This document shows positions 1 to 64,000 of a stretch of 64,000 nt of DNA, one piece after another. The translations under genes and the position numbers were made by a program. Location of the stretch: contig NZ_JACCCG010000004.1 in the NCBI RefSeq assembly GCF_013410955.1, forward strand, positions 248,001 to 312,000. The letters run 5' to 3'. Every line of letters begins with the position of its first letter. Position 1 is the stretch's first letter. The stretch is from Microbacterium sp. AK009 (GTDB lineage: Bacteria > Actinomycetota > Actinomycetes > Actinomycetales > Microbacteriaceae). Below the pieces are notes generated by a model. That model was not told the origin of the DNA and made no database searches. It saw nothing but the letters and a program-made list of their open reading frames with translations.

Positions 1-1108
1 CTCGGGTGTCGACGTGGTGTCCGCCAGCTTCGTCCGCGGCAACCCGCCCGACATCATGCTGGCCAACTACAACTACGAAGTCGCACGTTTCGTCGATCGA
101 TGCGCTCTCTCCGACCTCTCCGGCACGGAGGCGGCATCGACCATCCGAGACGACCTCGACGTGCTGATGGCGCAGTACGGTTCGTGCGAGGGTCGGACCA
201 GCGCCCTGCCCTATTCGATCATGGCATCGTCGGTCATCTACAACCGTGCGATCTTCGAGGAGAACGGACTCGAGGTCCCACAGACATGGGATGAGCTCAT
301 CGCCGTCTGCGACGCGCTCGAAGCCGCCGGTGTCACGCCGTTCTACGCCACCTTCAAGGATGACTGGACGGTCGCCCAGGGCTGGTACGACTACGCCATC
401 GGCGGCTCGATCGAGGTCGTCGACTTCTTCAATGAGCTCGCCGAGGAGGGCGCCGATGTCGGCGCTGCATCGACGGTGTCGTTCCAGGACCAGTTCGCCG
501 AGCCTCTGGAGAAGATGGCCGAGCTCACGGCCTACACCAACGGCGATGCCGACTCTCGCGGCTACAACGACGGGAATCTGGCGTTCGCCTCCGGCGAGGC
601 GGCGATGTACCTCCAGGGCCCGTGGGCGCTCGCCGAGATCGCCAAGACCGACCCTGATCTCGACCTCGGAACCTTCCCGCTGCCGATGACCGACGACCCC
701 GCTGATCTGAAGGTCCGCGTGAACACCGACCTCGCCGCGATGATCCCCGAGGAGTCGCGCCACCAGGAGGCTGCTCGTGACTTCCTGGAATTCCTGTTCC
801 AGCCGGAGAACATCGAGGCATACAACGAGTCCCAGTTGGGATTCGCTCCGACCGAGGGGTCACCGCCGCCGAGTGATCCGCGCGTGGAGGGGATGACCGC
901 CTTCTACGAGGAGGGGCGGTTCTATCAGGGCCCGTCCGTCCTCGTCCCGAGAACCATCCCGGTCTTCAGCTACGCGCAGGCTCTGGCTCTCGGCGCCGAC
1001 ACCGAGGCGACGCTGCGGACGATGGACACCGACTGGGCCCGACTGGCCTTCCGCTCGCCGCTTCCCTCGAGCGAGACCGACGCGCAGGGCGAGGAGGCCA
1101 CGCAATGA
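1..1108 (+). CDS. ABC transporter sugar-binding protein (5' truncated)
   Basis: Extracellular solute-binding protein of a carbohydrate ABC importer (family 1, MalE-like). The reading frame is open to the window edge, so the signal peptide and N-lobe start lie outside; about 368 residues are present. Visible family features are the early stretch PDIMLANYNYEV, the hinge region YSIMASSVIYNRAIFEENG followed by P.TWDELIAVCDALEAAGVTPF, and the late block AFASGEAAMYLQGPWAL, typical of sugar-binding proteins. Its stop overlaps the next start (ATGA), so it is translationally coupled to the two permeases. The adjacent alpha-glucosidase suggests an alpha-glucoside or maltooligosaccharide ligand; that is inference. 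Confidence 0.9.
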   Translation, partial: SGVDVVSASFVRGNPPDIMLANYNYEVARFVDRCALSDLSGTEAASTIRDDLDVLMAQYGSCEGRTSALPYSIMASSVIYNRAIFEENGLEVPQTWDELIAVCDALEAAGVTPFYATFKDDWTVAQGWYDYAIGGSIEVVDFFNELAEEGADVGAASTVSFQDQFAEPLEKMAELTAYTNGDADSRGYNDGNLAFASGEAAMYLQGPWALAEIAKTDPDLDLGTFPLPMTDDPADLKVRVNTDLAAMIPEESRHQEAARDFLEFLFQPENIEAYNESQLGFAPTEGSPPPSDPRVEGMTAFYEEGRFYQGPSVLVPRTIPVFSYAQALALGADTEATLRTMDTDWARLAFRSPLPSSETDAQGEEATQ

Positions 1109-2016
1109 CCGCCACCGAGACGATCGTCGCAGGATCGGCGGCGACCCGCCGCTCCCGGCGGCGAGTGGAACCCATCTACTATCTGTTCCTCCTCCCGAGC
1201 GTGGTGCTGTTCACCCTCGCGATCACGGTGCCGGGGATCGTCGGGATCTTCTTCAGCTTCACCGACTCCATCGGGATCGGCTCCTGGAACTTCATCGGCC
1301 TGACCAACTACATCGCCCTCTTCAGCGACCCCGCCATCCTGCAGAGCTACCTCTTCACCTTCGGGTTCGCCACGGCGACGGTCATCGTCGTCAACATCGT
1401 GGCGTTCCTGCTGGCGGTGGGGCTCACCTCCCGCATCCGGTTCCGCACCGGGCTGCGCACGATCTTCGTCATCCCGATGGTGATCTCGGGCATCATCATC
1501 GCCTACGTCTTCAACTTCCTGTTCTCCAACTCCGTGCCCTCGCTCGGACAGGCCACCGGGATCGGATGGCTGCAGGAGAGCCTGCTCGCCAATCCCGACC
1601 TCGCGTGGGTCGCGATCGTCATCGTGACCGCGTGGCAGGCGATCCCCGGCACGCTCCTCATCTACATCGCCGGGCTCCTGTCGGTTCCCGGTGACGTCTA
1701 CGAAGCGGCCGACATCGACGGCGCCAACAAGCGCCAGCAGCTCCTTCGCATCACGGTGCCGCTGGTCGCAGGCTACGTCGTGATCAATGTGATCCTCGGA
1801 TTCAAGAACTTCCTCAACGCGTACGACGTCATCGTGGGCCTCACCAACGGCGGGCCGGGAACGGCGACCCGCAGCATCGCGATGAGCATCATCTTCGGCT
1901 TCAACAGCGGCGACTACGCCTACCAGATGGCCAACGCGACCATCTTCTTCATCGTCGCCGTGCTCATCTCCGTCCTCCAACTCTCCCTCACCCGCGGAAG
2001 GAAGGTCTTCCGATGA
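1105..2016 (+). CDS. Sugar ABC transporter permease (MalF/UgpA-like)
   Basis: Membrane subunit of the carbohydrate importer, 303 residues, about six transmembrane helices. The cytoplasmic EAA loop that docks on the ATPase begins near residue 200 (EAADIDGANKRQQLLRITVP). A basic N-terminus (RRSRRR, residues 15-20) precedes the first helix, consistent with cytoplasmic orientation. The start codon overlaps the binding-protein stop by 4 bp and the stop overlaps the second permease start by 4 bp. No ATPase gene is in the cluster; such importers often use a shared MsmK/MsiK-type ATPase encoded elsewhere. Confidence 0.92.
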   Translation: MTATETIVAGSAATRRSRRRVEPIYYLFLLPSVVLFTLAITVPGIVGIFFSFTDSIGIGSWNFIGLTNYIALFSDPAILQSYLFTFGFATATVIVVNIVAFLLAVGLTSRIRFRTGLRTIFVIPMVISGIIIAYVFNFLFSNSVPSLGQATGIGWLQESLLANPDLAWVAIVIVTAWQAIPGTLLIYIAGLLSVPGDVYEAADIDGANKRQQLLRITVPLVAGYVVINVILGFKNFLNAYDVIVGLTNGGPGTATRSIAMSIIFGFNSGDYAYQMANATIFFIVAVLISVLQLSLTRGRKVFR

Positions 2017-2957
2017 CCACGCAACCCGCCCTGTCCGCCGAGACCGCCGAGGGCGAGCTCATCGCCGATCGGGAGAATCGGAAGGCCCACTCCGCCGACG
2101 AAGGACCGAAGCCCAGATCCCGAGGCCGCGTCGGCCAGGAACGTGTCAACTGGTCGACGACGGTGATCCTCATCCTCTGCGCGGTCACCGTGCTGCTGCC
2201 GCTGTACGTCACCATTTCGATGTCGCTGAAGACCTCGGGACAGGCCGTCGACGGGAATGCCTTCTCGCTGCCCGCGCCCTTCAGCTTCGACGGCTTCGTC
2301 GAAGCCTGGACCCTCACCCGCTTCCCCGTGGGAGCAGCGGTGTCGCTCTTCGTCACCGCCGGAACGGTGATCCTCACCATCATCCTCGCCGCCTTCGCCT
2401 CGTACGCGATCGTGCGCAACTGGGACCGACGGCTGTTCCGGTACTCGTTCTTCTACCTGCTCGCGGCGATGTTCATTCCCTTCCCCGTGGTGGCTCTCCC
2501 GCAGATCCAGCTGACCGGACGCGTGGGCCTGGACAATCCCCTGGGCGTGGTTCTGCTGGCCACGATGTTCCAGCTGAGCTTCAGCGTTCTGCTGTTCACC
2601 GCGTTCCTGCGATCCATCCCCTACGAGCTGGAGGAGAGCGCCCGCATCGACGGCGCCAGCACCTGGCAGACATTCTGGAAGCTCATCTTCCCGCTTCTGG
2701 CACCGATGAGCGCCACCGTGGGCATCTTCGCTTTCCTCTACGCGTGGAATGACTTCATGATGCCCTCGCTGATCATCTCCGACCCGAACCTGCAGACCCT
2801 CCCGGTGCGGCAGAACCTCTTCCAGAACCAGTTCAGCAACAACTACAACGTCGCCTTCGCGTCGTATCTGATGGCCATGGCCCCGGCGATCATCGCCTAT
2901 CTGTTCACCCAGCGCTGGGTCATGGCAGGCGTGACGCAGGGTGCGGTCAAGGGCTGA
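2013..2957 (+). CDS. Sugar ABC transporter permease (MalG/UgpE-like)
   Basis: Second membrane subunit of the importer, 314 residues. About 50 hydrophilic residues precede the first helix, longer than in many MalG proteins. The EAA loop lies near residue 205 (EESARIDGASTWQTFWKLIF), and the C-terminus carries the usual family ending TQRWVMAGVTQGAVKG. It is coupled to the first permease through an ATGA overlap and is followed 44 bp later by the glucosidase, so all four genes are probably one transcript. Confidence 0.92.
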   Translation: MTTQPALSAETAEGELIADRENRKAHSADEGPKPRSRGRVGQERVNWSTTVILILCAVTVLLPLYVTISMSLKTSGQAVDGNAFSLPAPFSFDGFVEAWTLTRFPVGAAVSLFVTAGTVILTIILAAFASYAIVRNWDRRLFRYSFFYLLAAMFIPFPVVALPQIQLTGRVGLDNPLGVVLLATMFQLSFSVLLFTAFLRSIPYELEESARIDGASTWQTFWKLIFPLLAPMSATVGIFAFLYAWNDFMMPSLIISDPNLQTLPVRQNLFQNQFSNNYNVAFASYLMAMAPAIIAYLFTQRWVMAGVTQGAVKG

Positions 2958-3001
2958 CCCGCCCCCATCCGATCCGATCCGCTGAAAGGAAACCCCTCCT
3001 C

Positions 3002-4696
3002 GTGACATCCGCCGGCAGCCCCGCCGTCCAGACCGCCGACCCTCAGGAGCTCGAGCTGCCCGAGTGGTGGCGCCAGGCCGTCGTCTACCAGGTCTACCCC
3101 CGCAGCTTCGCCGACGCCGACGGCGACGGCATCGGCGATCTCCGCGGCATCCTCTCGCGGGTCGATCATCTGAGGGATCTCGGCGTCGACGCGGTCTGGT
3201 TGAGCCCGTTCTATCCGTCCGAACTCGCCGACGGCGGATACGACGTCGCCGACTACCGGGATGTCGACCCGCGGCTGGGAACCCTCGACGACTTCGACCG
3301 TCTCGTCGACGCGCTCCACGCCGTGGGCATCCGCATCGTCGTCGACATCGTCCCCAACCACACCTCCGACCAGCACGCCTGGTTCCAGGAGGCGCTCGCC
3401 GCGGGCCGGGGGTCGACGGCGAGAGATCGGTACATCTTCCGCGACGGCACAGGCCCGGACGGCTCCGAACCGCCGACCGACTGGGTCTCGGTCTTCGGAG
3501 GGCCGGCCTGGGAGCGCGTCGCAGACGGCCAGTGGTACTTCCACAACTTCGCCGTCGAGCAGCCCGACCTCAACTGGGACAACCCCGAGGTCCGCGCCGA
3601 CTTCGTGCGCACTCTTCGCTTCTGGGCAGACCGGGGCGTCGACGGGTTTCGCATCGATGTCGCCCACATGCTGACGAAGGACCTCACCGAGCCACTGCCC
3701 TCTCGGACCGAGCTCGAGACTCTCCCGCGGGACGGCCAGCACCCTCTCATCGACCGTGATGACGTGCACGAGGTCTACGCCGAGTGGCGGGCGGTCTTCG
3801 ACTCGTACGATCCACCTCGCACGGCCGTCGCCGAGGCCTGGGTCGATCCCGTGCGCATCCCGCTCTACGCCCGGGCGGAGAGTCTCGGCCAGGCCTTCAA
3901 TTTCGACCTGCTGGAAGCCGATTTCGACGCGGGGCAGTTCAGCCGTATCGTCGGCTCGAATCTGCTGCTGGCGGCGGAATCGGGCTCGTCGACCACCTGG
4001 GTGCTGTCCAATCACGATGTCGTCCGCCACGCCACGCGCTACGGCCTCCCCGACGCCGAACGCGGCGAGGACGGTCGACCGGTGCGCAAGCACGGCAACG
4101 AGTGGCTGCTCTCCGGCGGCCGGACGCCCGTGCTCGACCGCGAGCGGGGGTTGCGCCGGGCGCGCGCCGCGATCCTCTTCGTGCTCGGCCTTCCCGGGTC
4201 CGCCTACATCTACCAGGGCGAGGAGCTGGGTCTGCACGAGGTCGCCGAGATCCCCGATTCCCGAAGGCAGGACCCCACGTTCTTCCGGAGCCCCGGCGAA
4301 GACGTCGGTCGGGACGGATGTCGCGTACCCCTTCCGTGGTCGGCCCACGAGCCGTCCTTCGGCTTCGGCGGCAGCTCTCCCCACCTCCCGCAGCCGGCGT
4401 GGTTCGCGCGGTCGGCTGCGTCGGAGCAGACGGATGACCCGGGCTCGACGCTCACCCTCTACCGCGACGCTCTCGCCGCGCGGCGACGCCTGCAGACCGC
4501 CGAGAGCCTGGAATGGGTCGAGACCGGGCGTGACGATGTGCTGCACTTCCGACGCCCCAACGGATGGACCGTCATCACGAACTTCGGCACCGAACCGTTC
4601 CCGCTGCCGAAGCACGTCACCCCTGTCCTGTCATCCGAGCCGATCGAGGACGGCCTGCTCCCGGGGGAGACCACGGTCTGGTTCGACGCGCTCTGA
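3002..4696 (+). CDS. GH13 alpha-glucosidase (oligo-1,6-glucosidase type)
   Basis: Glycoside hydrolase family 13, 564 residues, cytoplasmic (no signal peptide). The four conserved regions are present: region I DIVPNH (115-120), region II GFRIDVAH with nucleophile D219, region III AVAEAW with acid/base E278, and region IV LSNHDVV with D339. The N-terminal block WWRQAVVYQVYPRSFADADG and the QGEELGLHEV block are typical of the alpha-glucosidase/oligo-1,6-glucosidase group. A GTG start is used, preceded by GAAAGGAA. Position after the importer genes implies hydrolysis of imported alpha-linked oligosaccharides; linkage specificity cannot be read from the sequence. Confidence 0.93.
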   Translation: MTSAGSPAVQTADPQELELPEWWRQAVVYQVYPRSFADADGDGIGDLRGILSRVDHLRDLGVDAVWLSPFYPSELADGGYDVADYRDVDPRLGTLDDFDRLVDALHAVGIRIVVDIVPNHTSDQHAWFQEALAAGRGSTARDRYIFRDGTGPDGSEPPTDWVSVFGGPAWERVADGQWYFHNFAVEQPDLNWDNPEVRADFVRTLRFWADRGVDGFRIDVAHMLTKDLTEPLPSRTELETLPRDGQHPLIDRDDVHEVYAEWRAVFDSYDPPRTAVAEAWVDPVRIPLYARAESLGQAFNFDLLEADFDAGQFSRIVGSNLLLAAESGSSTTWVLSNHDVVRHATRYGLPDAERGEDGRPVRKHGNEWLLSGGRTPVLDRERGLRRARAAILFVLGLPGSAYIYQGEELGLHEVAEIPDSRRQDPTFFRSPGEDVGRDGCRVPLPWSAHEPSFGFGGSSPHLPQPAWFARSAASEQTDDPGSTLTLYRDALAARRRLQTAESLEWVETGRDDVLHFRRPNGWTVITNFGTEPFPLPKHVTPVLSSEPIEDGLLPGETTVWFDAL

Positions 4697-4915
4697 CGGC
4701 GCGCGCGACTGTGACGCGTCCGGCGGGAAGCCCGGCGGGGCGGCGCCCGGCCGCACACGCCGCACCGTGATGCTCTCTCGCGGGATGAGGATGTGACGCG
4801 CGTCGTCGACGAGGATCGTGACCGGCTCTGACGACCCGCCGTGCGCCTGCGGGGCTGAGCTTCGAAGCGGACGGAGAGCGAGCCCGACGCGGTCGGAGAA
4901 CACGCCGTCCCCCAA
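4631..4915 (-). CDS. Possible small ORF, 94 aa, unrecognised
   Basis: An open frame on the minus strand between the tmRNA terminator and the glucosidase 3' end, overlapping the last 66 bases of that gene. The central part (around VTILVDDARHILIPRESITV) has a strong C/G bias in third codon positions, as real genes here do. I recognise no family and see no clear ribosome binding site for the ATG at 4915. It may be a small gene, a decayed remnant, or a chance frame in GC-rich DNA. Confidence 0.22.
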   Translation of the reverse strand: MGDGVFSDRVGLALRPLRSSAPQAHGGSSEPVTILVDDARHILIPRESITVRRVRPGAAPPGFPPDASQSRAPSERVEPDRGLPREQAVLDRLG

Positions 4916-4921
4916 GCAAAA
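4697..4921. other. Intergenic region between glucosidase and tmRNA terminator
   Basis: About 225 bases without a confident gene. No clear terminator hairpin follows the glucosidase stop. The only candidate content is the minus-strand open frame described separately. Confidence 0.5.
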
Positions 4922-4959
4922 GGCCCGGGCCCCGCGGAGATCGCGGGGCCCGGGCCTTT
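4922..4959 (-). terminator. Strong rho-independent terminator of tmRNA
   Basis: A perfect 15-bp inverted repeat (4922-4936 and 4942-4956) with a 5-base loop, all G/C in the stem. On the minus strand it is followed by TTTTGCTT (4921-4914) and on the plus strand by TTT, so it could work both ways. It sits 17 bases beyond the tmRNA 3' end. Confidence 0.85.
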
Positions 4960-4975
4960 CGTGTGACAGCGGCGC

Positions 4976-5344
4976 TGGTGGAGATGGGGGGAATCGAACC
5001 CCCGTCCATCGCTGGGATACTGCGTCTTCTCCGGGCGCAGTCTGTAAAGACGTTCTGCTCGGCCCCGACCTTTGTCACAGACACCTAAGTCGACAGGCCC
5101 AGCCTGGGAAGAGTCCCGCGTGACGTCCAGGCACCGTCACGCAGCAAGTCCCCTAGATGACGCCAGAATCCGTAGCGGGAACACCTACGGTCTGACGGAG
5201 TTCAGGCTCGCTTAGGCAGCGAGGGCGAACTCAGTGCGCTTAGGTTCGGCACTTGTTGGTTCGCAGAGATCGTTAACGAGATAACTCTGCATCCTCGGCC
5301 CGCTTCCCGCAGATTCACAGGCGATGTCGAAACCGATCATCCCC
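4976..5344 (-). ncRNA. ssrA: Transfer-messenger RNA (tmRNA)
   Basis: Rescues stalled ribosomes together with SmpB. On the minus strand the RNA begins GGGGATGATCGGTTTCGACA and ends with a T-arm GGGGGTTCGATTCCCCC, then CATCTCC and ACCA. GGGGATG pairs with CATCTCC as the acceptor stem, with one G-U pair, and CCA is encoded. The tag frame runs 5250 to 5212 and reads AEPKRTEFALAA followed by TAA, ending in the usual degradation signal. Length is about 369 nt, normal for a one-piece tmRNA. smpB is on the same strand about 3.8 kb upstream. Confidence 0.95.
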
Positions 5345-5502
5345 ATGGATCCCTCGAGAGGGAGCCGCTGTCACACTGTGGAATTGCCATGCTCGACCGA
5401 TGTTTCGCCGAGCACATCAGGATACAACGGATGCCGGCGTCTCGCCATTCCCCGATGGATGGCGACGCGCGGGGTGCCTCTCCCCCGCGCGCCGTCACCA
5501 CG

Positions 5503-6309
5503 TCAGGCGAAGTCCAGCGCTCCGCGCACGATCGAGTCTCCGGAGTGGGTCGGATCGCCGTCGACCGGCTCGTCGGAGACATCCACGAGGACGAACTCAC
5601 GCAGATCGATCGTGTCGGGCACGACGAACTCGCCGGTCTGGCCCTCGAGCATGCCGAGGCTGATGATCTCGGTGGCATCCTCGGTGATCAGCCACACTTC
5701 GCGATTGCTGTCCGGATCGACATCGGCGTCGAGGGTCACCTCGATGACCGTCTCGTCTCCGCGCTCCACGACCACCGCAGACCCCTCGGCGCCGGGGTGG
5801 TCGGGAAAGGCGGCGAGCTCAGCGGACGCCAACTCGACGACCGTCGCCTGGCGCGTCAGGGCCCATCCCCCTACAGCGACGCCCAGCACCGCCACGCTGG
5901 CGGCCAGCACGAAGAGTCCGCGGATGAGCCCGCTGCGCCGACGAGGCGGCACGGGCGCATCGCCGGAGGCGGCGGGTGATCGATCCACTCCCCCGTCGGC
6001 GGGGCTCGTCACATCGCCTTCGACCGCGGGATCGATCTCCGAGGCGGCTGACACGCCGGAGATGTCTCCCGGCGTGGTGAATCCGAGTTCCTCCGAGATA
6101 CGTGACCACACGCGCTCGGGCGGGGCTTCGAGGTCTTCGAGCAGGACGGTGGAGCGACCGGCCACCACCGTGCGGGTCAGAGCGGACAGCTCCACCGCGC
6201 AGCGAGGACAGGTGCTGAGGTGATCCTGTTCGGCAGCGGTCGCCACCGGCTCTCCGATCGCAAGGAGCGTCAGGACTTCGGGATCGAGATGCGACTCAAG
6301 ATGCGGCAT
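5503..6309 (-). CDS. rskA: RskA-family anti-sigma factor
   Basis: Membrane-anchored anti-sigma-K-type factor, 268 residues. The N-terminal part has the zinc-associated anti-sigma pattern HxxxCxxC (H30, C34, C37). A Pro/Ala-rich linker with a basic PPRRR end leads to a single transmembrane helix (about 129-152), and the extracytoplasmic C-terminal half (158-268) resembles the RskA domain (VWLITEDATEIISLG). The start lies inside the end of the sigma gene (14-bp overlap), so the pair is co-translated. By analogy with RskA it should hold the upstream sigma factor until regulated proteolysis; no site protease is encoded nearby. Confidence 0.9.
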   Translation of the reverse strand: MPHLESHLDPEVLTLLAIGEPVATAAEQDHLSTCPRCAVELSALTRTVVAGRSTVLLEDLEAPPERVWSRISEELGFTTPGDISGVSAASEIDPAVEGDVTSPADGGVDRSPAASGDAPVPPRRRSGLIRGLFVLAASVAVLGVAVGGWALTRQATVVELASAELAAFPDHPGAEGSAVVVERGDETVIEVTLDADVDPDSNREVWLITEDATEIISLGMLEGQTGEFVVPDTIDLREFVLVDVSDEPVDGDPTHSGDSIVRGALDFA

Positions 6310-6886
6310 GGCTCACCTCCAATCGGGATCGCAAACGGGTAAGGCTTCGGCGGATGTGACTCTTGACGGTGCCCAGTGGCATGTTCAGCCGGGAGGCGAT
6401 CTGCTGGTGCGTCAGATCGTCGTAGAACGCCAGCTTGACGACCTCTCGGGCATCGGGTTCCAGGCGGCTGATCTCGTCGGCGAGAAGGATGGTATCGCCG
6501 ATGTCGACCTCCGGGGCGTCACGACCCATGGGTTCGGCGTACCTCTCGAGCTCTCGTTGCAGAGCTCCGATCCGTGCGCGCGCCTCGTGGGTGTCGGCGA
6601 TCCGGCGGCGGGCGATGGCGATCAACCACGTCGACACCCGCGCCTTGCCGGGGTCGAAACTCGCCCGGGAACCCCACGCCGAGACGAATGTCTTCTGCGT
6701 GACGTCTTCGGCGTCGCTGCGGTCTCCCAGCGAGCGGAGCGCCAGCGTGAACACCACCGGCGACCAGCGCCGGTAGATCTCCGCCAGCGCCCGCTCGTCC
6801 CCGTCTCGAAAGCGTTCACCGACCCCTTCGTCGGCCGCTCCCGGCGGCGAGACCGCCGAATTGTCGATACTCATGGTGGCGCTCAC
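6296..6886 (-). CDS. sigK: ECF sigma factor (SigK-like)
   Basis: RNA polymerase sigma-70 family, ECF group, 196 residues. Region 2 covers about 28-95 (LRSLGDRSDAEDVTQKTFVS, then STWLIAIARRRIAD), and region 4 about 135-188 with a helix-turn-helix (LTHQQIASRLNMPLGTVKSH). The partner is the RskA-like protein whose start overlaps its 3' end. Its start codon overlaps the sortase stop by 4 bp. Assignment to the SigK group rests on the partner type and gene order. Confidence 0.9.
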   Translation of the reverse strand: MSATMSIDNSAVSPPGAADEGVGERFRDGDERALAEIYRRWSPVVFTLALRSLGDRSDAEDVTQKTFVSAWGSRASFDPGKARVSTWLIAIARRRIADTHEARARIGALQRELERYAEPMGRDAPEVDIGDTILLADEISRLEPDAREVVKLAFYDDLTHQQIASRLNMPLGTVKSHIRRSLTRLRSRLEVSHAAS

Positions 6887-7521
6887 TCCTGTATGGGGGT
6901 GGCGAGGGCCACCACATTGTCCTGATAGCGCCCGATCGACGCGTCGAAAGGACCACCGCAGGTGATGAGGACAAGTGTGGGCGAACCGGACCGGGCGAAC
7001 AAGTCATCGACAGGAAGGTCGGCTTTCCGGTAGTAGGTGACCGAATCCAGACGATAACGGGTGAGCGCGCCCGTATCATCGGTCACTTCGATGACCGTTC
7101 CCTGAGCCAGATCCCGGATGCGGCTGAAGGGGCCGATCCCGTACCCGGGCATGTCGACATGGGCCGAGACGACGGTGCGTCCCTCCGCCGACTGGGGTCC
7201 AGGACCGAAGCGATACCATCCGGCCACGGCGGGGTCTTCGGGAAGCTCCATCGCATCGTTGGCGTCCACCCCGACGGGGATCACGGGAACGTCGATCCCT
7301 GCGTCCGCCACCGATACTCGCACCGGCGCCGGGACGACGGCGGCCGGCGGCGGTGTGGCCGGGGCCACGGGGATCTCCACCGAGGGGGTCGGTGCCGGTG
7401 CGGAGATCTCCGGGGCGGGAAGCGAGGTGGCCGGCTGCGGCGCCGATTCGACCGGGGTGCCGCAGCCGGTGAGGGCGAGGACGAGCAGTGCCACCAGGGG
7501 TACCGCTCGCCTCGCCCTCAT
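6883..7521 (-). CDS. Class F-like sortase, predicted lipoprotein
   Basis: Cysteine transpeptidase, 212 residues from the ATG at 7521, chosen because GAAGGACG lies directly upstream and a signal peptide begins there. The N-terminus is a lipoprotein signal (LALTGC, Cys20). A Pro/Ala-rich spacer (21-68) leads to the sortase domain with H121 (SAHVDMPG), C188 (TLVLITCGG) and R198 (SIGRYQDNVV), the expected His-Cys-Arg set. It lies between a DUF4397 surface protein and the sigma gene; stop overlaps the sigma start, and it begins 20 bases after the DUF4397 stop. Class F sortases usually attach or process surface proteins; the obvious client is the upstream DUF4397 protein. Confidence 0.88.
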   Translation of the reverse strand: MRARRAVPLVALLVLALTGCGTPVESAPQPATSLPAPEISAPAPTPSVEIPVAPATPPPAAVVPAPVRVSVADAGIDVPVIPVGVDANDAMELPEDPAVAGWYRFGPGPQSAEGRTVVSAHVDMPGYGIGPFSRIRDLAQGTVIEVTDDTGALTRYRLDSVTYYRKADLPVDDLFARSGSPTLVLITCGGPFDASIGRYQDNVVALATPIQE

Positions 7522-7541
7522 CGTCCTTCTATCCTCGCCGA

Positions 7542-8366
7542 TCAGCGACCGCTGCGGGCGCGGACAACGACCAAGGTGCCACCGGCGACACCCAAGGCGA
7601 CGAGGAGGCCGGCAGCGAGCCACGCACCCTGCACGAGCGTGTCCTGCGCGGCCAGCTGGCCACCGGCGCCCGACGGGACGCCGCCCGAGGGGCCACCGTG
7701 CAGGCCCTCGATGGTCTGCACGGCGAGAGCGAGGTTGCCGGCCTCAGCCGAGCCCCACGCGTAGACGATGGTCAGCGTGCCCTCGGCGACGTTGACGTCC
7801 GCCGGACCGATGACCGGGTCAGTGGTGCCCGCAAGGGCGACCGCAGCCGAGACCGTGCCCGCCGGGAGGTTCAGGGTGGCCTCGTTCGGGTTCGTCAGGT
7901 CCTCGACGACCGGGGAGCCGCCCGCGAGGATGTCGACGGCGGGTGCCGCGGCGACGTGACGGACCGTCAGACGGCCCTCGCCCGCAGCGGTCTGCGCGGT
8001 GTCGTTGACGAAGGCGTTGAGCGCGGGCTCGCCCGCCTCGTTCAGGTTGGCGGTGGCGGTGTAGTTCACACCGGCGTCCAGCGTCACCGAGGTCTGAAGG
8101 ATGGGGGCGCTCGCGTCAGCGGCGTCCGTCGCCGTGAGCGCGATGTCGTAGCTGTCCGCCGGGAGTGCCAGCGGGCCGGCGAGGTCGCCGGGCTGGAAGT
8201 CGTCGAGGGTCAATTCGCCGTTGACGTAGACGTCGACGGGAGTGTCCGGGATGCCGTGCAGCACCGAAAGCTGAGCCTCGCCGCTCGTGCTTGCGTTCGC
8301 GGGAAGGGCAAGGCCCAGTGCCGCGACGACGCCGACCGTGAGGCCGGCAACCATGGTCTTGCGCAT
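7542..8366 (-). CDS. DUF4397 surface protein with C-terminal membrane anchor
   Basis: Predicted exported protein, 274 residues from the ATG at 8366, preceded by a good AGGAGG; an upstream GTG at 8402 is in frame but less likely. The N-terminus is a Sec signal (MRKTMVAGLTVG...ANAS). Two DUF4397-type repeats are visible (LSVLHGIPDTPVDVYVNG and LTVRHVAAAPAVDILAGG). The C-terminus has a Gly/Ser spacer, a hydrophobic helix (about 245-268) and a basic tail RARSGR, the layout of a cell-wall sorting signal, but without LPXTG. First gene of the sortase/sigma/anti-sigma operon. Confidence 0.88.
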   Translation of the reverse strand: MRKTMVAGLTVGVVAALGLALPANASTSGEAQLSVLHGIPDTPVDVYVNGELTLDDFQPGDLAGPLALPADSYDIALTATDAADASAPILQTSVTLDAGVNYTATANLNEAGEPALNAFVNDTAQTAAGEGRLTVRHVAAAPAVDILAGGSPVVEDLTNPNEATLNLPAGTVSAAVALAGTTDPVIGPADVNVAEGTLTIVYAWGSAEAGNLALAVQTIEGLHGGPSGGVPSGAGGQLAAQDTLVQGAWLAAGLLVALGVAGGTLVVVRARSGR

Positions 8367-8490
8367 GAAGATCCTCCTGGGGTGAGTGGCAGTGAGGTTC
8401 ACCGCCTTTCATGAAGTACTTCTCGGCGCCACCGCCGTTTGGATGCACCCGCATGAGATTTTTCCGAATCGGCGTCGTAGAGTCGCCCTC

Positions 8491-9159
8491 ATGAGTGAGG
8501 TCGTCGTGACGGTGCATGGGGAACACGTGGCCCGGGTGGCCCCTGAGGAGGCCGTGGCCACTCTCGTGGTCCGCGCCGAAGGCGCGACCCGCGAGCGAGT
8601 GGTCGCAGACATCTCCGCGTGGAGCGCGCCGCTGCGCGACGAGCTCGAGGAGGCGCACACCGAAGGACGTGTCGCGCAGTGGTCCAGCGACAGCGTGTCG
8701 GTGTGGTCCGAGCGACCGTGGAACGCCGAGGGAAGGCGTCTGGCTCCCGTCCACCACGCGTCGGTGAACATGTCGGCGATCTTCACCGACTTCGACGCCC
8801 TGTCCGCGTGGGCGAGCGAGGTCATCGAGCGCGACGGTGTGCAGTTCACGGGAGTCGACTGGCGACTCTCCCCCCTGACACGAGCCGCTGTGGAACGCTC
8901 GGTGGCCGCCGAGGCGGTCACCGTCGCCGTCGAACGTGCGACGGCCTATGCCCGCGCGCTCGGGCTGTCGGATGTGACCGCCGTCGAGATCGCGGATGCC
9001 GGGATGCTGACTGACGATCGGGGGGCGCGCGGTGAATCGGCTCGACCGCTGATGGCCCGCGCCGCGTTCGCCGGTGACGCGGGCGGGGCCGATATCCGGC
9101 TCCAGCCCGCGGATGTCGTCGTCAGCGCGACCGTCGACGCGCGATTCGTCGCTCGGTGA
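8491..9159 (+). CDS. SIMPL (DUF541) domain protein
   Basis: A 222-residue protein of the SIMPL/DUF541 family, shown by VTVHGEHVARVAPEEAVATL at the N-terminus and the later stretch AVTVAVERATAYARALGLSDVTAVEIADAG. Start at ATG 8491 because the frame upstream has no family similarity. No signal peptide or membrane helix is seen, so it is probably cytoplasmic. It is divergent from the DUF4397 operon and convergent with smpB, whose stop is 4 bases away. The molecular function of the family is unknown to me. Confidence 0.82.
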   Translation: MSEVVVTVHGEHVARVAPEEAVATLVVRAEGATRERVVADISAWSAPLRDELEEAHTEGRVAQWSSDSVSVWSERPWNAEGRRLAPVHHASVNMSAIFTDFDALSAWASEVIERDGVQFTGVDWRLSPLTRAAVERSVAAEAVTVAVERATAYARALGLSDVTAVEIADAGMLTDDRGARGESARPLMARAAFAGDAGGADIRLQPADVVVSATVDARFVAR

Positions 9160-9162
9160 CGC

Positions 9163-9639
9163 TCACTCGCCGAGACGGTTGCGGGTTCGCATCGCCCGCT
9201 CCGCCTCGCGACGGTCCTGGCGCTCGCGGAGGGTCTGGCGCTTGTCGAATTCACGCTTGCCCTTGGCCACGGCGATCTCGACCTTGGCGCGTCCGTCGGA
9301 GAAGTACAGGCGCAGCGGAACCAGCGTGTACCCGCCCGCGGAGACGGCGTGGGAGAGCTTGACGATCTCGTCCTTGTGCAGGAGCAGCTTGCGCGTGCGC
9401 TTGGCCGCGTGATTGGTCCAGTGCCCCTGGGAGTATTCGGGGATGTGGACGGCGTCGAGGAAGGCCTCCCCGCCGTCTATGTAGGCGTAGCCGTCGGTCA
9501 GGTTCGCGCGTCCCTGACGCAGCGACTTCACCTCGGTGCCGGTGAGGACGAGTCCCGCCTCATAGGTCTTGTCGATGAGGTAGTCGTGGCGCGCGCGACG
9601 GTTCGTCGCGATGACCTTCTCACCGCGTTCGCGTGCCAT
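9163..9639 (-). CDS. smpB: SsrA-binding protein SmpB
   Basis: tmRNA partner in trans-translation, 158 residues, normal length. Family hallmarks: [20 protein letters not shown] near the N-terminus, [14 protein letters not shown], the [20 protein letters not shown] block, and a basic C-terminal tail ([20 protein letters not shown]) that inserts into the mRNA channel. Start at 9639 is supported by GGAGGA upstream. It follows ftsX on the minus strand after an 80-base gap. Confidence 0.96.
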
Positions 9640-9719
9640 GGCTGCATCCTCCTTCAGGCCGCGCGGCGGCATCCGGTCCTCCGGAATCGCGCACGGCAGC
9701 CCGCCAGTCTAGCAAGCGG

Positions 9720-10634
9720 TCAGGTCCGCAGCCACCGGCGGATGGCGAAGCTCGCCGACAGCGCAGCGAGGACCACGCCGATGGCGACGATCACGGGGAT
9801 CACGACGGCGACGTCGGCGCCGTCGACCCACGTCGTGACGAATTGCACGCGTCCGCGCAGCTCCTCGACGCCGAAATGCAGGCCCAGGACGACCGTGACA
9901 CTCGCGAGGATGGAGCCGATGAGGGCTGCGAAGACACCTTCCAGGACGAAGGGAGTCTGGATGAAGCGGTTCGATGCTCCGACCATGCGCATGATCCCGA
10001 GCTCACGGCGCCGTGCGAAGGCCGAGAGTCGGATCGTGGTGGCGATGAGGAGGACCGCGGCGATCAGCATCAGTCCGGCGATGCCCACCGCGATGTAGGT
10101 GGCGACGGTCAACGCCGAGAAGAGGGGATCGAGGTACTGCAGCTGATCTTCGACGACTTCGACGCCCTCCATGCCCTGGAACGCCTCGATGATGACATCC
10201 GAGCGGCGGTGGTCGACGAGGTTGATCCGGAAGGTCTCGTTCAGCTGATCGGGGGTGATGACGCTGGCGTAGTCCTCGCCGAGCAGGTCGATGACGTTCT
10301 CGTAGGCTTCGTCACGATTCTCGAAGCGCACCGCATCGATGAGCGGCGCGATCGCCGGACTGTCCAGCTGCGTCTGGACGGCGGCGATCTGCTCGGCCGT
10401 CGCGACACCGCCGGCACAGGTGCCTTCCTGCGTCGACACGGAGGTGCACATGCTGATCGCGACCTGCGCCCGGTCGGCCCAGAAGTTCTCCATCTTGCCG
10501 ATCTGCATCTGCATGAGGATCGCCGCGCCGACGAAGGTGAGCGAGACGAATGTGACGAGCACCACAGAGATGACCATCGAGGCGTTCCGACGAAGTCCCG
10601 TGAACGCCTCGGCCAGTACCAGACCGACCCTCAC
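9720..10634 (-). CDS. ftsX: Cell division protein FtsX
   Basis: Membrane partner of FtsE, 304 residues. One helix near the N-terminus (about 20-43) is followed by a large extracellular loop (about 44-175) and three C-terminal helices with the FtsX-type linker RLSAFARRRELGIMRMVGAS. The loop holds two cysteines (SMCTSVSTQEGTCAGG) that may form a disulfide. GTG start at 10634 overlaps the ftsE stop (GTGA). By family knowledge the pair activates peptidoglycan hydrolases at the septum; the hydrolase partner is not in the window. Confidence 0.94.
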   Translation of the reverse strand: MRVGLVLAEAFTGLRRNASMVISVVLVTFVSLTFVGAAILMQMQIGKMENFWADRAQVAISMCTSVSTQEGTCAGGVATAEQIAAVQTQLDSPAIAPLIDAVRFENRDEAYENVIDLLGEDYASVITPDQLNETFRINLVDHRRSDVIIEAFQGMEGVEVVEDQLQYLDPLFSALTVATYIAVGIAGLMLIAAVLLIATTIRLSAFARRRELGIMRMVGASNRFIQTPFVLEGVFAALIGSILASVTVVLGLHFGVEELRGRVQFVTTWVDGADVAVVIPVIVAIGVVLAALSASFAIRRWLRT

Positions 10635-11704
10635 GAGGTCGGCCCGACTTCGTCGTCCCGGTCGCGACGACCCAGACCGAGTCGATCGGCGACGCCGAGC
10701 TCGGCGACCTCGACTTCGGGGATGTCCTGCACGGGCACCGGCTGCGTCTGCGGCCGCGTGATGCCCTGGGGCGCGGCCGCGACGGACGCGGCGTGCTCCT
10801 GCTCCCGTGGCTGGGCGCCGGCGGCCACCGTCGCCGGCTCTGGGGCCGGCTCGCGGGCCGGCTCGCGGGCTTCGCCCGCCCATGGCGGCGCCTCGGACTC
10901 GGGCGGAAGGCTCGTTCCGGCCATCGCCGCCGCTTCGCGCTGGAGTTCGAGCACGGCCGTGAGAGCGGCGACCGCGGCGGCCCCCCGCTCGGGCTCGGGA
11001 GCGAGACTCGGAATCGCCGAGGTGTCCCCGTACCCGCCGTGGCGTTCGTCGCGGACCATCTCGCCGTTCTTCAGCTCGATCACGCGTCGCTTCATCTGGT
11101 CGACGAAACCCGCCTCGTGCGTTGCCATGACCACCGTGGTGCCGTTGGCGTTGATGCGGGCAAGCAGCTGCATGATGTCCACGGATGTGGCGGGGTCGAG
11201 GTTCCCGGTGGGCTCGTCGGCCAGCAGGACCTGAGGCCGATTGGCCAGCGCCCGGGCGATCGCCACGCGCTGCTGCTCGCCGCCGGAGAGCTCGTGCGGG
11301 AACCGCTTCTCCTTGCCGGCGAGGCCGACGAGGGACAGAACCTCGGGAACCGCCTGCTGGATGAACGCACGAGATGACCCGATCACCTGCAGGGTGAACG
11401 CGACATTCTGGAACACCGTCTTGGACGGCAGCAGCCGGAAGTCCTGGAACACCGCCCCGATGTGACGGCGGAAGTACGGCACCTTGCGATTGGAGAGCGT
11501 GCGCACATCGCGGCCCAGCACCACCACGCGACCGTCGCTCGGCACGTCCTCACGCAGGATCAGCCGGAGGCACGAGGACTTGCCCGAGCCCGACGCGCCC
11601 ACGAGGAAGACGAATTCGCCGCGGAGCACCTCAAAGTCCACCTTGTTCAGGGCGGGCCGGGAGGTGCCGCGATAGTGCTTCGTGACGTTCTCGAACCGGA
11701 TCAT
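10631..11704 (-). CDS. ftsE: Cell division ATP-binding protein FtsE with long C-terminal extension
   Basis: ABC ATPase of the FtsEX complex, 357 residues where the family is usually about 220-230. Core motifs are intact: Walker A GASGSGKS (36-43), signature LSGGE (139-143), Walker B LLADEP (160-165), switch H196. Residues from about 223 form a Pro/Ala/Glu-rich, probably disordered tail with short repeats such as EPAREPAPEP. The tail is followed directly by the coupled ftsX start. Gene order prfB-ftsE-ftsX-smpB is conserved in actinobacteria. Confidence 0.94.
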   Translation of the reverse strand: MIRFENVTKHYRGTSRPALNKVDFEVLRGEFVFLVGASGSGKSSCLRLILREDVPSDGRVVVLGRDVRTLSNRKVPYFRRHIGAVFQDFRLLPSKTVFQNVAFTLQVIGSSRAFIQQAVPEVLSLVGLAGKEKRFPHELSGGEQQRVAIARALANRPQVLLADEPTGNLDPATSVDIMQLLARINANGTTVVMATHEAGFVDQMKRRVIELKNGEMVRDERHGGYGDTSAIPSLAPEPERGAAAVAALTAVLELQREAAAMAGTSLPPESEAPPWAGEAREPAREPAPEPATVAAGAQPREQEHAASVAAAPQGITRPQTQPVPVQDIPEVEVAELGVADRLGLGRRDRDDEVGPTS

Positions 11705-11769
11705 GGCGTGACGAGCCTAAGCGGCGGCGCGTCGGAGGCGCCGAACGACACCCGGCGCGGCGTCATCCG

Positions 11770-12882
11770 TCAGTCGTCGTCGTCCTTGCGCTTGCGCCAG
11801 CGGATACCGGCGGCGATGAAGCCGTCGATGTCGCCGTCGAACACCGGCGCCGGGTTTCCGACCTCGTGGCCGGTGCGCAGGTCTTTCACCAGCTGCTGGC
11901 CGTAGAGGAAGTACGAGCGCATCTGGTCGCCCCAGCTGGCGGTGATGGTTCCCGCGAGCTCCTTCTTCTTCGCGGCCTCCTCCTCGCGCTTGAGCAGCAG
12001 CAGGCGCGTCTGGAGCACGCGCATCGCGGCGGCGCGGTTCTGGATCTGCGACTTCTCGTTCTGCATCGACACGACGATCCCCGTCGGGAGGTGCGTGATG
12101 CGCACCGCCGAGTCGGTCGTGTTCACCGACTGCCCACCGGGGCCGGACGAGCGGAAGACGTCGACGCGGATGTCGCCCTCGGGGATGTCGACCTCCACGG
12201 CCTCCTCCATCACCGGGATCACCTCGACGGCGGCGAACGAGGTCTGCCGCTTGTCCGCCGCGCCGAACGGACTGATCCGCGCGAGGCGGTGGGTCCCCGC
12301 CTCGACGGACAGCGTGCCGTAGGCGTAGGGCGCGTCGATCTCGAAGGTCGCCGACTTGATGCCGGCACCCTCGGCGTAGGAGGTGTCCATGACCTTCACG
12401 GGATACTTGTGGCGCTCCGCCCACCGCAGGTACATGCGCATGAGCATCTCGGCGAAGTCGGTGGCGTCGTCACCGCCGGCGCCGGAGCGGATCGTGACGA
12501 CGGCGGAACGGTCGTCGTACTCCCCGTCCAGGAGCGTCTGCACCTCGAGCTGCCCGATGACGTCTTCGAGCTCGGCGATCTCGTGACGAGCCTCCTCCGC
12601 GGAGTCCTCGTCCTCCATCTCGTTGGCGAGCTCGACCAGGACCTCGAGGTCGTCGAGGCGCCGTTCGATGTCGGTGATGCGCTTCAGCTCGCTCTGGCGG
12701 TGGCTGAGGGCGCTGGTGACCTTCTGCGCCTTGTCGACGTCGTCCCACAGATCGGGGGCGCCGGCTTCGTCGCTGAGGCGCGCGATCTCGGCCTCCAGGG
12801 CGTCGACATCCACGACGGCCTTGATGTCGGAGAACGTCGACCGGAGGGCCTTGATGTCTTCGGAGGGATCGAATTCGAGCAT
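11770..12882 (-). CDS. prfB: Peptide chain release factor 2
   Basis: Terminates translation at UGA and UAA. 370 residues, full length. The tripeptide anticodon SPF (204-206) identifies RF2 rather than RF1, and the catalytic GGQ is at 249-251 ([18 protein letters not shown]). The gene is open from the ATG without the programmed frameshift found in many other bacteria. It heads the prfB-ftsE-ftsX-smpB block and is divergent from the MFS gene, with 20 bases between their start codons. Confidence 0.96.
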
Positions 12883-12902
12883 GACAGTCCAGACTAACGT
12901 GG

Positions 12903-14234
12903 ATGATCGTGTCAGATCCTCCGCCTCGCTCCCCCGGCGCGGCGGCGGTGCTCGGCCGCTTCGCGCCGATGATCTACGGTCCGACGCTCCTGTTCGCCCT
13001 GGGCGAGGGGGCGATCCTGCCGCTCATCCCCGTGATCGCCGCGCGCCTGGGTGCCGACATCGCCACGGCTGCACTGGTGGCGTCCGCGCTCGTCGTCGGT
13101 CAGCTGTGCGGCAACATCCCCGCGGGCTACGCCGTCGCCCGCATCGGCGAGCGCCTCACCATGGCGATCGCGGGTGTGCTCTCCCTCCTCGGCGTGGTGG
13201 GCATGGTGTTCGCGCCGGGGCTCGGGGTGTTCGCCGCATCGGTCTTCCTCATCGGCTTCTGCGCGGCGGCCTTCGGTCTTGCCCGTCACTCCTTCATGAC
13301 CACCCGCGTGCCGCTGTGGTTCCGGGCACGGGCGCTGTCGCTTCTGGGGGGAACCTTCCGGCTCGGGATGTTCGTGGGCCCTTTCCTCTCGGCGGGACTC
13401 CTCACGCTCTTCGGCGACGAGACGGCGAGCATCTGGTTCTTTGGCGCGTGCCTCGTCGCGGTCATCGCGCTGGTCCTCTTGGGCCCCGATCCCGAAAGGA
13501 CCCTGATCACCGGCCGGGACAGACGGGATGCCGCGGGCTCCGCTTCGGGCGTCCGGGACAGCCAGGACGGCGAGACCGACACCGGCGAGCCGGTCACCAC
13601 GGGATCGGTGCCGGTCCTCGGGCGACGTCCGCCACGCGACGGCGTCTTCCGCACGATGTGGCGGCACCGCGCTGTGCTGTCGCGGCTGGGGGTCGCCGCA
13701 GCATCCCTCTCCGCCGTGCGCTCGGCCCGCCAGGTCGTCCTCCCGCTCTGGGGCGTCTCCATCGGCCTCGACGCGCAGACGATCGCCCTCGTGGTGGGAG
13801 TGTCGGGCGCGATCGACTTCGCGCTCTTCTACGCCAGTGGCCAGGTGATGGATCGGTTCGGTCGGCTGTGGGCCGCGCTTCCGGCGATGATCCTCATGGG
13901 GGCGGGCTTCCTGGCCCTCGCGTTCACCCATGATGTGGCTTCGGCGGACATGTGGTTCGCGATGTTCGGGGCCGTGCTGGGAGTCGGGAACGGACTCTCC
14001 AGCGGGATCCTCCTCACCCTGGGCGCCGACGCGGCACCGCCCGACGATCCTGCGCCCTTCCTCGGCTCGTGGCGCACACTGACCGATGCCGGGGGCGCCC
14101 TGGCCCCTCTCGCCGTGTCGGCGATCGCGGCAGTGGCGTCGCTGTCGGTCGCGGCGGCGGTGATCGGCGTCGTCGGCTTCGTCGGTGCGGGGGCCTTCGC
14201 CCGGTGGGTGCCGCGGTTCGTGCCGCGCCCCTGA
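12903..14234 (+). CDS. MFS transporter
   Basis: Major facilitator superfamily permease, 443 residues, about 12 transmembrane helices in two blocks separated by a hydrophilic loop (about residues 198-250, rich in Asp/Gly/Arg). The loop 2-3 region reads [17 protein letters not shown], a variant of the MFS motif A. Substrate not predictable; it looks like a drug/metabolite exporter. Its ATG is only 20 bases from the divergent prfB ATG, so the promoter must be inside prfB, or the message is nearly leaderless; ATG at 12969 is a less likely alternative. Confidence 0.85.
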
Positions 14235-14264
14235 TGAGACACCGGCCGGGCGTACGCTCTGGTC

Positions 14265-14654
14265 ATGGTCGTCGCAGGGCTCGTCTTCGCAGCGATCGCT
14301 GCGCTCATCCACGTCTACATCTTCGTCCTGGAGTCGCTGACCTGGACCAGCGCCCGCACGCGGAGGACCTTCGGCGTGCGCAGCCTCGAGGAGGCGCAGG
14401 TGACGAAGGCGTTGGCGTTCAACCAGGGGTTCTACAACCTGTTCCTCGCCGTGTCGGCGCTTCTCGGCATCGTGCTCGTGACCGCCGGCGCCACCACGGT
14501 CGGCGCGACTCTCGTGTTCGCGGGGACCGGGTCGATGGTCGCCGCCGGCCTCGTGCTCATCCTGTCGAACCGGCGCATGGTGCGACCCGCCGCCATCCAG
14601 GCGGTGCCGCCGTTGATCGCGGTCATCGCGCTCGCGATCGGACTGGCCGCCTGA
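14265..14654 (+). CDS. DUF1304 family membrane protein
   Basis: Small integral membrane protein, 129 residues, four predicted helices. Family features are the N-terminal LIHVYIFVLESLTW and the central KALAFNQGFYNLFLA, characteristic of DUF1304 (YqjF/PF06993-type). It follows the MFS gene by 30 bases in the same direction and may share its transcript. Function unknown. Confidence 0.85.
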   Translation: MVVAGLVFAAIAALIHVYIFVLESLTWTSARTRRTFGVRSLEEAQVTKALAFNQGFYNLFLAVSALLGIVLVTAGATTVGATLVFAGTGSMVAAGLVLILSNRRMVRPAAIQAVPPLIAVIALAIGLAA

Positions 14655-14671
14655 CGCCGGCGGCTTTCTCG

Positions 14672-15160
14672 TCAGCGCAGCGCGGTGCGGCTGGTGGCCG
14701 TGGCCTCGAGCGCCACGCCCTCGGGGACGAAGAGCGCCGCGATCGGCGGCCGCCACGTGCCCGCGACCGTCACCCGGGCGGAGGTGCCGTCGGGTGTACT
14801 CGCGGCGACGACCCGCAGATCACCGCCCCACTGTCCCACGAGCGCGGTGGCGAGTTCCCCGACGTCATCGTCGGTCAGGAGGGCACGCGGTTCGCCGTCG
14901 TCGATCACCAGCTCGAAGCCGTCCGCACCTGCGAGGGCCGCGGCATCGGCCGCCGCGTCGACCCGCTTCTGCGCGAGATAGAGACTTGTCGCGTCGACGC
15001 AGACGAAGACGACCACGAGCGCGAGGATGGCGTAGCCGAGCGTGAGGAGCAGGACGCTGCCGGTGTCGTCCGGCGCGGCGGTGTCGTCCGGCGCGTCGGT
15101 GTGATCCGGCGCGGCGGTGTCATCCGGCGCGGCGGGGGCGCCTCGGCCGCGACGTGTCAT
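14672..15160 (-). CDS. TadG-like pilus-locus protein with hexapeptide repeats
   Basis: Last gene of the tad locus, 162 residues from ATG 15160, whose start overlaps the preceding TadE stop by 4 bp. Residues 10-33 are four tandem copies of APDDTA-like hexapeptides. One transmembrane helix follows (about 35-58; GSVLLLTLGYAILALVVVFV), then the region LAQKRVDAAADAAALAGADG typical of TadG/Rv3660-cluster proteins. The outside domain is small. It lacks the Glu of type IVb prepilins after Gly34, as TadG-like proteins usually do. Confidence 0.78.
   Translation of the reverse strand: MTRRGRGAPAAPDDTAAPDHTDAPDDTAAPDDTGSVLLLTLGYAILALVVVFVCVDATSLYLAQKRVDAAADAAALAGADGFELVIDDGEPRALLTDDDVGELATALVGQWGGDLRVVAASTPDGTSARVTVAGTWRPPIAALFVPEGVALEATATSRTALR
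15062..15133 (-). repeat. 18-bp tandem repeat, four units, in tadG-like gene
   Basis: Four 18-bp units encode the hexapeptides APDDTA, APDHTD, APDDTA and APDDTG. Units differ at one or two positions each, so copy number could vary between strains. Confidence 0.85.
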
Positions 15161-15636
15161 CCGCCCTCCCAGAATCGGGAGACCCGCTGAGCTGCCGTCG
15201 CCTCGACCGGGATGACGGCGGCCCGGTCCAGGCCGAACACCGGCGGCACCAGCGGCAGCGCGACCGAGCTGCGCACACTCACGAGCAGCGTCGCCCCCGC
15301 CCGGGGGCACGCGGTTCCCGCCGGAGCGCACGCGAGCGAAAGATCAAGGCGACCGGGATCGATGCCGTACTCCGCCGCGACGGAGGCGAGAACCCGTCCG
15401 GCACGTCGATCGGCGTCGGTGGCGTCGCTCGCGCCCGCCACAGCGCGCGCGACATGACGGGCACCGGCTTCCACTCCGAGGGCCTGGCCCTGGATGATGC
15501 CGAGCGTCACGACGACGTACACGAGCGGGACGAGGAGGAGCAGGCCGACGACGATGAACTCCAACGCAGCAGAGCCGCGGTCGTCCGGGTCGACGTCGGT
15601 GTCCGCCCCCTCAATCGAGGGATTCCACGGGTGCAT
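15157..15636 (-). CDS. TadE-like pseudopilin (second)
   Basis: TadE-family protein, 159 residues. After a short hydrophilic leader there is a prepilin-type junction DDRG21-SAALEF with Glu at +5 (E26), then a hydrophobic helix (IVVGLLLLVPLVYVVVTLGI). The C-terminal domain has two cysteines close together (ACAPAGTACPRAG). Start overlaps the upstream TadE-like gene by 26 bp and stop overlaps the TadG-like gene by 4 bp. Confidence 0.85.
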   Translation of the reverse strand: MHPWNPSIEGADTDVDPDDRGSAALEFIVVGLLLLVPLVYVVVTLGIIQGQALGVEAGARHVARAVAGASDATDADRRAGRVLASVAAEYGIDPGRLDLSLACAPAGTACPRAGATLLVSVRSSVALPLVPPVFGLDRAAVIPVEATAAQRVSRFWEGG

Positions 15637-16039
15637 GGGCGCTCACCTCCATCGATCCGGGAAGACCGATCAGACCGATCACGGGAAGTGGAGCACGCAC
15701 GGTGACCTCCACGGCCGGGTAGCCGAAGGAGGCAGTCTCGGTGGCGACCACCTGGTCGGCGTACGCCGCACCGACGGTGCGGGAGACGATCTGCGACGTG
15801 CGGTCGGCCCCGTCCGCGAGGGACGTGTCGGCGAGAGCCGCGTGATAGGCGCCTTCGACTGCCGCATCGTGCACCACGTTGCGGACGTAAATGCCGAGTC
15901 CGAGTTGCAGAACGCCGAGCGTGAGCGCCGTCAGCATCACACCGACGAGGACGAACTCCACGGGCGCGGATCCACGGTCGTCGGCGGCATCCACTTCGAC
16001 CGCACGGATCAGGCGGTGGATGCCGGGCGCCACCGGCAC
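15611..16039 (-). CDS. TadE-like pseudopilin (first)
   Basis: TadE-family minor pseudopilin, 142 residues. The prepilin-type junction is DDRG23-SAPVEF with Glu at +5 (E28), followed by the helix VLVGVMLTALTLGVLQLGLG and a small extracytoplasmic domain. It lies between the small pilin-like gene and the second TadE gene. Processing would need a TadV/CpaA prepilin peptidase, which is not encoded in the window. Confidence 0.85.
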   Translation of the reverse strand: MPVAPGIHRLIRAVEVDAADDRGSAPVEFVLVGVMLTALTLGVLQLGLGIYVRNVVHDAAVEGAYHAALADTSLADGADRTSQIVSRTVGAAYADQVVATETASFGYPAVEVTVRAPLPVIGLIGLPGSMEVSAHAPVESLD

Positions 16040-16040
16040 C

Positions 16041-16241
16041 TCAGAAGCCCGAGACGCGCTCGATGGCCTGCTCGAAGAGTCCCGCCAGCGCCGGACCGGC
16101 GAGGGCCCAGATCACCACGACGAGTCCTGCGGTCATGAGGGTGATGAGCACCCAGCCGGGCACGTCGCCGCGGTCATCGGCGATCACATCGCCGAACGCC
16201 GTCCGCGCGCGGGTCCAGTTCCGGCTCACGAGCTCGCGCAT
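16041..16241 (-). CDS. Small pilin-like membrane protein of tad locus
   Basis: A 66-residue protein from ATG 16241, chosen for the GAAAGGAGAACGGC upstream; a longer GTG-free form from 16307 lacks a binding site. It has a basic N-terminus, then DDRG25-DVPGWVLITLMTAG and one helix ending in LAGPALAGLFEQAIERV. Size and position (between tadC and tadE) fit Flp pilin, but the residue at +5 after Gly25 is Trp rather than Glu. Either it is an atypical pilin or a non-pilin component. Confidence 0.75.
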   Translation of the reverse strand: MRELVSRNWTRARTAFGDVIADDRGDVPGWVLITLMTAGLVVVIWALAGPALAGLFEQAIERVSGF

Positions 16242-16303
16242 GCCGTTCTCCTTTCGTCGGGGGCAACCTGCCCTGTCGTACCGGGTGCTGAGGTGGGTGC
16301 CGG

Positions 16304-17236
16304 TCATCCGATTCCCAGTCGCAAGAGGAAGATGCCGGGGAACACGGCGAAGAGCACGCTCAGCGGCAGGATGAGGAAGACCAAAGGCACGAGCATGGCG
16401 ATCTCGTTGCGCCCCGCCCGTTCGATGAGCGAGCGCTTGGCGTCTTCGCGGGCGTCCAGCGCCTGTGCGTGAAGAACGTGAGCAAGCGGCGCACCACGGT
16501 CGATGGCGGCAACGAGGTGATCGACCGCGCGCGAGACAGCCGGTGACTCCACTCGCTCGGCCAGATCCGTGAGGGCGTCCGAGAGCGATGATCCGGTTCC
16601 CACGGCGACGACCGCGCCGCGCAGCTCGGCGGTCACCTCTCCGCCCGGCAGCTCACCGACTCGACGCAGCGCGTCGAGGATGCCTTCACCGGCAGACAGA
16701 CACAGAGCGAGGAACTCCAACACGGTAGGGAGTTCCTCCTCGATCCGGGCGCGTCGCTGCCGTGCGGCCCGTGACAGCTGCAGATTGCATGCGACGGCCC
16801 CGACGGTCGCGAAGAGCGGCGGGAGCAGCCCTACCGCGGGCGATCCGCGGCCGGTGAGGACGAGCACCACGACGACCACCGCGCCGACCGTGAGCCCCGC
16901 GAGCGCCACGCCGAGCTGACGTCCGCGAAAGGCGGCGACGTCGATGGTCCACGCCGCCTGACGAAGTCGTCGGTCCACCGAGACCGAACCGGCCAGACGC
17001 GCAGCGATCGTGTCCCGTAGCCGCTGCCAGGTCACCGCGAGATCCTCTCCGAATCCCGCCGTGAGCGGAGTCGCGCCGATCGGATCGGTGACATCGCGGA
17101 TGTATGGGGCGATGCGCCGGCTGAGCGAGGCAGATCGCCAGCGAGGGGCACGGGAGAGAAGGAGCAGGACGCCTGCCCCGAGAGCGACGCCGAGCACCAC
17201 CGCAAGGGACGCGTCCGTCAGAGTGACAGGGCTCAC
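16304..17236 (-). CDS. TadC-like inner-membrane platform protein
   Basis: Type II secretion F-domain protein, 310 residues from GTG 17236, with AAGGAGGTG upstream and the start overlapping the TadB stop (GTGA). Helices at the N-terminus, near 110-150 and at the C-terminus surround the cytoplasmic F domain with EEELPTVLEFLALCLSAGEG and a later RSLIERAGRNEIAMLVPLVF. It forms the pilus assembly platform with TadB. Upstream in-frame codons belong to other genes' antisense and were excluded. Confidence 0.87.
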   Translation of the reverse strand: MSPVTLTDASLAVVLGVALGAGVLLLLSRAPRWRSASLSRRIAPYIRDVTDPIGATPLTAGFGEDLAVTWQRLRDTIAARLAGSVSVDRRLRQAAWTIDVAAFRGRQLGVALAGLTVGAVVVVVLVLTGRGSPAVGLLPPLFATVGAVACNLQLSRAARQRRARIEEELPTVLEFLALCLSAGEGILDALRRVGELPGGEVTAELRGAVVAVGTGSSLSDALTDLAERVESPAVSRAVDHLVAAIDRGAPLAHVLHAQALDAREDAKRSLIERAGRNEIAMLVPLVFLILPLSVLFAVFPGIFLLRLGIG

Positions 17237-18096
17237 CGCGCCCACCTCCTTGCCTCCGGAAGGCGGCCGATGCGCAGCATGATGCGGAAGGCGATCACCG
17301 ACACGACCGCACCGCCGACGATCAAGACCATCCCCTCCGCGGTGGCATAGGCGGCGGCGCCTTCCGGGCGAAGCGCCAGAAGGGCCAGGATGATCCACGG
17401 AGCCGCGACACCCAGGACGGCAGCGCCGCGGATCCACGACTGACGCGCGTCGATCTCGGCGCGAATCGCCGCATCGGAGCGAACCGACGCCGACAGGGCC
17501 CGCAGAACGGTGGTCAGCTCGGTGCCGCCCACCTGACGGGCCATGCGAAGGGTTTCGATGACCCGATCCGCCACGGGGTCGGCGAGGCGGTCCTTGAGCG
17601 CGAGCATCGCCGAGTCGAAGTGCCCCGACGCCGCCAGATCCCGGGCGAAGCCGCGGAAGCTCGGACGGAGCGCGAGCGGAGCCGAATCGGCCAGGCTCGC
17701 CGCCGCGTCGGGGAGCGACATGCCCGCCCTCACCGACGCGACGAGGAGGTCGCACACGTCGGGCCACAGCGACCGCCGGGTCTTCCTCAGTCGGTCGCGC
17801 CGACCCCGCACCCACCAGTACGGGGCGATCGCCGCTCCGGCGAAGGCCACCAGCGCCAGCGGCAGCACGGTTGTGACGAGGAAGGCCGTCGCCGCGACGA
17901 CGACGGCGAGCAGCACCGCGGCCAGGGCGAGCGCGAGCGGAGTCACGCGCGCGAACCCGGCCTCCCGCAGGAGCTCGGTCATTCGGCTGCCCTTCGCCGC
18001 GGCGGCCGGTCGCCTCTCGCCGGTGGCGGGCCAGAGCCAGGGCGACAGTGCGAGCAGGATCCCGGCGGCGAGCACGCCACCCCAGAGGAGCGTCAC
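17233..18096 (-). CDS. TadB-like inner-membrane platform protein
   Basis: Type II secretion F-domain protein, 287 residues from GTG 18096, which overlaps the TadA stop (GTGA). F-domain features: SLWPDVCDLLVASVRAGMSL, and ADRVIETLRMARQVGGTELT. Hydrophobic segments occur at the N-terminus, near residues 55-90 and at the C-terminus. Coupled to TadA and TadC through 4-bp overlaps on both sides, giving fixed stoichiometry of the export machine. Confidence 0.87.
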   Translation of the reverse strand: MTLLWGGVLAAGILLALSPWLWPATGERRPAAAAKGSRMTELLREAGFARVTPLALALAAVLLAVVVAATAFLVTTVLPLALVAFAGAAIAPYWWVRGRRDRLRKTRRSLWPDVCDLLVASVRAGMSLPDAAASLADSAPLALRPSFRGFARDLAASGHFDSAMLALKDRLADPVADRVIETLRMARQVGGTELTTVLRALSASVRSDAAIRAEIDARQSWIRGAAVLGVAAPWIILALLALRPEGAAAYATAEGMVLIVGGAVVSVIAFRIMLRIGRLPEARRWAR

Positions 18097-19250
18097 CGCT
18101 GGCCCGCCCGGTACAGAACGCGTGACTCGATCACACCGTCGCGGACACCGGTGGGCTCGACGATCTCTCCCACGCGACGGCGTCCGTCCACGGCGCGCTC
18201 GCAGTGGACGACGAGGTCGACGCCCTGCGCGACGGCGGGGACCACGAATGCCGCGTCGATGTTGCGGCCCGCCAGAAGCGGGAGCGTCGAGAGTTTCACC
18301 AACGCCTCCCGCGCGGAGTTCGCGTGAATGGTCGCTGCCCCGGGGACGCCGGTGTTGAGCGCGAGGAGCAGGTCGAGCGCTTCGGCGTCGCGCACCTCGC
18401 CGACGACGATGCGATCGGGTCGCATGCGCAAGGCCTCTTTGACGAGTCGGCGAAGCGTCACCTCGCCCGTCCCCTCCAGGCTCGGCTGTCGGCCCTGCAT
18501 CGCCACGAGGTCGGGGGCCGACACCGCCAGCTCGAATGTCTCCTCCACCGTGACGATGCGGTGCGCTCGGGGGCTCGCGGCGACCAGCGCGCCGAGCAGC
18601 GTCGTCTTGCCGGCGTGGGTGGCCCCCGACACCAGGACGCTCCGCCCCTCGCCCATCGCCCGCCGGAGCAGATCCGCCGCCTGAGGCGCGAGGGAGCCGA
18701 CCTCGACGAGCGCGTCCAGATCGCGATAGGCCGGGAGGAACTTCCGGATGTTGACAGCCCAGTGCCGTCGCGTGATGTCGGGGATGACGACGTGGAGGCG
18801 ACTGCCGTCGGGGAGAGACGCATCGACGAAGGGCTGGCTGAGGTCGACCCTGCGACCCGTGGCGTGCAGCATCCGTTCCACCAGGTCTCGGACAGCCGTG
18901 TCGGTGAGGTGGAGGGGGACCCGCTCGGGCACCCCTCCCCGGGCGACGTACACGCGGTCGGGAGCGTTGATCCAAAGCTCTTCGACGCCGGGATCGTCGA
19001 GATAGGCCTGCAGGGGGCCGTAGCCGGTGACCTGCGCGACCACGTCGCGGACGGCGCCGGACTCGTCGTCGATGGTGGCGAGCCCGCGGGCCAGGGCGTA
19101 ATCGTTGTGGCGGCGCACCTCGTCGGCGGCGATCCGCGCCGCCGCATCCGGGTCCTTCGCCGGATCCGCGCTCTGCGCCCGCAGCCGGTCGCGCACGCGG
19201 GCCACGACGACGCTGGTCGGAGCGTCGTCGAGACGTGCGGCGGAGGTCAC
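18093..19250 (-). CDS. tadA: TadA/CpaF-type secretion ATPase
   Basis: Hexameric ATPase that powers Flp-type pilus assembly, 385 residues, GTG start. Walker A is GATHAGKTT (209-217), followed by the Asp-box region VEETFEL, then PDRIVVGEVRDAEALDLLLA with Walker B and the His box GAATIHANS. It is the first gene of the minus-strand tad operon. No TadZ/CpaE/Ssd-type gene precedes it, since the next gene is a divergent stress protein. Confidence 0.92.
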   Translation of the reverse strand: MTSAARLDDAPTSVVVARVRDRLRAQSADPAKDPDAAARIAADEVRRHNDYALARGLATIDDESGAVRDVVAQVTGYGPLQAYLDDPGVEELWINAPDRVYVARGGVPERVPLHLTDTAVRDLVERMLHATGRRVDLSQPFVDASLPDGSRLHVVIPDITRRHWAVNIRKFLPAYRDLDALVEVGSLAPQAADLLRRAMGEGRSVLVSGATHAGKTTLLGALVAASPRAHRIVTVEETFELAVSAPDLVAMQGRQPSLEGTGEVTLRRLVKEALRMRPDRIVVGEVRDAEALDLLLALNTGVPGAATIHANSAREALVKLSTLPLLAGRNIDAAFVVPAVAQGVDLVVHCERAVDGRRRVGEIVEPTGVRDGVIESRVLYRAGQR

Positions 19251-19365
19251 CGGAGCATCCTTGCAAAGCGCCTGGATCGTGGCCGGATGTTATCCACAGC
19301 CCCTTCGCCCACGCGGTGTGACGTTGGTCCCGCCCGCCCTTCTCCGCAGCCGCCAGGCTGGCGAG

Positions 19366-19848
19366 ATGACGACAGATCGCGAACACGACCTGGTCATCGC
19401 GGCGGTCGACGGCTCACCGTCGTCGATCGAAGCCCTGCGCTACGCGTCCCGGTTGGCAGACGCCCTGCACGCGCCCCTCGACGCCGTCATCACCTGGAGC
19501 TACCCGCCCTACAGCGACCCGGCGTTCATCTCCGCATGGTCGCCCCAGGACGACGCGACGACGATCCTCGACGACGCCGTCCGGCAGGTCTTCGGCGAGA
19601 ACCCGCCGGCGCACATCGGGAAGCGGGTCCTCGCCGGTGCGGCCGCCCCTACGCTCATCGACCTCAGCAGGTCGGCCGCCATGCTCGTTCTGGGCAGCCG
19701 GGGCCTCGGGGGGTTCGCCGGTCTTCTCCTCGGCTCGGTCAGCGCCGCCTGCGCCGAGCACGCCCACTGTCCGGTCCTCGTCGTCCATCCCCGCGTGTCA
19801 CCTGTCTCCGCCGACGAGCCGAGCGTGCCGCACAGTGCGCGGCGGTGA
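19366..19848 (+). CDS. Universal stress protein (UspA family)
   Basis: Single-domain Usp, 160 residues from ATG 19366. The N-terminus LVIAAVDGSPSSIEALRYA and the C-terminal ATP-binding signature GSRGLGGFAGLLLGSVS (G-2x-G-9x-G-S pattern) are intact, then CPVLVVHP, indicating a nucleotide-binding Usp. Divergent from the tad operon with a 115-base gap that would hold both promoters. Confidence 0.9.
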   Translation: MTTDREHDLVIAAVDGSPSSIEALRYASRLADALHAPLDAVITWSYPPYSDPAFISAWSPQDDATTILDDAVRQVFGENPPAHIGKRVLAGAAAPTLIDLSRSAAMLVLGSRGLGGFAGLLLGSVSAACAEHAHCPVLVVHPRVSPVSADEPSVPHSARR

Positions 19849-19942
19849 CGTCGCCAGAACGCATCCGATTCCGCATCATCCCCCGCTGCAGCCGGTCGGG
19901 ACGGGTCTGGACCGTGCCACGTCGAGATGAGAGAGTGCTTCT

Positions 19943-20212
19943 GTGATCACACCGAGTGAACCCTCCGATCGTTCCGCCGTGCTGAGCGGTGCTGCCAAGG
20001 GCGCTGCGGCGGCCACCACCGCCGCCCCTGTCGTCCGCACGGCTCTCGGACTCCTCGGTGTCGTGCAGGCCGCGTTCGCGTTCCTGGCGTTCTGGGACCT
20101 CGCCCATCGAGACAGCAGGCAGGTCACCGGCCCGAAGCCCGTGTGGATACCCGTCATCCTGGTCAATTGGATCGGGCCGGCGGCGTACTTCCTCTTCGGC
20201 ATCAAGCGCTGA
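19943..20212 (+). CDS. Small membrane protein, phospholipase D N-terminal-like
   Basis: An 89-residue protein with two predicted helices (about 32-54 and 66-86). The ending PVWIPVILVNWIGPAAYFLFGIKR matches the PLDc_N/cardiolipin synthase N-terminal membrane domain, here without any catalytic domain. GTG start at 19943. Function unknown. Confidence 0.72.
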   Translation: MITPSEPSDRSAVLSGAAKGAAAATTAAPVVRTALGLLGVVQAAFAFLAFWDLAHRDSRQVTGPKPVWIPVILVNWIGPAAYFLFGIKR

Positions 20213-20282
20213 CGCAAGGGCTGGAGCTCTCGGGTTATCCCCATGCTCGCGCGGGAACCGCTCGCCTAGACTGAACCCACCC

Positions 20283-20364
20283 GCGGGAGTGGTGAAACTG
20301 GCAGACACGCAGGATTTAGGTTCCTGTGCCTCCGGGCGTGTGGGTTCAAGTCCCACCTTCCGCA
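20283..20364 (+). tRNA. tRNA-Leu (anticodon UAG)
   Basis: Acceptor stem GCGGGAG pairs with CTTCCGC (one G-U pair). The anticodon stem is CAGGA/TCCTG with loop TTTAGGT giving anticodon TAG, which reads CUA and other CUN codons. The T-arm is GTGGG-TTCAAGT-CCCAC, and the long variable arm is typical of tRNA-Leu. CCA is not encoded. A TAGACT element at 20267-20272 is a plausible -10 box just upstream. Confidence 0.95.
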
Positions 20365-20433
20365 CGCGCGTCCTGTCCGTCGCCCGGCGGGATGATGCAT
20401 TCTTGCCGCCGCCGACGACCCGACGGGACTTCC

Positions 20434-21219
20434 GTGTACACCGTTCCCACCGCTCTCATCCCCTGGCTCGATCCCGCAGCGATCATCGCGGCGGCGGGAC
20501 CCTGGGCTCTCGCCGTGGTCTGCTTCATCGTGTTCGCCGAGACCGGTCTGCTCGTCGGGTTCCTGCTGCCTGGCGACACCCTGCTGATCATGGCGGGTCT
20601 GCTCTCCCACCCCTCCGACGTGGCACCCAACGGTGTGTTCGGCATCAGCGCGTGGTGGGTGGCTCTCCTGATCGGTCTCGCGGCGTTCGTCGGCGGTGAG
20701 GTCGGGTACCTCATCGGACACAAGGGCGGGCCGGCGGTGTTCGAGCGCAAGGAGTCCGGCGTCTTCAGCCGCCGCAACGTCGAGCGCACCAACGCCTTCT
20801 TCGAGCGATGGGGCGGCCTCACCATCATCCTCGCCCGGTTCGTGCCGATCGTGCGCACCTTCGCACCCGTCGCGGCCGGCGTGGGACACATGCCCTGGCA
20901 CCGCTACACGCTCTACAACTTCATCGGCGCGGTCATCTGGGGCTTCGGTCTGACGATGATCGGATACGGGATCGGGTTCATCCCCGGGGTCGGCCAGTTC
21001 GTGACCGACTACATCGACGTCATCCTGCTGGTCGCGGTCGGCGGCACCGTGATCTTCATCGTCTGGCACTACCTCGCCGAGCGCCGGAAGGCGAAGAAGG
21101 CCGCGGCGGCAGGTGAGGACACCGACACCGACGCCGTGGAGGCGCGACAGCTCGTGCTTGACCCCGACGTCTTCCGGCGCGGTCCCGAGCACCGCTCGGA
21201 CACGAACGGCGACGTCTGA
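20434..21219 (+). CDS. DedA family membrane protein
   Basis: DedA/SNARE-associated family, 261 residues from GTG 20434; ATG 20392 is an alternative and an earlier ATG at 20326 lies inside the tRNA. Family features: FAETGLLVGFLLPGDTLL, GEVGYLIGHKGG, and the region RFVPIVRTFAPVAAGVGHMP containing the conserved Arg residues required for undecaprenyl phosphate/lipid flipping in studied members. Four or more helices; a Lys/Ala then acidic cytoplasmic tail. Convergent with Ku. Confidence 0.88.
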   Translation: MYTVPTALIPWLDPAAIIAAAGPWALAVVCFIVFAETGLLVGFLLPGDTLLIMAGLLSHPSDVAPNGVFGISAWWVALLIGLAAFVGGEVGYLIGHKGGPAVFERKESGVFSRRNVERTNAFFERWGGLTIILARFVPIVRTFAPVAAGVGHMPWHRYTLYNFIGAVIWGFGLTMIGYGIGFIPGVGQFVTDYIDVILLVAVGGTVIFIVWHYLAERRKAKKAAAAGEDTDTDAVEARQLVLDPDVFRRGPEHRSDTNGDV

Positions 21220-21250
21220 GGGTCGCCGCGGGACGAGACCTTCCGAAAGC

Positions 21251-21290
21251 CAGCGCCGGGCGTACCCTCGGCTCACCGTGACCGGCGCTG
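21251..21290. terminator. Inverted repeat between convergent DedA and Ku genes
   Basis: CAGCGCCGG (21251-21259) and CCGGCGCTG (21282-21290) form a perfect 9-bp inverted repeat with a 22-base loop, ending at the last base before the Ku stop. No T-run follows on either strand, so it is a terminator candidate by position only. Confidence 0.45.
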
Positions 21291-22190
21291 CTATGAGGCT
21301 TTGGCGGCCTTCTTGCGGGGTGTCTTCTTCTTCGCGGCGCCGCCCGATTCGGCCGAACCGCTCGCGTTCCCCGACGGTGTGTCATCCTTCTTGCCCGATC
21401 GTGCCGCGCGCGAGCGCTCCACGCTGGCGCGGAGCGCCTCCATGAGGTCGATGACTTCCCCGCCGCCGTCGCCCTCGTCCTCGGTGCCGAAGGTCTCGGC
21501 CGTGTCGATGGCGTCGCCCTGCTCTATCTTGGCCTTGATGAGGGTGCGCAGCTCCTCCTGGTAGTCGTCGGTGAACTCGGTCGGGTCGAAGTCGCTGGCG
21601 AAGCTGTCCACGAGCGCAGCGGACAGCTCCAACTCCTTGCCCGAGATCTTCACGTCCTCCTCCAGCGACGGGAACGCCGCCTCACGCACCTCGTCGGACC
21701 ACAGCAGGGTCTGGAGCACCAGCACATCGCCGCGCACCCGCAGCGCCGCAAGCCGGGTCTTCTGCCGCAGCGAGAACCGCACGATCGCGGTGCGATCGGT
21801 CTGCTCTAGCGTCCGACGCAGCAGCACGTAGGCCTTGGGAGACGCCGAATCGGGTTCGAGGTAGTACGCCTTGTCGAACAGCAGCGGATCGACCTGCTCG
21901 CTGGGTACGAACTCGACCACGTCGATCTCTCGACTCTTCTCGGCGGGAAGCGCGTCGAAGTCGTCCTTGGTGAGGATCACGGTCTGCGCTCCGTCGTCGT
22001 AGGCACGATCGATGTCGCTGTAGGGCACGACCTCACCGTCGATCTCGCACACGCGCTGATAGCGGATGCGCCCACCGTCTTTGTTGTGCACCTGATGGAG
22101 AGACACGTCGTGGTCCTCGGTCGCCGAGTACACCTTGACCGGCACGTTGACCAACCCGAACGTCAGCGCGCCTTTCCAGATCGACCTCAT
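21291..22190 (-). CDS. ku: Non-homologous end joining protein Ku
   Basis: DNA-end-binding homodimer of bacterial NHEJ, 299 residues from the typical start MRSIWKGAL (ATG 22190; an in-frame GTG at 22205 is possible). The Ku core runs to about residue 250, followed by a basic C-terminal tail (KKKTPRKKAAKAS), which in other Ku proteins adds DNA binding. It is divergent from ligD with 46 bases between starts, so the two probably share control. Confidence 0.95.
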   Translation of the reverse strand: MRSIWKGALTFGLVNVPVKVYSATEDHDVSLHQVHNKDGGRIRYQRVCEIDGEVVPYSDIDRAYDDGAQTVILTKDDFDALPAEKSREIDVVEFVPSEQVDPLLFDKAYYLEPDSASPKAYVLLRRTLEQTDRTAIVRFSLRQKTRLAALRVRGDVLVLQTLLWSDEVREAAFPSLEEDVKISGKELELSAALVDSFASDFDPTEFTDDYQEELRTLIKAKIEQGDAIDTAETFGTEDEGDGGGEVIDLMEALRASVERSRAARSGKKDDTPSGNASGSAESGGAAKKKTPRKKAAKAS

Positions 22191-22236
22191 CACACCAGTG
22201 AACACCTGTCACACCGCTCACGGCTACCCTTGCCCC

Positions 22237-24765
22237 ATGCCCGGCGATGAGCAACTGGTCCGCATCGGCGGCCGGCGGCTGCGTCTGACGAACCTCGACA
22301 AGGTGCTCTACCCCGACACCGGCACCACCAAGGGCGAGGTCATCGCGTACTACAGCCGCATCGCACCCGTGCTGCTCCCCCACGTCGCGGGCCGGCCGGT
22401 GACCCGCAAGCGCTGGCCCGACGGCGTGGGCACCGAGGCGCACCCGGAGATGTCGTTCTTCGCCAAGGACCTCGAGCCCGGCGCCCCCGACTGGGTGCCG
22501 AGGATGCCGATCCCGCACTCGAGCGGCACGAAGGAGTACCCGCTGGTCGAGGACCTCCCGACCCTGGTCTACCTCGCGCAGGTCGCCAGCCTCGAGCTGC
22601 ACGTGCCGCAGTGGCGCTTCGCCGCCGACGGCGAACGCGGCGACGCGGACCGGCTGGTCCTCGACCTCGACCCCGGTCGCGGGGTCGGCCTCGCCGAGTG
22701 CGCGGAGGTGGCGCGATGGGCCCGCGACATCCTCACCCCCATGGGGCTCGAGCCGTACCCGGTGACGAGCGGCAGCAAGGGTCTGCAGCTCTACTGCGCC
22801 CTTCCGCCCGGCCAGACGAGCGAGCGAGCGTCGCGCCTCGCGCATGAACTCGCCCGCTCCATCGAGGCCGACCACCCCGACCTCGTGGTGAGCAGCATGA
22901 AGAAGTCGGTCCGCGATGGGCGGGTGCTGATTGACTGGAGTCAGAACAACGGCTCGAAGACCACCATCGCGCCGTACTCCCTCCGCGGCCGAGCACAGCC
23001 GACGGTGGCGACGCCGCGCACGTGGGCCGAGCTGGATGACCCCGACCTGCGTCATCTCCGGTTCGACGAGGTCCTGGACCGCGTGGAAGGGATGGGCGAC
23101 CCGCTTGCGGCGCTCGATCGGAGCGCCGCGACCGCTTCCCGTCGAGACGGCGGTGCGCCCCTCACCGCCTACATCGCCAAACGAACGGCCGGCGCAACGC
23201 CGGAGCCTGTGCCGTCGGTGCCCGAAGCCCACCCGGCACCGGCCGACGGGCTGGCGTCGTTCGTGATCCAGGAGCATCACGCCTCGCGCCTCCACTGGGA
23301 TCTGCGCCTCGAACGCGACGGCGTGCTGGTGAGCTGGGCGGTGCCCCGCGGCATCCCCCACTCGACAGCCCGCAACACTCTCGCCGTCATGACCGAGGAT
23401 CACCCGATGGAGTACGCCGCCTTCGAAGGCACCATCCCCGCCGGGCAGTACGGAGCGGGGACCATGACGATCTGGGACACCGGCCACTACGAGGCCGAGA
23501 AGTGGCGCGACGACGAGATCATTTTCACCGCAGAAGGCCGCCCGGGCGGACCGCTCGGGCGGGTGCGGCTCGCGCTGATCCGAACCGGTGGCGAGGGCGA
23601 GAAATCGAGCTGGCTCCTGCACCGCATGAAGACGGATGCCGCGGGCAGGCCGCAAGCGGATGCGCAGCCGGTCACGGCGTCACCTCCCCGGCTGTCCTCC
23701 GCGCCCGCCGGACCGGTGCAGGGGCCCGCAGCGGGTGAGCACGAGCTCGAGCCTCTCCTCGACCCCGCGCCCGCAGCGTCGTGGCCTCCCCGCGCACGGG
23801 ACCTGGCCCCCATGCTGTCGACGTCCGCCGGCCCCGCCCGCGCACGCTCGGACGCCGCACGCTGGGGTTCTCCGGCGTGGGCGGAGGCGAAGTGGGACGG
23901 CATTCGTGCCGTGGGCGTCTGGGACGGTCGGCGTCTGCGGCTCTGGGCTCGCAGCGGCAACGAGCTGACCGAGCGCTATCCCGAGATTACCGCCGTGGAC
24001 GCCGGGCTCGGCGAGAGCCCGGCGATCGTCGACGGCGAGCTCGTCGCCCTCGACCATGGCCGCCCGAGCTTCCCCCTCCTCCAGACCCGGATGAATCTCG
24101 TGCGCGAGGGCGACATCTCCCGCGAGGCGAGCCGCACCCCCGTGCACTACTACCTCTTCGACGTGCTGGCCGCCGAGGGGAAGGATGTCACCGGGCTGCC
24201 GCTGCGGCATCGGCGAGCGATTCTGGAGCACCTCGGTGCGTCAACCATCCCCGCCATTGTGACGCCGCCGGTGTTCGAGGACGTCGACATCGCCCTCGAG
24301 ACCAGCCGACGACTTCGGCTCGAGGGCATCGTGGTCAAGGATCCGGGATCGCCCTACCGGCGGGGGGCACGGTCGGAGTCGTGGCTGAAGGTCAAGCTCA
24401 CTCGAACCCAGGAGGTCGTCGTCGCGGGGATGCGTCCGGGTCAGGGCGGCCGGGCAGGCACCTTCGGTTCCCTGCTGCTCGGCATCCCGGGTGAGGACGG
24501 GCTGAGGTACGCGGGGCGAGTCGGAACGGGCTTCAGCGACCGCGAACTCCACGCACTCCAGGAGCGTCTCGCCCCCCTCGCCACGAATCAGAACCCCCTC
24601 GTGGGTGTCCCCGCCGCCGACACCCGCGGGGTCACCTGGGTTCGTCCGGTGCTCGTAGCCGAGGTCGAATTCGGCGAGTTCACTCCGACGGGCATCCTGC
24701 GCCACTCCCGGTGGCGGGGACTTCGTCCCGACAAGCGCGCCGACGAGGTGGTCCGCGAGGACTGA
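22237..24765 (+). CDS. ligD: Multifunctional DNA ligase D (Pol-PE-Lig)
   Basis: NHEJ end-processing and ligation enzyme, 842 residues. Domain order: primase-polymerase (about 10-295, metal Asp D143/D145 in VLDLDPG), 3'-phosphoesterase (about 335-470; QEHHASRLHWDLRLE 345-359), Pro/Ala linker (470-520), ATP-dependent ligase (about 520-842) with adenylated lysine K552 in AKWDGIR and the later motif EGIVVKDPGSPY. This Pol-PE-Lig order is that of mycobacterial LigD. Start at ATG 22237 because earlier codons overlap Ku's promoter side. Confidence 0.95.
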   Translation: MPGDEQLVRIGGRRLRLTNLDKVLYPDTGTTKGEVIAYYSRIAPVLLPHVAGRPVTRKRWPDGVGTEAHPEMSFFAKDLEPGAPDWVPRMPIPHSSGTKEYPLVEDLPTLVYLAQVASLELHVPQWRFAADGERGDADRLVLDLDPGRGVGLAECAEVARWARDILTPMGLEPYPVTSGSKGLQLYCALPPGQTSERASRLAHELARSIEADHPDLVVSSMKKSVRDGRVLIDWSQNNGSKTTIAPYSLRGRAQPTVATPRTWAELDDPDLRHLRFDEVLDRVEGMGDPLAALDRSAATASRRDGGAPLTAYIAKRTAGATPEPVPSVPEAHPAPADGLASFVIQEHHASRLHWDLRLERDGVLVSWAVPRGIPHSTARNTLAVMTEDHPMEYAAFEGTIPAGQYGAGTMTIWDTGHYEAEKWRDDEIIFTAEGRPGGPLGRVRLALIRTGGEGEKSSWLLHRMKTDAAGRPQADAQPVTASPPRLSSAPAGPVQGPAAGEHELEPLLDPAPAASWPPRARDLAPMLSTSAGPARARSDAARWGSPAWAEAKWDGIRAVGVWDGRRLRLWARSGNELTERYPEITAVDAGLGESPAIVDGELVALDHGRPSFPLLQTRMNLVREGDISREASRTPVHYYLFDVLAAEGKDVTGLPLRHRRAILEHLGASTIPAIVTPPVFEDVDIALETSRRLRLEGIVVKDPGSPYRRGARSESWLKVKLTRTQEVVVAGMRPGQGGRAGTFGSLLLGIPGEDGLRYAGRVGTGFSDRELHALQERLAPLATNQNPLVGVPAADTRGVTWVRPVLVAEVEFGEFTPTGILRHSRWRGLRPDKRADEVVRED

Positions 24766-25683
24766 TCAGGCGTGGGAGTCGCGCTCGACGTGCCCGGCGC
24801 CCTCGACCTGGAACGTCGAATGGGCGACGTCGAAATGCTCCGAGAGGCAGCCCTGGAGATCGCGCAGCACGGCATCCGACCGACCCTCCGCGATGACGTC
24901 CGGCGACACGACCACGTGCGCGCTGAAGACCGGCGCGCCACGAGTGAGCTGCCAGACGTGGACGTCGTGCACGTCGACGACGCCTGGGGTGCCGAGGATG
25001 TGGGTGCGGATGTCGCGGACCTCCATCCCCCGCGGGGCGGCCTCGCTGAGCACCGACGCGACCTCCCGCAGGAGCGCCACCGCCCGGGGCACGATCATCG
25101 CCGCGATCGCAAGGGACGCGATCGCATCGGCCGGCGCCCAGCCGGTCAGGACGATCACGACGGCGGCGATGATCACCGCGATCGAGCCGAGCAGGTCGCC
25201 CAGCACCTCGAGATACGCACCGCGGACGTTGAGGTTCGTCTTCTGGGCCGCACTCAGCAGCCACATGGCCGCGCCGTTCGCGATGAGACCGATCACCGCG
25301 ACGGTGAGCATCACGCCGCCTGCGACCTCGACGTCGCCGGGATCCATCAGCCGTGAGACAGCCTCGACGCCGACCCACGCGGCGAGGACGATGAGGATGA
25401 CGCCGTTGGCGAGGGCGCCGAACACCTCCGCCCGCTGATAGCCGTAGGTGCGACGGTCGGTGGCGGGGCGTGCCGCCACGACGGCGGCCAGAAGAGCGAT
25501 GACGAGGCCTGCTGCGTCGGTGAACATGTGCGCCGCATCGGCGATGAGGGCGAGAGAACCGGAGAGGATCGCCCCGATCACCTGGACCACCATGACCGTC
25601 GCGGTGATCCCGAGCGAGATGGCCAGGAGCCGACGGCTCGAGGCGCTGCGCCAGCCGCCGGCGGGCTCGGGATGGGTGTGCAC
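24766..25683 (-). CDS. CDF family cation efflux protein (CzcD/ZitB-like)
   Basis: Divalent metal/proton antiporter, 305 residues, six predicted helices and a cytoplasmic C-terminal domain. A His near the N-terminus (MHTHPEP) and the TM2 motif DAAHMFTDAAGL provide likely metal ligands; TM5 reads YLEVLGDLLGS. Probably exports zinc or a similar ion. The stop abuts the ligD stop directly (convergent). The GTG start at 25683 overlaps a GGAGGG, too close for normal spacing, so the exact start is uncertain. Confidence 0.88.
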   Translation of the reverse strand: MHTHPEPAGGWRSASSRRLLAISLGITATVMVVQVIGAILSGSLALIADAAHMFTDAAGLVIALLAAVVAARPATDRRTYGYQRAEVFGALANGVILIVLAAWVGVEAVSRLMDPGDVEVAGGVMLTVAVIGLIANGAAMWLLSAAQKTNLNVRGAYLEVLGDLLGSIAVIIAAVVIVLTGWAPADAIASLAIAAMIVPRAVALLREVASVLSEAAPRGMEVRDIRTHILGTPGVVDVHDVHVWQLTRGAPVFSAHVVVSPDVIAEGRSDAVLRDLQGCLSEHFDVAHSTFQVEGAGHVERDSHA

Positions 25684-25780
25684 CCCTCCAGGCTAGATCT
25701 GGGACGGGTTGCCGCTGAGCCAGAAGCGCCTGTCGGGAATGAGAGTCCTTTTCAGCCGGTACTCGGCCCGCCGCGAAGAC

Positions 25781-26380
25781 TCAGAGAGCAGACAGCAGCG
25801 GCGCCAGGAGCTCGAAGGCCCGGGCTCGATGGGAGTGGGCGTTCTTCTCCTGCGCTTCCCACTCGCCGACCGTCCGCTCCGACCCGCTCGGCTGCGCGTC
25901 GGGGATGAAGATGGGGTCGTAGCCGAAGCCTCCCGCCCCCCGCTCCGCCGTGGCGAGCCGGCCCGGCCAGACGCCTTCCACGGTCTGCTCCTCCCCGTCC
26001 GGCACAACGAGGGCGATCACCGAGACGAACTGCGCCGAACGATAGGGATCGCGGATGTCGGAGAGCTGGTCGAGCAGCAGCGCGCGGTTGGCGGCGTCGT
26101 CCTTGCGGTGCCCCGCCCAGTAGGCGGAGAACACCCCCGGGGCGCCGCCGAGCACGTCCACACGGATGCCGGAGTCGTCCGCAAGCGCGGGAAGACCCGT
26201 GTGCGCAGCCGCCGCCCGCGCCTTGATCAGCGCGTTCGCCGCGAACGTCACGCCGTCCTCGACGGGCTCGGGGCCGTCGTAGCCGGTGACCACGAGGTCG
26301 GGACGGAGCCGTTGGACGATCGCCTGGAACTCTGCGACCTTGTGGGCGTTGTGTGTGGCCAGGACGATCGGCTGCGGCAT
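25781..26380 (-). CDS. rdgB: Non-canonical purine NTP pyrophosphatase (RdgB/HAM1)
   Basis: House-cleaning enzyme that hydrolyses dITP/XTP to the monophosphate, 199 residues. Motifs: LATHNAHKVAEFQAI at the N-terminus (substrate loop), LADDSGIRVDVLGGAPGVFS (catalytic Asp), and GFGYDPIFIP. Starts 2 bases after the RNase PH stop; the rph-rdgB pairing is common in bacteria. Confidence 0.95.
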   Translation of the reverse strand: MPQPIVLATHNAHKVAEFQAIVQRLRPDLVVTGYDGPEPVEDGVTFAANALIKARAAAAHTGLPALADDSGIRVDVLGGAPGVFSAYWAGHRKDDAANRALLLDQLSDIRDPYRSAQFVSVIALVVPDGEEQTVEGVWPGRLATAERGAGGFGYDPIFIPDAQPSGSERTVGEWEAQEKNAHSHRARAFELLAPLLSAL

Positions 26381-26382
26381 CC

Positions 26383-27126
26383 TCAGTCCTCGCTCGGCGT
26401 CAGCGCCGCCGCCTGGATGTCGCGGAGATCGGCGCAGCCCGTGAGCGCCAGTTCGAGGAGAGCGTCGAGTTCGCGCTTGTCGAACGGTGCGCCCTCGGCC
26501 GTGCCCTGCACCTCAACGAAGAGGCCGCGACCGGTGACGACGACATTCATGTCGGTCTCGGCGCGCACGTCTTCGACGTACGCCAGATCCAGCATCGGTT
26601 CACTGTCGACGATCCCGACCGACACCGCCGCCACGGAGTCGATGAGAGGCGTCGAACGCTGCCCGATGAACTTCTTCGCGCGCCCCCATTCGATCGCGTC
26701 GGCGAGGGCGACGTAGGCACCGGTGATCGCGGCCGTGCGCGTGCCGCCGTCTGCCTGGAGCACGTCGCAGTCGATGACGATGGTGTTCTCGCCGAGCGCC
26801 TTGGTGTCGACGACCGCGCGCAACGCCCGTCCGATGAGGCGGGAGATCTCGTGCGTGCGGCCGCCGATCCGTCCCTTGACGCTCTCACGGTCGTTGCGCT
26901 CGTTGGTCGCGCGCGGAAGCATCGCGTACTCGGCGGTGATCCAGCCCCTGCCCTTGCCGGTGAGCCAGCGGGGCACCCCGTTGGTGAACGAGGCGGTGCA
27001 CAGCACCTTGGTCCCGCCGAACGAGATCAGCGCAGACCCCTCGGCCTGTGCGCTCCACCCTCGCTCGATGGTGATGGGGCGAAGGTCGCCGGGGCTGCGG
27101 CCGTCGGCACGGATGATCTCGGACAT
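26383..27126 (-). CDS. rph: Ribonuclease PH
   Basis: Phosphate-dependent 3'-5' exonuclease that trims tRNA 3' ends, 247 residues, full length. Family blocks: [38 protein letters not shown], and [23 protein letters not shown] with the phosphate-binding GGTR. Preceded by GAAGGAGACAC as a good binding site. Lies in the murI-rph-rdgB minus-strand cluster. Confidence 0.96.
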
Positions 27127-27135
27127 GTGTCTCCT

Positions 27136-27969
27136 TCAAGCCCGCGATGCGGGCAGGTCGATGGCGCCGGTCTGGACGAGACGCACGTCGCGCACCTCGC
27201 GGCCCATGAGTCGGTGGGCGAGGCGCACGAAGTCGTCGGCCGAGGCGCCGGTGGCCTCATAGACGTGACGCGCGACCGCATCGGGCCCGGCGAGCAGGTC
27301 GCGGCTGACCAGCTGACGATAGACGTCCTTCGCCGTCTCGGTGTCGCTGGAGACGAGGCTCACGCCCTGTCCCATGACATAGCTGATCGCTCCCTCCAGG
27401 AACGGGTAGTGCGTGCACCCGAGGACGAGGGTGTCGACGCCGGCATGGCGGAGCGGAGCGAGGTACTCCTCGGCGGTCGCGAGGACTTCAGGGGTGTCGG
27501 TCTCCCCTGCTTCGACGAAGTCGACGAACGCGGGGCACGCCCGGGCGAAAACCTCCAGACGCGCGTTGACCTCGAGCATGTCCTGGTAGGCACCCGACCC
27601 GATCGTCCCGTCCGTGCCGATGACGCCGATCCGACCGTTGCGCGTCGTCGACATCGCGGTGCGGACGGCGGGTCCGATGACCTCGACGACGGGTACGTCG
27701 TAGCGTTCGCGAGCGTCACGCAGCATCGCGGCCGAGGCGGTGTTGCACGCGATGACGAGCATCTTCACGCCCTCCTCGACGAGCGTGTCGAGGACTTCCA
27801 GGGCGTAGCGACGCACGTCGGCGATGGGCTTGGGCCCGTATGGTGAGCGCGCGGTGTCTCCGATGTAGAGGATCGACTCGCGCGGCAGCTGCGCCGACAC
27901 AGCGCGGGCGACGGTGAGACCGCCGACCCCCGAGTCGAAGATTCCGATCGGCGCATCGTTCACGGTCAT
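27136..27969 (-). CDS. murI: Glutamate racemase
   Basis: Makes D-glutamate for peptidoglycan, 277 residues from ATG 27969. Substrate loop [11 protein letters not shown] (10-20), and the two catalytic cysteines C75 (VIACNTASA) and C185 (VLGCTHYPF). The longer frame upstream lacks family similarity. Nine bases upstream of rph. Divergent from the nicotinate phosphoribosyltransferase gene, with 52 bases between starts. Confidence 0.95.
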
Positions 27970-28021
27970 CCAGCCTACGCCGCGGCGCCCCGGCCCCGCG
28001 CCCGTCGATAGAGTGACCGCC

Positions 28022-29359
28022 ATGAGCCCATCCGCCGCATCGTCCAGCGCGCTCCTGACCGATCGTTACGAGCTCACCATGCTCGACGCGGCCCTGCGGG
28101 ACGGGACCGCCGAGCGACGCTGCGTGTTCGAGCTCTTCGGCCGACGCCTTCCCGGAGCGCGCCGCTTCGGCGTCGTCGCCGGCACCGGCCGGTTCCTGCA
28201 CCTCCTCGCCGAGTACCGCTTCGGTGACGACGAACTGCGGTTCCTCCGCGACCACCGGGTCGTGGATGCCGCAACGCTCCGTTTCCTCGAGCACTACCGG
28301 TTCACCGGCACGATCCACGGTTACCGCGAGGGCGAGGCGTACTTCCCCGGCTCGCCGATCCTCGTCGTCGAAGCGACGTTCGCCGAGGCTGTGGTCCTCG
28401 AGACCCTGGCCCTGAGTGTGATGAACCACGACTCCGCAGTGGCCACCGCAGCGGCGCGTATGAGCGTCGCCGCCGGGGATCGACCGCTGGCCGAGATGGG
28501 GTCGAGGCGGGCACAGGAGCGTGCGGCGGTCGCCGCAGCGCGCGCGGCGTACATCGCCGGCTTCTCCGCGACGAGCAACCTGGCGGCCGGCAGGGAGTGG
28601 GGGGTTCCGACGATGGGGACAGCCGCACACGCCTGGACGCTTCTGCACGACACCGAGGAGGACGCCTTCCGTTCGCAGATCGACGCGCTGGGGGTGGGGA
28701 CGACACTGCTCGTGGACACCTACGACATCGAGGCGGGGGTGGAGACCGCGGTCCGGGTCGCAGGACCGGAGCTCGGCGGGGTGCGGATCGACTCGGGCGA
28801 CCTCCCCGCCGTTGCCGCTGCGGTGCGCGCCCAACTCGACCGTCTCGGCGCCACGCGGACGAAGATCACCGTGACCAGCGACCTCGACGAGTTCGCGATC
28901 GCGGCCCTCGCCGCCTCACCGGTGGACTCCTACGGCGTCGGAACCTCCGTGGTCACCGGGTCGGGATCCCCGACCGCCGGCATGGTCTACAAACTCGTCG
29001 CACGGCAGGATGCCGCGGGCGGCTGGGTTCCCGTCGCGAAGGCATCCACCGACAAGGCCTCGCGCGGCGGCCGGAAGGCCGCCTTCCGCACCTTGGATGC
29101 GGGGACCGCGACATCCGAACTCATCGCGGTCTCCGATGGTTTCGAACAGATGGCCACCCATGTCGATCACCCCGATGCCCGTCCGCTGCAGGCGGTGCTG
29201 GTCGAGGCCGGTGACACCGATCCGTCGGCGCTGGGGTCAGAAGGGGTCGCCCGTGCCCGCGCGCATCACGCGCGCGTCCGTGAGGAACTCCCCGTCACAG
29301 CGCTCGCGCTCTCTCGTTCGGACCCGGCGCTGCCGACGGTCTTCGTGGACGTCGCGTGA
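28022..29359 (+). CDS. pncB: Nicotinate phosphoribosyltransferase
   Basis: First step of NAD salvage from nicotinate, 445 residues. N-terminal [18 protein letters not shown], central [20 protein letters not shown] followed by [14 protein letters not shown] and RIDSGDL (phosphoribosyl-binding side), all typical of the family. Single gene between the divergent murI and the convergent DUF3039 gene, whose stop is 4 bases away. Confidence 0.94.
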
Positions 29360-29363
29360 ACCC

Positions 29364-29627
29364 TCAGACCATCGATTCGTAGATCTCTTTGCAGGTCGGG
29401 CAGACCGGGAACTTCTCCGGGTCGCGGCCCGGGGTCCACTTCTTCCCGCACAGCGCCCGGACGGGCTTACCTGTGATCGCCGACTCGAGGATCTTGTCCT
29501 TCTTGACGTAGTGCGAGAACCGCTCGTGGTCGCCCGGCTCGAGGCTCTCCTCCCGAATGAGCTCTTCGAGTTCGCGGTCGAGGGTGGCGAGGCCGCCCTG
29601 GTCAGGGCTGTCGAGGGGCGTGCTCAT
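29364..29627 (-). CDS. DUF3039 domain protein
   Basis: Small 87-residue protein of the DUF3039 family, widespread in actinobacteria. The C-terminal half (GKPVRALCGKKWTPGRDPEK, then FPVCPTCKEIYE) has three cysteines that look like a partial zinc ribbon. Function unknown. Transcribed in the same direction as the ABC exporter genes upstream. Confidence 0.88.
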   Translation of the reverse strand: MSTPLDSPDQGGLATLDRELEELIREESLEPGDHERFSHYVKKDKILESAITGKPVRALCGKKWTPGRDPEKFPVCPTCKEIYESMV

Positions 29628-29675
29628 GAGGGAAAAGTGTACCCGCGCTCTCCGGCGCCCGGCAGGACCGAGCGC

Positions 29676-31244
29676 TCAGGACGACTCGGCGAACTCCATG
29701 ATGCGGCTTCCCCGCCGCTCGAAGACAGCGGCACCCACCGCGATGCCGGCGATCGCCGTGAAGCCCCCGATCGCCAGCCCGCCCCAGAGCGCGAGGGTCG
29801 TCGCCTCCTCGTCCCCGCCGAGAGACAGCCATCCCCACCATGCGACAGGGGCGCTCAGCAGCATCGCGCCGATCATGACGAACGCCTGTGCCAGCGCTCC
29901 ACCCGATCCGGTGCGCTGCGGCTGCTGGAAAGGACTGTCCCCGGGACGTGTCACCGGGTACGGCCAGGTCGCCGAGGAGATGCTCGACAGCCCGAGTCCG
30001 CACAGGAACAGCGCAGCGCAGAGCCCGGTCATCGCCGGCAGCGCCGACCACCGGCCGTGGAGCGAGATGCTGATCGGAACCGCCACGGCCAGCAGGACGA
30101 CGCCGATGAGAAGGATCGGAACGAGGCGCCCGATCCGATCCGAGGCGCCGCGGACCCCGCTGCCGATGTGCATCCAGACAGCCGTGGAGTCGTACGCGAG
30201 GTCGTTGTGGGGCAGCCACCCGAAGAAGAGTGCGGCCACCGGGACGGGCACGAGCACCGCGATCTCGAGCGGGACACCCGCCACCAGGAGCGGCACGACG
30301 GTGAGCGCTGCGGCGACCGGGATCACCAGCACGTTGACCAGGTACCTCCTGTCGGTCAGCCAGTAGAGCAGGCTTCGCGCTGCGATCGCGCCGCCCGGAG
30401 TGCCCGGGGCGACGGCGAACCAGCCGAGGCCGCCGCGCTCGCGACCGGTGAGCGGGCGCTCGGAGGTGGTGAGCAGCACCCTGACCAGCCAGAACCACAG
30501 CCCCGCCAGCGCAGCGACGGTGAGGAATGCGACGAGGAACGACAGCGGGGCCGCCTCAGCCCCGGTCACCACCAGGCCGGGGAACGCCCACGCCGCGCCG
30601 AGCGGTGTGACGGCGAGGATCTCGATGGCCTCGGACAGCTGGGAGGGAACGGTTCCGCGCCACTCCAGCGAGGCGAGGAAGACGCCCACGGGAACGACGA
30701 CGACGAGCACCGCGAGGATGAACAGTCCGGTCAGTTCGCGAGAGCGCCGCTCGCGGAGGAACAGCGAGGTGACCGCCATGCCGACGCGAGCGAGCAGGCC
30801 GCACGTGATGACGGCGAGGACGATGCCGAGCGCGATCGCCCACCACGGCGCGCCGAGCTCGCCCCAGGTGACGCCGACCGCCACGGCGATGGCGGTCAGC
30901 GCCGCGATCGGGACACTCACCAGACCGGCGACCGCGAGCGTCGCGGCCAGCGGGGGCGGCGCGAGCCCGAGGACGGCGAACCGGCGCGGATCGAGGGGGT
31001 CGGAGACAGAGGCCACGACCGGTGCGAGAGCGAACCCGAGGGTGACGCCCGAACCGCCGAGCACCGTCACCGCGAGCACGACGCCCGCGCGCGCGTCGGC
31101 CAGTGTCAGAAGGGCCCAGCAACCGGCCGCGACCGCCGCGATGAGAACGATCGATCCGAGGATCATCCGGGTGAGGTGGCGTCGATCGCCGCGCAGCGCA
31201 CCGACGAGGAGAGCGACTCTCAGTCGGAGAACGTGTGCAACCAC
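29676..31244 (-). CDS. ABC exporter membrane protein
   Basis: Polytopic membrane protein, 522 residues, about 12 or more helices, with no recognisable catalytic motif. GTG start lies 25 bases inside the 3' end of the upstream ABC ATPase gene, so the two are translationally coupled and form an exporter. The organisation resembles large ABC-2-type permeases common in actinobacteria. Substrate unknown. Confidence 0.78.
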   Translation of the reverse strand: MVAHVLRLRVALLVGALRGDRRHLTRMILGSIVLIAAVAAGCWALLTLADARAGVVLAVTVLGGSGVTLGFALAPVVASVSDPLDPRRFAVLGLAPPPLAATLAVAGLVSVPIAALTAIAVAVGVTWGELGAPWWAIALGIVLAVITCGLLARVGMAVTSLFLRERRSRELTGLFILAVLVVVVPVGVFLASLEWRGTVPSQLSEAIEILAVTPLGAAWAFPGLVVTGAEAAPLSFLVAFLTVAALAGLWFWLVRVLLTTSERPLTGRERGGLGWFAVAPGTPGGAIAARSLLYWLTDRRYLVNVLVIPVAAALTVVPLLVAGVPLEIAVLVPVPVAALFFGWLPHNDLAYDSTAVWMHIGSGVRGASDRIGRLVPILLIGVVLLAVAVPISISLHGRWSALPAMTGLCAALFLCGLGLSSISSATWPYPVTRPGDSPFQQPQRTGSGGALAQAFVMIGAMLLSAPVAWWGWLSLGGDEEATTLALWGGLAIGGFTAIAGIAVGAAVFERRGSRIMEFAESS

Positions 31245-32743
31245 TCCAGGCCTTCCACATCGCTCAGGCCTCCGGCCAGCTCGATGAAGCGCTGCTCGAG
31301 CGTCAGTTCGCCGCGCACCTCGTCGATGGTGCCCTCCGCCAGCACCTGCCCCGCCACGATGACCGCGACCCGGGAGCAGACGCGCTCGACGAATTCCATC
31401 CCGTGACTGGACAGGATGACCGTGCCGCCGTGCGAGACGTAGGCCGACAGGATGTCGAGGATCACGGCGCTGGAGACCGGATCGACCGACTCGAACGGTT
31501 CGTCCAGCACCAGGAGCCGCGGCGAGTGGATCAGCGCGCCCGCGAGCATGATCTTCTTCACCATCCCGGCCGAGTAATCCGACACGACGCGATGCAGCGC
31601 GTCGCTGAGGTCGAATGCTCGGGCGAGGTCGGCGCTTCGCGCCTCGACCACCGACGAGGGAAGCCCTCGGAGCACGCCGTAGTAATAGAGGAGCTGGCGT
31701 CCGGTGAGTCGGTCGAAGGTACGCAGCCGGTCGGGCAGCACGCCCATCAGCTTCTTGGCTTCGAGGGGCTTGGCTCCGGCATCGACGTCGCCCACGCGGA
31801 TGGTGCCCCGGTCGGGTCGCAGCAGCCCGGCGATCATCGAGAGCGTGGTCGTCTTGCCCGCACCGTTCGGCCCCACCAGGCCGTAGAAGGTGCCCGCGGG
31901 GATCGTGAGGTCGATCCCATCGACCGCCCGCGTCCCGCCGAACGACTTCGACACTCCGCGCACCGTGAGGGCTGCGTGGTCGACGTCGGGCTCGGGGAGG
32001 TCGAGGCTGTCAGCGAGGGTGAGCGAGAGAGGCGGGGCGTCCGCATCGTCGGCGGGAGCCGTATCGACGTCTCCATCCGGCGGCAGAGCCGCATCGACCG
32101 GGGCATCCTCGACCGGCGCCGCTTCGAGGGGAACTTCCTCGACCGGTGCTTCCTCGACCGGGGCATCCCCGACCGGTGCTTCCTCGACCGGTGCTTCCTC
32201 GACCCGGGCATCCCCGACCGGTGCTTCCTCGACCGGGGCATCCCCGACCGGGGCTTCCTCGACCGGGGCTTGCTGGTCCTCCGCGTCCTGAGCCGGAACC
32301 GTCACGGGGGGCGGTGGCAGAGGTGGACGCGGCGGGATGACGATCGCGTCATCCGAGACGGAGGGAAGGGGAGGAATCGGGGGAATGACGACCGCGGAGG
32401 CCGCCGAGGCGCCGGGATCAGAAGCCGGTTCGGCGACGCTCGGTCCGGCCTGGACGCCACGGGGTGACTCCTGCTCCTGGCGCGGCGAGGTCGGTGTCTT
32501 CCGGGCGGGACTCTTGCGCGCCGTGGTCTTCCGCGGGGCACGGGGTGCGCGCGGCGCGGCCTTCTTGGCTATCGCCGCATCGCTCACCTCGGCCGGCGGG
32601 CCCGCGTCCGTGTCATCCTTCGGCGAGGATGGCGCGAGCGGAGGCACCAGCTTGATCTCGACCTCACGCGCCACAACGCCATGGTCGTCACTGTCGGCTC
32701 GGGCCGTATCAGCGTCGTCGGGCATCGGGAGTGAGGGAGTCAC
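31220..32743 (-). CDS. ABC transporter ATPase with long basic/repeat N-terminus
   Basis: 507 residues, of which only about 255-507 are the ABC ATPase. Walker A is GPNGAGKT (291-298), the signature is the variant YSAGM (in VSDYSAGMVKK), and Walker B is LLVLDEPFESVDP. The N-terminal 250 residues are low complexity: a Lys/Arg/Ala/Pro-rich stretch (60-88, AAPRAPRAPRKTTARKSPAR), Pro-rich segments, then pentapeptide repeats (VEEAP/VGDAP, 160-216). The start is placed at GTG 32743; an internal start near the ATPase domain cannot be excluded, though codon use in the extension looks genuine. Pairs with the downstream permease. Confidence 0.85.
   Translation of the reverse strand: MTPSLPMPDDADTARADSDDHGVVAREVEIKLVPPLAPSSPKDDTDAGPPAEVSDAAIAKKAAPRAPRAPRKTTARKSPARKTPTSPRQEQESPRGVQAGPSVAEPASDPGASAASAVVIPPIPPLPSVSDDAIVIPPRPPLPPPPVTVPAQDAEDQQAPVEEAPVGDAPVEEAPVGDARVEEAPVEEAPVGDAPVEEAPVEEVPLEAAPVEDAPVDAALPPDGDVDTAPADDADAPPLSLTLADSLDLPEPDVDHAALTVRGVSKSFGGTRAVDGIDLTIPAGTFYGLVGPNGAGKTTTLSMIAGLLRPDRGTIRVGDVDAGAKPLEAKKLMGVLPDRLRTFDRLTGRQLLYYYGVLRGLPSSVVEARSADLARAFDLSDALHRVVSDYSAGMVKKIMLAGALIHSPRLLVLDEPFESVDPVSSAVILDILSAYVSHGGTVILSSHGMEFVERVCSRVAVIVAGQVLAEGTIDEVRGELTLEQRFIELAGGLSDVEGLEWLHTFSD
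32093..32266 (-). repeat. 15-bp tandem repeat encoding VEEAP/VGDAP
   Basis: About eleven 15-bp units, alternating versions VEEAP and VGDAP with degenerate copies at the end (VEEVP, LEAAP, VEDAP). Near-identity of several units suggests slippage or recombination can change copy number. Confidence 0.85.
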
Positions 32744-32782
32744 TGCATCACGCTATCAAGCGCATCCGATTCGGCGAACGGG

Positions 32783-32811
32783 TTGTGAGGGAACCGTCGT
32801 CGTTCGATATA
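32783..32811 (+). promoter_or_regulatory. Candidate sigma-A promoter upstream of nucleotidyltransferase
   Basis: TTGTGA (32783-32788) and GATATA (32806-32811) are separated by 17 bases in an unusually AT-rich stretch of this GC-rich region. It points at the short leader frame and the nucleotidyltransferase. Confidence 0.5.
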
Positions 32812-32840
32812 TCACAAAGCTGCAACGAGGGGAAGGTATT

Positions 32841-32903
32841 ATGCGTCCTCACAGCGGGCATGGCTACCATCAGATGGGCACAACGGAGTGTCCAGTCGGT
32901 TAA
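32841..32903 (+). CDS. Possible 20-aa leader peptide
   Basis: ATG at 32841 follows GAGGGGAAGG with normal spacing and opens a 20-residue frame (begins MRPHSGHGYHQ) that stops with TAA inside the palindrome at 32895-32908. It sits between the candidate promoter and the nucleotidyltransferase. No known leader family; it may simply be a fortuitous frame. Confidence 0.3.
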   Translation: MRPHSGHGYHQMGTTECPVG

Positions 32904-32908
32904 CCGAC
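32895..32908. promoter_or_regulatory. Perfect 14-bp palindrome GTCGGTTAACCGAC
   Basis: The sequence equals its own reverse complement and lies 28 bases before the likely start codon of the nucleotidyltransferase. Could be an operator or a short hairpin in the leader; no matching regulator is in the window. Confidence 0.4.
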
Positions 32909-32936
32909 CGTGAATCACACACTCCAGGAGCAGATC

Positions 32937-33629
32937 TTGACCGTTCAGACCGTAATTCTCGCCGCGGGCATGGGCTCGCGACTCGGCCGCAGCCTGCCGA
33001 AGCCGCTCACGGAACTGAACGACGGCCGAAGCATCATGCAGCAGCAGCACGACAACATCCGTGCCGCGTTCGGCGACGCCGCCCGCATCACCACGGTGGT
33101 CGGCTACCGCGCCGAGGCCATCGTGGACGCGTTCCCCGACGTGGACTACGTGTACAACGACCGGTACGACCAGACGAACACGTCCAAGTCGCTGCTTCGC
33201 GCCCTGGGCGCGACCGGCAAGGGCGGCGTGCTTTGGATGAACGGTGACGTCGTGTTCGACCCGCGCGTGCTCGGCCGGGCCATCGACCTCATCGAGAACG
33301 ACCGCTCCTTCGTAACCGTCAACACGGCGAAGGTCTCGGACGAGGAGGTCAAGTACACCCTCGACGAGGACGGCTTCGTCAAGGAGCTGTCCAAGACCGT
33401 CTCGGGCGGAATCGGCGAGGCTGTCGGCATCAACTACATCTCCAGCCGCGACAAGCGCGCATTCATCCGGCAGCTGAACCGCGTCGCCGACCAGGACTAC
33501 TTCGAGCGCGCCCTCGAACTGGCGATCCTCGAGGACGGCCTGCAGCTGCGAGTGATGGACATCTCCGACCTCTACGCGGTCGAGGTGGACTTCGCTGAAG
33601 ACCTCGCGCGGGCGAATCTCTTCGTCTGA
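32937..33629 (+). CDS. Sugar-phosphate/phosphocholine-type nucleotidyltransferase
   Basis: NTP transferase with the N-terminal signature VILAAGMGSRLGRSLPKPL, 230 residues if started at TTG 32937, which has CAGGAG at proper spacing; a GTG at 32910 without a binding site would add nine residues. Motifs YNDRYDQTNTSKSL and GVLWMNGDVVF resemble LicC-like CTP:phosphocholine cytidylyltransferases. It probably makes a CDP-activated precursor. The nearby CDP-glycerol-type transferases fit a role in a phosphate-containing envelope polymer, but substrate is inferred. Confidence 0.8.
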   Translation: MTVQTVILAAGMGSRLGRSLPKPLTELNDGRSIMQQQHDNIRAAFGDAARITTVVGYRAEAIVDAFPDVDYVYNDRYDQTNTSKSLLRALGATGKGGVLWMNGDVVFDPRVLGRAIDLIENDRSFVTVNTAKVSDEEVKYTLDEDGFVKELSKTVSGGIGEAVGINYISSRDKRAFIRQLNRVADQDYFERALELAILEDGLQLRVMDISDLYAVEVDFAEDLARANLFV

Positions 33630-33666
33630 CCTGCCGTGACTTCACCCGGCTCGCAGGATCGCCGGC

Positions 33667-34611
33667 ATGGTTGAGAAGGTGCACCGCATCCACTCGATGA
33701 CGGACGACGCACCCTGGCGTGGAGGCCTCCCGCCGGCTGGATCCGAAGAGCATCCGCACGTCATCCGTTTCCTGGATCGGGTCATCGCCATCCAGCGTCC
33801 CGTGGTGCTCGCGCATCTGCGCAGCATCCGGCTTCGACACCCGGATGCCACGCCCGCCGCCATCGTCCGCATCCTCGAACGCCGCTACCTCACCGCCGTC
33901 ACCACAGGTGGGGCTGCGGTCGGAGCGACCGCCGTGGTGCCGGGGGTCGGTACGGGCGTCACCCTCGCCCTCAGTGGCGTGGAGACGGTGGGTTTCCTCG
34001 AAGCGACGACGCTCTTCGCCCAGTCCATCGCCGAGGTGCACGGGATCGCAGTGGCTGACCCGGATCGAGCGCGCGCGCTGGTCCTCACCCTGATGCTCGG
34101 CACCGAGGGGGTGGACCTGCTCCGTCAGCTCGCCCAGCAGGCGAGCGGCGCGGGTCCGGGCCGCGAATCGTACTGGGGTGAGATCATCACGAAGTCCCTC
34201 CCCCGCGCAGCCGTTGGCCCTCTGGTCGACCGCTTGAAATCGACCTTCGTCCGGCAGTTCGCCGCCCGCGGAGGCGCGAGCTGGTTGGGCAAGGCGTTGC
34301 CCTTCGGCATCGGCGCCGCTGTCGGAGGCGCGGGAAATCACATCCTCGGTCGGCGGGTGCTCGTCGGTTCCCGACGCGCCTTCGGGCTTCCCCCGGAGAT
34401 CCTGCCGACCGATGTGGAGCCGCGGCCCGGAGCCCGGCGGGTGGAGTCCGCGGCCGTGGGGGGCCTGCGACGTGCCGGGGTGGTGGTCGCCGGAGCGACC
34501 GGGACGATGGCGCGCGCGATCGACCCGGGGCGAAAGCGGCGAGAGGCCCGGCGGAAGACCGACGCGATCTCCAGGGAGGACGGCGAGGGACGGAAGCACG
34601 CAAGCTCCTGA
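33667..34611 (+). CDS. Hypothetical membrane-associated protein
   Basis: 314 residues, not confidently recognised. Gly/Ala-rich hydrophobic stretches near 78-112 (AVTTGGAAVGATAVVPGVGT) and near 208-224 (WLGKALPFGIGAAVGGAG) suggest membrane insertion or a glycine-zipper helix, with a basic C-terminal tail (RKRREARRK). Distantly reminiscent of EcsC-type proteins. Start at ATG 33667 with AGGAT upstream; ATG 33697 is an alternative. Follows the nucleotidyltransferase after 37 bases. Confidence 0.65.
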   Translation: MVEKVHRIHSMTDDAPWRGGLPPAGSEEHPHVIRFLDRVIAIQRPVVLAHLRSIRLRHPDATPAAIVRILERRYLTAVTTGGAAVGATAVVPGVGTGVTLALSGVETVGFLEATTLFAQSIAEVHGIAVADPDRARALVLTLMLGTEGVDLLRQLAQQASGAGPGRESYWGEIITKSLPRAAVGPLVDRLKSTFVRQFAARGGASWLGKALPFGIGAAVGGAGNHILGRRVLVGSRRAFGLPPEILPTDVEPRPGARRVESAAVGGLRRAGVVVAGATGTMARAIDPGRKRREARRKTDAISREDGEGRKHASS

Positions 34612-34689
34612 CCACCGTCGCTCACTCGGTTCGACCTGTGGTTGAGAGTTTCGGGTGTGAGTGTCGGAGGGTGGTGGGATGCTTCATAC

Positions 34690-36082
34690 ATGCGTTCGAA
34701 CCCGCGGCTCACTCTCCTCAGCGACGAGGACCGGTCCGAGCTGACCGGGATCCTTGCCGAGGTGGAGGCCGCGCAGGCCTGGTTGGCGGCGGCGGAGGCG
34801 GCGCAGGCTCGGGTCCTGGCGGAGGCGGGGGCTTTCGCGGCGCGGCTCGCGGAGGGATCGCCCGCGGTGGTGCGGGACCGCGACATGGCGCTGCGGGGTG
34901 TGGCGGCCGAGATCGCCGCGGCGGTGCGACTGTCGGACCGGTCGGTGCAACGCCAGATCGATGGTGCGTTCGCGTTGGTGAACGACTATCCGGCGACGGT
35001 GCACTGCCTGGAGAAGGGCCTGATCACCCGGGCGCACGTCGCGGTGGTGGAAGACATCGGCCGGCGTATCCCGATCGGGTCGAAGGGGGAGTTCGATCAG
35101 CTCGCGGCGGAGATCTGCCTGGATGAGACCCCGGGTCGTGCCCGCGCGGAGTTGGAGCTCATCGCGGAGCGGATGCACCCGCGCACGTTGACGGAGCGGC
35201 AGGCGGAGGCGTTCCGGGAGCGGAGGATCGTCCGCTACACGGTCGGGCAGGGGATGTCGGAGTTGCGGGCGGTGCAGTCCACCGTGCTGATCGAGGCGAT
35301 CTTCCACCACCTCACCGACGAGGCCAACGAGGTCATCGACGCCCGCGAACCCGGGGCGGATAGCGACGTGCCGGCGGATACCCGGTCGCTCGACGAGGTC
35401 CGCGCCGACGTGTTCGCCGACATTCTCCTCACCTCCACCCCGACCCTCACACCGACCCGCGACACTGACCGGCCCGGCGGGCTGGGCGCGATCACGGCGA
35501 AGGTGCAGGTGGTCATCCCCGTCATGGCCCTCATGGGGCAAAGCGACGTCCCGTGCGATCTCGCCGGGGTGGGACCGATCGACGCCAAGACCGCTCGGTT
35601 GCTGGCGGGAAACGGTGACGGGACGTGGGAACGGCTGCTTGTCCACCCGATCACCGGGTTGACGATGGCGGTGGACCAGTATCGGCCGACCGGAGGGATG
35701 GTCCGGTTCCTCAAAGGCCGCGACAAGCACTGCCGGTGGCCCGGGTTGCCGGATGCCCGCGAGGAAATGCGAGGTCGACCACAACCATGACGCCGCACTG
35801 GGTGGGAAGACGGAGATCTGCAACCTCTGCTGCCTGTGCCAACGACATCACAGCATGAAACAGTTCACCGCCTGGAAGATCCGACAACTCCCCGGCGGGG
35901 TCATCGAATGGACCTCCCCCACCGGGCGGGTCTACATCGACAATCCACCCGGCCACGGGGTGCACTTCACCCCCGAAGAAGACCTCCCCGACGACCTCTG
36001 GGCGACATGGACCAACCCCGGCATCGAGTTCCGGCTTACGGACGAACCGGTCGACGACCCACACGCGCCCGCACCCTTCTGA
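34690..36082 (+). pseudogene. DUF222 / HNH endonuclease gene with single-base frameshift
   Basis: Member of the 13E12/DUF222-HNH family common in actinobacteria. The DUF222 part runs in one frame to 35790; the HNH part (CEVDHNHDAALGG, then CNLCCLCQRHHSMK) is in another frame to 36082. The switch is at 35746-35747: removing one T from GGGTTGCCGGATGCC restores the reading CRWPGCRMPARKCEVDH typical of the family. As written the main frame ends shortly after with unrelated residues and no HNH active site. Start at ATG 34690 is provisional (TTG 34642 is possible). A sequencing error would produce the same picture. Confidence 0.85.
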
Positions 36083-36109
36083 GGTCAGGGTGACCCGATC
36101 CTCGGGACG

Positions 36110-37402
36110 TCAGTCGAGCTCCTCTTCCCCCTCGCGGTCTGAGGAGTCCTGGACATCTTCCTCGCCATCCTCCGGCTCCGCGCTTCGCAAGTGCCAGTCC
36201 TCCCATGAGGCCATGAGATCCGCCACGGCAGCATGGAACCTCGCCGAGGCAGCCCCGGGCGTGGTGTCACCGAAGTAGTGGCGCACCCAGTGCTCTAGGC
36301 GGGAGACGGCCTCGGGATCCCCCAGCACGCGTTCGGTCTCGGCGACGACCTCCGACGCACGGCCGGCGTCGAGCCATTCGCAGGCCGAAAGGTAGCCGTG
36401 CGCGTCGATGGCGGCCGCCGGGTCGGCGGGTCGTGTGATGAGAAGAGGCTTGCCCGCCGCGAGGCGGTCGTAGACCATGGCGGAGATGTCGGCGATGGCG
36501 ATGTCTGTCGCGGCGAGCTGCCACCCGAGTTCGGGCTTGTCGTCGAAGACGTGGTGCGCCGATGGGTCGGCGGCATTCGCCTCGGCGAGCGCGGCGATGA
36601 TGCGCCGGTTCGCCGCGCCGTACTCGGGGTCCACGACACCGGACCGCGGATGGGGACGGTATACGACGCGGTGACGGCCGGTGGCGAGGAGCGCCGTCAC
36701 CAGGGCCTCCCCGTGGGTGCGGATGGAACCGTAGTGCGCCGAGGGGCGGTCACCTTCCCAGGTGGGCGCGTACAGCACCACGGTGCGCCCATCGATCGGA
36801 TAGGGCACCGATCCGGCGTAGTGGTCGGCCTGGGGCCGGCCGATCTGCCGGGTGCGACGCTCGAGATCGTAGTCCCACAGCACCCTCGACAACCGGTCGC
36901 GAGCGGCATCCCCCGCGATGAAGGCGACGTCGTAGGCCTTGTACTGATTGGTGGTCATGTACATCTTGTCGGACTCGCCGTGATTGATGAACACGTGCCA
37001 ACGCCGTCCATAGCGGAACATCTGGAAGTTGCGTGTGTTCTGGTTGACGTAGAAGACGATCCGGATGTCCTCTTCGATGAGGAACTGCTCGAGATCGCGC
37101 ACCGTCGGCACGAACGCCACCGGCAGGGCATCGTCCTCCATAATGGCGCGCGCACCGGTGACAGCGCGGCTGAGCACGACGACCGGCCAGGTGCGCGCCA
37201 GCTCCTGCAGGGGGCGGTACCACTGACGCATCTGATACATGTTGACCGCGCCATCGGCGAAGTACACCGCGATCCTGTAGTGATCCTTCGGAAGAGGTGG
37301 GGCGGCCGCCTGCCGTCGACGCACCTCGGCGACGGCCGTCCGATTGTCCAGAGCCCGCCGCACCAGGGCGAGAGCTTTCCCTGCGTCGGACACCCATCTC
37401 AC
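36110..37402 (-). CDS. CDP-glycerol glycerophosphotransferase family protein (1)
   Basis: 430 residues, family of TagB/TagF-like enzymes that transfer glycerol phosphate or related alditol phosphates from CDP donors in teichoic-acid-type polymers. Visible motifs: FINHGESDKMYMT (active-site His region), VVLYAPTWEGD, YRPHPRSG, and AIADISAMVYDRLAAGKPLL. The C-terminal 25 residues are very acidic (EPEDGEEDVQDSSDREGEEE). No signal peptide. Divergent from the GT2 gene. Confidence 0.82.
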   Translation of the reverse strand: MRWVSDAGKALALVRRALDNRTAVAEVRRRQAAAPPLPKDHYRIAVYFADGAVNMYQMRQWYRPLQELARTWPVVVLSRAVTGARAIMEDDALPVAFVPTVRDLEQFLIEEDIRIVFYVNQNTRNFQMFRYGRRWHVFINHGESDKMYMTTNQYKAYDVAFIAGDAARDRLSRVLWDYDLERRTRQIGRPQADHYAGSVPYPIDGRTVVLYAPTWEGDRPSAHYGSIRTHGEALVTALLATGRHRVVYRPHPRSGVVDPEYGAANRRIIAALAEANAADPSAHHVFDDKPELGWQLAATDIAIADISAMVYDRLAAGKPLLITRPADPAAAIDAHGYLSACEWLDAGRASEVVAETERVLGDPEAVSRLEHWVRHYFGDTTPGAASARFHAAVADLMASWEDWHLRSAEPEDGEEDVQDSSDREGEEELD

Positions 37403-37442
37403 CCGTCCAGCCTAGCCAGCGGTCGCGTGACATGATCGACGG

Positions 37443-38537
37443 GTGCAGGCAGACGACCGGAAGCGACGGGATGCGCCCGCCGTCCCTGCCGACGCGGGAG
37501 TGTCCTTCGTCATGCCCGTGCTCAACGAGCGTGACTATCTGGCCCGCGCGGTCGAAACCGTCCTGATGCAGGATCTCGACGCCCCGATCGAGCTGATCCT
37601 GGCGCTCGCGCCCTCCACCGACGGGACCACCGAGCTCGCCTCTTCCCTCGCCGCACACGACTCCCGCATCGTTCTGGTCGACAACCCCGCCGCCGACATC
37701 CCCGTGGGGTTGAACATCGCGATCCGTGCGAGCAGGTACCCCACGATCGTGCGGGTGGATGCGCACTCCGAACTCGAGCCCGGATACACCCGTCGCGCAC
37801 TGGACACCCTCTCGCGCGTCGGCGCCGCCAACGTCGGCGGGGTCATGAGGGCCGACGGGCGCACGCCCTTCCAGAGAGCGGTGGCACGGGCCTACAACTC
37901 CCGGATCGGGTTGGGCGGGGGCGCCTATCACGGAGGGGCCGCTGAGGGGGACGCCGAATCGGCGTACCTCGGCGTGATGCGTCGCACCGTCCTCGACGAG
38001 GTCGGGCTCTTCGACGAGTCGATCCGCCGCGGCGAAGACTGGGAACTCAACCTCCGCATCCGCCGTGCCGGCTACCGGGTGTGGTTCGACCCGACGCTGT
38101 CGGTGACGTACTGGCCGCGCGAGAGCTGGGCCCGCCTGGCGCGGCAGTTCTTCGCCACGGGGCGGTGGCGCGGCGAACTGGTGCGCCGCTACGGCCTGGT
38201 CAATTCACTGCGCTTCTTCGCGCCGCCTGCGCTCGTGGTCGCCGCCGCGGCATCCCTCGTCGTGGCTGTCCTTCAGATCACAGGAGTCCTCAGCGGCATC
38301 CCGTCGCTTCTGGCCTGTCTCGTCCACCTGCCGGTGCTCGCCTACCTCGTGCTCCTCCTCGTCGTTGCGGCCGGCCCCGGCGGCGGCAGAGGGTGGCGCG
38401 ACAAGATATGGACCCTCGCCGTGCTGCCGACGATGCACCTGTCCTGGGGCACGGGGTTCCTCATCGGCCTTGTCCGCGGCGCCGACGACACCGTCGACAC
38501 CTCGCGCATCGGGGACCGCAACACACCGTTGCCCTGA
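37443..38537 (+). CDS. GT2 glycosyltransferase with C-terminal membrane segments
   Basis: Family 2 glycosyltransferase, 364 residues, GTG start. N-terminal fold SFVMPVLNERDYLARAVETV, donor site IVRVDAHSELE (D-x-D-like), and a later region with GLFDESIRRGEDWELNLRIRRAGY (acceptor/ED motif), then two or three C-terminal helices (about 255-330). Similar in layout to succinoglycan ExoA-type transferases. Substrate unknown; the setting suggests envelope polysaccharide. Confidence 0.87.
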   Translation: MQADDRKRRDAPAVPADAGVSFVMPVLNERDYLARAVETVLMQDLDAPIELILALAPSTDGTTELASSLAAHDSRIVLVDNPAADIPVGLNIAIRASRYPTIVRVDAHSELEPGYTRRALDTLSRVGAANVGGVMRADGRTPFQRAVARAYNSRIGLGGGAYHGGAAEGDAESAYLGVMRRTVLDEVGLFDESIRRGEDWELNLRIRRAGYRVWFDPTLSVTYWPRESWARLARQFFATGRWRGELVRRYGLVNSLRFFAPPALVVAAAASLVVAVLQITGVLSGIPSLLACLVHLPVLAYLVLLLVVAAGPGGGRGWRDKIWTLAVLPTMHLSWGTGFLIGLVRGADDTVDTSRIGDRNTPLP

Positions 38538-38558
38538 TCGGACGGCGGCGCTGCCGTC

Positions 38559-40007
38559 TCACTCGCGTTGGATGAGCCCCTGGTCGAGGATGCGGCTGAC
38601 GACGCGCGCTGCCGCCCTCCCGTCGTCGCGTGCGTTGAACGCCCGCCGCCACGCGTCGTACTTCTCCGCGTAGGGTTCGACCTCCTCCGCCGTCAGCGCG
38701 GCGACGAGCTCCTGCTGAGTCCGCACCACGGGCCCCGGGGCCCGGGCGGCGAGGTCGAAGTAGAACCCTCGCAGCGTGCCCCGATAGTGATCCATGTCGG
38801 GCACCAAGAAGTACATGGGCTTGCCGGTGACACTGAAGTCGAACATCACCGACGAGTAATCCGTGATCAGTGCGTCCGCCGCGAGGAGCAGAGCGGATGT
38901 ATCCGGGTAGCCCGTGACGTCGATCACACGGGGACCGGCGAGGTCGTGACCGGGTTGAAGCGTCCGGGAGTGACCGCGGACGAGCACGACCGACCCCGTC
39001 TCAGCCGCCAGACTCGTCGCGTCGATGAAATCGACGATCTCCTCGCGATCGTCGCGCCAGGTGGGCGCGTAGAGGAGGACGCGTTCGTCGGCTCCGATCC
39101 CCAGCGCCTCCCGCGTGGTCGCACCGTCGCCGGTGACCAGCACATCGTTGCGCGGGTAGCCCTCGATCCACAGCGGCCGGCGCAAGAACGCGTAGGCCTT
39201 CCGCAACACCGACGCGGCATAGGGGTTCTGCGCCAGCAGGATGTCCCACCGGAACGACTCGCGGAGGACCGCCGCTGCGCGTCGCGGGTCGAAGCCCGGC
39301 CGATGGAGGGCCAATCGCTTCAGAGGCGTGCCGTGCCAGGTCTGGAGGACGACCTGCCCGCCGCGCCGCGAGAACCGCCGTCGAAGCCAGTCGTTGACGA
39401 CGAGCAGCCGGGCGACACCTCGGGCCCGCCACCAGTCGGGGCTGCCTTCGACGACGGCCACCGCGCCCTCCGGGACGACGACGGAGAGGTCCGCGACACT
39501 CCAGTAGCGGGTCACGCCGGGAGCCCGCCGGGCGAGTTCGCGATCGATGGCGAGCGGGTTGCAGCTCGCATTGCGCCCGTAGAAGCTCTCGAAGAAGACC
39601 GCGTTCTCCAGCTCCCCGGGCCTTGTGGCGTAGCGACGTTCGAGCGCGGCCTGGCCCTCGCCGGAGTCGTATACCGGATCGATCGGCGGGCCGATCACGA
39701 CCGCACCGCCCCGGAGCTCCGCCCGGAGGGTGCCGAGAAGGCTCAGCGCCACATCCGGCACCTCGACGTCACCGCTCCCCGCGCCGCTCACGCGCAGCGC
39801 GTAGGAGCCGCGGGGCAGCGGGAGATCCGGTCCCCCCCAACGCGCGACATGCAGCGGCAGATCGACCTGCCAGCCGTCATCGACGGTGACGACGTCCGCG
39901 GCTACCCGCGCTCGCGGCCCCTCGAGGCTCGCATGCCGGGGCGCGGGGCCGGTGCCCGACAGCAGCAGGGCGGGCGCGGGGTCGGCGTGGAAGCGGGCGT
40001 CAGTCAT
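38559..40007 (-). CDS. CDP-glycerol glycerophosphotransferase family protein (2)
   Basis: 482 residues from ATG 40007, which overlaps the upstream homologue's stop (ATGA). An N-terminal domain of about 110 residues of unknown type precedes the glycerophosphotransferase domain with VVLQTWHGTPLKRLALHRPG (catalytic His region), LLYAPTWRDD, VLVRGHSRTL and ALITDYSSVMFDFSVTGKPM. These are the TagF-type motifs. Probably polymerises or modifies an alditol-phosphate polymer together with the upstream homologue. Confidence 0.88.
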   Translation of the reverse strand: MTDARFHADPAPALLLSGTGPAPRHASLEGPRARVAADVVTVDDGWQVDLPLHVARWGGPDLPLPRGSYALRVSGAGSGDVEVPDVALSLLGTLRAELRGGAVVIGPPIDPVYDSGEGQAALERRYATRPGELENAVFFESFYGRNASCNPLAIDRELARRAPGVTRYWSVADLSVVVPEGAVAVVEGSPDWWRARGVARLLVVNDWLRRRFSRRGGQVVLQTWHGTPLKRLALHRPGFDPRRAAAVLRESFRWDILLAQNPYAASVLRKAYAFLRRPLWIEGYPRNDVLVTGDGATTREALGIGADERVLLYAPTWRDDREEIVDFIDATSLAAETGSVVLVRGHSRTLQPGHDLAGPRVIDVTGYPDTSALLLAADALITDYSSVMFDFSVTGKPMYFLVPDMDHYRGTLRGFYFDLAARAPGPVVRTQQELVAALTAEEVEPYAEKYDAWRRAFNARDDGRAAARVVSRILDQGLIQRE

Positions 40008-41275
40008 CTGCGTCCTCTCATGCGGCCGTCGGCGGTGGCGGCGCCCGTGGCGTTCAGGATGGCACGGTAGACCCGTGCGGTGTTGCCTCCGTCGCGGAAG
40101 GCGTGGACATCGGCGCTGCGCTGCGCGGAACGATCGGACATGCGGGCGCGCTCCGGGCCGTCGGTGATCGCCGCACCGAGCCGCCGGATGATCTCCGTCC
40201 AGTCCGACGCGAGGTCGCCGGCGGCGATCTCCTCGAAGGAGCCGTAGAAGCCGCGCCGAGCCGCGTACTCCTCGACGTCCGGTGCGAGGAAGAGAACCGG
40301 AGTGCGATTCAGTCCCGCGTCGAAGACCAGCGATGAGTAGTCGGTGATGAGGAGATCGATTCCGGGAAGAACGGGCGTGACATCGCGCAGGAGGTCGCTG
40401 CCGAGCATCCGGATACGCGACGTCGAAGCCGAGGGAGCGTACTCCCCCGCGCCGAGCGGGTGGGAACGGATGAGGAGGATCGCGTTCTGCGCCTCGAGGG
40501 CGTCCGCGAGACCCGACCAGTCCGCGGCGGTGGGCACCGCCGGATCCGGCGCGCCGTCTCGCCACGTCGGCGCATAGAGGATGACCCGCGCCGCGCCCTC
40601 GATCGACCCCGCCGTCGCCGACAGCATGTCGCGCGCCCGGTGGCGACGCTCCTCGGCCGTACCCTGCGACAGCACGTCGACCCGTGGCTCACCCGTCACC
40701 GGGACCCGCTCGTCGGCGAGCGAGAACGCGGACTCCAGTCGGCCGCGCACCAGATGCGACGCGGCGGGGATGAGCCCGATCCGTCGGGTCGCACCGCGGT
40801 ACATGGCCCGGATGAGCGCGCGCATCGCGCGCGATCGGGGCAGGATGCTGCTGCGCAGCGTCTCCGGAGAATCCAGGCCGATGCGCTTCAGCGGAATGCC
40901 GTGCCACAGCTGCACCACGAACGCGCCCCCGGTGGCGTACCGGTTCACATCGCCGAACCCGTGGGTCACCACCAGGACCTGGGCGCGCGCGGTGAGCCAG
41001 AAGCCGCGGAGCGTGGTCTTCCTCGCCGTCGGGATGCCGCGGGCCGCCGCCTGGCGATCCTCGCCGTCGGACGTCGTCAACCAGACCGCGCGTCGCCCCG
41101 GTACCGCCGCTTCCTCCCACAGCGCAAGAGCCCCGTCGGCGATGCCGACCGCGCAGCCGAACACCCACAGGTCGGAACGGCGCGGTACCAGCAGCGTCAC
41201 GACACGACCGAGCGCATAGAGCGGAATGCTCGCCACTTTGCGTGCATTTCCCGCGCCGAACGAGAAGGACGCCAT
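40004..41275 (-). CDS. CDP-glycerol glycerophosphotransferase family protein (3)
   Basis: 423 residues. Motifs FVVQLWHGIPLKRIGLDSPE, VILYAPTWRDG, LLIRSHPLG and LLITDYSSLVFDAGLNRTPV define the family. The N-terminus has a short hydrophobic/amphipathic segment (VASIPLYALGRVVTLL) that may attach it to the membrane. The ATG lies inside the 3' arm of an 11-bp hairpin (41271-41299), 42 bases after the HtrA stop. Coupled to the second homologue by a 4-bp overlap. Confidence 0.88.
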   Translation of the reverse strand: MASFSFGAGNARKVASIPLYALGRVVTLLVPRRSDLWVFGCAVGIADGALALWEEAAVPGRRAVWLTTSDGEDRQAAARGIPTARKTTLRGFWLTARAQVLVVTHGFGDVNRYATGGAFVVQLWHGIPLKRIGLDSPETLRSSILPRSRAMRALIRAMYRGATRRIGLIPAASHLVRGRLESAFSLADERVPVTGEPRVDVLSQGTAEERRHRARDMLSATAGSIEGAARVILYAPTWRDGAPDPAVPTAADWSGLADALEAQNAILLIRSHPLGAGEYAPSASTSRIRMLGSDLLRDVTPVLPGIDLLITDYSSLVFDAGLNRTPVLFLAPDVEEYAARRGFYGSFEEIAAGDLASDWTEIIRRLGAAITDGPERARMSDRSAQRSADVHAFRDGGNTARVYRAILNATGAATADGRMRGRR

Positions 41276-41299
41276 CCCGCGAGCCTATCGCGGGATGGC
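41271..41299 (-). promoter_or_regulatory. Hairpin spanning a start codon
   Basis: GCCATCCCGCG (41271-41281) and CGCGGGATGGC (41289-41299) form a perfect 11-bp inverted repeat with a 7-base loop. On the minus strand the 3' arm contains the ATG of the glycerophosphotransferase. It could terminate the HtrA transcript, or sequester the translation start. Confidence 0.6.
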
Positions 41300-41317
41300 G
41301 TCCGAGCCGGGAAGACC

Positions 41318-42793
41318 CTACTGCTGCAGCTCCCCCAGGGTCACATCAGCGGTGGCGTTCTGCCCGTCGCGGACGTACGTCAGCGAGACCTCGCTGCCTG
41401 CGGCGAGCGCACGCACCTGGGCGGTCAGATCGACGGAATCCGTGATCGGAACGCCGTTGAACTCGGTGACGATGTCACCCGCGCGAAGTCCCGCGGCCTC
41501 CGCCGCACCGCCGGCGGTGACCTCGGCGATGTAGGCACCGGTGATGTCCGCGTCGTCGACGTACGCCGCCGACTGCACGTTGGCGCCGAGCAGGCCATGG
41601 GTGGCCACGCCGTTCTCGATCAGCTCGTCCGTCACCCGCTGGACGATGTCGGACGGGATGGCGAAGCCGACGCCGATGTTCCCCTGCGTGGACGAGGTCC
41701 CCCCGGCGGAGGCGATGGCGACGTTCACGCCGATGAGGCGGCCCTGCGAGTCGACGAGCGCGCCACCGGAGTTCCCGGGGTTGATCGCAGCGTCGGTCTG
41801 GATGACGGCGATCTTGATCGACTCCGCCGGCTGACCCGACTGCTGCCCCTGGCCGAAATCGAAGGAGAACGGCGGAGCCTCGCCCCGGTCTTCATCGGCG
41901 TCCCCCTCATCGGGCGCGGCGGCAGACGCGATCTCGATGGAACGGTTCAGGGCGCTCACGATTCCCGTGGTGACGGTGTTCGACAGGCCCAGGGGCGCGC
42001 CGACGGCGGTCGTCTCGTCACCGACATTGAGGTCGGAGGAGTCGGCGAACTCGATCGGGGCGAGTCCCTCGGCGTCCTGCAGCTTGATCACGGCGAGGTC
42101 GTACAGCGGATCGGTGCCGACGATCTCGGCGTCGAAGACCCGCCCGTCCGACGTGGTCACCCGGATCGCAGCGTCGCCGGTCGCCCCGTCGAGGGTCACC
42201 ACGTGGGTGTTGGTCACGACGTAACCGTCGCTGGAGAGGATGACGCCCGACCCGGTGCCGCTTCCCGCGCCACCCGCGGCCTCGATCGTCACGACGCTCG
42301 GCACCACCTTGGCGGCGATCGCCGTGGTCTGGTTGACATCGTCGGTGTCGTTGACGGTCACGCTGGTCGGCCCGGTCGCGGTGCTCGCGGTCGAGGCCGG
42401 CTGGAACAGGGAGACTCCGGCGTAGGCGCCGCCGAGGCCCGCGGCACCGCCGACGACGGCGGCCGCGACGAGCAGGCCGGCGACGCGGGCGGCGCCGGAC
42501 TTCCGCTTCGTCGGGGTCGCTCCCGCGGCAGCGACGGGCGCATCGCCGTACCCCTGTCCTTCGGCACCAAGGGGAAGAGTCGGCTGCGTCGCGTGGGTGG
42601 GCGGGCCGAACGAGGCTCCGGCGCCGGTCGGATACGGCGCGCCCGAGGCGGCCGTCGGCGGCGCGGGGCGCGGGGGAACGTGCCAGCCCGCGGGCGGAGT
42701 GTGCTGGGCTGCCGCGGCGGCGGCCGGCGTCTCCGGGACAGGGGGCGTGACCGGGACGTCATCCGGCTGACGGTCGCTGGTGTTCTCGCTCAT
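41318..42793 (-). CDS. HtrA/DegP-like serine protease with PDZ domain
   Basis: Membrane-anchored trypsin-like protease (S1C), 491 residues from ATG 42793, preceded by GAGGAGGAACGAAG. A Pro/Ala-rich cytoplasmic region (1-99) is followed by one helix (about 104-128), then the protease domain with triad H197 (TNTHVV), D232 (YDLAVI) and S342 (NPGNSGG), and a C-terminal PDZ domain (about 390-485; GLRAGDIVTEFNGVPI). An acidic insertion (292-305) lies in the protease domain. Probably envelope quality control. Confidence 0.94.
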   Translation of the reverse strand: MSENTSDRQPDDVPVTPPVPETPAAAAAAQHTPPAGWHVPPRPAPPTAASGAPYPTGAGASFGPPTHATQPTLPLGAEGQGYGDAPVAAAGATPTKRKSGAARVAGLLVAAAVVGGAAGLGGAYAGVSLFQPASTASTATGPTSVTVNDTDDVNQTTAIAAKVVPSVVTIEAAGGAGSGTGSGVILSSDGYVVTNTHVVTLDGATGDAAIRVTTSDGRVFDAEIVGTDPLYDLAVIKLQDAEGLAPIEFADSSDLNVGDETTAVGAPLGLSNTVTTGIVSALNRSIEIASAAAPDEGDADEDRGEAPPFSFDFGQGQQSGQPAESIKIAVIQTDAAINPGNSGGALVDSQGRLIGVNVAIASAGGTSSTQGNIGVGFAIPSDIVQRVTDELIENGVATHGLLGANVQSAAYVDDADITGAYIAEVTAGGAAEAAGLRAGDIVTEFNGVPITDSVDLTAQVRALAAGSEVSLTYVRDGQNATADVTLGELQQ

Positions 42794-42950
42794 CTTCGTT
42801 CCTCCTCGGGCCCTGGGCCCATCGAAACCCTCGATCGCGTATCTGTTCGATCTGCTGACCAGCGTGGTCATCCATCCTGTGGGTTTCTTATGATCCGCCC
42901 GCGATGCGCCTATGCAATGCTGAGGAACCCGTGCAGGAGGGATACCCACG

Positions 42951-44183
42951 ATGCCGCGAACCATTCCCGGAGCCTGGCTGCGCACGGCCGAGGGCGCCGG
43001 GCTGTTGTCCTCCGACGGGAGCACCCGCCCCACCATCTTCGCTGACATGTCGGCACTCGCGGCCCGAACCGGCGCGATCAACCTTGGCCAGGGGTTCCCC
43101 GACGAGGACGGGCCGGAGATCGTTCGGGAAACCGCGCGCGCTGCCATCGCCCACGGCGTCAACCAGTACCCGCCCGGTCGCGGCGTCGCCGAGTTGCGTG
43201 AGGCGATCGCGGGCCACCAGCTGCGCTTCTACGGGACGCACCTCGACCCCGAGCGGCATGTCCTCGTCACTGCGGGCGCGACCGAGGCGCTCGCATCCGC
43301 GTTCCTGGCGCTCGTCGACGGTCCGGATGACGAGGTAGTGGTCTTCGAGCCCTTCTACGACGCGTACGCGGCACTGGTCGCTCTGTCGGGTGCGCGTCTG
43401 GTCACCGTGCCGCTGCGGTTCCCGGGCTTCCAGCCCGATCCGGACGACCTCCGCTCCGCCGTCGGCGCCCGGACCCGGGTCATCCTCGTCAATGATCCGC
43501 ACAACCCCACCGGGATGGTGTTCTCCCCCGAGATCCGCGCCGAGGTGGTGCGGCTCGCCCACGAGCACGACGCCTGGATCGTCACGGACGAGGTCTACGA
43601 GCATCTGGTGTTCAGCGGTCGGCATGCGCCGATCGCTGCGATGCCGGGGGCGTGGGAGCGGACCGTGTCCATCTCGTCGGGAGGGAAGACCTTCTCGACC
43701 ACCGGGTGGAAGATCGGCTGGGCCACCGGTCCTGCGGATCTCATCGACGCGCTCATCGCCGTCAAGCAGTACCTGACCTATACCGGCGGGGCCCCCTTCC
43801 AGCCCGCGATCGCTGCGGGACTGCGGCTTCCCGACGACTGGTTCGCCGAGGTCGCCGAGACCCTCCGGCGCAAACGCGACCTGCTGGGCGAGGGATTGCG
43901 CGCGGCCGGTTTCGACGTGTCGGTCCCCGCGGCCTCCTACTTCACCGTCGTGGATGCCCGCGCCCTCGGCGTGGACGACGCCGACGCGTTCTGTCGGGAG
44001 ATGGCCGAGCGCATCGGGGTCGTCGGCGTTCCCTTGACCGCCTTCGTCCGCCCCGAGGAGCGCCCCGCCGTCGCGAGCCTCATCCGCTTCGCCGCCTGCA
44101 AGCGGGTATCCGTCCTCGATGAGGCGGTGCGTCGTCTGTCGAGACTCCAGGATGGGCGCGCCGGCGCCGGCGGGCCGGCCTAG
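42951..44183 (+). CDS. PLP-dependent aminotransferase (class I/II)
   Basis: Fold type I aminotransferase, 410 residues, start at ATG 42951 with CAGGAGGGA upstream. Substrate site NLGQGFPDEDGP (44-55), NDPHNPTGMVF (181-191), and the PLP lysine K246 in SSGGKTFSTTGWKIGW. The pattern is closest to methionine/kynurenine-type aminotransferases (YbdL-like group); substrate uncertain. Its stop overlaps that of the convergent amidase gene in a shared CTAG. Confidence 0.9.
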   Translation: MPRTIPGAWLRTAEGAGLLSSDGSTRPTIFADMSALAARTGAINLGQGFPDEDGPEIVRETARAAIAHGVNQYPPGRGVAELREAIAGHQLRFYGTHLDPERHVLVTAGATEALASAFLALVDGPDDEVVVFEPFYDAYAALVALSGARLVTVPLRFPGFQPDPDDLRSAVGARTRVILVNDPHNPTGMVFSPEIRAEVVRLAHEHDAWIVTDEVYEHLVFSGRHAPIAAMPGAWERTVSISSGGKTFSTTGWKIGWATGPADLIDALIAVKQYLTYTGGAPFQPAIAAGLRLPDDWFAEVAETLRRKRDLLGEGLRAAGFDVSVPAASYFTVVDARALGVDDADAFCREMAERIGVVGVPLTAFVRPEERPAVASLIRFAACKRVSVLDEAVRRLSRLQDGRAGAGGPA

Positions 44184-44989
44184 GAGTCGCCGACCACCCG
44201 GAATCGGCGCAGCCTCAGCGCAGGGTTCTTCTGCCGCACGCGGTCGATGAGCGCAGGATCCAGGTGCGCGATCGCAACGTCCGTCCCCGACCCGACACCC
44301 GTCACGGTGATCCCCTCAGGGTCGACCACGACCGACAGCCCGACACCGAGGGGCGGCGGGTGGTCGGCAGCGACCACGTACGCGGTGTTCTCGATGGCGC
44401 GGGCCTGCAGGAGCGTCTGCCAATGATGCTCCTTGAGCGGGCCGCGCACCCACTCCGCGGGAACGAGGAAAGCGGTGGCGCCGGCATCGACGAGAGTCCG
44501 TCCCATCTCGGGGAATCGCAGGTCGTAACAGGTCATCAACCCGAAGGCGATGCCATCGACGCGGAAAGTCTCCGGCGCGGAGACCTCGCCGGGCTGGATC
44601 CAGTCCGACTCCTGCTGGCCGAAGGCGTCGTACAGGTGGATCTTGCGGTAGACGGCGACCACGCCGCCCTCGGCGACAGCGACGACGGTGTTGCGGACGC
44701 GACCTTCGTCACCCCGCTCGAGCAATCCGGCGACGATGTGGGTTTGCGTCTGGCCGGCGAGCTGGTGCAGTGCCGTGACGAACGGACCGTCCAGGGACTC
44801 GGCGTTCTCGGCCAGCGAATGATCGAAGGGATCGATGAAGTAGTTCGAGTACTCGGGGAGGACGATCACGCGCGCCCCCCGGCCGGCGGCGGAGCGCACG
44901 AGCTCACCGACGGTGCGGCGATTGGCGTCCGCGTCGGCCGCGGGCGGGAATTGGACCACCGCCGTGGCGACTGTGGCGGCCGACGTCAT
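44180..44989 (-). CDS. Nitrilase-family carbon-nitrogen hydrolase
   Basis: Amidase of the nitrilase superfamily, 269 residues from ATG 44989. Catalytic triad: E46 (VLPEYSNYF), K116 (YRKIHLYDAFG), C154 (MTCYDLRFPE). KIHLYDAFG is the pattern of omega-amidase/Nit-type enzymes, which often work on deaminated amino acids; the convergent aminotransferase next door is suggestive of a linked pathway, but this is inference. Start overlaps the stop of the upstream membrane protein (ATGA). Confidence 0.9.
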   Translation of the reverse strand: MTSAATVATAVVQFPPAADADANRRTVGELVRSAAGRGARVIVLPEYSNYFIDPFDHSLAENAESLDGPFVTALHQLAGQTQTHIVAGLLERGDEGRVRNTVVAVAEGGVVAVYRKIHLYDAFGQQESDWIQPGEVSAPETFRVDGIAFGLMTCYDLRFPEMGRTLVDAGATAFLVPAEWVRGPLKEHHWQTLLQARAIENTAYVVAADHPPPLGVGLSVVVDPEGITVTGVGSGTDVAIAHLDPALIDRVRQKNPALRLRRFRVVGDS

Positions 44990-45516
44990 GGTGCCCTCCC
45001 TTCGGGTGCGGCGTGGCTGGTCCCGCGATGGCGGAGCCGGACGACAGCGGGAACGACGACCCACAGCACGACCACCAGCAGCACGAGGCCCGCCGCGACG
45101 AACGCGGCCCATGCGGTGTCGACGACGACGTCGAACACGAACGCGACGACGCCGGAGAGAAGGAGCGCGACGATGGTGAGAGCGGTGAACAGCGCGCCGT
45201 GACCGAACCGGACGACCCTGGCTTTCAGCCCTCGCCCGAAGAGCACGCGATGCAGCGCCACCGGGGCGAGCGCGATGATCGCGCTCAGCGCGGAGAGGAC
45301 GACGAGCAGGAGGTAGAAGCCGCGCTGCGCGCCACTCAGGTCGGCGAATCCCGGCTGGAACGCCAGGGCGAGCAGGAAACCGGTGAGGATCTGGGTGCCG
45401 GTCTGCAGTACGCGCAGTTCTTGCAGCACCTCGTTCCAGTTCCGATCGGCACGCTCCGCCGGCGATTCGTCACGCCCGTGGAGACGGTCGTCGACGTCCT
45501 CGGGCACAGCGGGCAT
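44986..45516 (-). CDS. DUF6328-like small membrane protein
   Basis: 176 residues from ATG 45516 (ATG 45561 adds 15 residues). A charged N-terminus with NWNEVLQELRVLQTGTQILT precedes four helices, the layout of the DUF6328 family in actinobacteria. Coupled by 4 bp to the amidase gene. Function unknown. Confidence 0.75.
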   Translation of the reverse strand: MPAVPEDVDDRLHGRDESPAERADRNWNEVLQELRVLQTGTQILTGFLLALAFQPGFADLSGAQRGFYLLLVVLSALSAIIALAPVALHRVLFGRGLKARVVRFGHGALFTALTIVALLLSGVVAFVFDVVVDTAWAAFVAAGLVLLVVVLWVVVPAVVRLRHRGTSHAAPEGRAP

Positions 45517-45568
45517 GGAGCTACCCTGCCCTTCGCCGGATGTGTTCGGCAACCGCCGCACAGCTCGG

Positions 45569-45598
45569 TTCGACGGCTGCTGAGTCGCGTGCTAGGCT
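45569..45598 (+). promoter_or_regulatory. Promoter of initiator tRNA
   Basis: TTCGAC (45569-45574) and TAGGCT (45593-45598) are separated by 18 bases and end 12 bases before the mature tRNA 5' end, so the transcript needs only a short 5' trim. Confidence 0.6.
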
Positions 45599-45610
45599 TG
45601 TCTCTTGTGC

Positions 45611-45684
45611 CGCGGGGTGGAGCAGTTCGGTAGCTCGCTGGGCTCATAACCCAGAGGTCGTAGGTTCAAATCCTGCCCCCGCAA
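45611..45684 (+). tRNA. Initiator tRNA-fMet (anticodon CAU)
   Basis: The 74-base gene begins CGCGGGG and ends CCCCGCA-A, giving the C1-A72 mismatch of initiators. The anticodon stem CTGGG/CCCAG has the three G-C pairs needed for P-site entry, and the loop CTCATAA gives CAT. T-arm GTAGG-TTCAAAT-CCTGC. CCA is not encoded. Confidence 0.95.
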
Positions 45685-45689
45685 CAAAA

Positions 45690-45723
45690 GGAAGGCGTCC
45701 CGCGAGGGGCGCCTTCCGCTTTT
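45690..45723 (+). terminator. Terminator after initiator tRNA
   Basis: GGAAGGCG (45690-45697) pairs with CGCCTTCC (45710-45717) around a 12-base loop, then GCTTTT. Preceded by CAAAA, so it may work in both directions. Confidence 0.75.
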
Positions 45724-45750
45724 CCAGGGCATCATGGAACGGGGCGCGCT

Positions 45751-45771
45751 GGGGTGTCGTGTAGACACCCC
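45751..45771. promoter_or_regulatory. Inverted repeat overlapping the crt -35 box
   Basis: GGGGTGTC (45751-45758), GTGTA, GACACCCC (45764-45771): a perfect 8-bp inverted repeat with a 5-base spacer covering the -35 region of the carotenoid promoter. Operator candidate. Confidence 0.5.
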
Positions 45772-45790
45772 CACGGCCTGCTTGTATCAT
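45762..45790 (+). promoter_or_regulatory. Promoter of the carotenoid operon
   Basis: TAGACA (45762-45767) and TATCAT (45785-45790) with a 17-base spacer, close to the sigma-A consensus, 50 bases before the idi start codon. It is the best promoter match I noticed in the window. Confidence 0.7.
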
Positions 45791-45803
45791 CGAGCGACCC
45801 GTA

Positions 45804-45822
45804 TCGCTAGGAAAACTAGCGA
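45804..45822. promoter_or_regulatory. Inverted repeat downstream of the crt promoter
   Basis: TCGCTAG (45804-45810), GAAAA, CTAGCGA (45816-45822): a perfect 7-bp inverted repeat with a 5-base spacer, starting about 14 bases after the -10 box and ending 17 bases before the ATG. Position suits a repressor site. Confidence 0.6.
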
Positions 45823-45839
45823 AATGACCTGGAGGTGCC

Positions 45840-46391
45840 ATGACGGAGATCGACCACGTCGTCCTTCTCGACGAGGCCGGCCGCGCCATCGGCACTGCGC
45901 CCAAATCGAGCGTGCACGGCAGTGACACCGCGCTCCACCTGGCCTTCTCATGCCATGTCGTCAACGACTCCGGCGAAGTCCTGGTCACCCGCCGCGCGCT
46001 GTCGAAGAAGACCTGGCCGGGCGTCTGGACCAACTCGTTCTGCGGCCACCCGCGGCCGGCGGAGCCGGTGCTCTCCGCCGTGCGGCGCCACGCCGAATCC
46101 GAGCTCGGGCTCGTCCTCAGCGACATCCAGCTCGCCCTCCCCCTCTTCCGCTACCGCGCCACCGACGCCAGCGGCGTCGTGGAGTACGAGGTGTGCCCGG
46201 TCTACACCGCGCGCGCCGAGCACGAGCCCGTTCTGAACCCCGCGGAAGTGATGGATGCCCGGTGGGTGGACCCGGCCGATCTCGCGGCGTCGCTGGCGAC
46301 CACCCCGTGGGCCTTCAGCCCGTGGCTCGTCCTCCAGGCCCAGCAGCTCCACCTGTTCGACACTTCCGAACCCCAACGACGGGCCTCATGA
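45840..46391 (+). CDS. idi: Isopentenyl-diphosphate delta-isomerase (type I)
   Basis: Interconverts IPP and DMAPP, 183 residues. Nudix-fold type I enzyme with catalytic Cys in WTNSFCGHPRP and the Glu of VEYEVCPVY. GGAGG lies six bases before the ATG. As first gene of the carotenoid operon it raises DMAPP, needed both to prime GGPP synthesis and as the C5 donor for the C50 step. Stop overlaps the crtE start. Confidence 0.95.
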   Translation: MTEIDHVVLLDEAGRAIGTAPKSSVHGSDTALHLAFSCHVVNDSGEVLVTRRALSKKTWPGVWTNSFCGHPRPAEPVLSAVRRHAESELGLVLSDIQLALPLFRYRATDASGVVEYEVCPVYTARAEHEPVLNPAEVMDARWVDPADLAASLATTPWAFSPWLVLQAQQLHLFDTSEPQRRAS

Positions 46392-47443
46392 TCCCCACTG
46401 CCACCAGTGCCGAGATCGATCTCGCCATCGACTCGGCGGTGCAGCGCATCAGCGACCGCGCCGCACGCCTGGGCGACGGCTTCTGCGTGCTCGGCGAGGC
46501 CATCGCCCGGGCGGCGTCCGGGGGCAAGCGCCTTCGTCCCGCTCTCGTCGTCGCGTCCTTCCACGCCTTCGACGGCGACGAGGATCAGCTGCCGACCGTC
46601 TACCGGGTCGCAGCGGCGTTCGAGCTTCTCCACACCGCCTTCGTGGTGCACGACGACGTGATCGACCACGACCTCATCCGTCGCGGCATTCCCAACGTGG
46701 GCGGCGAGTTCCGCCTTCGTGCACTCACCGCGGGCGCGAGCCCCGGCGGCGCAGCCACCCTCGGCGACGCCGCCGGGATCCTGGCCGGAGATCTTCTCCT
46801 GCACGAGGCCGGCCGGCTCATCGCGACCTCCGACGCCACCTCTCATGCGCGCGAGGCTCTGTTCGGGCTCCTCGACGACGCGGTGTTCATCTCCGCGGCG
46901 GGGGAACTCGCCGACGTCGAGAACGCCGTCGTTCCCGATCTCGCCGAAGACGCCGCACTCATCGCCGCCGCCCGCGACAAGACCGCCGTCTACTCCTTCA
47001 GTGCACCTCTTCAGGCCGGCGCTGTCCTCGCGGGCGCCGACGAGGCCTCGATCACGGCGCTGGGCGACGCCGGTGCGCGCATCGGCCTCGCCTTCCAGCT
47101 CGTGGACGACCTGATCGGCGCATTCGGAACGGCGGACCAGGCGGGCAAGGAGGAGGGCGGCGACCTTCGCGAGGCCAAGCGGACCCCGCTGATCGCTTTC
47201 GCCCGACAGACCGCGGCGTGGTCACGCGTCAACGATGCGCTCGCGGTCGCCCACACCGGCCCGATCGCCATTCGCGAAGCCCAGGAGGCCCTCGAGGCCA
47301 GCGGCGCCCGCACGCGCCTGCGCGAACTCATCGACGACACGCTCGCCGGAGCGGGAAAGCACTCTGCCGCCCCGGAGCTTCCCGCCGCTGCGAGAATGCT
47401 GTTGCAGGACCTCTGCGTCCGCATTCAGGAGAGGATTCCGTGA
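46388..47443 (+). CDS. crtE: Geranylgeranyl diphosphate synthase
   Basis: Trans-isoprenyl diphosphate synthase, 351 residues from ATG 46388. First Asp-rich motif DDVID (89-93) in VVHDDVIDHDLIRRG, second motif in FQLVDDLIGAFG. KRLRPAL (47-53) binds IPP. A residue pattern alone does not fix chain length, but the operon context implies C20 GGPP. ATGA overlap with idi and GTGA overlap with crtB. Confidence 0.93.
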   Translation: MIPTATSAEIDLAIDSAVQRISDRAARLGDGFCVLGEAIARAASGGKRLRPALVVASFHAFDGDEDQLPTVYRVAAAFELLHTAFVVHDDVIDHDLIRRGIPNVGGEFRLRALTAGASPGGAATLGDAAGILAGDLLLHEAGRLIATSDATSHAREALFGLLDDAVFISAAGELADVENAVVPDLAEDAALIAAARDKTAVYSFSAPLQAGAVLAGADEASITALGDAGARIGLAFQLVDDLIGAFGTADQAGKEEGGDLREAKRTPLIAFARQTAAWSRVNDALAVAHTGPIAIREAQEALEASGARTRLRELIDDTLAGAGKHSAAPELPAAARMLLQDLCVRIQERIP

Positions 47444-48321
47444 CCGCATCCGGCGATCGTCCCACTGGTCTCGCGCAGTACGACCGCACGGCTGAGGACG
47501 CATCCGCTGCCGTCATCGCCGCGTACTCGACCTCCTTCGGTCTCGCGACCCGCCTCTTGGGCACACGCCCCCGCCCGCACGTACGCAACGTCTATGCGCT
47601 GGTTCGGGTGGCCGACGAGATCGTGGACGGTCCCGCCCATGAGGCCGGCCTCGATCCCGAGGCCGAACGGGCGGTCTTGGACGATCTCGAGAGCGAGACG
47701 ATGGCCGCGATCGAGCGCGGGTTCAGCTCCAATCTCGTCGTGCACGCGTTCGCCCGGACCGCGCGCGAGTGCCTCATCGGCGCCGATCTCATCGCGCCCT
47801 TCTTCCAGTCCATGCGCACCGACCTCACCGTTGCGAATCACGACGACGCATCGCACGAGGCCTACGTGTACGGGTCGGCCGAGGTGGTGGGGCTGATGTG
47901 CCTCCACGTGTTCGTCAACGCCGACAACCCCCGTCCCGCCCTCCCCGACCCGGCACTGGTGGAGGGGGCCCGTCGGCTCGGAGCGGCGTTCCAGGACGTC
48001 AACTTCCTCCGAGACCTCTATCACGACGAGGGGGCTCTCGGCCGGGACTACCTCGGTGTCAGCACCGGGCGTCGCAGCCGCACCGAAGTCCTCGACCGGA
48101 TCGACGCCGACCTCGCCGCCGCCGCCGCAACCATCCCCTCGCTTCCCGCCGACTGCAGACGAGCCGTGACGGTCGCGCACGACCTCTTCGCCGAGCTCTC
48201 TCGACGGCTGCGCCGCGAGGATGACGACAGCCGTACCCGGGTCCGCGTACCCGACACCGTCAAGGCCGCTCTCGCCGCGCGCGCGATGCTGGGCCTGCAC
48301 CCGAGAGGAGCCCGCGCATGA
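47440..48321 (+). CDS. crtB: Phytoene synthase
   Basis: Condenses two GGPP to phytoene, 293 residues, GTG start with CAGGAGAGG upstream. Substrate motifs: YSTSFGLATRLL, YALVRVADEIVD (first Asp motif), and AFQDVNFLRDLYHDEGALGR (second Asp motif with RD-x-x-x-D). Translationally coupled on both sides. Confidence 0.94.
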   Translation: MTASGDRPTGLAQYDRTAEDASAAVIAAYSTSFGLATRLLGTRPRPHVRNVYALVRVADEIVDGPAHEAGLDPEAERAVLDDLESETMAAIERGFSSNLVVHAFARTARECLIGADLIAPFFQSMRTDLTVANHDDASHEAYVYGSAEVVGLMCLHVFVNADNPRPALPDPALVEGARRLGAAFQDVNFLRDLYHDEGALGRDYLGVSTGRRSRTEVLDRIDADLAAAAATIPSLPADCRRAVTVAHDLFAELSRRLRREDDDSRTRVRVPDTVKAALAARAMLGLHPRGARA

Positions 48322-49892
48322 CCGCCGAACGAACCGTGGTGATCGGCGGAGGAATCGCCGGCCTCGCCACAGCGGCGCTGCTCGCCGCCGAGGGGCACGA
48401 TGTGACGGTCCTCGAAGCACGCGAGGACGTCGGCGGACGCGCCGGTTCATGGGAGAGCGACGGCTTCCGCTTCGACACCGGTCCGAGCTGGTACCTCATG
48501 CCCGAGGTGTTCGACCACTTCTTCCGTCTGGTCGGCACGACGGCCGATGCCGAGCTCGACCTGGTCAAGCTCGACCCCGCGTACCGGGTCTACCGCGAAC
48601 CTCAGGTCTCCGGCACCCCGGGAGAGTCCGTGGACGTCCGCTCCGGCCGCGAGGAGGCGACGGCGCTGTTCGAGTCGATCGAGTCCGGGGCGGGCAAGAC
48701 CCTGGCGACGTATCTCGACTCGGCGGGGAACGCGTACGACCTCGCTGTCTCCCGGTTCCTGTACGACACCTACGAGACCACCGCCGGCCTGCGCGACCCC
48801 GCGCTTCTCAAGCGCCTCCCCCAGCTCCTGCCGCTGTTGACCACGACGCTGGCGCGGTTCGTCGATCAGCGCTTCCGTGAGCCGATGCTGCGTCAGATCC
48901 TTGAATACCCCGCGGTCTTCCTCGGCGGCTCACCCTATGCCGTGCCGAGCCTCTACCACCTGATGAGCCACCTCGATCTCGACGATCGCGTGCTCTACCC
49001 GCGCGGAGGGTTCACCGAGGTCATCCGAGCCGTCGAACGCGTCGCGCGCCGTCAGGGCGTCACGATCCGCACCGACGCCGAGGTGAGCGCGATCCTCACC
49101 TCCGCCGATACCGGGCCGGTGCGGGCGACGGGCGTGCGGTTGCACAGCGGAGAGGTGATCGACGCCGACCTGGTGGTCTCGGCCGCCGACCTCCACCACA
49201 CCGAGACCGCCCTCCTCCCGCGCGAGCTCCAGACCTATCCGGAGGAGTGGTGGACCCGGAAGCAGCCGAGCCCCGGCGCCCTGCTCCTCCTCCTCGGCGT
49301 AGAAGGCGAACTCCCCGAGCTCGCTCATCACACGCTGATGTTCGTGGACCAGTGGAAGGCGAACTTCGAGGCGATCTTCGGAGCGAACGCGCACATCCCC
49401 GACCCCGCGTCGATCTACATCTGCCGGCCGAGCGCCACCGACGAGACCGTCGCGCCGGCGGGGCACGAGAACCTGTTCGTGCTCGTCCCCATTCCCGCCG
49501 ATCCCTCACTCGGACGAGGCGGAGTCGATGGAGACGGAGATCCGCGCATCGAGGCAGCCGCCGACCACGTGATCGCACAGATCGCGGAATGGGCCGGCAT
49601 CACCGATCTCGCCGATCGCATCGTCGTACGCCGCACGATCACACCGGGCGATTTCCTCCACGATCTGCACGCGTGGCGGGGCAACTCTCTGGGACTCGCC
49701 CACACGCTGAACCAGAGTGCGGTCTTCCGCCCGCGCAACGCGTCGAAGAAGGTTCGCGGCCTCGTCTACGCCGGATCCTCGACCCTCCCGGGGATCGGCC
49801 TGCCCATGTGTCTCATCTCGGCGGAGCTCGTGCTGAAGCGGCTGCGGGGCGACCGGAGCCCGGGGCCGCTCCCCGAGCCTGCGAGGGTCTGA
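48318..49892 (+). CDS. crtI: Phytoene desaturase
   Basis: FAD-dependent four-step desaturase giving lycopene, 524 residues. N-terminal dinucleotide-binding motif VIGGGIAGLATAALLAAEGH, then DVGGRAGSWESDGFRFDTGP, and the C-terminal signature YAGSSTLPGIGLPMCLISAE. Start overlaps the crtB stop (ATGA). Confidence 0.95.
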   Translation: MTAERTVVIGGGIAGLATAALLAAEGHDVTVLEAREDVGGRAGSWESDGFRFDTGPSWYLMPEVFDHFFRLVGTTADAELDLVKLDPAYRVYREPQVSGTPGESVDVRSGREEATALFESIESGAGKTLATYLDSAGNAYDLAVSRFLYDTYETTAGLRDPALLKRLPQLLPLLTTTLARFVDQRFREPMLRQILEYPAVFLGGSPYAVPSLYHLMSHLDLDDRVLYPRGGFTEVIRAVERVARRQGVTIRTDAEVSAILTSADTGPVRATGVRLHSGEVIDADLVVSAADLHHTETALLPRELQTYPEEWWTRKQPSPGALLLLLGVEGELPELAHHTLMFVDQWKANFEAIFGANAHIPDPASIYICRPSATDETVAPAGHENLFVLVPIPADPSLGRGGVDGDGDPRIEAAADHVIAQIAEWAGITDLADRIVVRRTITPGDFLHDLHAWRGNSLGLAHTLNQSAVFRPRNASKKVRGLVYAGSSTLPGIGLPMCLISAELVLKRLRGDRSPGPLPEPARV

Positions 49893-49893
49893 G

Positions 49894-50247
49894 GTGCCGG
49901 GACTCTACCTTCTTGCGATCGTCTTTTCGGGCGCGGGGATGGCGGTGATCGACGCGCGCTACCGGCTCGCGCTGTGGCGGACCCCGCTGGCCACGATCGT
50001 CTCCGTCGCGGTGGGCGTGCTCTTCTTCCTCGCCTGGGACGTCGTCGGCATCGTCACCGGCGTGTTCTTCCAGGGGGACAGCCCGCTGTACATCGGCATC
50101 TCGATCGCGCCGGAGCTGCCGATCGAGGAGGCCTTCTTCCTCACCTTCCTCTGCTATCTCGCGGTGCTCTTCTACAGCGCCGCGCTGCGCCTGGGAGAGC
50201 ACCGTGCCCGGCGTGGCCGCACACGGGAAGACGAGCCGCGACCATGA
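49894..50247 (+). CDS. crtYe: C50 carotenoid cyclase subunit CrtYe
   Basis: Small membrane protein, 117 residues, three helices, with the cyclase motif PELPIEEAFFLTF. Heterodimeric lycopene-type cyclase subunits in actinobacterial C50 operons come as such pairs of about 110-130 residues. GTG start one base after the crtI stop. Ring type (epsilon, gamma or beta) cannot be told from sequence alone; decaprenoxanthin-type epsilon is my guess from relatives. Confidence 0.88.
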   Translation: MPGLYLLAIVFSGAGMAVIDARYRLALWRTPLATIVSVAVGVLFFLAWDVVGIVTGVFFQGDSPLYIGISIAPELPIEEAFFLTFLCYLAVLFYSAALRLGEHRARRGRTREDEPRP

Positions 50248-50564
50248 CCTACGTGCTGATCAACATCCCTTTCCTCCTCCTCGCAGCCGCCGTGACCCTG
50301 GCCACCGTGCGGTTGCCGCGATTCCGCGAGAGGATGGGGGCGTCCCTCGCCGGCGCGGTGGTGCTCGTCATCCTCACCGCCATCTTCGACAATGTGATCA
50401 TCGGAACAGGACTCGTGGCCTACGACGAAGAACACCGCAGCGGCATCCTCATCGGCCTCGCGCCCATCGAGGACTTCGCCTACGCGATCGCCGCGGCGTT
50501 CCTCGTCCCGGCTGTCCACACGCTCATGACCGCCCGACGACCCCGCCGGGAGCAGACCTCATGA
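50244..50564 (+). CDS. crtYf: C50 carotenoid cyclase subunit CrtYf
   Basis: Second cyclase subunit, 106 residues, three helices, with the counterpart motif IGLAPIEDFAYAIAAAF. Start overlaps the crtYe stop and stop overlaps the crtEb start (4 bp each), consistent with equal subunit synthesis. Confidence 0.88.
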   Translation: MTYVLINIPFLLLAAAVTLATVRLPRFRERMGASLAGAVVLVILTAIFDNVIIGTGLVAYDEEHRSGILIGLAPIEDFAYAIAAAFLVPAVHTLMTARRPRREQTS

Positions 50565-51457
50565 CGACCCCGACGCCGCTGCGCCCCGGCCCCGTCATCC
50601 GACAGCTCTTCGTCTCCTCGCGCCCGGTCAGCTGGATCAACACCGCGTATCCCTTCGCCGCGGCCTACCTGCTGGCCACCCGGCAGGTGGATCTGACGCT
50701 CATTCTGGGTGCGCTGTTCTTCCTCATCCCCTACAACGTCGCGATGTACGGCATCAACGACGTCTTCGACTACGAATCCGACCTGCGCAACCCCCGGAAG
50801 GGCGGCGCGCACGGCGCGGTACTCGATCGACGGCTCCACGCCCTCACCCTGTGGGTCTCGGGGTTGCTGTGCCTGCCGTTCGTGGCCTACCTGGTGTGGG
50901 TCGGCTCGCCGGCTTCCTGGCTCGTCCTGGCGGCGAGCCTGTTCTTCGTGGTGTTCTACAGCGCCCCGCCGCTGCGGTTGAAGGAGCGGCCGTTCGCCGA
51001 CTCGCTCACCAGCAGCATCCACTTCTTCTCCCCCGCCGTGTACGCGCTGGTCCTCGCCGGCGTGGCCTGGACCTGGCAGCTCGTCGCCGTCATCGTCGCG
51101 TTCGCCCTCTGGGGGATCGCCTCCCACGCCTTCGGCGCCGTTCAGGATGTCCTCGCCGACCGAGCGGCGGGCATCAGCTCCATCGCGACGGCTCGCGGTG
51201 CGCGGTGGACCGTGCGGTTCGCCCTCGCCTGCTATTTCGCCGCGGGCCTGGTGATCCTCGCGACAGCGTGGCCGGGTCCGCTGGCGGTGATCGCCGTGCT
51301 GCCCTACATCGCGATCGTGTGGCCGTACCGTTCGGTCACCGATGAGACCGCGGAGAAGGCGACGATCGGCTGGCGCCGTTTCCTCTGGATCAACCAGATC
51401 GCGGGATTCATCGTCACGGTGCTCCTGATCTCCTACGGCCTCCTCACTGCCGCCTGA
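50561..51457 (+). CDS. crtEb: Lycopene elongase / prenyltransferase CrtEb
   Basis: UbiA-family membrane prenyltransferase, 298 residues, about eight helices. First Asp motif ND-x-x-D-x-x-x-D at N66-D74 (YGINDVFDYESDL), second motif AVQDVLADRAAGI. In C50 operons this enzyme adds two C5 units to lycopene, giving flavuxanthin-type intermediates that CrtYe/CrtYf cyclise. Last gene of the operon. Confidence 0.92.
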   Translation: MTTPTPLRPGPVIRQLFVSSRPVSWINTAYPFAAAYLLATRQVDLTLILGALFFLIPYNVAMYGINDVFDYESDLRNPRKGGAHGAVLDRRLHALTLWVSGLLCLPFVAYLVWVGSPASWLVLAASLFFVVFYSAPPLRLKERPFADSLTSSIHFFSPAVYALVLAGVAWTWQLVAVIVAFALWGIASHAFGAVQDVLADRAAGISSIATARGARWTVRFALACYFAAGLVILATAWPGPLAVIAVLPYIAIVWPYRSVTDETAEKATIGWRRFLWINQIAGFIVTVLLISYGLLTAA

Positions 51458-51494
51458 TCAGCGCCTCCGAGGCCGCCCCCACGGGGCGACACAT

Positions 51495-51550
51495 GGCGGA
51501 TGCCCCGGTCCGGCGCCCCTGGGAAGGGACGCGGTGCCGGGGCATCCGCC
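51495..51550. terminator. Long inverted repeat between crtEb and UPF0182
   Basis: GGCGGATGCCCCGG (51495-51508) and CCGGGGCATCCGCC (51537-51550) form a perfect 14-bp stem around a 28-base loop, between two convergent genes. No T-run, but placement suggests a shared terminator or mRNA 3' stabiliser. Confidence 0.65.
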
Positions 51551-51570
51551 TCATCTGCGTCGCGAGTGGC

Positions 51571-54501
51571 TTACTGCTGGTCGCCGAGCTCGATGAGCCG
51601 CTCCACCGCTGCCGTCAGTCGCGCATCGGCTTCGCCGTACGCCGCCCAGTCGGCCGCCTGGAGAGCTGCCTGGCGATCCATCATCGCGTCCTGCGCCTCC
51701 TGCAGCGCCGCCTGGTACTCATCGGCGGGCGGAACGGTGGGCGCGGGCGTCTCCCCGGCCTCACCGGATTCGGACGGCGTGGGCGTCGGAGTCGGACTCG
51801 GCGAGGGGTTGGCGTCCGGCGGCACGTCCGTGTCACCGGCCGTGGCCCCCGAGTCGCCGCCGAACAGGGTGTCCAGCGCCTCGTTCAGCGTGTTCTCGAA
51901 CGCGATGCGGTCGCCGAACGCGACCAGCACGCGCTGGAGGGTCGGCAGCTGCGTGCCACCGGAGGACTGGACGAACACCGGCTGCACGTAGAGCAGACCG
52001 CCACCGACGGGGAGCGTCAGGAGGTTGCCGTTGAGCACATCGGACTGTCCCTGCGAGAGGATGTTGATCTGCGCCGAGACGGTGGGGTCGGCGTCGAAGG
52101 TGTTCTGCACCTGGCCGGGGCCGGGCACGGGGGTCTCCGCATCGATCTCCAGCATCCGAAGCTTGCCGTAGTCTTCGCTCTTCACCCCCGCCTCGGATCC
52201 GGCGTTCGAGTCGACCGCGAGATACCCCATGAGCACGTTCCGGCTCGCCCCGCCCTCGGAGGAGGGGATGAAGGTCGTGAACATCGAGTAGCTCGGCGCC
52301 TCCTGGCCCGGCATCTGGATCGTGGAGTAGTACGGCGGCTGGAAGCTGCCGGGATCCTGCGGGTCCTCGGGGGTCGCCCAGGCGTTGTCGCGCTGGTAGA
52401 AGGCCCGCGCGTCGTCCACGTGGTAGACACCGAGCATGGCGCGCTGGATCTTGAACAGATCGGTCGGGTAGCGCACGTGGCTCATCAGGTCTGCCGACAT
52501 CTCGCTGATCGGCTGCACGGTGGAGGGGTAGACCTTCTGCCAGGCCTGCAGGATCGGGTCCTCCTCATCCCACGCGTACAGCGTGACGGAACCGTCGTAG
52601 GCGTCGACCGTGGCCTTGACCGAGTTCCGCACGTAGTTGATGTCGTCGATGGCGAACCGCGGCTGGACGTTGTTGGCATCCGCGATCGCCTGCTGCAGGC
52701 TCACCGTCGTGGAGTAGGGGTAGTTCGCGCTCAGTGTGTAGCCGTCGACGATCCACACGATCCGCCCGTCCACGACGCTCGGGTAGGGGTCGCTGTCGAG
52801 CGTCAGGTAGGGCGCCGCCTTCTCGACGCGCGTCAGCGGGTCGCGGTCGTAGAGGATCTGCGATTCCTCGTTGACGAAGTCGGAGAACAGGATCTGCTCC
52901 GACTGGAACTTCAGTGCGTAGATGAGGCGGTTGAAGACGTTGCCGACGCTCGGCCCGCCGTCACCGGTGAACGTGTACCGGGTCTCGCTCTCCCCGTCTG
53001 CGCCGGAGGGGTAGTCGAGCTCGAACGGCTCCGTTCCCTCCGGAGCGCCCACGATCGAGTAGGGCGGGGAGTTCTCGCCGAAGTAGACGCGCGGCTGGTA
53101 CTCCTCCTCCTCGGTGAGCACGCCGGAGACCGGGATGCCTCGCTCGATGAACTCGGGGAAGCCCTCGACGGTGCGCGCATTGCCGCGCGCCGCGACCATG
53201 CCGTAGCCGTGCGTGTACACGACAGTGGTGTTCTGCCAGGTCGACGCCTGCCCGAGCCGCTCCACATCGAGCTCGCGCACCGAGACGATGGTGTCCTGGG
53301 ACTGCCCGTCGATCTCGTACCGGTCCACGTCCAGCGTTTCGGGGAACTGGTAGAACGCGCGGTACTGCTCCTGCTGCCGGACGGTCGGGCTGATGATGGC
53401 GGGGTCCATGATGCGGATGGATGCGGTCGTCTCCGCGTCCTCGCGCAGCTGACCGGGCTCGACGTCGGTGACGGCGGAGAAGTCGGTCTTCTCCAGCCCG
53501 TCGATGCCGTAGGCCATCTTCGTCATGTCGATGTTGCGCTGGTAGTACTCGCTCTCGAGCGTGAGCTGATTCGGCCGCACCTGGAAGGTGTTGAGCACCC
53601 ACGGGTACCCGACGCCGACCACGATGGCGGAGATCACCAGGAGAGCCGTGGCGATCAGGGGGTAGCGCCACCGTCCGATCACGGCGGTCACGAAGAACAG
53701 GATCGCGACGATCGCCGCGACGATCGCGAGGATCGTCTGACCGGGGATGATCGCGTTGACACCGGTGTATCCGGGGCCGGTGATGCGGTTGTCGTACGGC
53801 TCGACGAGCGTCCGGTAGCGGTCCAGCCACAGGCTTGCCGCCTGGACCAGGATGTACAGACCCGCGATGACCGCGAGCTGGATACGGGCCGCCTTGGAGA
53901 TGCGTAGCTCCCGCTGCCCGACCCGGACCGAGCCGTAGAGGTAGGACACCAGTCCCGAGACCAGCAGACACACCAGGAGGACCGCGGAGGCGAAGCCGAG
54001 GACCGAGCCGTAGAACGGCATGGCGAACATGTAGAACCCGGTGTCCAGGCCGAACTCGGGGTCGGTCACCGTGGTCTGCACCCCGTTGAACCACAGCCAG
54101 GTCGTCTCCCACTGGGTCGAGGCGGCGAACCCGGCGAAGAAGCCGAAGAACACCGGAATCCCCCACATGGCCAGGCGGCGCAGGGGCTCGACAACCTCCT
54201 GGTAGCGGTCGAGCTGGGAGCTCAGACGCGCGTACACCGGCCGGAGCCGATAGGCGAGCTGGATCGCGAGCCAGACGGGGATGCCCATGGCGAGGAAGCC
54301 GACGGCGAACATCACCACGCGCGCGACCCACTGGGTCACGAGCACCGAGGTGAATTCCAGCTGCTCGTACCAGAGCCAGTCGGCGTAGAGGTTGGCGAAG
54401 ATGAAGAAGGCCGCCACGAGTGCCGCGATGACGGCGAGGGTGATGGCGATCGCCCGTCGGGATCGGGAGGGTGCGGCCTGCGGCGCGGGGGTCGTGGTCA
54501 C
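51571..54501 (-). CDS. UPF0182 family membrane protein
   Basis: Large actinobacterial membrane protein, 976 residues, near usual family length, GTG start. About seven helices occupy residues 20-300, followed by a big extracytoplasmic domain and a low-complexity C-terminal segment (SPSPTPTPTPSESGEAGETP). Function unknown. Rv3193c is the mycobacterial counterpart by gene order. Next to the PDZ/Lon-like protease on the same strand. Confidence 0.92.
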   Translation of the reverse strand: MTTTPAPQAAPSRSRRAIAITLAVIAALVAAFFIFANLYADWLWYEQLEFTSVLVTQWVARVVMFAVGFLAMGIPVWLAIQLAYRLRPVYARLSSQLDRYQEVVEPLRRLAMWGIPVFFGFFAGFAASTQWETTWLWFNGVQTTVTDPEFGLDTGFYMFAMPFYGSVLGFASAVLLVCLLVSGLVSYLYGSVRVGQRELRISKAARIQLAVIAGLYILVQAASLWLDRYRTLVEPYDNRITGPGYTGVNAIIPGQTILAIVAAIVAILFFVTAVIGRWRYPLIATALLVISAIVVGVGYPWVLNTFQVRPNQLTLESEYYQRNIDMTKMAYGIDGLEKTDFSAVTDVEPGQLREDAETTASIRIMDPAIISPTVRQQEQYRAFYQFPETLDVDRYEIDGQSQDTIVSVRELDVERLGQASTWQNTTVVYTHGYGMVAARGNARTVEGFPEFIERGIPVSGVLTEEEEYQPRVYFGENSPPYSIVGAPEGTEPFELDYPSGADGESETRYTFTGDGGPSVGNVFNRLIYALKFQSEQILFSDFVNEESQILYDRDPLTRVEKAAPYLTLDSDPYPSVVDGRIVWIVDGYTLSANYPYSTTVSLQQAIADANNVQPRFAIDDINYVRNSVKATVDAYDGSVTLYAWDEEDPILQAWQKVYPSTVQPISEMSADLMSHVRYPTDLFKIQRAMLGVYHVDDARAFYQRDNAWATPEDPQDPGSFQPPYYSTIQMPGQEAPSYSMFTTFIPSSEGGASRNVLMGYLAVDSNAGSEAGVKSEDYGKLRMLEIDAETPVPGPGQVQNTFDADPTVSAQINILSQGQSDVLNGNLLTLPVGGGLLYVQPVFVQSSGGTQLPTLQRVLVAFGDRIAFENTLNEALDTLFGGDSGATAGDTDVPPDANPSPSPTPTPTPSESGEAGETPAPTVPPADEYQAALQEAQDAMMDRQAALQAADWAAYGEADARLTAAVERLIELGDQQ

Positions 54502-54580
54502 GGTGTCAATCCTAAGAGGGCGTTTCCCGGCGCACGCGCGGGCGGGGTGTGGTCAGGGCGAACGCTCAGCCCGCTGTCGG

Positions 54581-55723
54581 TCAGCCGACCGCGGACGTCG
54601 TCGCCGTACAGGTGGGAAGCGCATCCAGATCTCCGCCGTCGGCGACGGTCTCCACCGCGGTGAGGGCATCGTCGAGATCCCCGACGGCGAAGACGCGCAG
54701 TCCGTCGGGGACGTGCCCGACCACCTCGTCGCAGTTGGCCTGCGGGGCGAGGAACCACTTCGCGCCGGCGTCGACCGCGCCCCACATCTTCTGGCGGATG
54801 CCGCCGATCGGCCCGACGACACCGTCCGAGGTGATGGTGCCGGTTCCGGCGACGTCCTCGCCGCCGGTCAGATCGCCCGGAGTGAGGAGGTCGACGATCC
54901 CGAGGGCGAACATCATCCCGGCGCTCGGACCGCCGACGTTGTTCAGCTGGATCTGCACGTCGATGGGGAACTCGAAGTCGGTGGCGAGCACGACCCCGAT
55001 CACCCACGAGGTGGTGCCGTCCGCGTCGGTCTGCTCGTCCGGGATGACGGAGACCTGCTCCTCCGCCCCGTCTCGCAGGATCGTCAGCTCCACCGCGTCG
55101 CCCTCGCCGGCGTTGATGACCTCACGCAGGTCGTCGACCCCGTCGATGGGCGTGCCGTTCGCGGCCAGGATCACATCGTCGACCTCCAGGATGCCCCGTG
55201 AGGCGGAGCCGTCGGAGAACTCGTAGACGACGATGTCCGACGGCACGTCGAAGCCCGCCTTGGTGAGGGCGGCCGCGGTGGCGTCCTGCTGGGAGTCGAC
55301 CATCATGGCGGTGCTCTGATCACGGCGCTGTTCGGTGGTCTGACCCGCCGGGAAGACCGACTCCAGCGGAAGGACGGCGCGGGTGCGGTCGAACCACGCC
55401 CCCGCGAGCTCCAGCCACGAGGGTGTGCGCTGCGGATTGCCGACGACCTGCACCGTGAGGAGGTCCAGCGACCCGTCGGTCGGATAGGTCTCCGCGCCGT
55501 CGACGGTGATGAGCGGCACGTCCTCGCCGTCGGCGTTCTGGGCGGTGCCCAGGGTGTTGTAGACCGGTCCGGGCTGTTGGATCACGTAGGCGGTCGGCAG
55601 GAAGGTGAGGACCAGCAGCACGACCAGCGCGATCACCAGCGCCCAGATGCCCGCCAGCGTGGCTCGGCTCAGGGGCCGCCGTGGCGGCGGCGTGACCGTC
55701 ACCTTCTCGTCGAACAGCACCAC
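54581..55723 (-). CDS. PDZ / Lon-like membrane protease (YlbL type)
   Basis: Signal-anchored serine protease, about 380 residues. One N-terminal helix (about 25-45 from GTG 55723), a PDZ domain near the middle (ASRGILEVDDVILAANGTPI), and a C-terminal Lon-type domain with catalytic Ser in NVGGPSAGMMFALG and Lys in GGIRQKMWGAVDAG. GTG 55723 has AGGG six bases upstream; GTG 55720 and ATG 55792 are in-frame alternatives. Homologous in layout to B. subtilis YlbL and Rv3194c. Confidence 0.9.
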   Translation of the reverse strand: MVLFDEKVTVTPPPRRPLSRATLAGIWALVIALVVLLVLTFLPTAYVIQQPGPVYNTLGTAQNADGEDVPLITVDGAETYPTDGSLDLLTVQVVGNPQRTPSWLELAGAWFDRTRAVLPLESVFPAGQTTEQRRDQSTAMMVDSQQDATAAALTKAGFDVPSDIVVYEFSDGSASRGILEVDDVILAANGTPIDGVDDLREVINAGEGDAVELTILRDGAEEQVSVIPDEQTDADGTTSWVIGVVLATDFEFPIDVQIQLNNVGGPSAGMMFALGIVDLLTPGDLTGGEDVAGTGTITSDGVVGPIGGIRQKMWGAVDAGAKWFLAPQANCDEVVGHVPDGLRVFAVGDLDDALTAVETVADGGDLDALPTCTATTSAVG

Positions 55724-55872
55724 CGATGTCCCTGCTTCCTGCCGTGATCCTCGTGCCGATGTCGATCGTTCGCGACCGGCGTAAGGGTTCATCCCGCCTG
55801 TTCACAGAGTGCGATCATCCGTGCCACTAGCGTAGACACCACGTCTTTGACCCGGCTGAGAGGGCGATTCAC

Positions 55873-57231
55873 GTGCCAGACGACGACCGCAGCCCCGAGG
55901 ATGAGTTCCAGGAGCTCATGCGCCAACTCTTCGGAGGAGGAGGCGGCGCGCCCGATCCGGAGGCGTTCGCGCGCCTGTCGGGCATGAACATCGATCCCGC
56001 GATGATGCAGACGATCATGTCCCAGCTGCAGGGTGCATTCGCCGCCGGCAGCGACGGCATCCCCTGGGACGCGACCAAACGCGGTGCTCTCCACATCGCG
56101 AACCAGGACGGGCTGAGCGTCACCGGTGGCCAGCAGACCGACCTCGACCAGGCGTTCGCGCTGGCCAATCTGTGGCTCGGCGAGGCGACGTCGGTGTCGG
56201 ATCTGTCGACGACGCCGAGGGTGATCACCCGCGGCGCGTGGGTCGAGGCGACGCTGCCCGTCTGGCAGGAACTGGCCGAGCCGGTGGCCACGAGCATTAC
56301 CGACGCCCTCACCCGAGCCCTCAGCGAGCAGGCGCCGGAGGAGATGAAGGCGCTGGTCGAAGGGGCCGGCCGGCTCATGCGCACCGTGGGCGGGTCGCTC
56401 TTCGCGTCCCAGCTGGGCCAGGTCGTGGGGAACCTCTCCAAGGAGGTCGTCAGCGGCGGAGACGTCGGCATCCCGCTCATGCCCGATGGCGAGGCGGCGA
56501 TCCTGCCGCAGAACTTCACCGACTTCGGGCGGGACCTGGAGATCCCGGACGATCAGCTGGCGCTCTACGTCGCCGCCCGCGAACTCGCCCACGCCCGCCT
56601 GTTCCGGCATGCCCGCTGGTTGCGCCTGCACGTCATCTCGCAGGTCACCGAGTTCGCTCGTGCCATCCACGTCGACACCGACGCGCTCGAGGACCTGGCG
56701 ACGCGGTTCGATCCGTCCGAGCCCGAGGAGCTGCGTCGCGCCTTGGAGAGCGGTGCACTCCTCCCCCCGCGCTCGGACGCGCAGAATGCTGCCCTCGCCC
56801 GCCTGGAGAACCTCCTCGCGACCATCGAAGGCTGGGTGGACGTGGTCACCGAAGACGCCACGTCGCGCCTTCCCTCCGCTGCCCGGATCGCGGAAGCGGT
56901 TCGCCGTCGCCGCGCCGTGGGGGGACCGGCCGAGCGAGCCCTGGGCTCGCTCGTGGGCCTCGAGCTGCGACCGCGTCGCATGCGCGAGGCCGCGGCGATG
57001 TGGCGCGCGGTGACCGCCGCGGTCGGCATCGCCGGTCGCGACGGCCTGTGGGACTACCCCGACCTCATGCCCGGAGCCGATGACATCGACGATCCCTCGG
57101 CGCTCGTCTCGCGACTGCAGGCACGCGCACGCGGCGAAGAACCGGCGCGCGACGAGATGGACGACGCGCTGGAGCGTCTGCTGTCGGGCGAGACGGACTC
57201 GGACGGGCCGGAGGATCCCCGACCGGTGTGA
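55873..57231 (+). CDS. DUF2342 zincin-like protein
   Basis: 452 residues, GTG start with GAGAGGG upstream. DUF2342 family (annotated in places as zinc-dependent metalloprotease), with the putative site AARELAHARLFRHARWLR. This is not a classic HExxH, but is the form usual in this family, so activity is unproven. Acidic C-terminus. Divergent from the PDZ protease; Rv3195 is the positional counterpart. Confidence 0.85.
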   Translation: MPDDDRSPEDEFQELMRQLFGGGGGAPDPEAFARLSGMNIDPAMMQTIMSQLQGAFAAGSDGIPWDATKRGALHIANQDGLSVTGGQQTDLDQAFALANLWLGEATSVSDLSTTPRVITRGAWVEATLPVWQELAEPVATSITDALTRALSEQAPEEMKALVEGAGRLMRTVGGSLFASQLGQVVGNLSKEVVSGGDVGIPLMPDGEAAILPQNFTDFGRDLEIPDDQLALYVAARELAHARLFRHARWLRLHVISQVTEFARAIHVDTDALEDLATRFDPSEPEELRRALESGALLPPRSDAQNAALARLENLLATIEGWVDVVTEDATSRLPSAARIAEAVRRRRAVGGPAERALGSLVGLELRPRRMREAAAMWRAVTAAVGIAGRDGLWDYPDLMPGADDIDDPSALVSRLQARARGEEPARDEMDDALERLLSGETDSDGPEDPRPV

Positions 57232-57330
57232 CACCTCACCTCTCCTGCACAGGCGGGCGGTGAGGGGCGGGACCGAGCCGACGCTGTGGACAGCGACCGC
57301 GGGGCCCCCGACACCGACGAGGATCGGGGC

Positions 57331-58185
57331 ATGCTCCGACTGGATCCCGCCTTTCCTCCGCTGTGGCGCTCCCCCTGGGCGGTGCAGTTCGGGCTGGACT
57401 CGGTGGCGACACTGACCGCTCCCGACACGTGGCAGGAGCGTCTGATCCATGAGCTGGGCACCGGTCTTCCCGCTGCGGCGCTGCCGCTGGTGGCGGCATC
57501 GCTGGGAGCTCCGGCGGGAGGCGCCGAGGATCTCCTCGCCGCGATCTCACCGGCCCTGGAGCGACCGCGACCGCCGACGCCGACGAGAGCCGTCATCCAG
57601 GTCGCAGATGATGTCGCCCCGGCGGTGGTCGAAACGCTCGAGGCGGCCCTCGCGTGCTGCGGTGTGGCGCTGGAACGCTCCGACTGGCCGGGCGAGATGC
57701 CGTCGGATCGCGCTCTGCCGGTGGTCGCCCTCGCCGCCCACCTCGTCCATCCCGCGCGGGCGGCCGCCCTGATGGCCTCCGACGTCACCCATCTGCCGGT
57801 CATCCTCGCCGGGAGCCGCGTGCGCGTCGGTCCTCTCATCGTGCCGGGGATCACGGCCTGCCTGAGCTGCCTGGCTCTGACATCCACAGACGCGGACGGA
57901 GGATGGCCGCTGCTGGCGGCTCAACTCTGCGGGAGGCCCATCGTCGAGGTCGCGCCGACCCTCCTGGTCGAGGCTGCGGCGTGGGCGGTCCGGCTCCTCA
58001 GCGGCGAGGGGACGACGACGCCGACGTCGACCGAGCTTGTCTTGTCGGCTGCGCCCGCGCCCCGGTTCCTGCCGCACCTCCCGCACGTACGGTGCGGGTG
58101 CCGATCTCCTGCAGGAACCGCGACGGGCGGCGATCGCGCGGTCCGCGCGACCAGCTCAGATCCAGGGTCCGAACGGCCCGCGTGA
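57331..58185 (+). CDS. Orphan cyclodehydratase/ThiF-like protein
   Basis: 284 residues from ATG 57331 (a GTG at 57286 is possible). The N-terminus LRLDPAFPPLWRSPWAVQFG and the later block GPLIVPGITACLSCLALTST, then WPLLAAQL, match the leader-binding/E1-like half of azole-forming (TOMM) cyclodehydratases. Four cysteines C177, C180 and C255, C257 (CGC) would bind zinc. No YcaO partner, dehydrogenase or precursor peptide is nearby. The 3' 188 bases overlap the convergent helicase gene. Confidence 0.72.
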   Translation: MLRLDPAFPPLWRSPWAVQFGLDSVATLTAPDTWQERLIHELGTGLPAAALPLVAASLGAPAGGAEDLLAAISPALERPRPPTPTRAVIQVADDVAPAVVETLEAALACCGVALERSDWPGEMPSDRALPVVALAAHLVHPARAAALMASDVTHLPVILAGSRVRVGPLIVPGITACLSCLALTSTDADGGWPLLAAQLCGRPIVEVAPTLLVEAAAWAVRLLSGEGTTTPTSTELVLSAAPAPRFLPHLPHVRCGCRSPAGTATGGDRAVRATSSDPGSERPA

Positions 58186-59785
58186 TGCCCACGTAGGCCA
58201 GCCGCCGCTCCTCGTCGATCGTCTCGAAGGTCTGCGCATACGAGATGGGAAGCACCCCCTCCGCGAGGCCGACGAGGTGCACGTGATCCCACTCCAGGCC
58301 TTTCGCCGCGTGGAGGGTGGCGAGCATCACGGTGCGCAGGGTCGGCTCCTCCTGCACCTTCGCCCGCCGGAGCAGATCGTCGGCGAACGCACGCAGGGTC
58401 GTTCCCTCCGGCGCCTCCTCCGCGAGGCGGAGAAGAGCGGCTCGCGCCTCCCACGCATCGCGCACCGCGCCGCCGGCCGGCGGCGGGTCGTCGGTCAGCC
58501 CGAGGGAGCGCAGCACATCGCGGACCGCCTCCACGAATGTTCCGGTCAGGGGCGCCACAGCGGCGGCCCGCAACGCCATCACCGCCTGACGCACCTCGGG
58601 GACATCGAAGAACCGGCGACCGCCGAGCACGCTCGCCGCGATCCCGACATCCGCCAGCGCCCGCAGCAGCTCTGCGGACTGCGCGTGGGCACGGTAGAGA
58701 ACCGCGATGTCTGCCGGATCGACGCCCGCGGCGATGCGTGCGCGGATCCGAGCAGCCACCGCCCGTGCCTCGTCGCGCTCGTCGTCGAAAGCGGTGACCG
58801 TCGGCAGCGACGCGTCGCCGCCGGCATCCGCCCCCTTCCCCGAACGTCCGCCGCTGTCTCGCCCTGCGGACACCAGGTGCAGCGCACCGGGACGGTCTTT
58901 CATCAGCGCGTTAGCGACACCGAGGATCGCCGGAGTGGAGCGGTAGTTGCGTTCCAGACGGATGACGCGGGCACCGGCGTGGCGCCGCTCGAAATCGAGG
59001 AGGAATCTCGGGTCCGCTCCCGCGAAGGAGTAGATCGTCTGACTGGCGTCGCCGACCACGCAGAGGTCACGTCGATCGCCGAGCCACAGTTCGAGGAGGC
59101 GGGCCTGGAGCGGCGAGACGTCCTGATACTCATCGACGGTGAAGTGGCGGTACTGCTCATGGATGGTCGCGGCTACGCGCGGCTCGGCCTCGATCATGCC
59201 CGCGCACGCGAGCAGGACGTCCTGGAAGTCGATCTGCCGACGCTGGTCCTTCAGCTCCTCGTAGGCCCGCTGCAGACGCACGACGCGTTCGACGTCGAGG
59301 CCTCCCACGCCCTGAGGCCGGTCGCGCGCGTACTCGTCGACCGAGCGCATCGTGACCTTCCGCCATTCGATCTCGCCCGCGACGTCCCGCAGCGTGGCGG
59401 TGTCGGGCTCGAGCCCGATGCCGTCGGCGGCGTGTGCCAGGAGCCGAACCTTGTTGTCGACGATCGACGGCATGGAGTCGCCCGCGAGCGTCGGCCAGAA
59501 GTAGTTCAGCTGCGCCAGCGCCGTGGCGTGGAAGGTCCGCGCAGACACCCCTTCGACGCCGAGGGCACGCAGACGCGCGCGCATCTCTCCGGCGGCCTTC
59601 GTGGTGAAGGTCACCGCCATGACGCGACCGGGCGAGTAGGCGCCCGTGTCGACACCGTGGGCGATGCGGTGCGTGATGACGCGGGTCTTGCCGGTTCCGG
59701 CGCCTGCGAGCACCACGACGGGTCCGCGCAGTGCCGTCACCGCCTCGCGCTGTTGTTCGTCGAGGTGCTCCAGCGGACCGGTCAC
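57998..59785 (-). CDS. uvrD2: UvrD2-like superfamily 1 DNA helicase
   Basis: 3'-5' helicase, 595 residues from GTG 59785, overlapping the nudC stop (GTGA). Walker A AGAGTGKT (27-34), VDEYQDVSPLQ (Walker B), QTIYSFAGAD, and the C-terminal motif HAAKGLEWDHVHLVGLAEG. The helicase fold ends at RPSRFLQEI; the last 34 residues are low complexity and no HRDC domain is present, unlike mycobacterial UvrD2, so the identification leans on gene order. Confidence 0.87.
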   Translation of the reverse strand: MTGPLEHLDEQQREAVTALRGPVVVLAGAGTGKTRVITHRIAHGVDTGAYSPGRVMAVTFTTKAAGEMRARLRALGVEGVSARTFHATALAQLNYFWPTLAGDSMPSIVDNKVRLLAHAADGIGLEPDTATLRDVAGEIEWRKVTMRSVDEYARDRPQGVGGLDVERVVRLQRAYEELKDQRRQIDFQDVLLACAGMIEAEPRVAATIHEQYRHFTVDEYQDVSPLQARLLELWLGDRRDLCVVGDASQTIYSFAGADPRFLLDFERRHAGARVIRLERNYRSTPAILGVANALMKDRPGALHLVSAGRDSGGRSGKGADAGGDASLPTVTAFDDERDEARAVAARIRARIAAGVDPADIAVLYRAHAQSAELLRALADVGIAASVLGGRRFFDVPEVRQAVMALRAAAVAPLTGTFVEAVRDVLRSLGLTDDPPPAGGAVRDAWEARAALLRLAEEAPEGTTLRAFADDLLRRAKVQEEPTLRTVMLATLHAAKGLEWDHVHLVGLAEGVLPISYAQTFETIDEERRLAYVGITRAVRTLDLSWSRGPRDRRPSRFLQEIGTRTVRAGGAAGTGARAQPTRQARSTSASSSPRR

Positions 59786-60735
59786 GGCGACCCCGCCGCG
59801 TACCAGTCGCTGATGAGGCGATGGGCGATGGACGCCGGTCCGGGAAGCAGAAGATCGCCGCGCCCGGCGAGGGCGTCGCCGATCTCGGGGCGCAGGAACC
59901 ACCGCACACTCACGATCTCCTCGCCGTCGGGCCGGGCCATGCCGGCGTCGACGGCCTCGGCGAGGAACCCCACCATGAGCGAGCGCGGGTAGGGCCAGGC
60001 CTGCGAGGCCCGGTACTGCAGATCCCCGACCTCCACACCCGCCTCCTCCCGGATCTCCCGGCGGACCGCGCCCTCGAGGGACTCGCCCGCCTCGACGAAC
60101 CCTGCGAAGCAGGAGTACCGCTGATCGGTCCACGCCGCATTCGAACCCAGAAGAAGACGGTCCGGGTCGTGGGGATGGGTGATGGCGACGATCACGGCGG
60201 GGTCGGTGCGGGGGAAGTGCTCCCGCCCGCAGGACGGGCACTGTCTCGACCACCCCGCGTGGCGGACCTCGGTGCGAGCGCCGCACGCAGGACAGAACGG
60301 CGCCTCGACGAGCCATCGCCCGAGACTCACCGCGGCGACGGCGAGCGACGCCTCGGCGGGATGCAGCTGGGGTGCCGCGATCCGCAGCGACTCGGTCATC
60401 ACGGGACCGGCCTCGCCGCCCGGCGCGCCGGCATCAGCGGCGAGGACGGCCATCACCACGGCCGCACCGCGCTCGTCACGACCCAGGAACGCCCACTCCT
60501 CGACCAGCTCCGCAGCGCCGGGTTCGGCCCACCGGCTCACCGTGTCCCACACGAGTCCGCCCTCGCTCGTGGGGACCCGATCGCCGCAGACCGCGAGCAC
60601 GCGCGTGGCGGGGTCGGCGAGGACAGTCGGAAGCAGCCCCGCGGTGAAGCGGTCGTCCGCGGCACGGTCCCACCGCGTCACCCGACCGGGGACCCTCGGA
60701 CGGGGCCGTTCTCGGGCGCTGTCGGACGATGTCAT
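59782..60735 (-). CDS. nudC: NAD+ diphosphatase NudC
   Basis: Nudix hydrolase for NAD(H), also known to remove NAD caps from RNA, 317 residues. Zinc ribbon C148/C151 and C166/C169, Nudix box 212-234 (starts GFVEAGESLEGAVRREI), and the NudC signature as SQAWPYPRS (244-252; usual form SQPWPFPxS). Coupled to the helicase gene by a GTGA overlap. Same neighbour pair as in mycobacteria (Rv3199c-Rv3198c). Confidence 0.93.
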   Translation of the reverse strand: MTSSDSARERPRPRVPGRVTRWDRAADDRFTAGLLPTVLADPATRVLAVCGDRVPTSEGGLVWDTVSRWAEPGAAELVEEWAFLGRDERGAAVVMAVLAADAGAPGGEAGPVMTESLRIAAPQLHPAEASLAVAAVSLGRWLVEAPFCPACGARTEVRHAGWSRQCPSCGREHFPRTDPAVIVAITHPHDPDRLLLGSNAAWTDQRYSCFAGFVEAGESLEGAVRREIREEAGVEVGDLQYRASQAWPYPRSLMVGFLAEAVDAGMARPDGEEIVSVRWFLRPEIGDALAGRGDLLLPGPASIAHRLISDWYAAGSP

Positions 60736-60812
60736 CGAGACCTTCCCGCGTTGGTCGACGAGCCAGGGCGTGGCGCGAAGGCCCGGCGGCGTGCCCGACC
60801 TACCCTGGGCTC

Positions 60813-62045
60813 ATGGCACGCTCACCCCTCACTCTAGCCGCGTCGGTGACCTCCGCTCTGCCCGGCGCCGGCGTCGTCGGCGTCGCCGCGCTGACCGAGA
60901 ACAGCGCCGGACGGTACGACTCCGCGCTGGTCGATCTCGACGATGGACGTCGCGTGGTCGTGCGCGCCCCGGTCGATGACGGTGCGGCGGCCGAGACGGC
61001 GGCCGAGGTGCGCGCTCTGACGGTGCTGACGTCCGGTGTGCGCGGTCTCCTTCCCTTCCGCGTGCCGACCGTGCTGGGCCAGACCACCCTTGTCGGCGGT
61101 CGTGCCGTCGTCGCCGACTTCCTGCCGGGCTATCGCGTCGACCCCCCGCACCTGCCCGCGGGCCGCGGGGCCGCCACCTCCCTCGGAGAGGCGATCGCGG
61201 CGGTTCACGCCCTCCCGGTCTCTGTGATCCGCGACGAGGGACTCCCCGCTCGAACGACTCGCCAGCTGCGCGATGACATCGAGCGCACGGTCGAGCGCGC
61301 CGTGGCGACCCGCCGTCTTCCGCCGAGCCTCGACGTGCGCTGGAGCCAGGCACTGAACGCCGAGGAGCTGTGGCGCTTCGAGACCACCGTCGTCCTCGGC
61401 GGTGCCGGCGCCTCGTCCTTCCTCTTCGAGGACTTCGCCGGCGAGCCCCGCGTCACCGGCGTCCTGGACTGGCACGGGCTGAGCGTGGGGGATCCGGCGG
61501 GCGACTTCATGTGGCTCGCCTCGGCCCCCGACGCCGCGGACGACGTCTTCGCCTCCTACCTCGCCCGCAGCGTTCACGCTCCCGACGGGCTGCTGCGTGA
61601 GCGGGCGCGGCTGTACGCGGAGCTCGAGTTCGCCAGATGGCTCGTGCACGGGCACGAGACGGGCCGGGCCGACATCGTGGACGACGCGGTGGAGCTTCTG
61701 GAGTCGCTGGCCGCCGGCGTGGCCGGCGACGACATCGTTCCGCAGGATCGCGGCGACGTCGACGACGCGATCGCCCTGCTCGACCGCGTGCCGGGGCCCG
61801 GCGCAACGGTGGTGGACACCTCCATGCAGACCGACGCCTACGACCCCGCCGAGGTCTCGGCGTGGTTCGGTGACGATCCAGACGATCAGGACGCTGCCGA
61901 GGACGCGCCCTCGCCCGCGCGATCGGCGGATCCGGCCGACACGGCGCCGCTGGACCTCGGACCGATCCGCGGGCGAGTGGACGACGTGGACGAAGCCGAG
62001 CGCGCGTCGCAGGCGGCGCTGCGACGCTGGGCCGTCTCGGAGTAG
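60813..62045 (+). CDS. Kinase-fold (APH-like) protein lacking catalytic HxD
   Basis: 410 residues from ATG 60813. The APH fold is visible through VVADFLPGYRVD (hinge), and VTGVLDWHGLSVGDPAGDF with the metal-binding D219. The catalytic loop that should read HGD-x-x-x-x-N is instead VVLGGAGASSFLF (193-205). The C-terminal 80 residues are acidic and low complexity. May be a pseudokinase or a sensor. It is the only plus-strand gene in the helicase cluster. Confidence 0.8.
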   Translation: MARSPLTLAASVTSALPGAGVVGVAALTENSAGRYDSALVDLDDGRRVVVRAPVDDGAAAETAAEVRALTVLTSGVRGLLPFRVPTVLGQTTLVGGRAVVADFLPGYRVDPPHLPAGRGAATSLGEAIAAVHALPVSVIRDEGLPARTTRQLRDDIERTVERAVATRRLPPSLDVRWSQALNAEELWRFETTVVLGGAGASSFLFEDFAGEPRVTGVLDWHGLSVGDPAGDFMWLASAPDAADDVFASYLARSVHAPDGLLRERARLYAELEFARWLVHGHETGRADIVDDAVELLESLAAGVAGDDIVPQDRGDVDDAIALLDRVPGPGATVVDTSMQTDAYDPAEVSAWFGDDPDDQDAAEDAPSPARSADPADTAPLDLGPIRGRVDDVDEAERASQAALRRWAVSE

Positions 62046-62050
62046 CCGAC

Positions 62051-64000
62051 TCAGCCGCGAAGGACGAGGTCGTCCGCGACGTAGTAGAGCGCCACGTCGA
62101 TCTGTGACAGCGGAATACCGTGCTTGGCGTGATAGGCGCGACGGTACAGCTCGAGCTGCACCATGCGCTCCTGACGTTCCCGCGCGTTCTTGGGGGGCAC
62201 GCCGGTCTTCCAGTCGACGATCTCCACGCGGTCGCCGCGCCGGTACACGGCGTCGAGCTTGCAGATGATGACGTGGGGGCGACCGTCGGGCCCGGTCATG
62301 GTGAAGTCGATCTCGGTCTCCACCTCGATCGGCTCGAGGTCGGCCCACTCTGAGGCGAGGAAGCGCTCCTGCAGCCGTTCGAGGCCGGTCGATGCGGCGT
62401 CCGTCTCCTCGAGGTCGTCCCAGAGCGCACCGTCGAGGGACGCCGCACGCCCGGTGATCCCCGACCGTCGTTCGACCCACTCGTGGAACATCGTCCCGAT
62501 CCGCGTCTGGCGATAGGGGCGCTCCGGGAGCGGCCGCGAGAGCACGTCGGTGGACCCGCCGTCCACCGCGACGAAATCCTTGAACCTCGATGCCGGAATA
62601 CGCGTAGGGAGGGGGCCGGCACGGTGTCGTGCACGCGCGCGACGTTCCGCCAGCAGCATCCGCACCTCGTCGTCCGGGGTGACCGGAGGCGCATCCAGTG
62701 CCTCCCTCACCAGGCGCGCCGCCCCCTCGACCCGCTCTCGACGCGCCCCGAGCGGATCGATCGGCCACCGGAGGACTCTCCGGTCGCCGTCGAACGGATT
62801 GGATTCGAGATCGGGCTCGTCGATCTCGATGCCGAGCGCGTCGGCGATCTCGCGCAGGAACACCCCCGTGGGCCGCGGCCGTTTCGTTCCCGACCAGGGC
62901 GAGGCGGTCAACAACAGGTGCTCACGCGCGCGGGTGACGGCGACATAGGCCAGACGACGGTCCTCGTCGAGCTGCCGAGCGCGATGGGCGGCGATGAAGG
63001 CGTCGATCTCGCGTTTGAGGTCTTGCTGAGTGGGGGCGACATCCGCCCGCCAGGGCAAGGGCGGGAGCCATGCCGCATCGCCTCGGAACTTGTAGGGCAG
63101 AACCCCGAAGCCCAGCCACCCCTTGGTGTCCTTCGCGGCGGAGGGCAGTTCGTCGGTGACCATGCGAACGACGGCGACGGCGTCCCATTCCAGGCCCTTC
63201 GATCCGTGGATCGTCAGCAGCTGGACGACGTCGTCTTCAGGGGGCTCTGTCCGAGGCGCGAACTCGTCGACCTTCTCCGCGTGATCGAGCCAGGCCAGAA
63301 GGCTCGCCAACGACCCCGTGTCGTCGGCGGCGAGGAAGGCATGCACCTCGTCGAGGAAGGCCCGCAGCTGCGCGGAGGCGACCCGCATCGGTCCCCGTGT
63401 CTCGTTCGCGGCGAGTTCGATGTCCAGCAGCAGTTCCGCCTCGATCAGGCGGATGAGTTCGGGCAGGGGCGCGCCGGCGGCATGGCGGAGCCCCGCGAAC
63501 ACCGCGCCCGCCTCCTTCAGCCGCGCACGTCCTTCGGGCGTGAAGGCGGCCAGCCAGCCGTGATCCGAGGCGGAACGCACCACGAAATCTAACGCGTCGA
63601 CCAGCGACGCGCGGTCCTCCCCCGCATCGCCGCGGACCCGCTCGGCGACGACATCGTCCAGCGGCTTCAGGGCGGCATCGTGGGTGGCGAGGCGCCGGGC
63701 GAGCTCGCTGAGCGCGCGCAGGTCGGCCAGCCCGATGCCCCACCGCGGACCCGCGAGGAGACGGATGAGGGAGGAGCCGGCGGTGGGGTCGCTGATGACG
63801 CGGAGGGCGCTGACCACATCGACCACCTCGGGGGTGGAGAGCAATCCGCCCAGGCCCAGGATGCGATGCGCGATACCTCGTCGCCCCAGGGCATCCCCGA
63901 AACGCACCATGTGCTTCTTGCTGCGGAAGAGGATGGCGCCGGTGGTGCCGAGGCCCGCGCGGCGCCGCTGGGAGCGCACCCGGCCGAACCACTCCGCGAC
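62051..64000 (-). CDS. adnB: AdnB-like helicase-nuclease (5' truncated)
   Basis: C-terminal 650 residues of a UvrD/RecB-type helicase; the frame runs off the window. Helicase motifs LTIHGSKGLEWDAVAVVRM and DEDRRLAYVAVTRAREHLLL, then a PD-(D/E)XK nuclease domain with CKLDAVYR and EIVDWKTG. This fits the B subunit of the actinobacterial AdnAB double-strand-break resection complex. Its stop is 5 bases beyond the convergent kinase-fold gene. Confidence 0.88.
   Translation of the reverse strand, partial: VAEWFGRVRSQRRRAGLGTTGAILFRSKKHMVRFGDALGRRGIAHRILGLGGLLSTPEVVDVVSALRVISDPTAGSSLIRLLAGPRWGIGLADLRALSELARRLATHDAALKPLDDVVAERVRGDAGEDRASLVDALDFVVRSASDHGWLAAFTPEGRARLKEAGAVFAGLRHAAGAPLPELIRLIEAELLLDIELAANETRGPMRVASAQLRAFLDEVHAFLAADDTGSLASLLAWLDHAEKVDEFAPRTEPPEDDVVQLLTIHGSKGLEWDAVAVVRMVTDELPSAAKDTKGWLGFGVLPYKFRGDAAWLPPLPWRADVAPTQQDLKREIDAFIAAHRARQLDEDRRLAYVAVTRAREHLLLTASPWSGTKRPRPTGVFLREIADALGIEIDEPDLESNPFDGDRRVLRWPIDPLGARRERVEGAARLVREALDAPPVTPDDEVRMLLAERRARARHRAGPLPTRIPASRFKDFVAVDGGSTDVLSRPLPERPYRQTRIGTMFHEWVERRSGITGRAASLDGALWDDLEETDAASTGLERLQERFLASEWADLEPIEVETEIDFTMTGPDGRPHVIICKLDAVYRRGDRVEIVDWKTGVPPKNARERQERMVQLELYRRAYHAKHGIPLSQIDVALYYVADDLVLRG

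Follow-up and report, generated by a model that had tools for sequence, protein, structure and literature searches.

The mpt83–sigK–rskA cassette, described in mycobacteria and Yersinia, where a SigK site precedes the surface gene, is among the known systems closest to the locus analysed here, and autoregulation of the SigK cassette is reported for M. tuberculosis in the same source (PMC7509140). As to sortases, class F enzymes were first reported from Propionibacterium acnes (as related in PMC13251363), and a change of the catalytic Arg to Asn has been reported for actinobacterial class F sortases generally (PMC6998099). The accounts in PMC13251363 and PMC6998099 assign no physiological role or function to the class, and a four-fold deletion of class F sortases in Actinoplanes missouriensis gave no sporangium-formation phenotype (PMC13251363). 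Two enzymes of that organism, SrtF1/AMIS_11010 and SrtF4/AMIS_36440, are described as lying beside a protein with a signal peptide, a membrane helix and a basic tail; the authors recognised none of the known pentapeptides in it (PMC13251363).

The window, a stretch of 64,000 nucleotides from Microbacterium sp. AK009, likewise has a class F-type sortase gene beside a gene for a protein of this build, within a unit of four minus-strand genes running from 8366 to 5503, which encode a DUF4397 protein, the lipobox-bearing sortase, an ECF sigma factor and an RskA-type anti-sigma factor. The unit has in common with the mpt83–sigK–rskA cassette the surface gene, the ECF sigma factor, RskA and a predicted sigma site before the surface gene, and it differs from it in that the surface gene is DUF4397 and a sortase is inserted (PMC7509140). 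It differs also from the A. missouriensis SrtF loci, in whose description (PMC13251363) a sigma pair is not mentioned. The preliminary description had taken such a circuit as not known, a statement that the published precedent corrects: cassettes of a surface protein with sigK and rskA are established, and what is new here is the fixed linkage of one to a sortase and to the protein that is likely its client. On balance we favour the view that the conserved unit is a self-regulating make-and-mount module, in which the sigma factor would drive its own operon and the sortase would anchor the co-made DUF4397 protein to the wall.

Layout of the unit and conservation of the gene order

The DUF4397 and sortase genes are separated by a 20-nt gap, the GTG start of the sigma gene overlaps the sortase stop (an alternative start, ATG 6874, would give 192 aa), and rskA overlaps the sigma gene by 14 nt. 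The contiguous same-strand arrangement given in the preliminary description was confirmed for all four genes, each with Pfam matches. The features of the unit are as follows.

8419..8447, minus strand: promoter-like footprint TGCATCC-N18-GAA, predicted -35 and -10 for the sigma factor encoded downstream
7542..8366, minus strand: DUF4397 surface protein, 274 aa (PF14344, 101.2 bits vs cut-off 30.6)
7668..7682, minus strand: GVPSG, residues 229-233, predicted sorting pentapeptide immediately ahead of the membrane helix
6883..7521, minus strand: class F-type sortase, predicted lipoprotein, 212 aa (PF04203, 55.4 bits vs cut-off 26.6)
7462..7473, minus strand: lipobox L-T-G-C of the sortase, residues 17-20, after a short signal sequence
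7159-7161, minus strand: sortase His121, invariant in 15- and 27-row alignments
6958..6960, minus strand: sortase catalytic Cys188, invariant in 15- and 27-row alignments
6916-6918, minus strand: sortase Asn202, in the usual Arg region, invariant in 27 rows
6296..6886, minus strand: ECF sigma factor, 196 aa (Sigma70_r2 64.5 bits, r4_2 53.5 bits)
5503..6309, minus strand: RskA-type membrane anti-sigma factor, 268 aa (PF10099, 53.8 bits vs cut-off 29.4)
5463..5494, minus strand: strong hairpin directly 3' of rskA, possible transcript end (fold -37.3 kcal/mol, z -2.76 vs 200 shuffles)

A search of related genomes for the four-gene order, proposed earlier as a check, recovered it in two sets that overlap in genomes and are not independent: 47 ortholog loci (42 from the same genus, window included, and 5 from other families) and 80 named genomes. 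The sortase gene adjoins the DUF4397 gene in 47/47 ortholog loci, with the sigma and RskA genes then following in 43/47; in the named genomes the sortase gene follows the DUF4397 gene in 80/80, and the sigma/RskA pair is adjacent in 75/80, being downstream on the same strand in 65 and divergent in 10. The divergent pairs are those of the 10/10 Micromonosporaceae among the named genomes. Three of the five remaining named loci have a sigma ortholog elsewhere (66-68% identity), one record (L311) ends inside the sortase, and another, short record (L317) shows no pair. The sortase and DUF4397 genes were found together in 127/127 loci (47 + 80, overlapping), even where sigma/RskA had moved. A sigma ortholog at 68-100% identity was present in 7/7 genomes with the DUF4397 gene, whereas the best sigma match reached only 30-37% identity in 6/6 genomes without it. 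The unit is kept together by relatives across several actinobacterial families, which is more than chance.

The sortase and its likely client

The lipoprotein-type sortase named earlier is supported by the PF04203 match and the LTGC lipobox; a lipobox occurs in 44/47 orthologs (a pattern found 40, and inspection by eye another 4), and the protein is predicted to be a lipoprotein. Against the class_F_sortase model NF033748 it gave E 2.7e-31 and 108.3 bits, and since this is below the curated cut-off of 166 the enzyme is named class F-type and not a curated class F member. Class F sortases are widespread in Actinomycetota, matches to NF033748 at E<=0.001 being found in 127/198 genomes (33 over the cut-off). 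The window sortase resembles class F enzymes in its sortase domain, in keeping His and Cys, and in having Asn for Arg; alignments of 15 and of 27 class F-type enzymes show no invariant Arg. Because the Arg-to-Asn change is already reported for class F (PMC6998099), the missing catalytic Arg was rejected as a novelty. A PDB sequence search with the sortase returned no class F structure; the best profile matches were to other sortases, with E values of 3e-4 or more. The DUF4397-linked sortases group apart from the others sampled, with 25/26 on one side of a 99/99 tree branch; the L222 sortase, beside a DUF4397-like neighbour, falls outside this group, and three further sortases with DUF4397-like neighbours, missed by the domain-cutting pattern, are absent from the tree.

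The genome has a single DUF4397 gene, whose product has a signal peptide, two beta-rich domains (residues about 30-121 and 130-219), a C-terminal helix and a basic tail, and is most likely a beta-sandwich surface stalk or adhesin. In the AlphaFold model (pLDDT 76.7) a linker at 225-242 scores <50 and a helix spans 243-272; GVPSG sits in this low-confidence linker, where it is probably exposed. A GV[P/N][S/T]GxxG segment stands ahead of the membrane helix in DUF4397 C-termini, and [GAS][VI]x[STA]G is conserved in 46/47 and 78/80 of them. The general build of a sortase substrate, with a signal peptide, a conserved segment ahead of the membrane helix, and a basic tail, is present. LPxTG was sought in the DUF4397 C-termini and found in 0/47 and 0/80 (the sets overlap), being absent also from the window protein; LAxTG is absent from the window protein and from the 47, and occurs near the C-terminus in 8/80 relatives, in 6 of them inside the helix. 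Recognition through LPxTG or LAxTG was rejected, because neither motif precedes the membrane helix of the window protein, and with a client devoid of LPxTG the proposed sortase-client link rests on a different C-terminal segment. Some DUF4397 relatives and class F neighbours stop at the motif and have no membrane helix; such motif-terminal proteins do not fit the usual sorting mechanism.

The tail is similar to GVDTG_CTERM (NF058571, cut-off 29 bits) in that a Gly-rich segment of the G-V-x-T-G type precedes a C-terminal membrane helix, and differs in reading GV[PN][ST]G. The window DUF4397 protein gave no match to this model at E<=1, and just 2/22 DUF4397 relatives matched it. A wholly new sorting motif was rejected as a description, because the NCBIfam model already exists. 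Two other sortases are encoded in the genome, and the second class F-type one (159.3 bits against NF033748, also <166) adjoins a CHRD-type protein, the one protein that exceeds the GVDTG_CTERM cut-off.

The segment was also looked for beside class F sortases across the phylum, in 80 loci chosen by score from the listed NF033748 matches (<=3 per genome, neighbours unseen). Scripted gene calls found the sortase in 65/80 loci with a first caller and in 77/80 with a second, some frames being wrong in both; in 23 of the 77 loci no gene on the same strand lay <=350 nt upstream, and the test left out 9 DUF4397-like neighbours. A profile trained on the DUF4397 segment only reached >=6 bits in 21/45 of the unrelated, non-DUF4397 upstream neighbours and in 14/355 other genes (Fisher 7e-14), the other 24/45 lying <6 bits, outside the strict profile. 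When the tails of these 45 proteins were shuffled, 9.1% of draws reached 6 bits, so composition accounts for part of this result. A held-out profile test on the first gene calls gave 16/44 vs 12/275 at 6 bits, and a wider pattern, shaped after the data were seen, was present in 39/54 class F neighbours vs 22/355 others. The earlier suggestion that DUF4397 is the likely client of the sortase is supported by the conserved segment and the profile matches, which predict the link.

It could be argued that the sortase serves another substrate and that DUF4397, held in the membrane by its C-terminal helix, is merely a co-regulated neighbour, as a tail without LPxTG and missed by GVDTG_CTERM, in a genome with two more sortases, would allow. 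We consider this unlikely, if deserving of some weight, in view of the linkage of the two genes in every locus examined, even with sigma/RskA moved, of the conservation of a C-terminal segment related to the tails of other class F neighbours, and of the GVDTG_CTERM neighbour that the genome's other class F-type sortase has for itself.

Sigma factor, RskA and the promoter-like footprint

SigK (NF007228) is among the best NCBIfam neighbours of the window sigma factor, at 106.4 bits and below its curated cut-off of 226, and the partner protein suggests that the sigma factor is ECF19-like. This partner has the N-terminal anti-sigma domain, the membrane helix (from residue 131) and the RskA_C domain, over its cut-off, of an RskA-type protein, together with an HxxxCxxC zinc motif kept in 42/43 relatives. 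Its helix 1, HLDPEVLTLLA, matches the AS19-2 consensus HLDPDQLALLA of ECF19 anti-sigma factors, and its helix 2, GEPVATAAEQDHL, the AS19-2 consensus GEPLDADERAHL (PMC7406223). The zinc motif sets the unit apart from the SigK cassette, as does the absence of the Cys133/Cys183 redox pair of SigK, which is reported in 56% of ECF19 (PMC7509140); the window sigma factor is without any Cys. Among 43 relatives, 31 have no Cys, 11 have one and 1 has two.

Upstream of the DUF4397 gene, the strict footprint was found in 42/47 loci (chance 0.02% per 300-nt region) and the relaxed footprint, GCATCC-N18-[G/A][A/T]A, in 44/47 and 75/80 loci (chance 0.35%), with nearly fixed boxes and an unconserved spacer (103 distinct segments). 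In three genomes of the same genus with a relocated pair (G133, G017 and G012), the pair adjoins a fasciclin gene, and the fasciclin and sigma genes each carry the footprint; a fourth, G118, has the same relocated-pair gene layout. In 10/10 Micromonosporaceae, GCATCC-N18-G[AT]A was found toward both the DUF4397 and sigma genes. Such rearranged loci put the footprint to its strongest test. This family had been taken as a negative control with neither pair nor strict footprint, a use that was dropped on account of the divergent pair and the relaxed sites toward both genes. The footprint thus stands also before the sigma gene where the pair has moved or inverted, which points to autoregulation, and the operon is likely controlled by its own sigma factor, the predicted reader of these sites.

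The genome holds 8 strict sites, against 2 of the reversed control, which leaves room for further targets; 5 of the 7 other strict sites were inspected, and no convincing secreted-gene promoter was found among them. One strict site (L347) lies 19 nt before a membrane-protein ORF and is also present in G074 and G109; it is a possible further sigma target.

The analogy with the SigK/RskA control of fasciclin proteins, drawn in the preliminary description, proved closer than had been supposed, given the relocated pairs. The sigma/RskA pair of the window unit has no fasciclin gene beside it; a single fasciclin gene of this genome passes the cut-off, and it lies on C5 next to a different sigma/RskA pair, whose upstream motif, CCATCC-N15-CCGAAC, is unlike the footprint of the window unit. 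These facts, and the position of DUF4397-sortase as the partner of the pair in 75/80 named loci, make it rather improbable that the unit amounts to the familiar surface-protein–sigK–rskA cassette plus a passenger sortase, the real role of the sigma factor being a wider regulon and fasciclin its ancestral partner, even though mpt83–sigK–rskA cassettes are already published (PMC7509140) and the relocated pairs adjoin fasciclin genes bearing the same footprint.

A proposed make-and-mount module and its meaning

The self-regulating module that we favour starts from what is read directly in the sequences, that is the gene order and its conservation, the footprint, the C-terminal segment, the His and Cys of the sortase, and the way in which DUF4397-linked sortases cluster. 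A signal would lead RskA to release the sigma factor, perhaps through regulated proteolysis as described for mycobacterial RskA, and the freed sigma factor would recognise the operon's own GCATCC-N18-GAA promoter. The co-made sortase would then cleave DUF4397 at the GVPSG-type signal, between S/T and G, and the cleaved protein would end on peptidoglycan. We give very little credence to the sortase being a binding partner or sensor and no transpeptidase because its usual catalytic Arg is replaced (no invariant Arg in 15 or 27 class F-type sortases, with Asn202 in the Arg region), since the Arg-to-Asn change is reported as general in actinobacterial class F (PMC6998099) and His and Cys are invariant.

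A doubtful extension of the module is that class F sortases use a second sorting code, G[GV]x[TSA]GxGG, beside LPXTG, and that the DUF4397 unit is a closed loop in which RskA senses the mounting of the client (unprocessed client or free sortase sites) and the sigma factor matches the output of client and sortase to wall capacity. We know of no sigma/anti-sigma pair that gauges the state of its own sortase.

In this unit a class F-type sortase is paired with a protein that is likely its dedicated client, with a segment predicted to serve in recognition and with a predicted control switch. If the proposal is true, the GVDTG-type sorting signal would extend to tails missed by present models, and a SigK-type switch would be re-usable for the control of one anchoring system.

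Layout of the operon and conservation of its gene order

The preliminary description of four contiguous genes on the same strand was confirmed: a 20-nt gap separates the first two, followed by a 4-nt overlap (if the sigma gene starts at GTG) and then a 14-nt overlap.

8366→5503, minus strand: four-gene operon (DUF4397 protein, sortase, ECF sigma factor, RskA anti-sigma factor)
4976-5344: tmRNA gene, beyond a strong hairpin that comes after rskA

A SIMPL-domain gene on the other flank is transcribed away from the operon. The tmRNA gene (4976-5344) and smpB (9163-9672), both encoding parts of trans-translation, flank the operon and the SIMPL gene. The AK009 genome (3.46 Mb, 14 contigs) contains three sortases (by PF04203), one DUF4397 gene, two RskA_C proteins and one fasciclin gene.

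A DUF4397 match was found in 51 of 149 same-genus genomes; 42 matches (including the window) were full-length orthologs with at least 63% identity and the rest were distant. Adding five loci of other families in the order to these 42 orthologs gave a 47-locus set, in which the sortase gene always adjoined the DUF4397 gene (47/47). A second set, the best 80 of 158 named loci, covered Microbacterium, Herbiconiux, Naasia, Amnibacterium, Cellulosimicrobium, Puerhibacterium, Cellulomonas, Demequina, Micromonospora/Verrucosispora, Pseudonocardia, Modestobacter and some MAGs, and the two genes were adjacent in all 80. The sigma/RskA pair came next in 43/47 loci and lay downstream in 65 of these best 80 of 158, so that the four-gene order, which the preliminary description had proposed to look for in related genomes, is kept in most of them; within the best 80 the pair was divergent in 10/10 Micromonosporaceae. 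The four genomes without an adjacent pair (G017, G012, G118 and G133) each had a sigma ortholog of 68-73% identity elsewhere, and none above 37% was found in six genomes lacking the DUF4397 gene. The operon, which pairs a single surface protein with a sortase of its own, is real and conserved.

When 77 class F loci from across the phylum were compared, just 3 had a sigma-like gene nearby, and one alone of these (L249) had the DUF4397-sortase-sigma-anti-sigma order; therefore, the sigma coupling is a peculiarity of the DUF4397-linked branch and not a general class F trait. At L249, from a distant family of the phylum (genome G199), the likely anti-sigma gene was judged by eye and the GCATCC footprint was absent.

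Promoter-like footprint and the sigma/anti-sigma pair

The GCATCC box was found between -140 and -40 relative to the DUF4397 start in 47/47 loci. The strict footprint TGCATCC-N18-GAA was present in 42/47 loci against a chance expectation of 0.02%, and the relaxed form, GCATCC-N18-[G/A][A/T]A, in 44/47 loci and in 75 of the best 80 of 158 named loci (chance 0.35%). Both boxes were nearly fixed and the spacer was close to random in 103 distinct anchored segments. The AK009 genome had eight copies of the strict site versus two of the reversed control.

Rearranged loci are the most informative. In G133 and G017 the sigma/RskA pair is divergent from a fasciclin gene, with a strict site in both directions, and in G012 the fasciclin and sigma genes have one strict site each. 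All ten Micromonosporaceae showed one site toward DUF4397 and a second toward sigma. The footprint and the pair relocate jointly, which fits with the sigma factor reading the footprint, and the operon is probably autoregulated.

Mycobacterial SigK promoters carry CCATCC and CCGAAT. SigK sites are described as highly conserved in Actinobacteria (PMC7509140). A second SigK/RskA-like pair of AK009 (L060, C5:94000-106500) adjoins a fasciclin lipoprotein gene and has CCATCC-N15-CCGAAC upstream; this genome houses two related switches, the window operon and L060, with slightly different -35 boxes.

The first helices of RskA fit the AS19-2 consensus printed in PMC7406223, a match by which the pair is classed, from its sequence, as ECF19-like. 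SigK proper was ruled out by a SigK model score below the cut-off, a Cys-free sigma factor and an RskA carrying HxxxCxxC, a motif shared by 42/43 relatives. RskA of M. tuberculosis is cleaved by Rip1, its first protease and signal being given as unknown (PMC7509140); by analogy, the sigma factor would likely be released through RskA proteolysis.

The sortase and the predicted sorting segment of its likely client

The window sortase carries a lipobox, as do 44/47 orthologs; the remaining three have a membrane segment in its place. His121, Cys188 and Asn202 were invariant across 27 aligned rows, with no invariant Arg; the Arg-to-Asn replacement in class F sortases has been published previously (PMC6998099). 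We use the label "class F-type" because the NF033748 match (108.3 bits) falls under the cut-off of 166. In a 66-row unrooted tree, whose 28 unlabelled rows represent only part of the sample, 20/20 DUF4397-linked sortases lay on the same side of a 99/99 branch as 5/6 further sortases with DUF4397-like neighbours (three others, missed by the domain-cutting pattern, were omitted), and the CHRD-linked and distant-DUF4397-linked sortases formed separate groups. The window sortase shares 38% identity with its paralogue in AK009, orthologs from other genera being closer.

In the predicted model, the DUF4397 protein comprises a pair of beta-rich domains, then a linker of low model confidence (225-242) that contains GVPSG, and a helix (243-272). 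Its top Foldseek match was the PepT2 extracellular domain (TM-score 0.50 by query), followed by a weaker match (0.22) to a Bacillus surface protein; these are compatible with a stalk or adhesin, and prove neither. The C-termini kept [GAS][VI]x[STA]G in 46/47 loci and in 78 of the best 80 of 158, with LPxTG in 0/47 and 0/80, respectively.

To see whether this segment is part of a broader class F signal, 80 class F loci were drawn from the phylum as a whole before their neighbours were seen. A profile built only from DUF4397 tails reached at least 6 bits in 21/45 non-DUF4397 upstream neighbours versus 14/355 of the remaining genes at these loci (Fisher 7e-14); when the tails of the 45 neighbours were shuffled, 9.1% reached this score. 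A wider pattern, written after the data were seen, matched 39/54 upstream neighbours versus 22/355 other genes; the 54 neighbours, none with LPxTG, form 27 clusters, 19 of them with the pattern, and their families include ice-binding, fasciclin, CHRD and DUF4331 proteins. An already described model, GVDTG_CTERM, matched 12/17 of these neighbours that were scanned, only two over its cut-off, and 2/22 DUF4397 relatives weakly, with no match in the window protein.

Beside class F-type sortases, proteins that end at or just past the glycine-rich motif, with no membrane helix, were seen at L200, L201, L205, L210, L221 and L223 of the phylum sample and among distant DUF4397 proteins (L124, L127, L128 and L129). 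Such tails depart from the usual sorting signal without an evident explanation.

Other class F-type sortases and relation to known cassettes

The second class F-type sortase of AK009 (C4:374673) comes after a CHRD-type protein whose tail, GVDTGAGG followed by a helix and RRR, is the only one in this genome over the GVDTG_CTERM cut-off. At this locus (L058, C4:369000-381500) and at the related loci L051, L056, L057, L061, L062 and L063, the CHRD-sortase genes face a divergent ECF sigma gene (7/7). The gene beyond it is anti-sigma-like by eye only, with no Pfam match, and most of the seven loci have the inverted repeat CGTTCATC...GATGAACG upstream of the CHRD gene. In two same-genus genomes (L123 in G006, L130 in G096) a GH8 glycoside hydrolase carries a fused class F-type sortase domain, as Pfam shows for L130; next to it lie a distant DUF4397 protein, whose tail reads GGIxTGGGG, and glycosyltransferase-like genes.

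Our literature search found no paper treating both DUF4397 and sortase, and the gene context of the operon may already be tabulated in the ECF classification. PMC13251363 states that the physiological roles of class F sortases remain unknown, reports no sporangium phenotype for a quadruple class F mutant, and points to two neighbours of class F sortases, both lacking a known pentapeptide, as potential substrates. We infer the anchoring of the DUF4397 protein, its cleavage site, the sigma dependence and the signal. The operon varies the surface-protein–sigK–rskA cassette by combining it with a class F-type sortase, and its glycine-rich sorting segment is likewise a variant.
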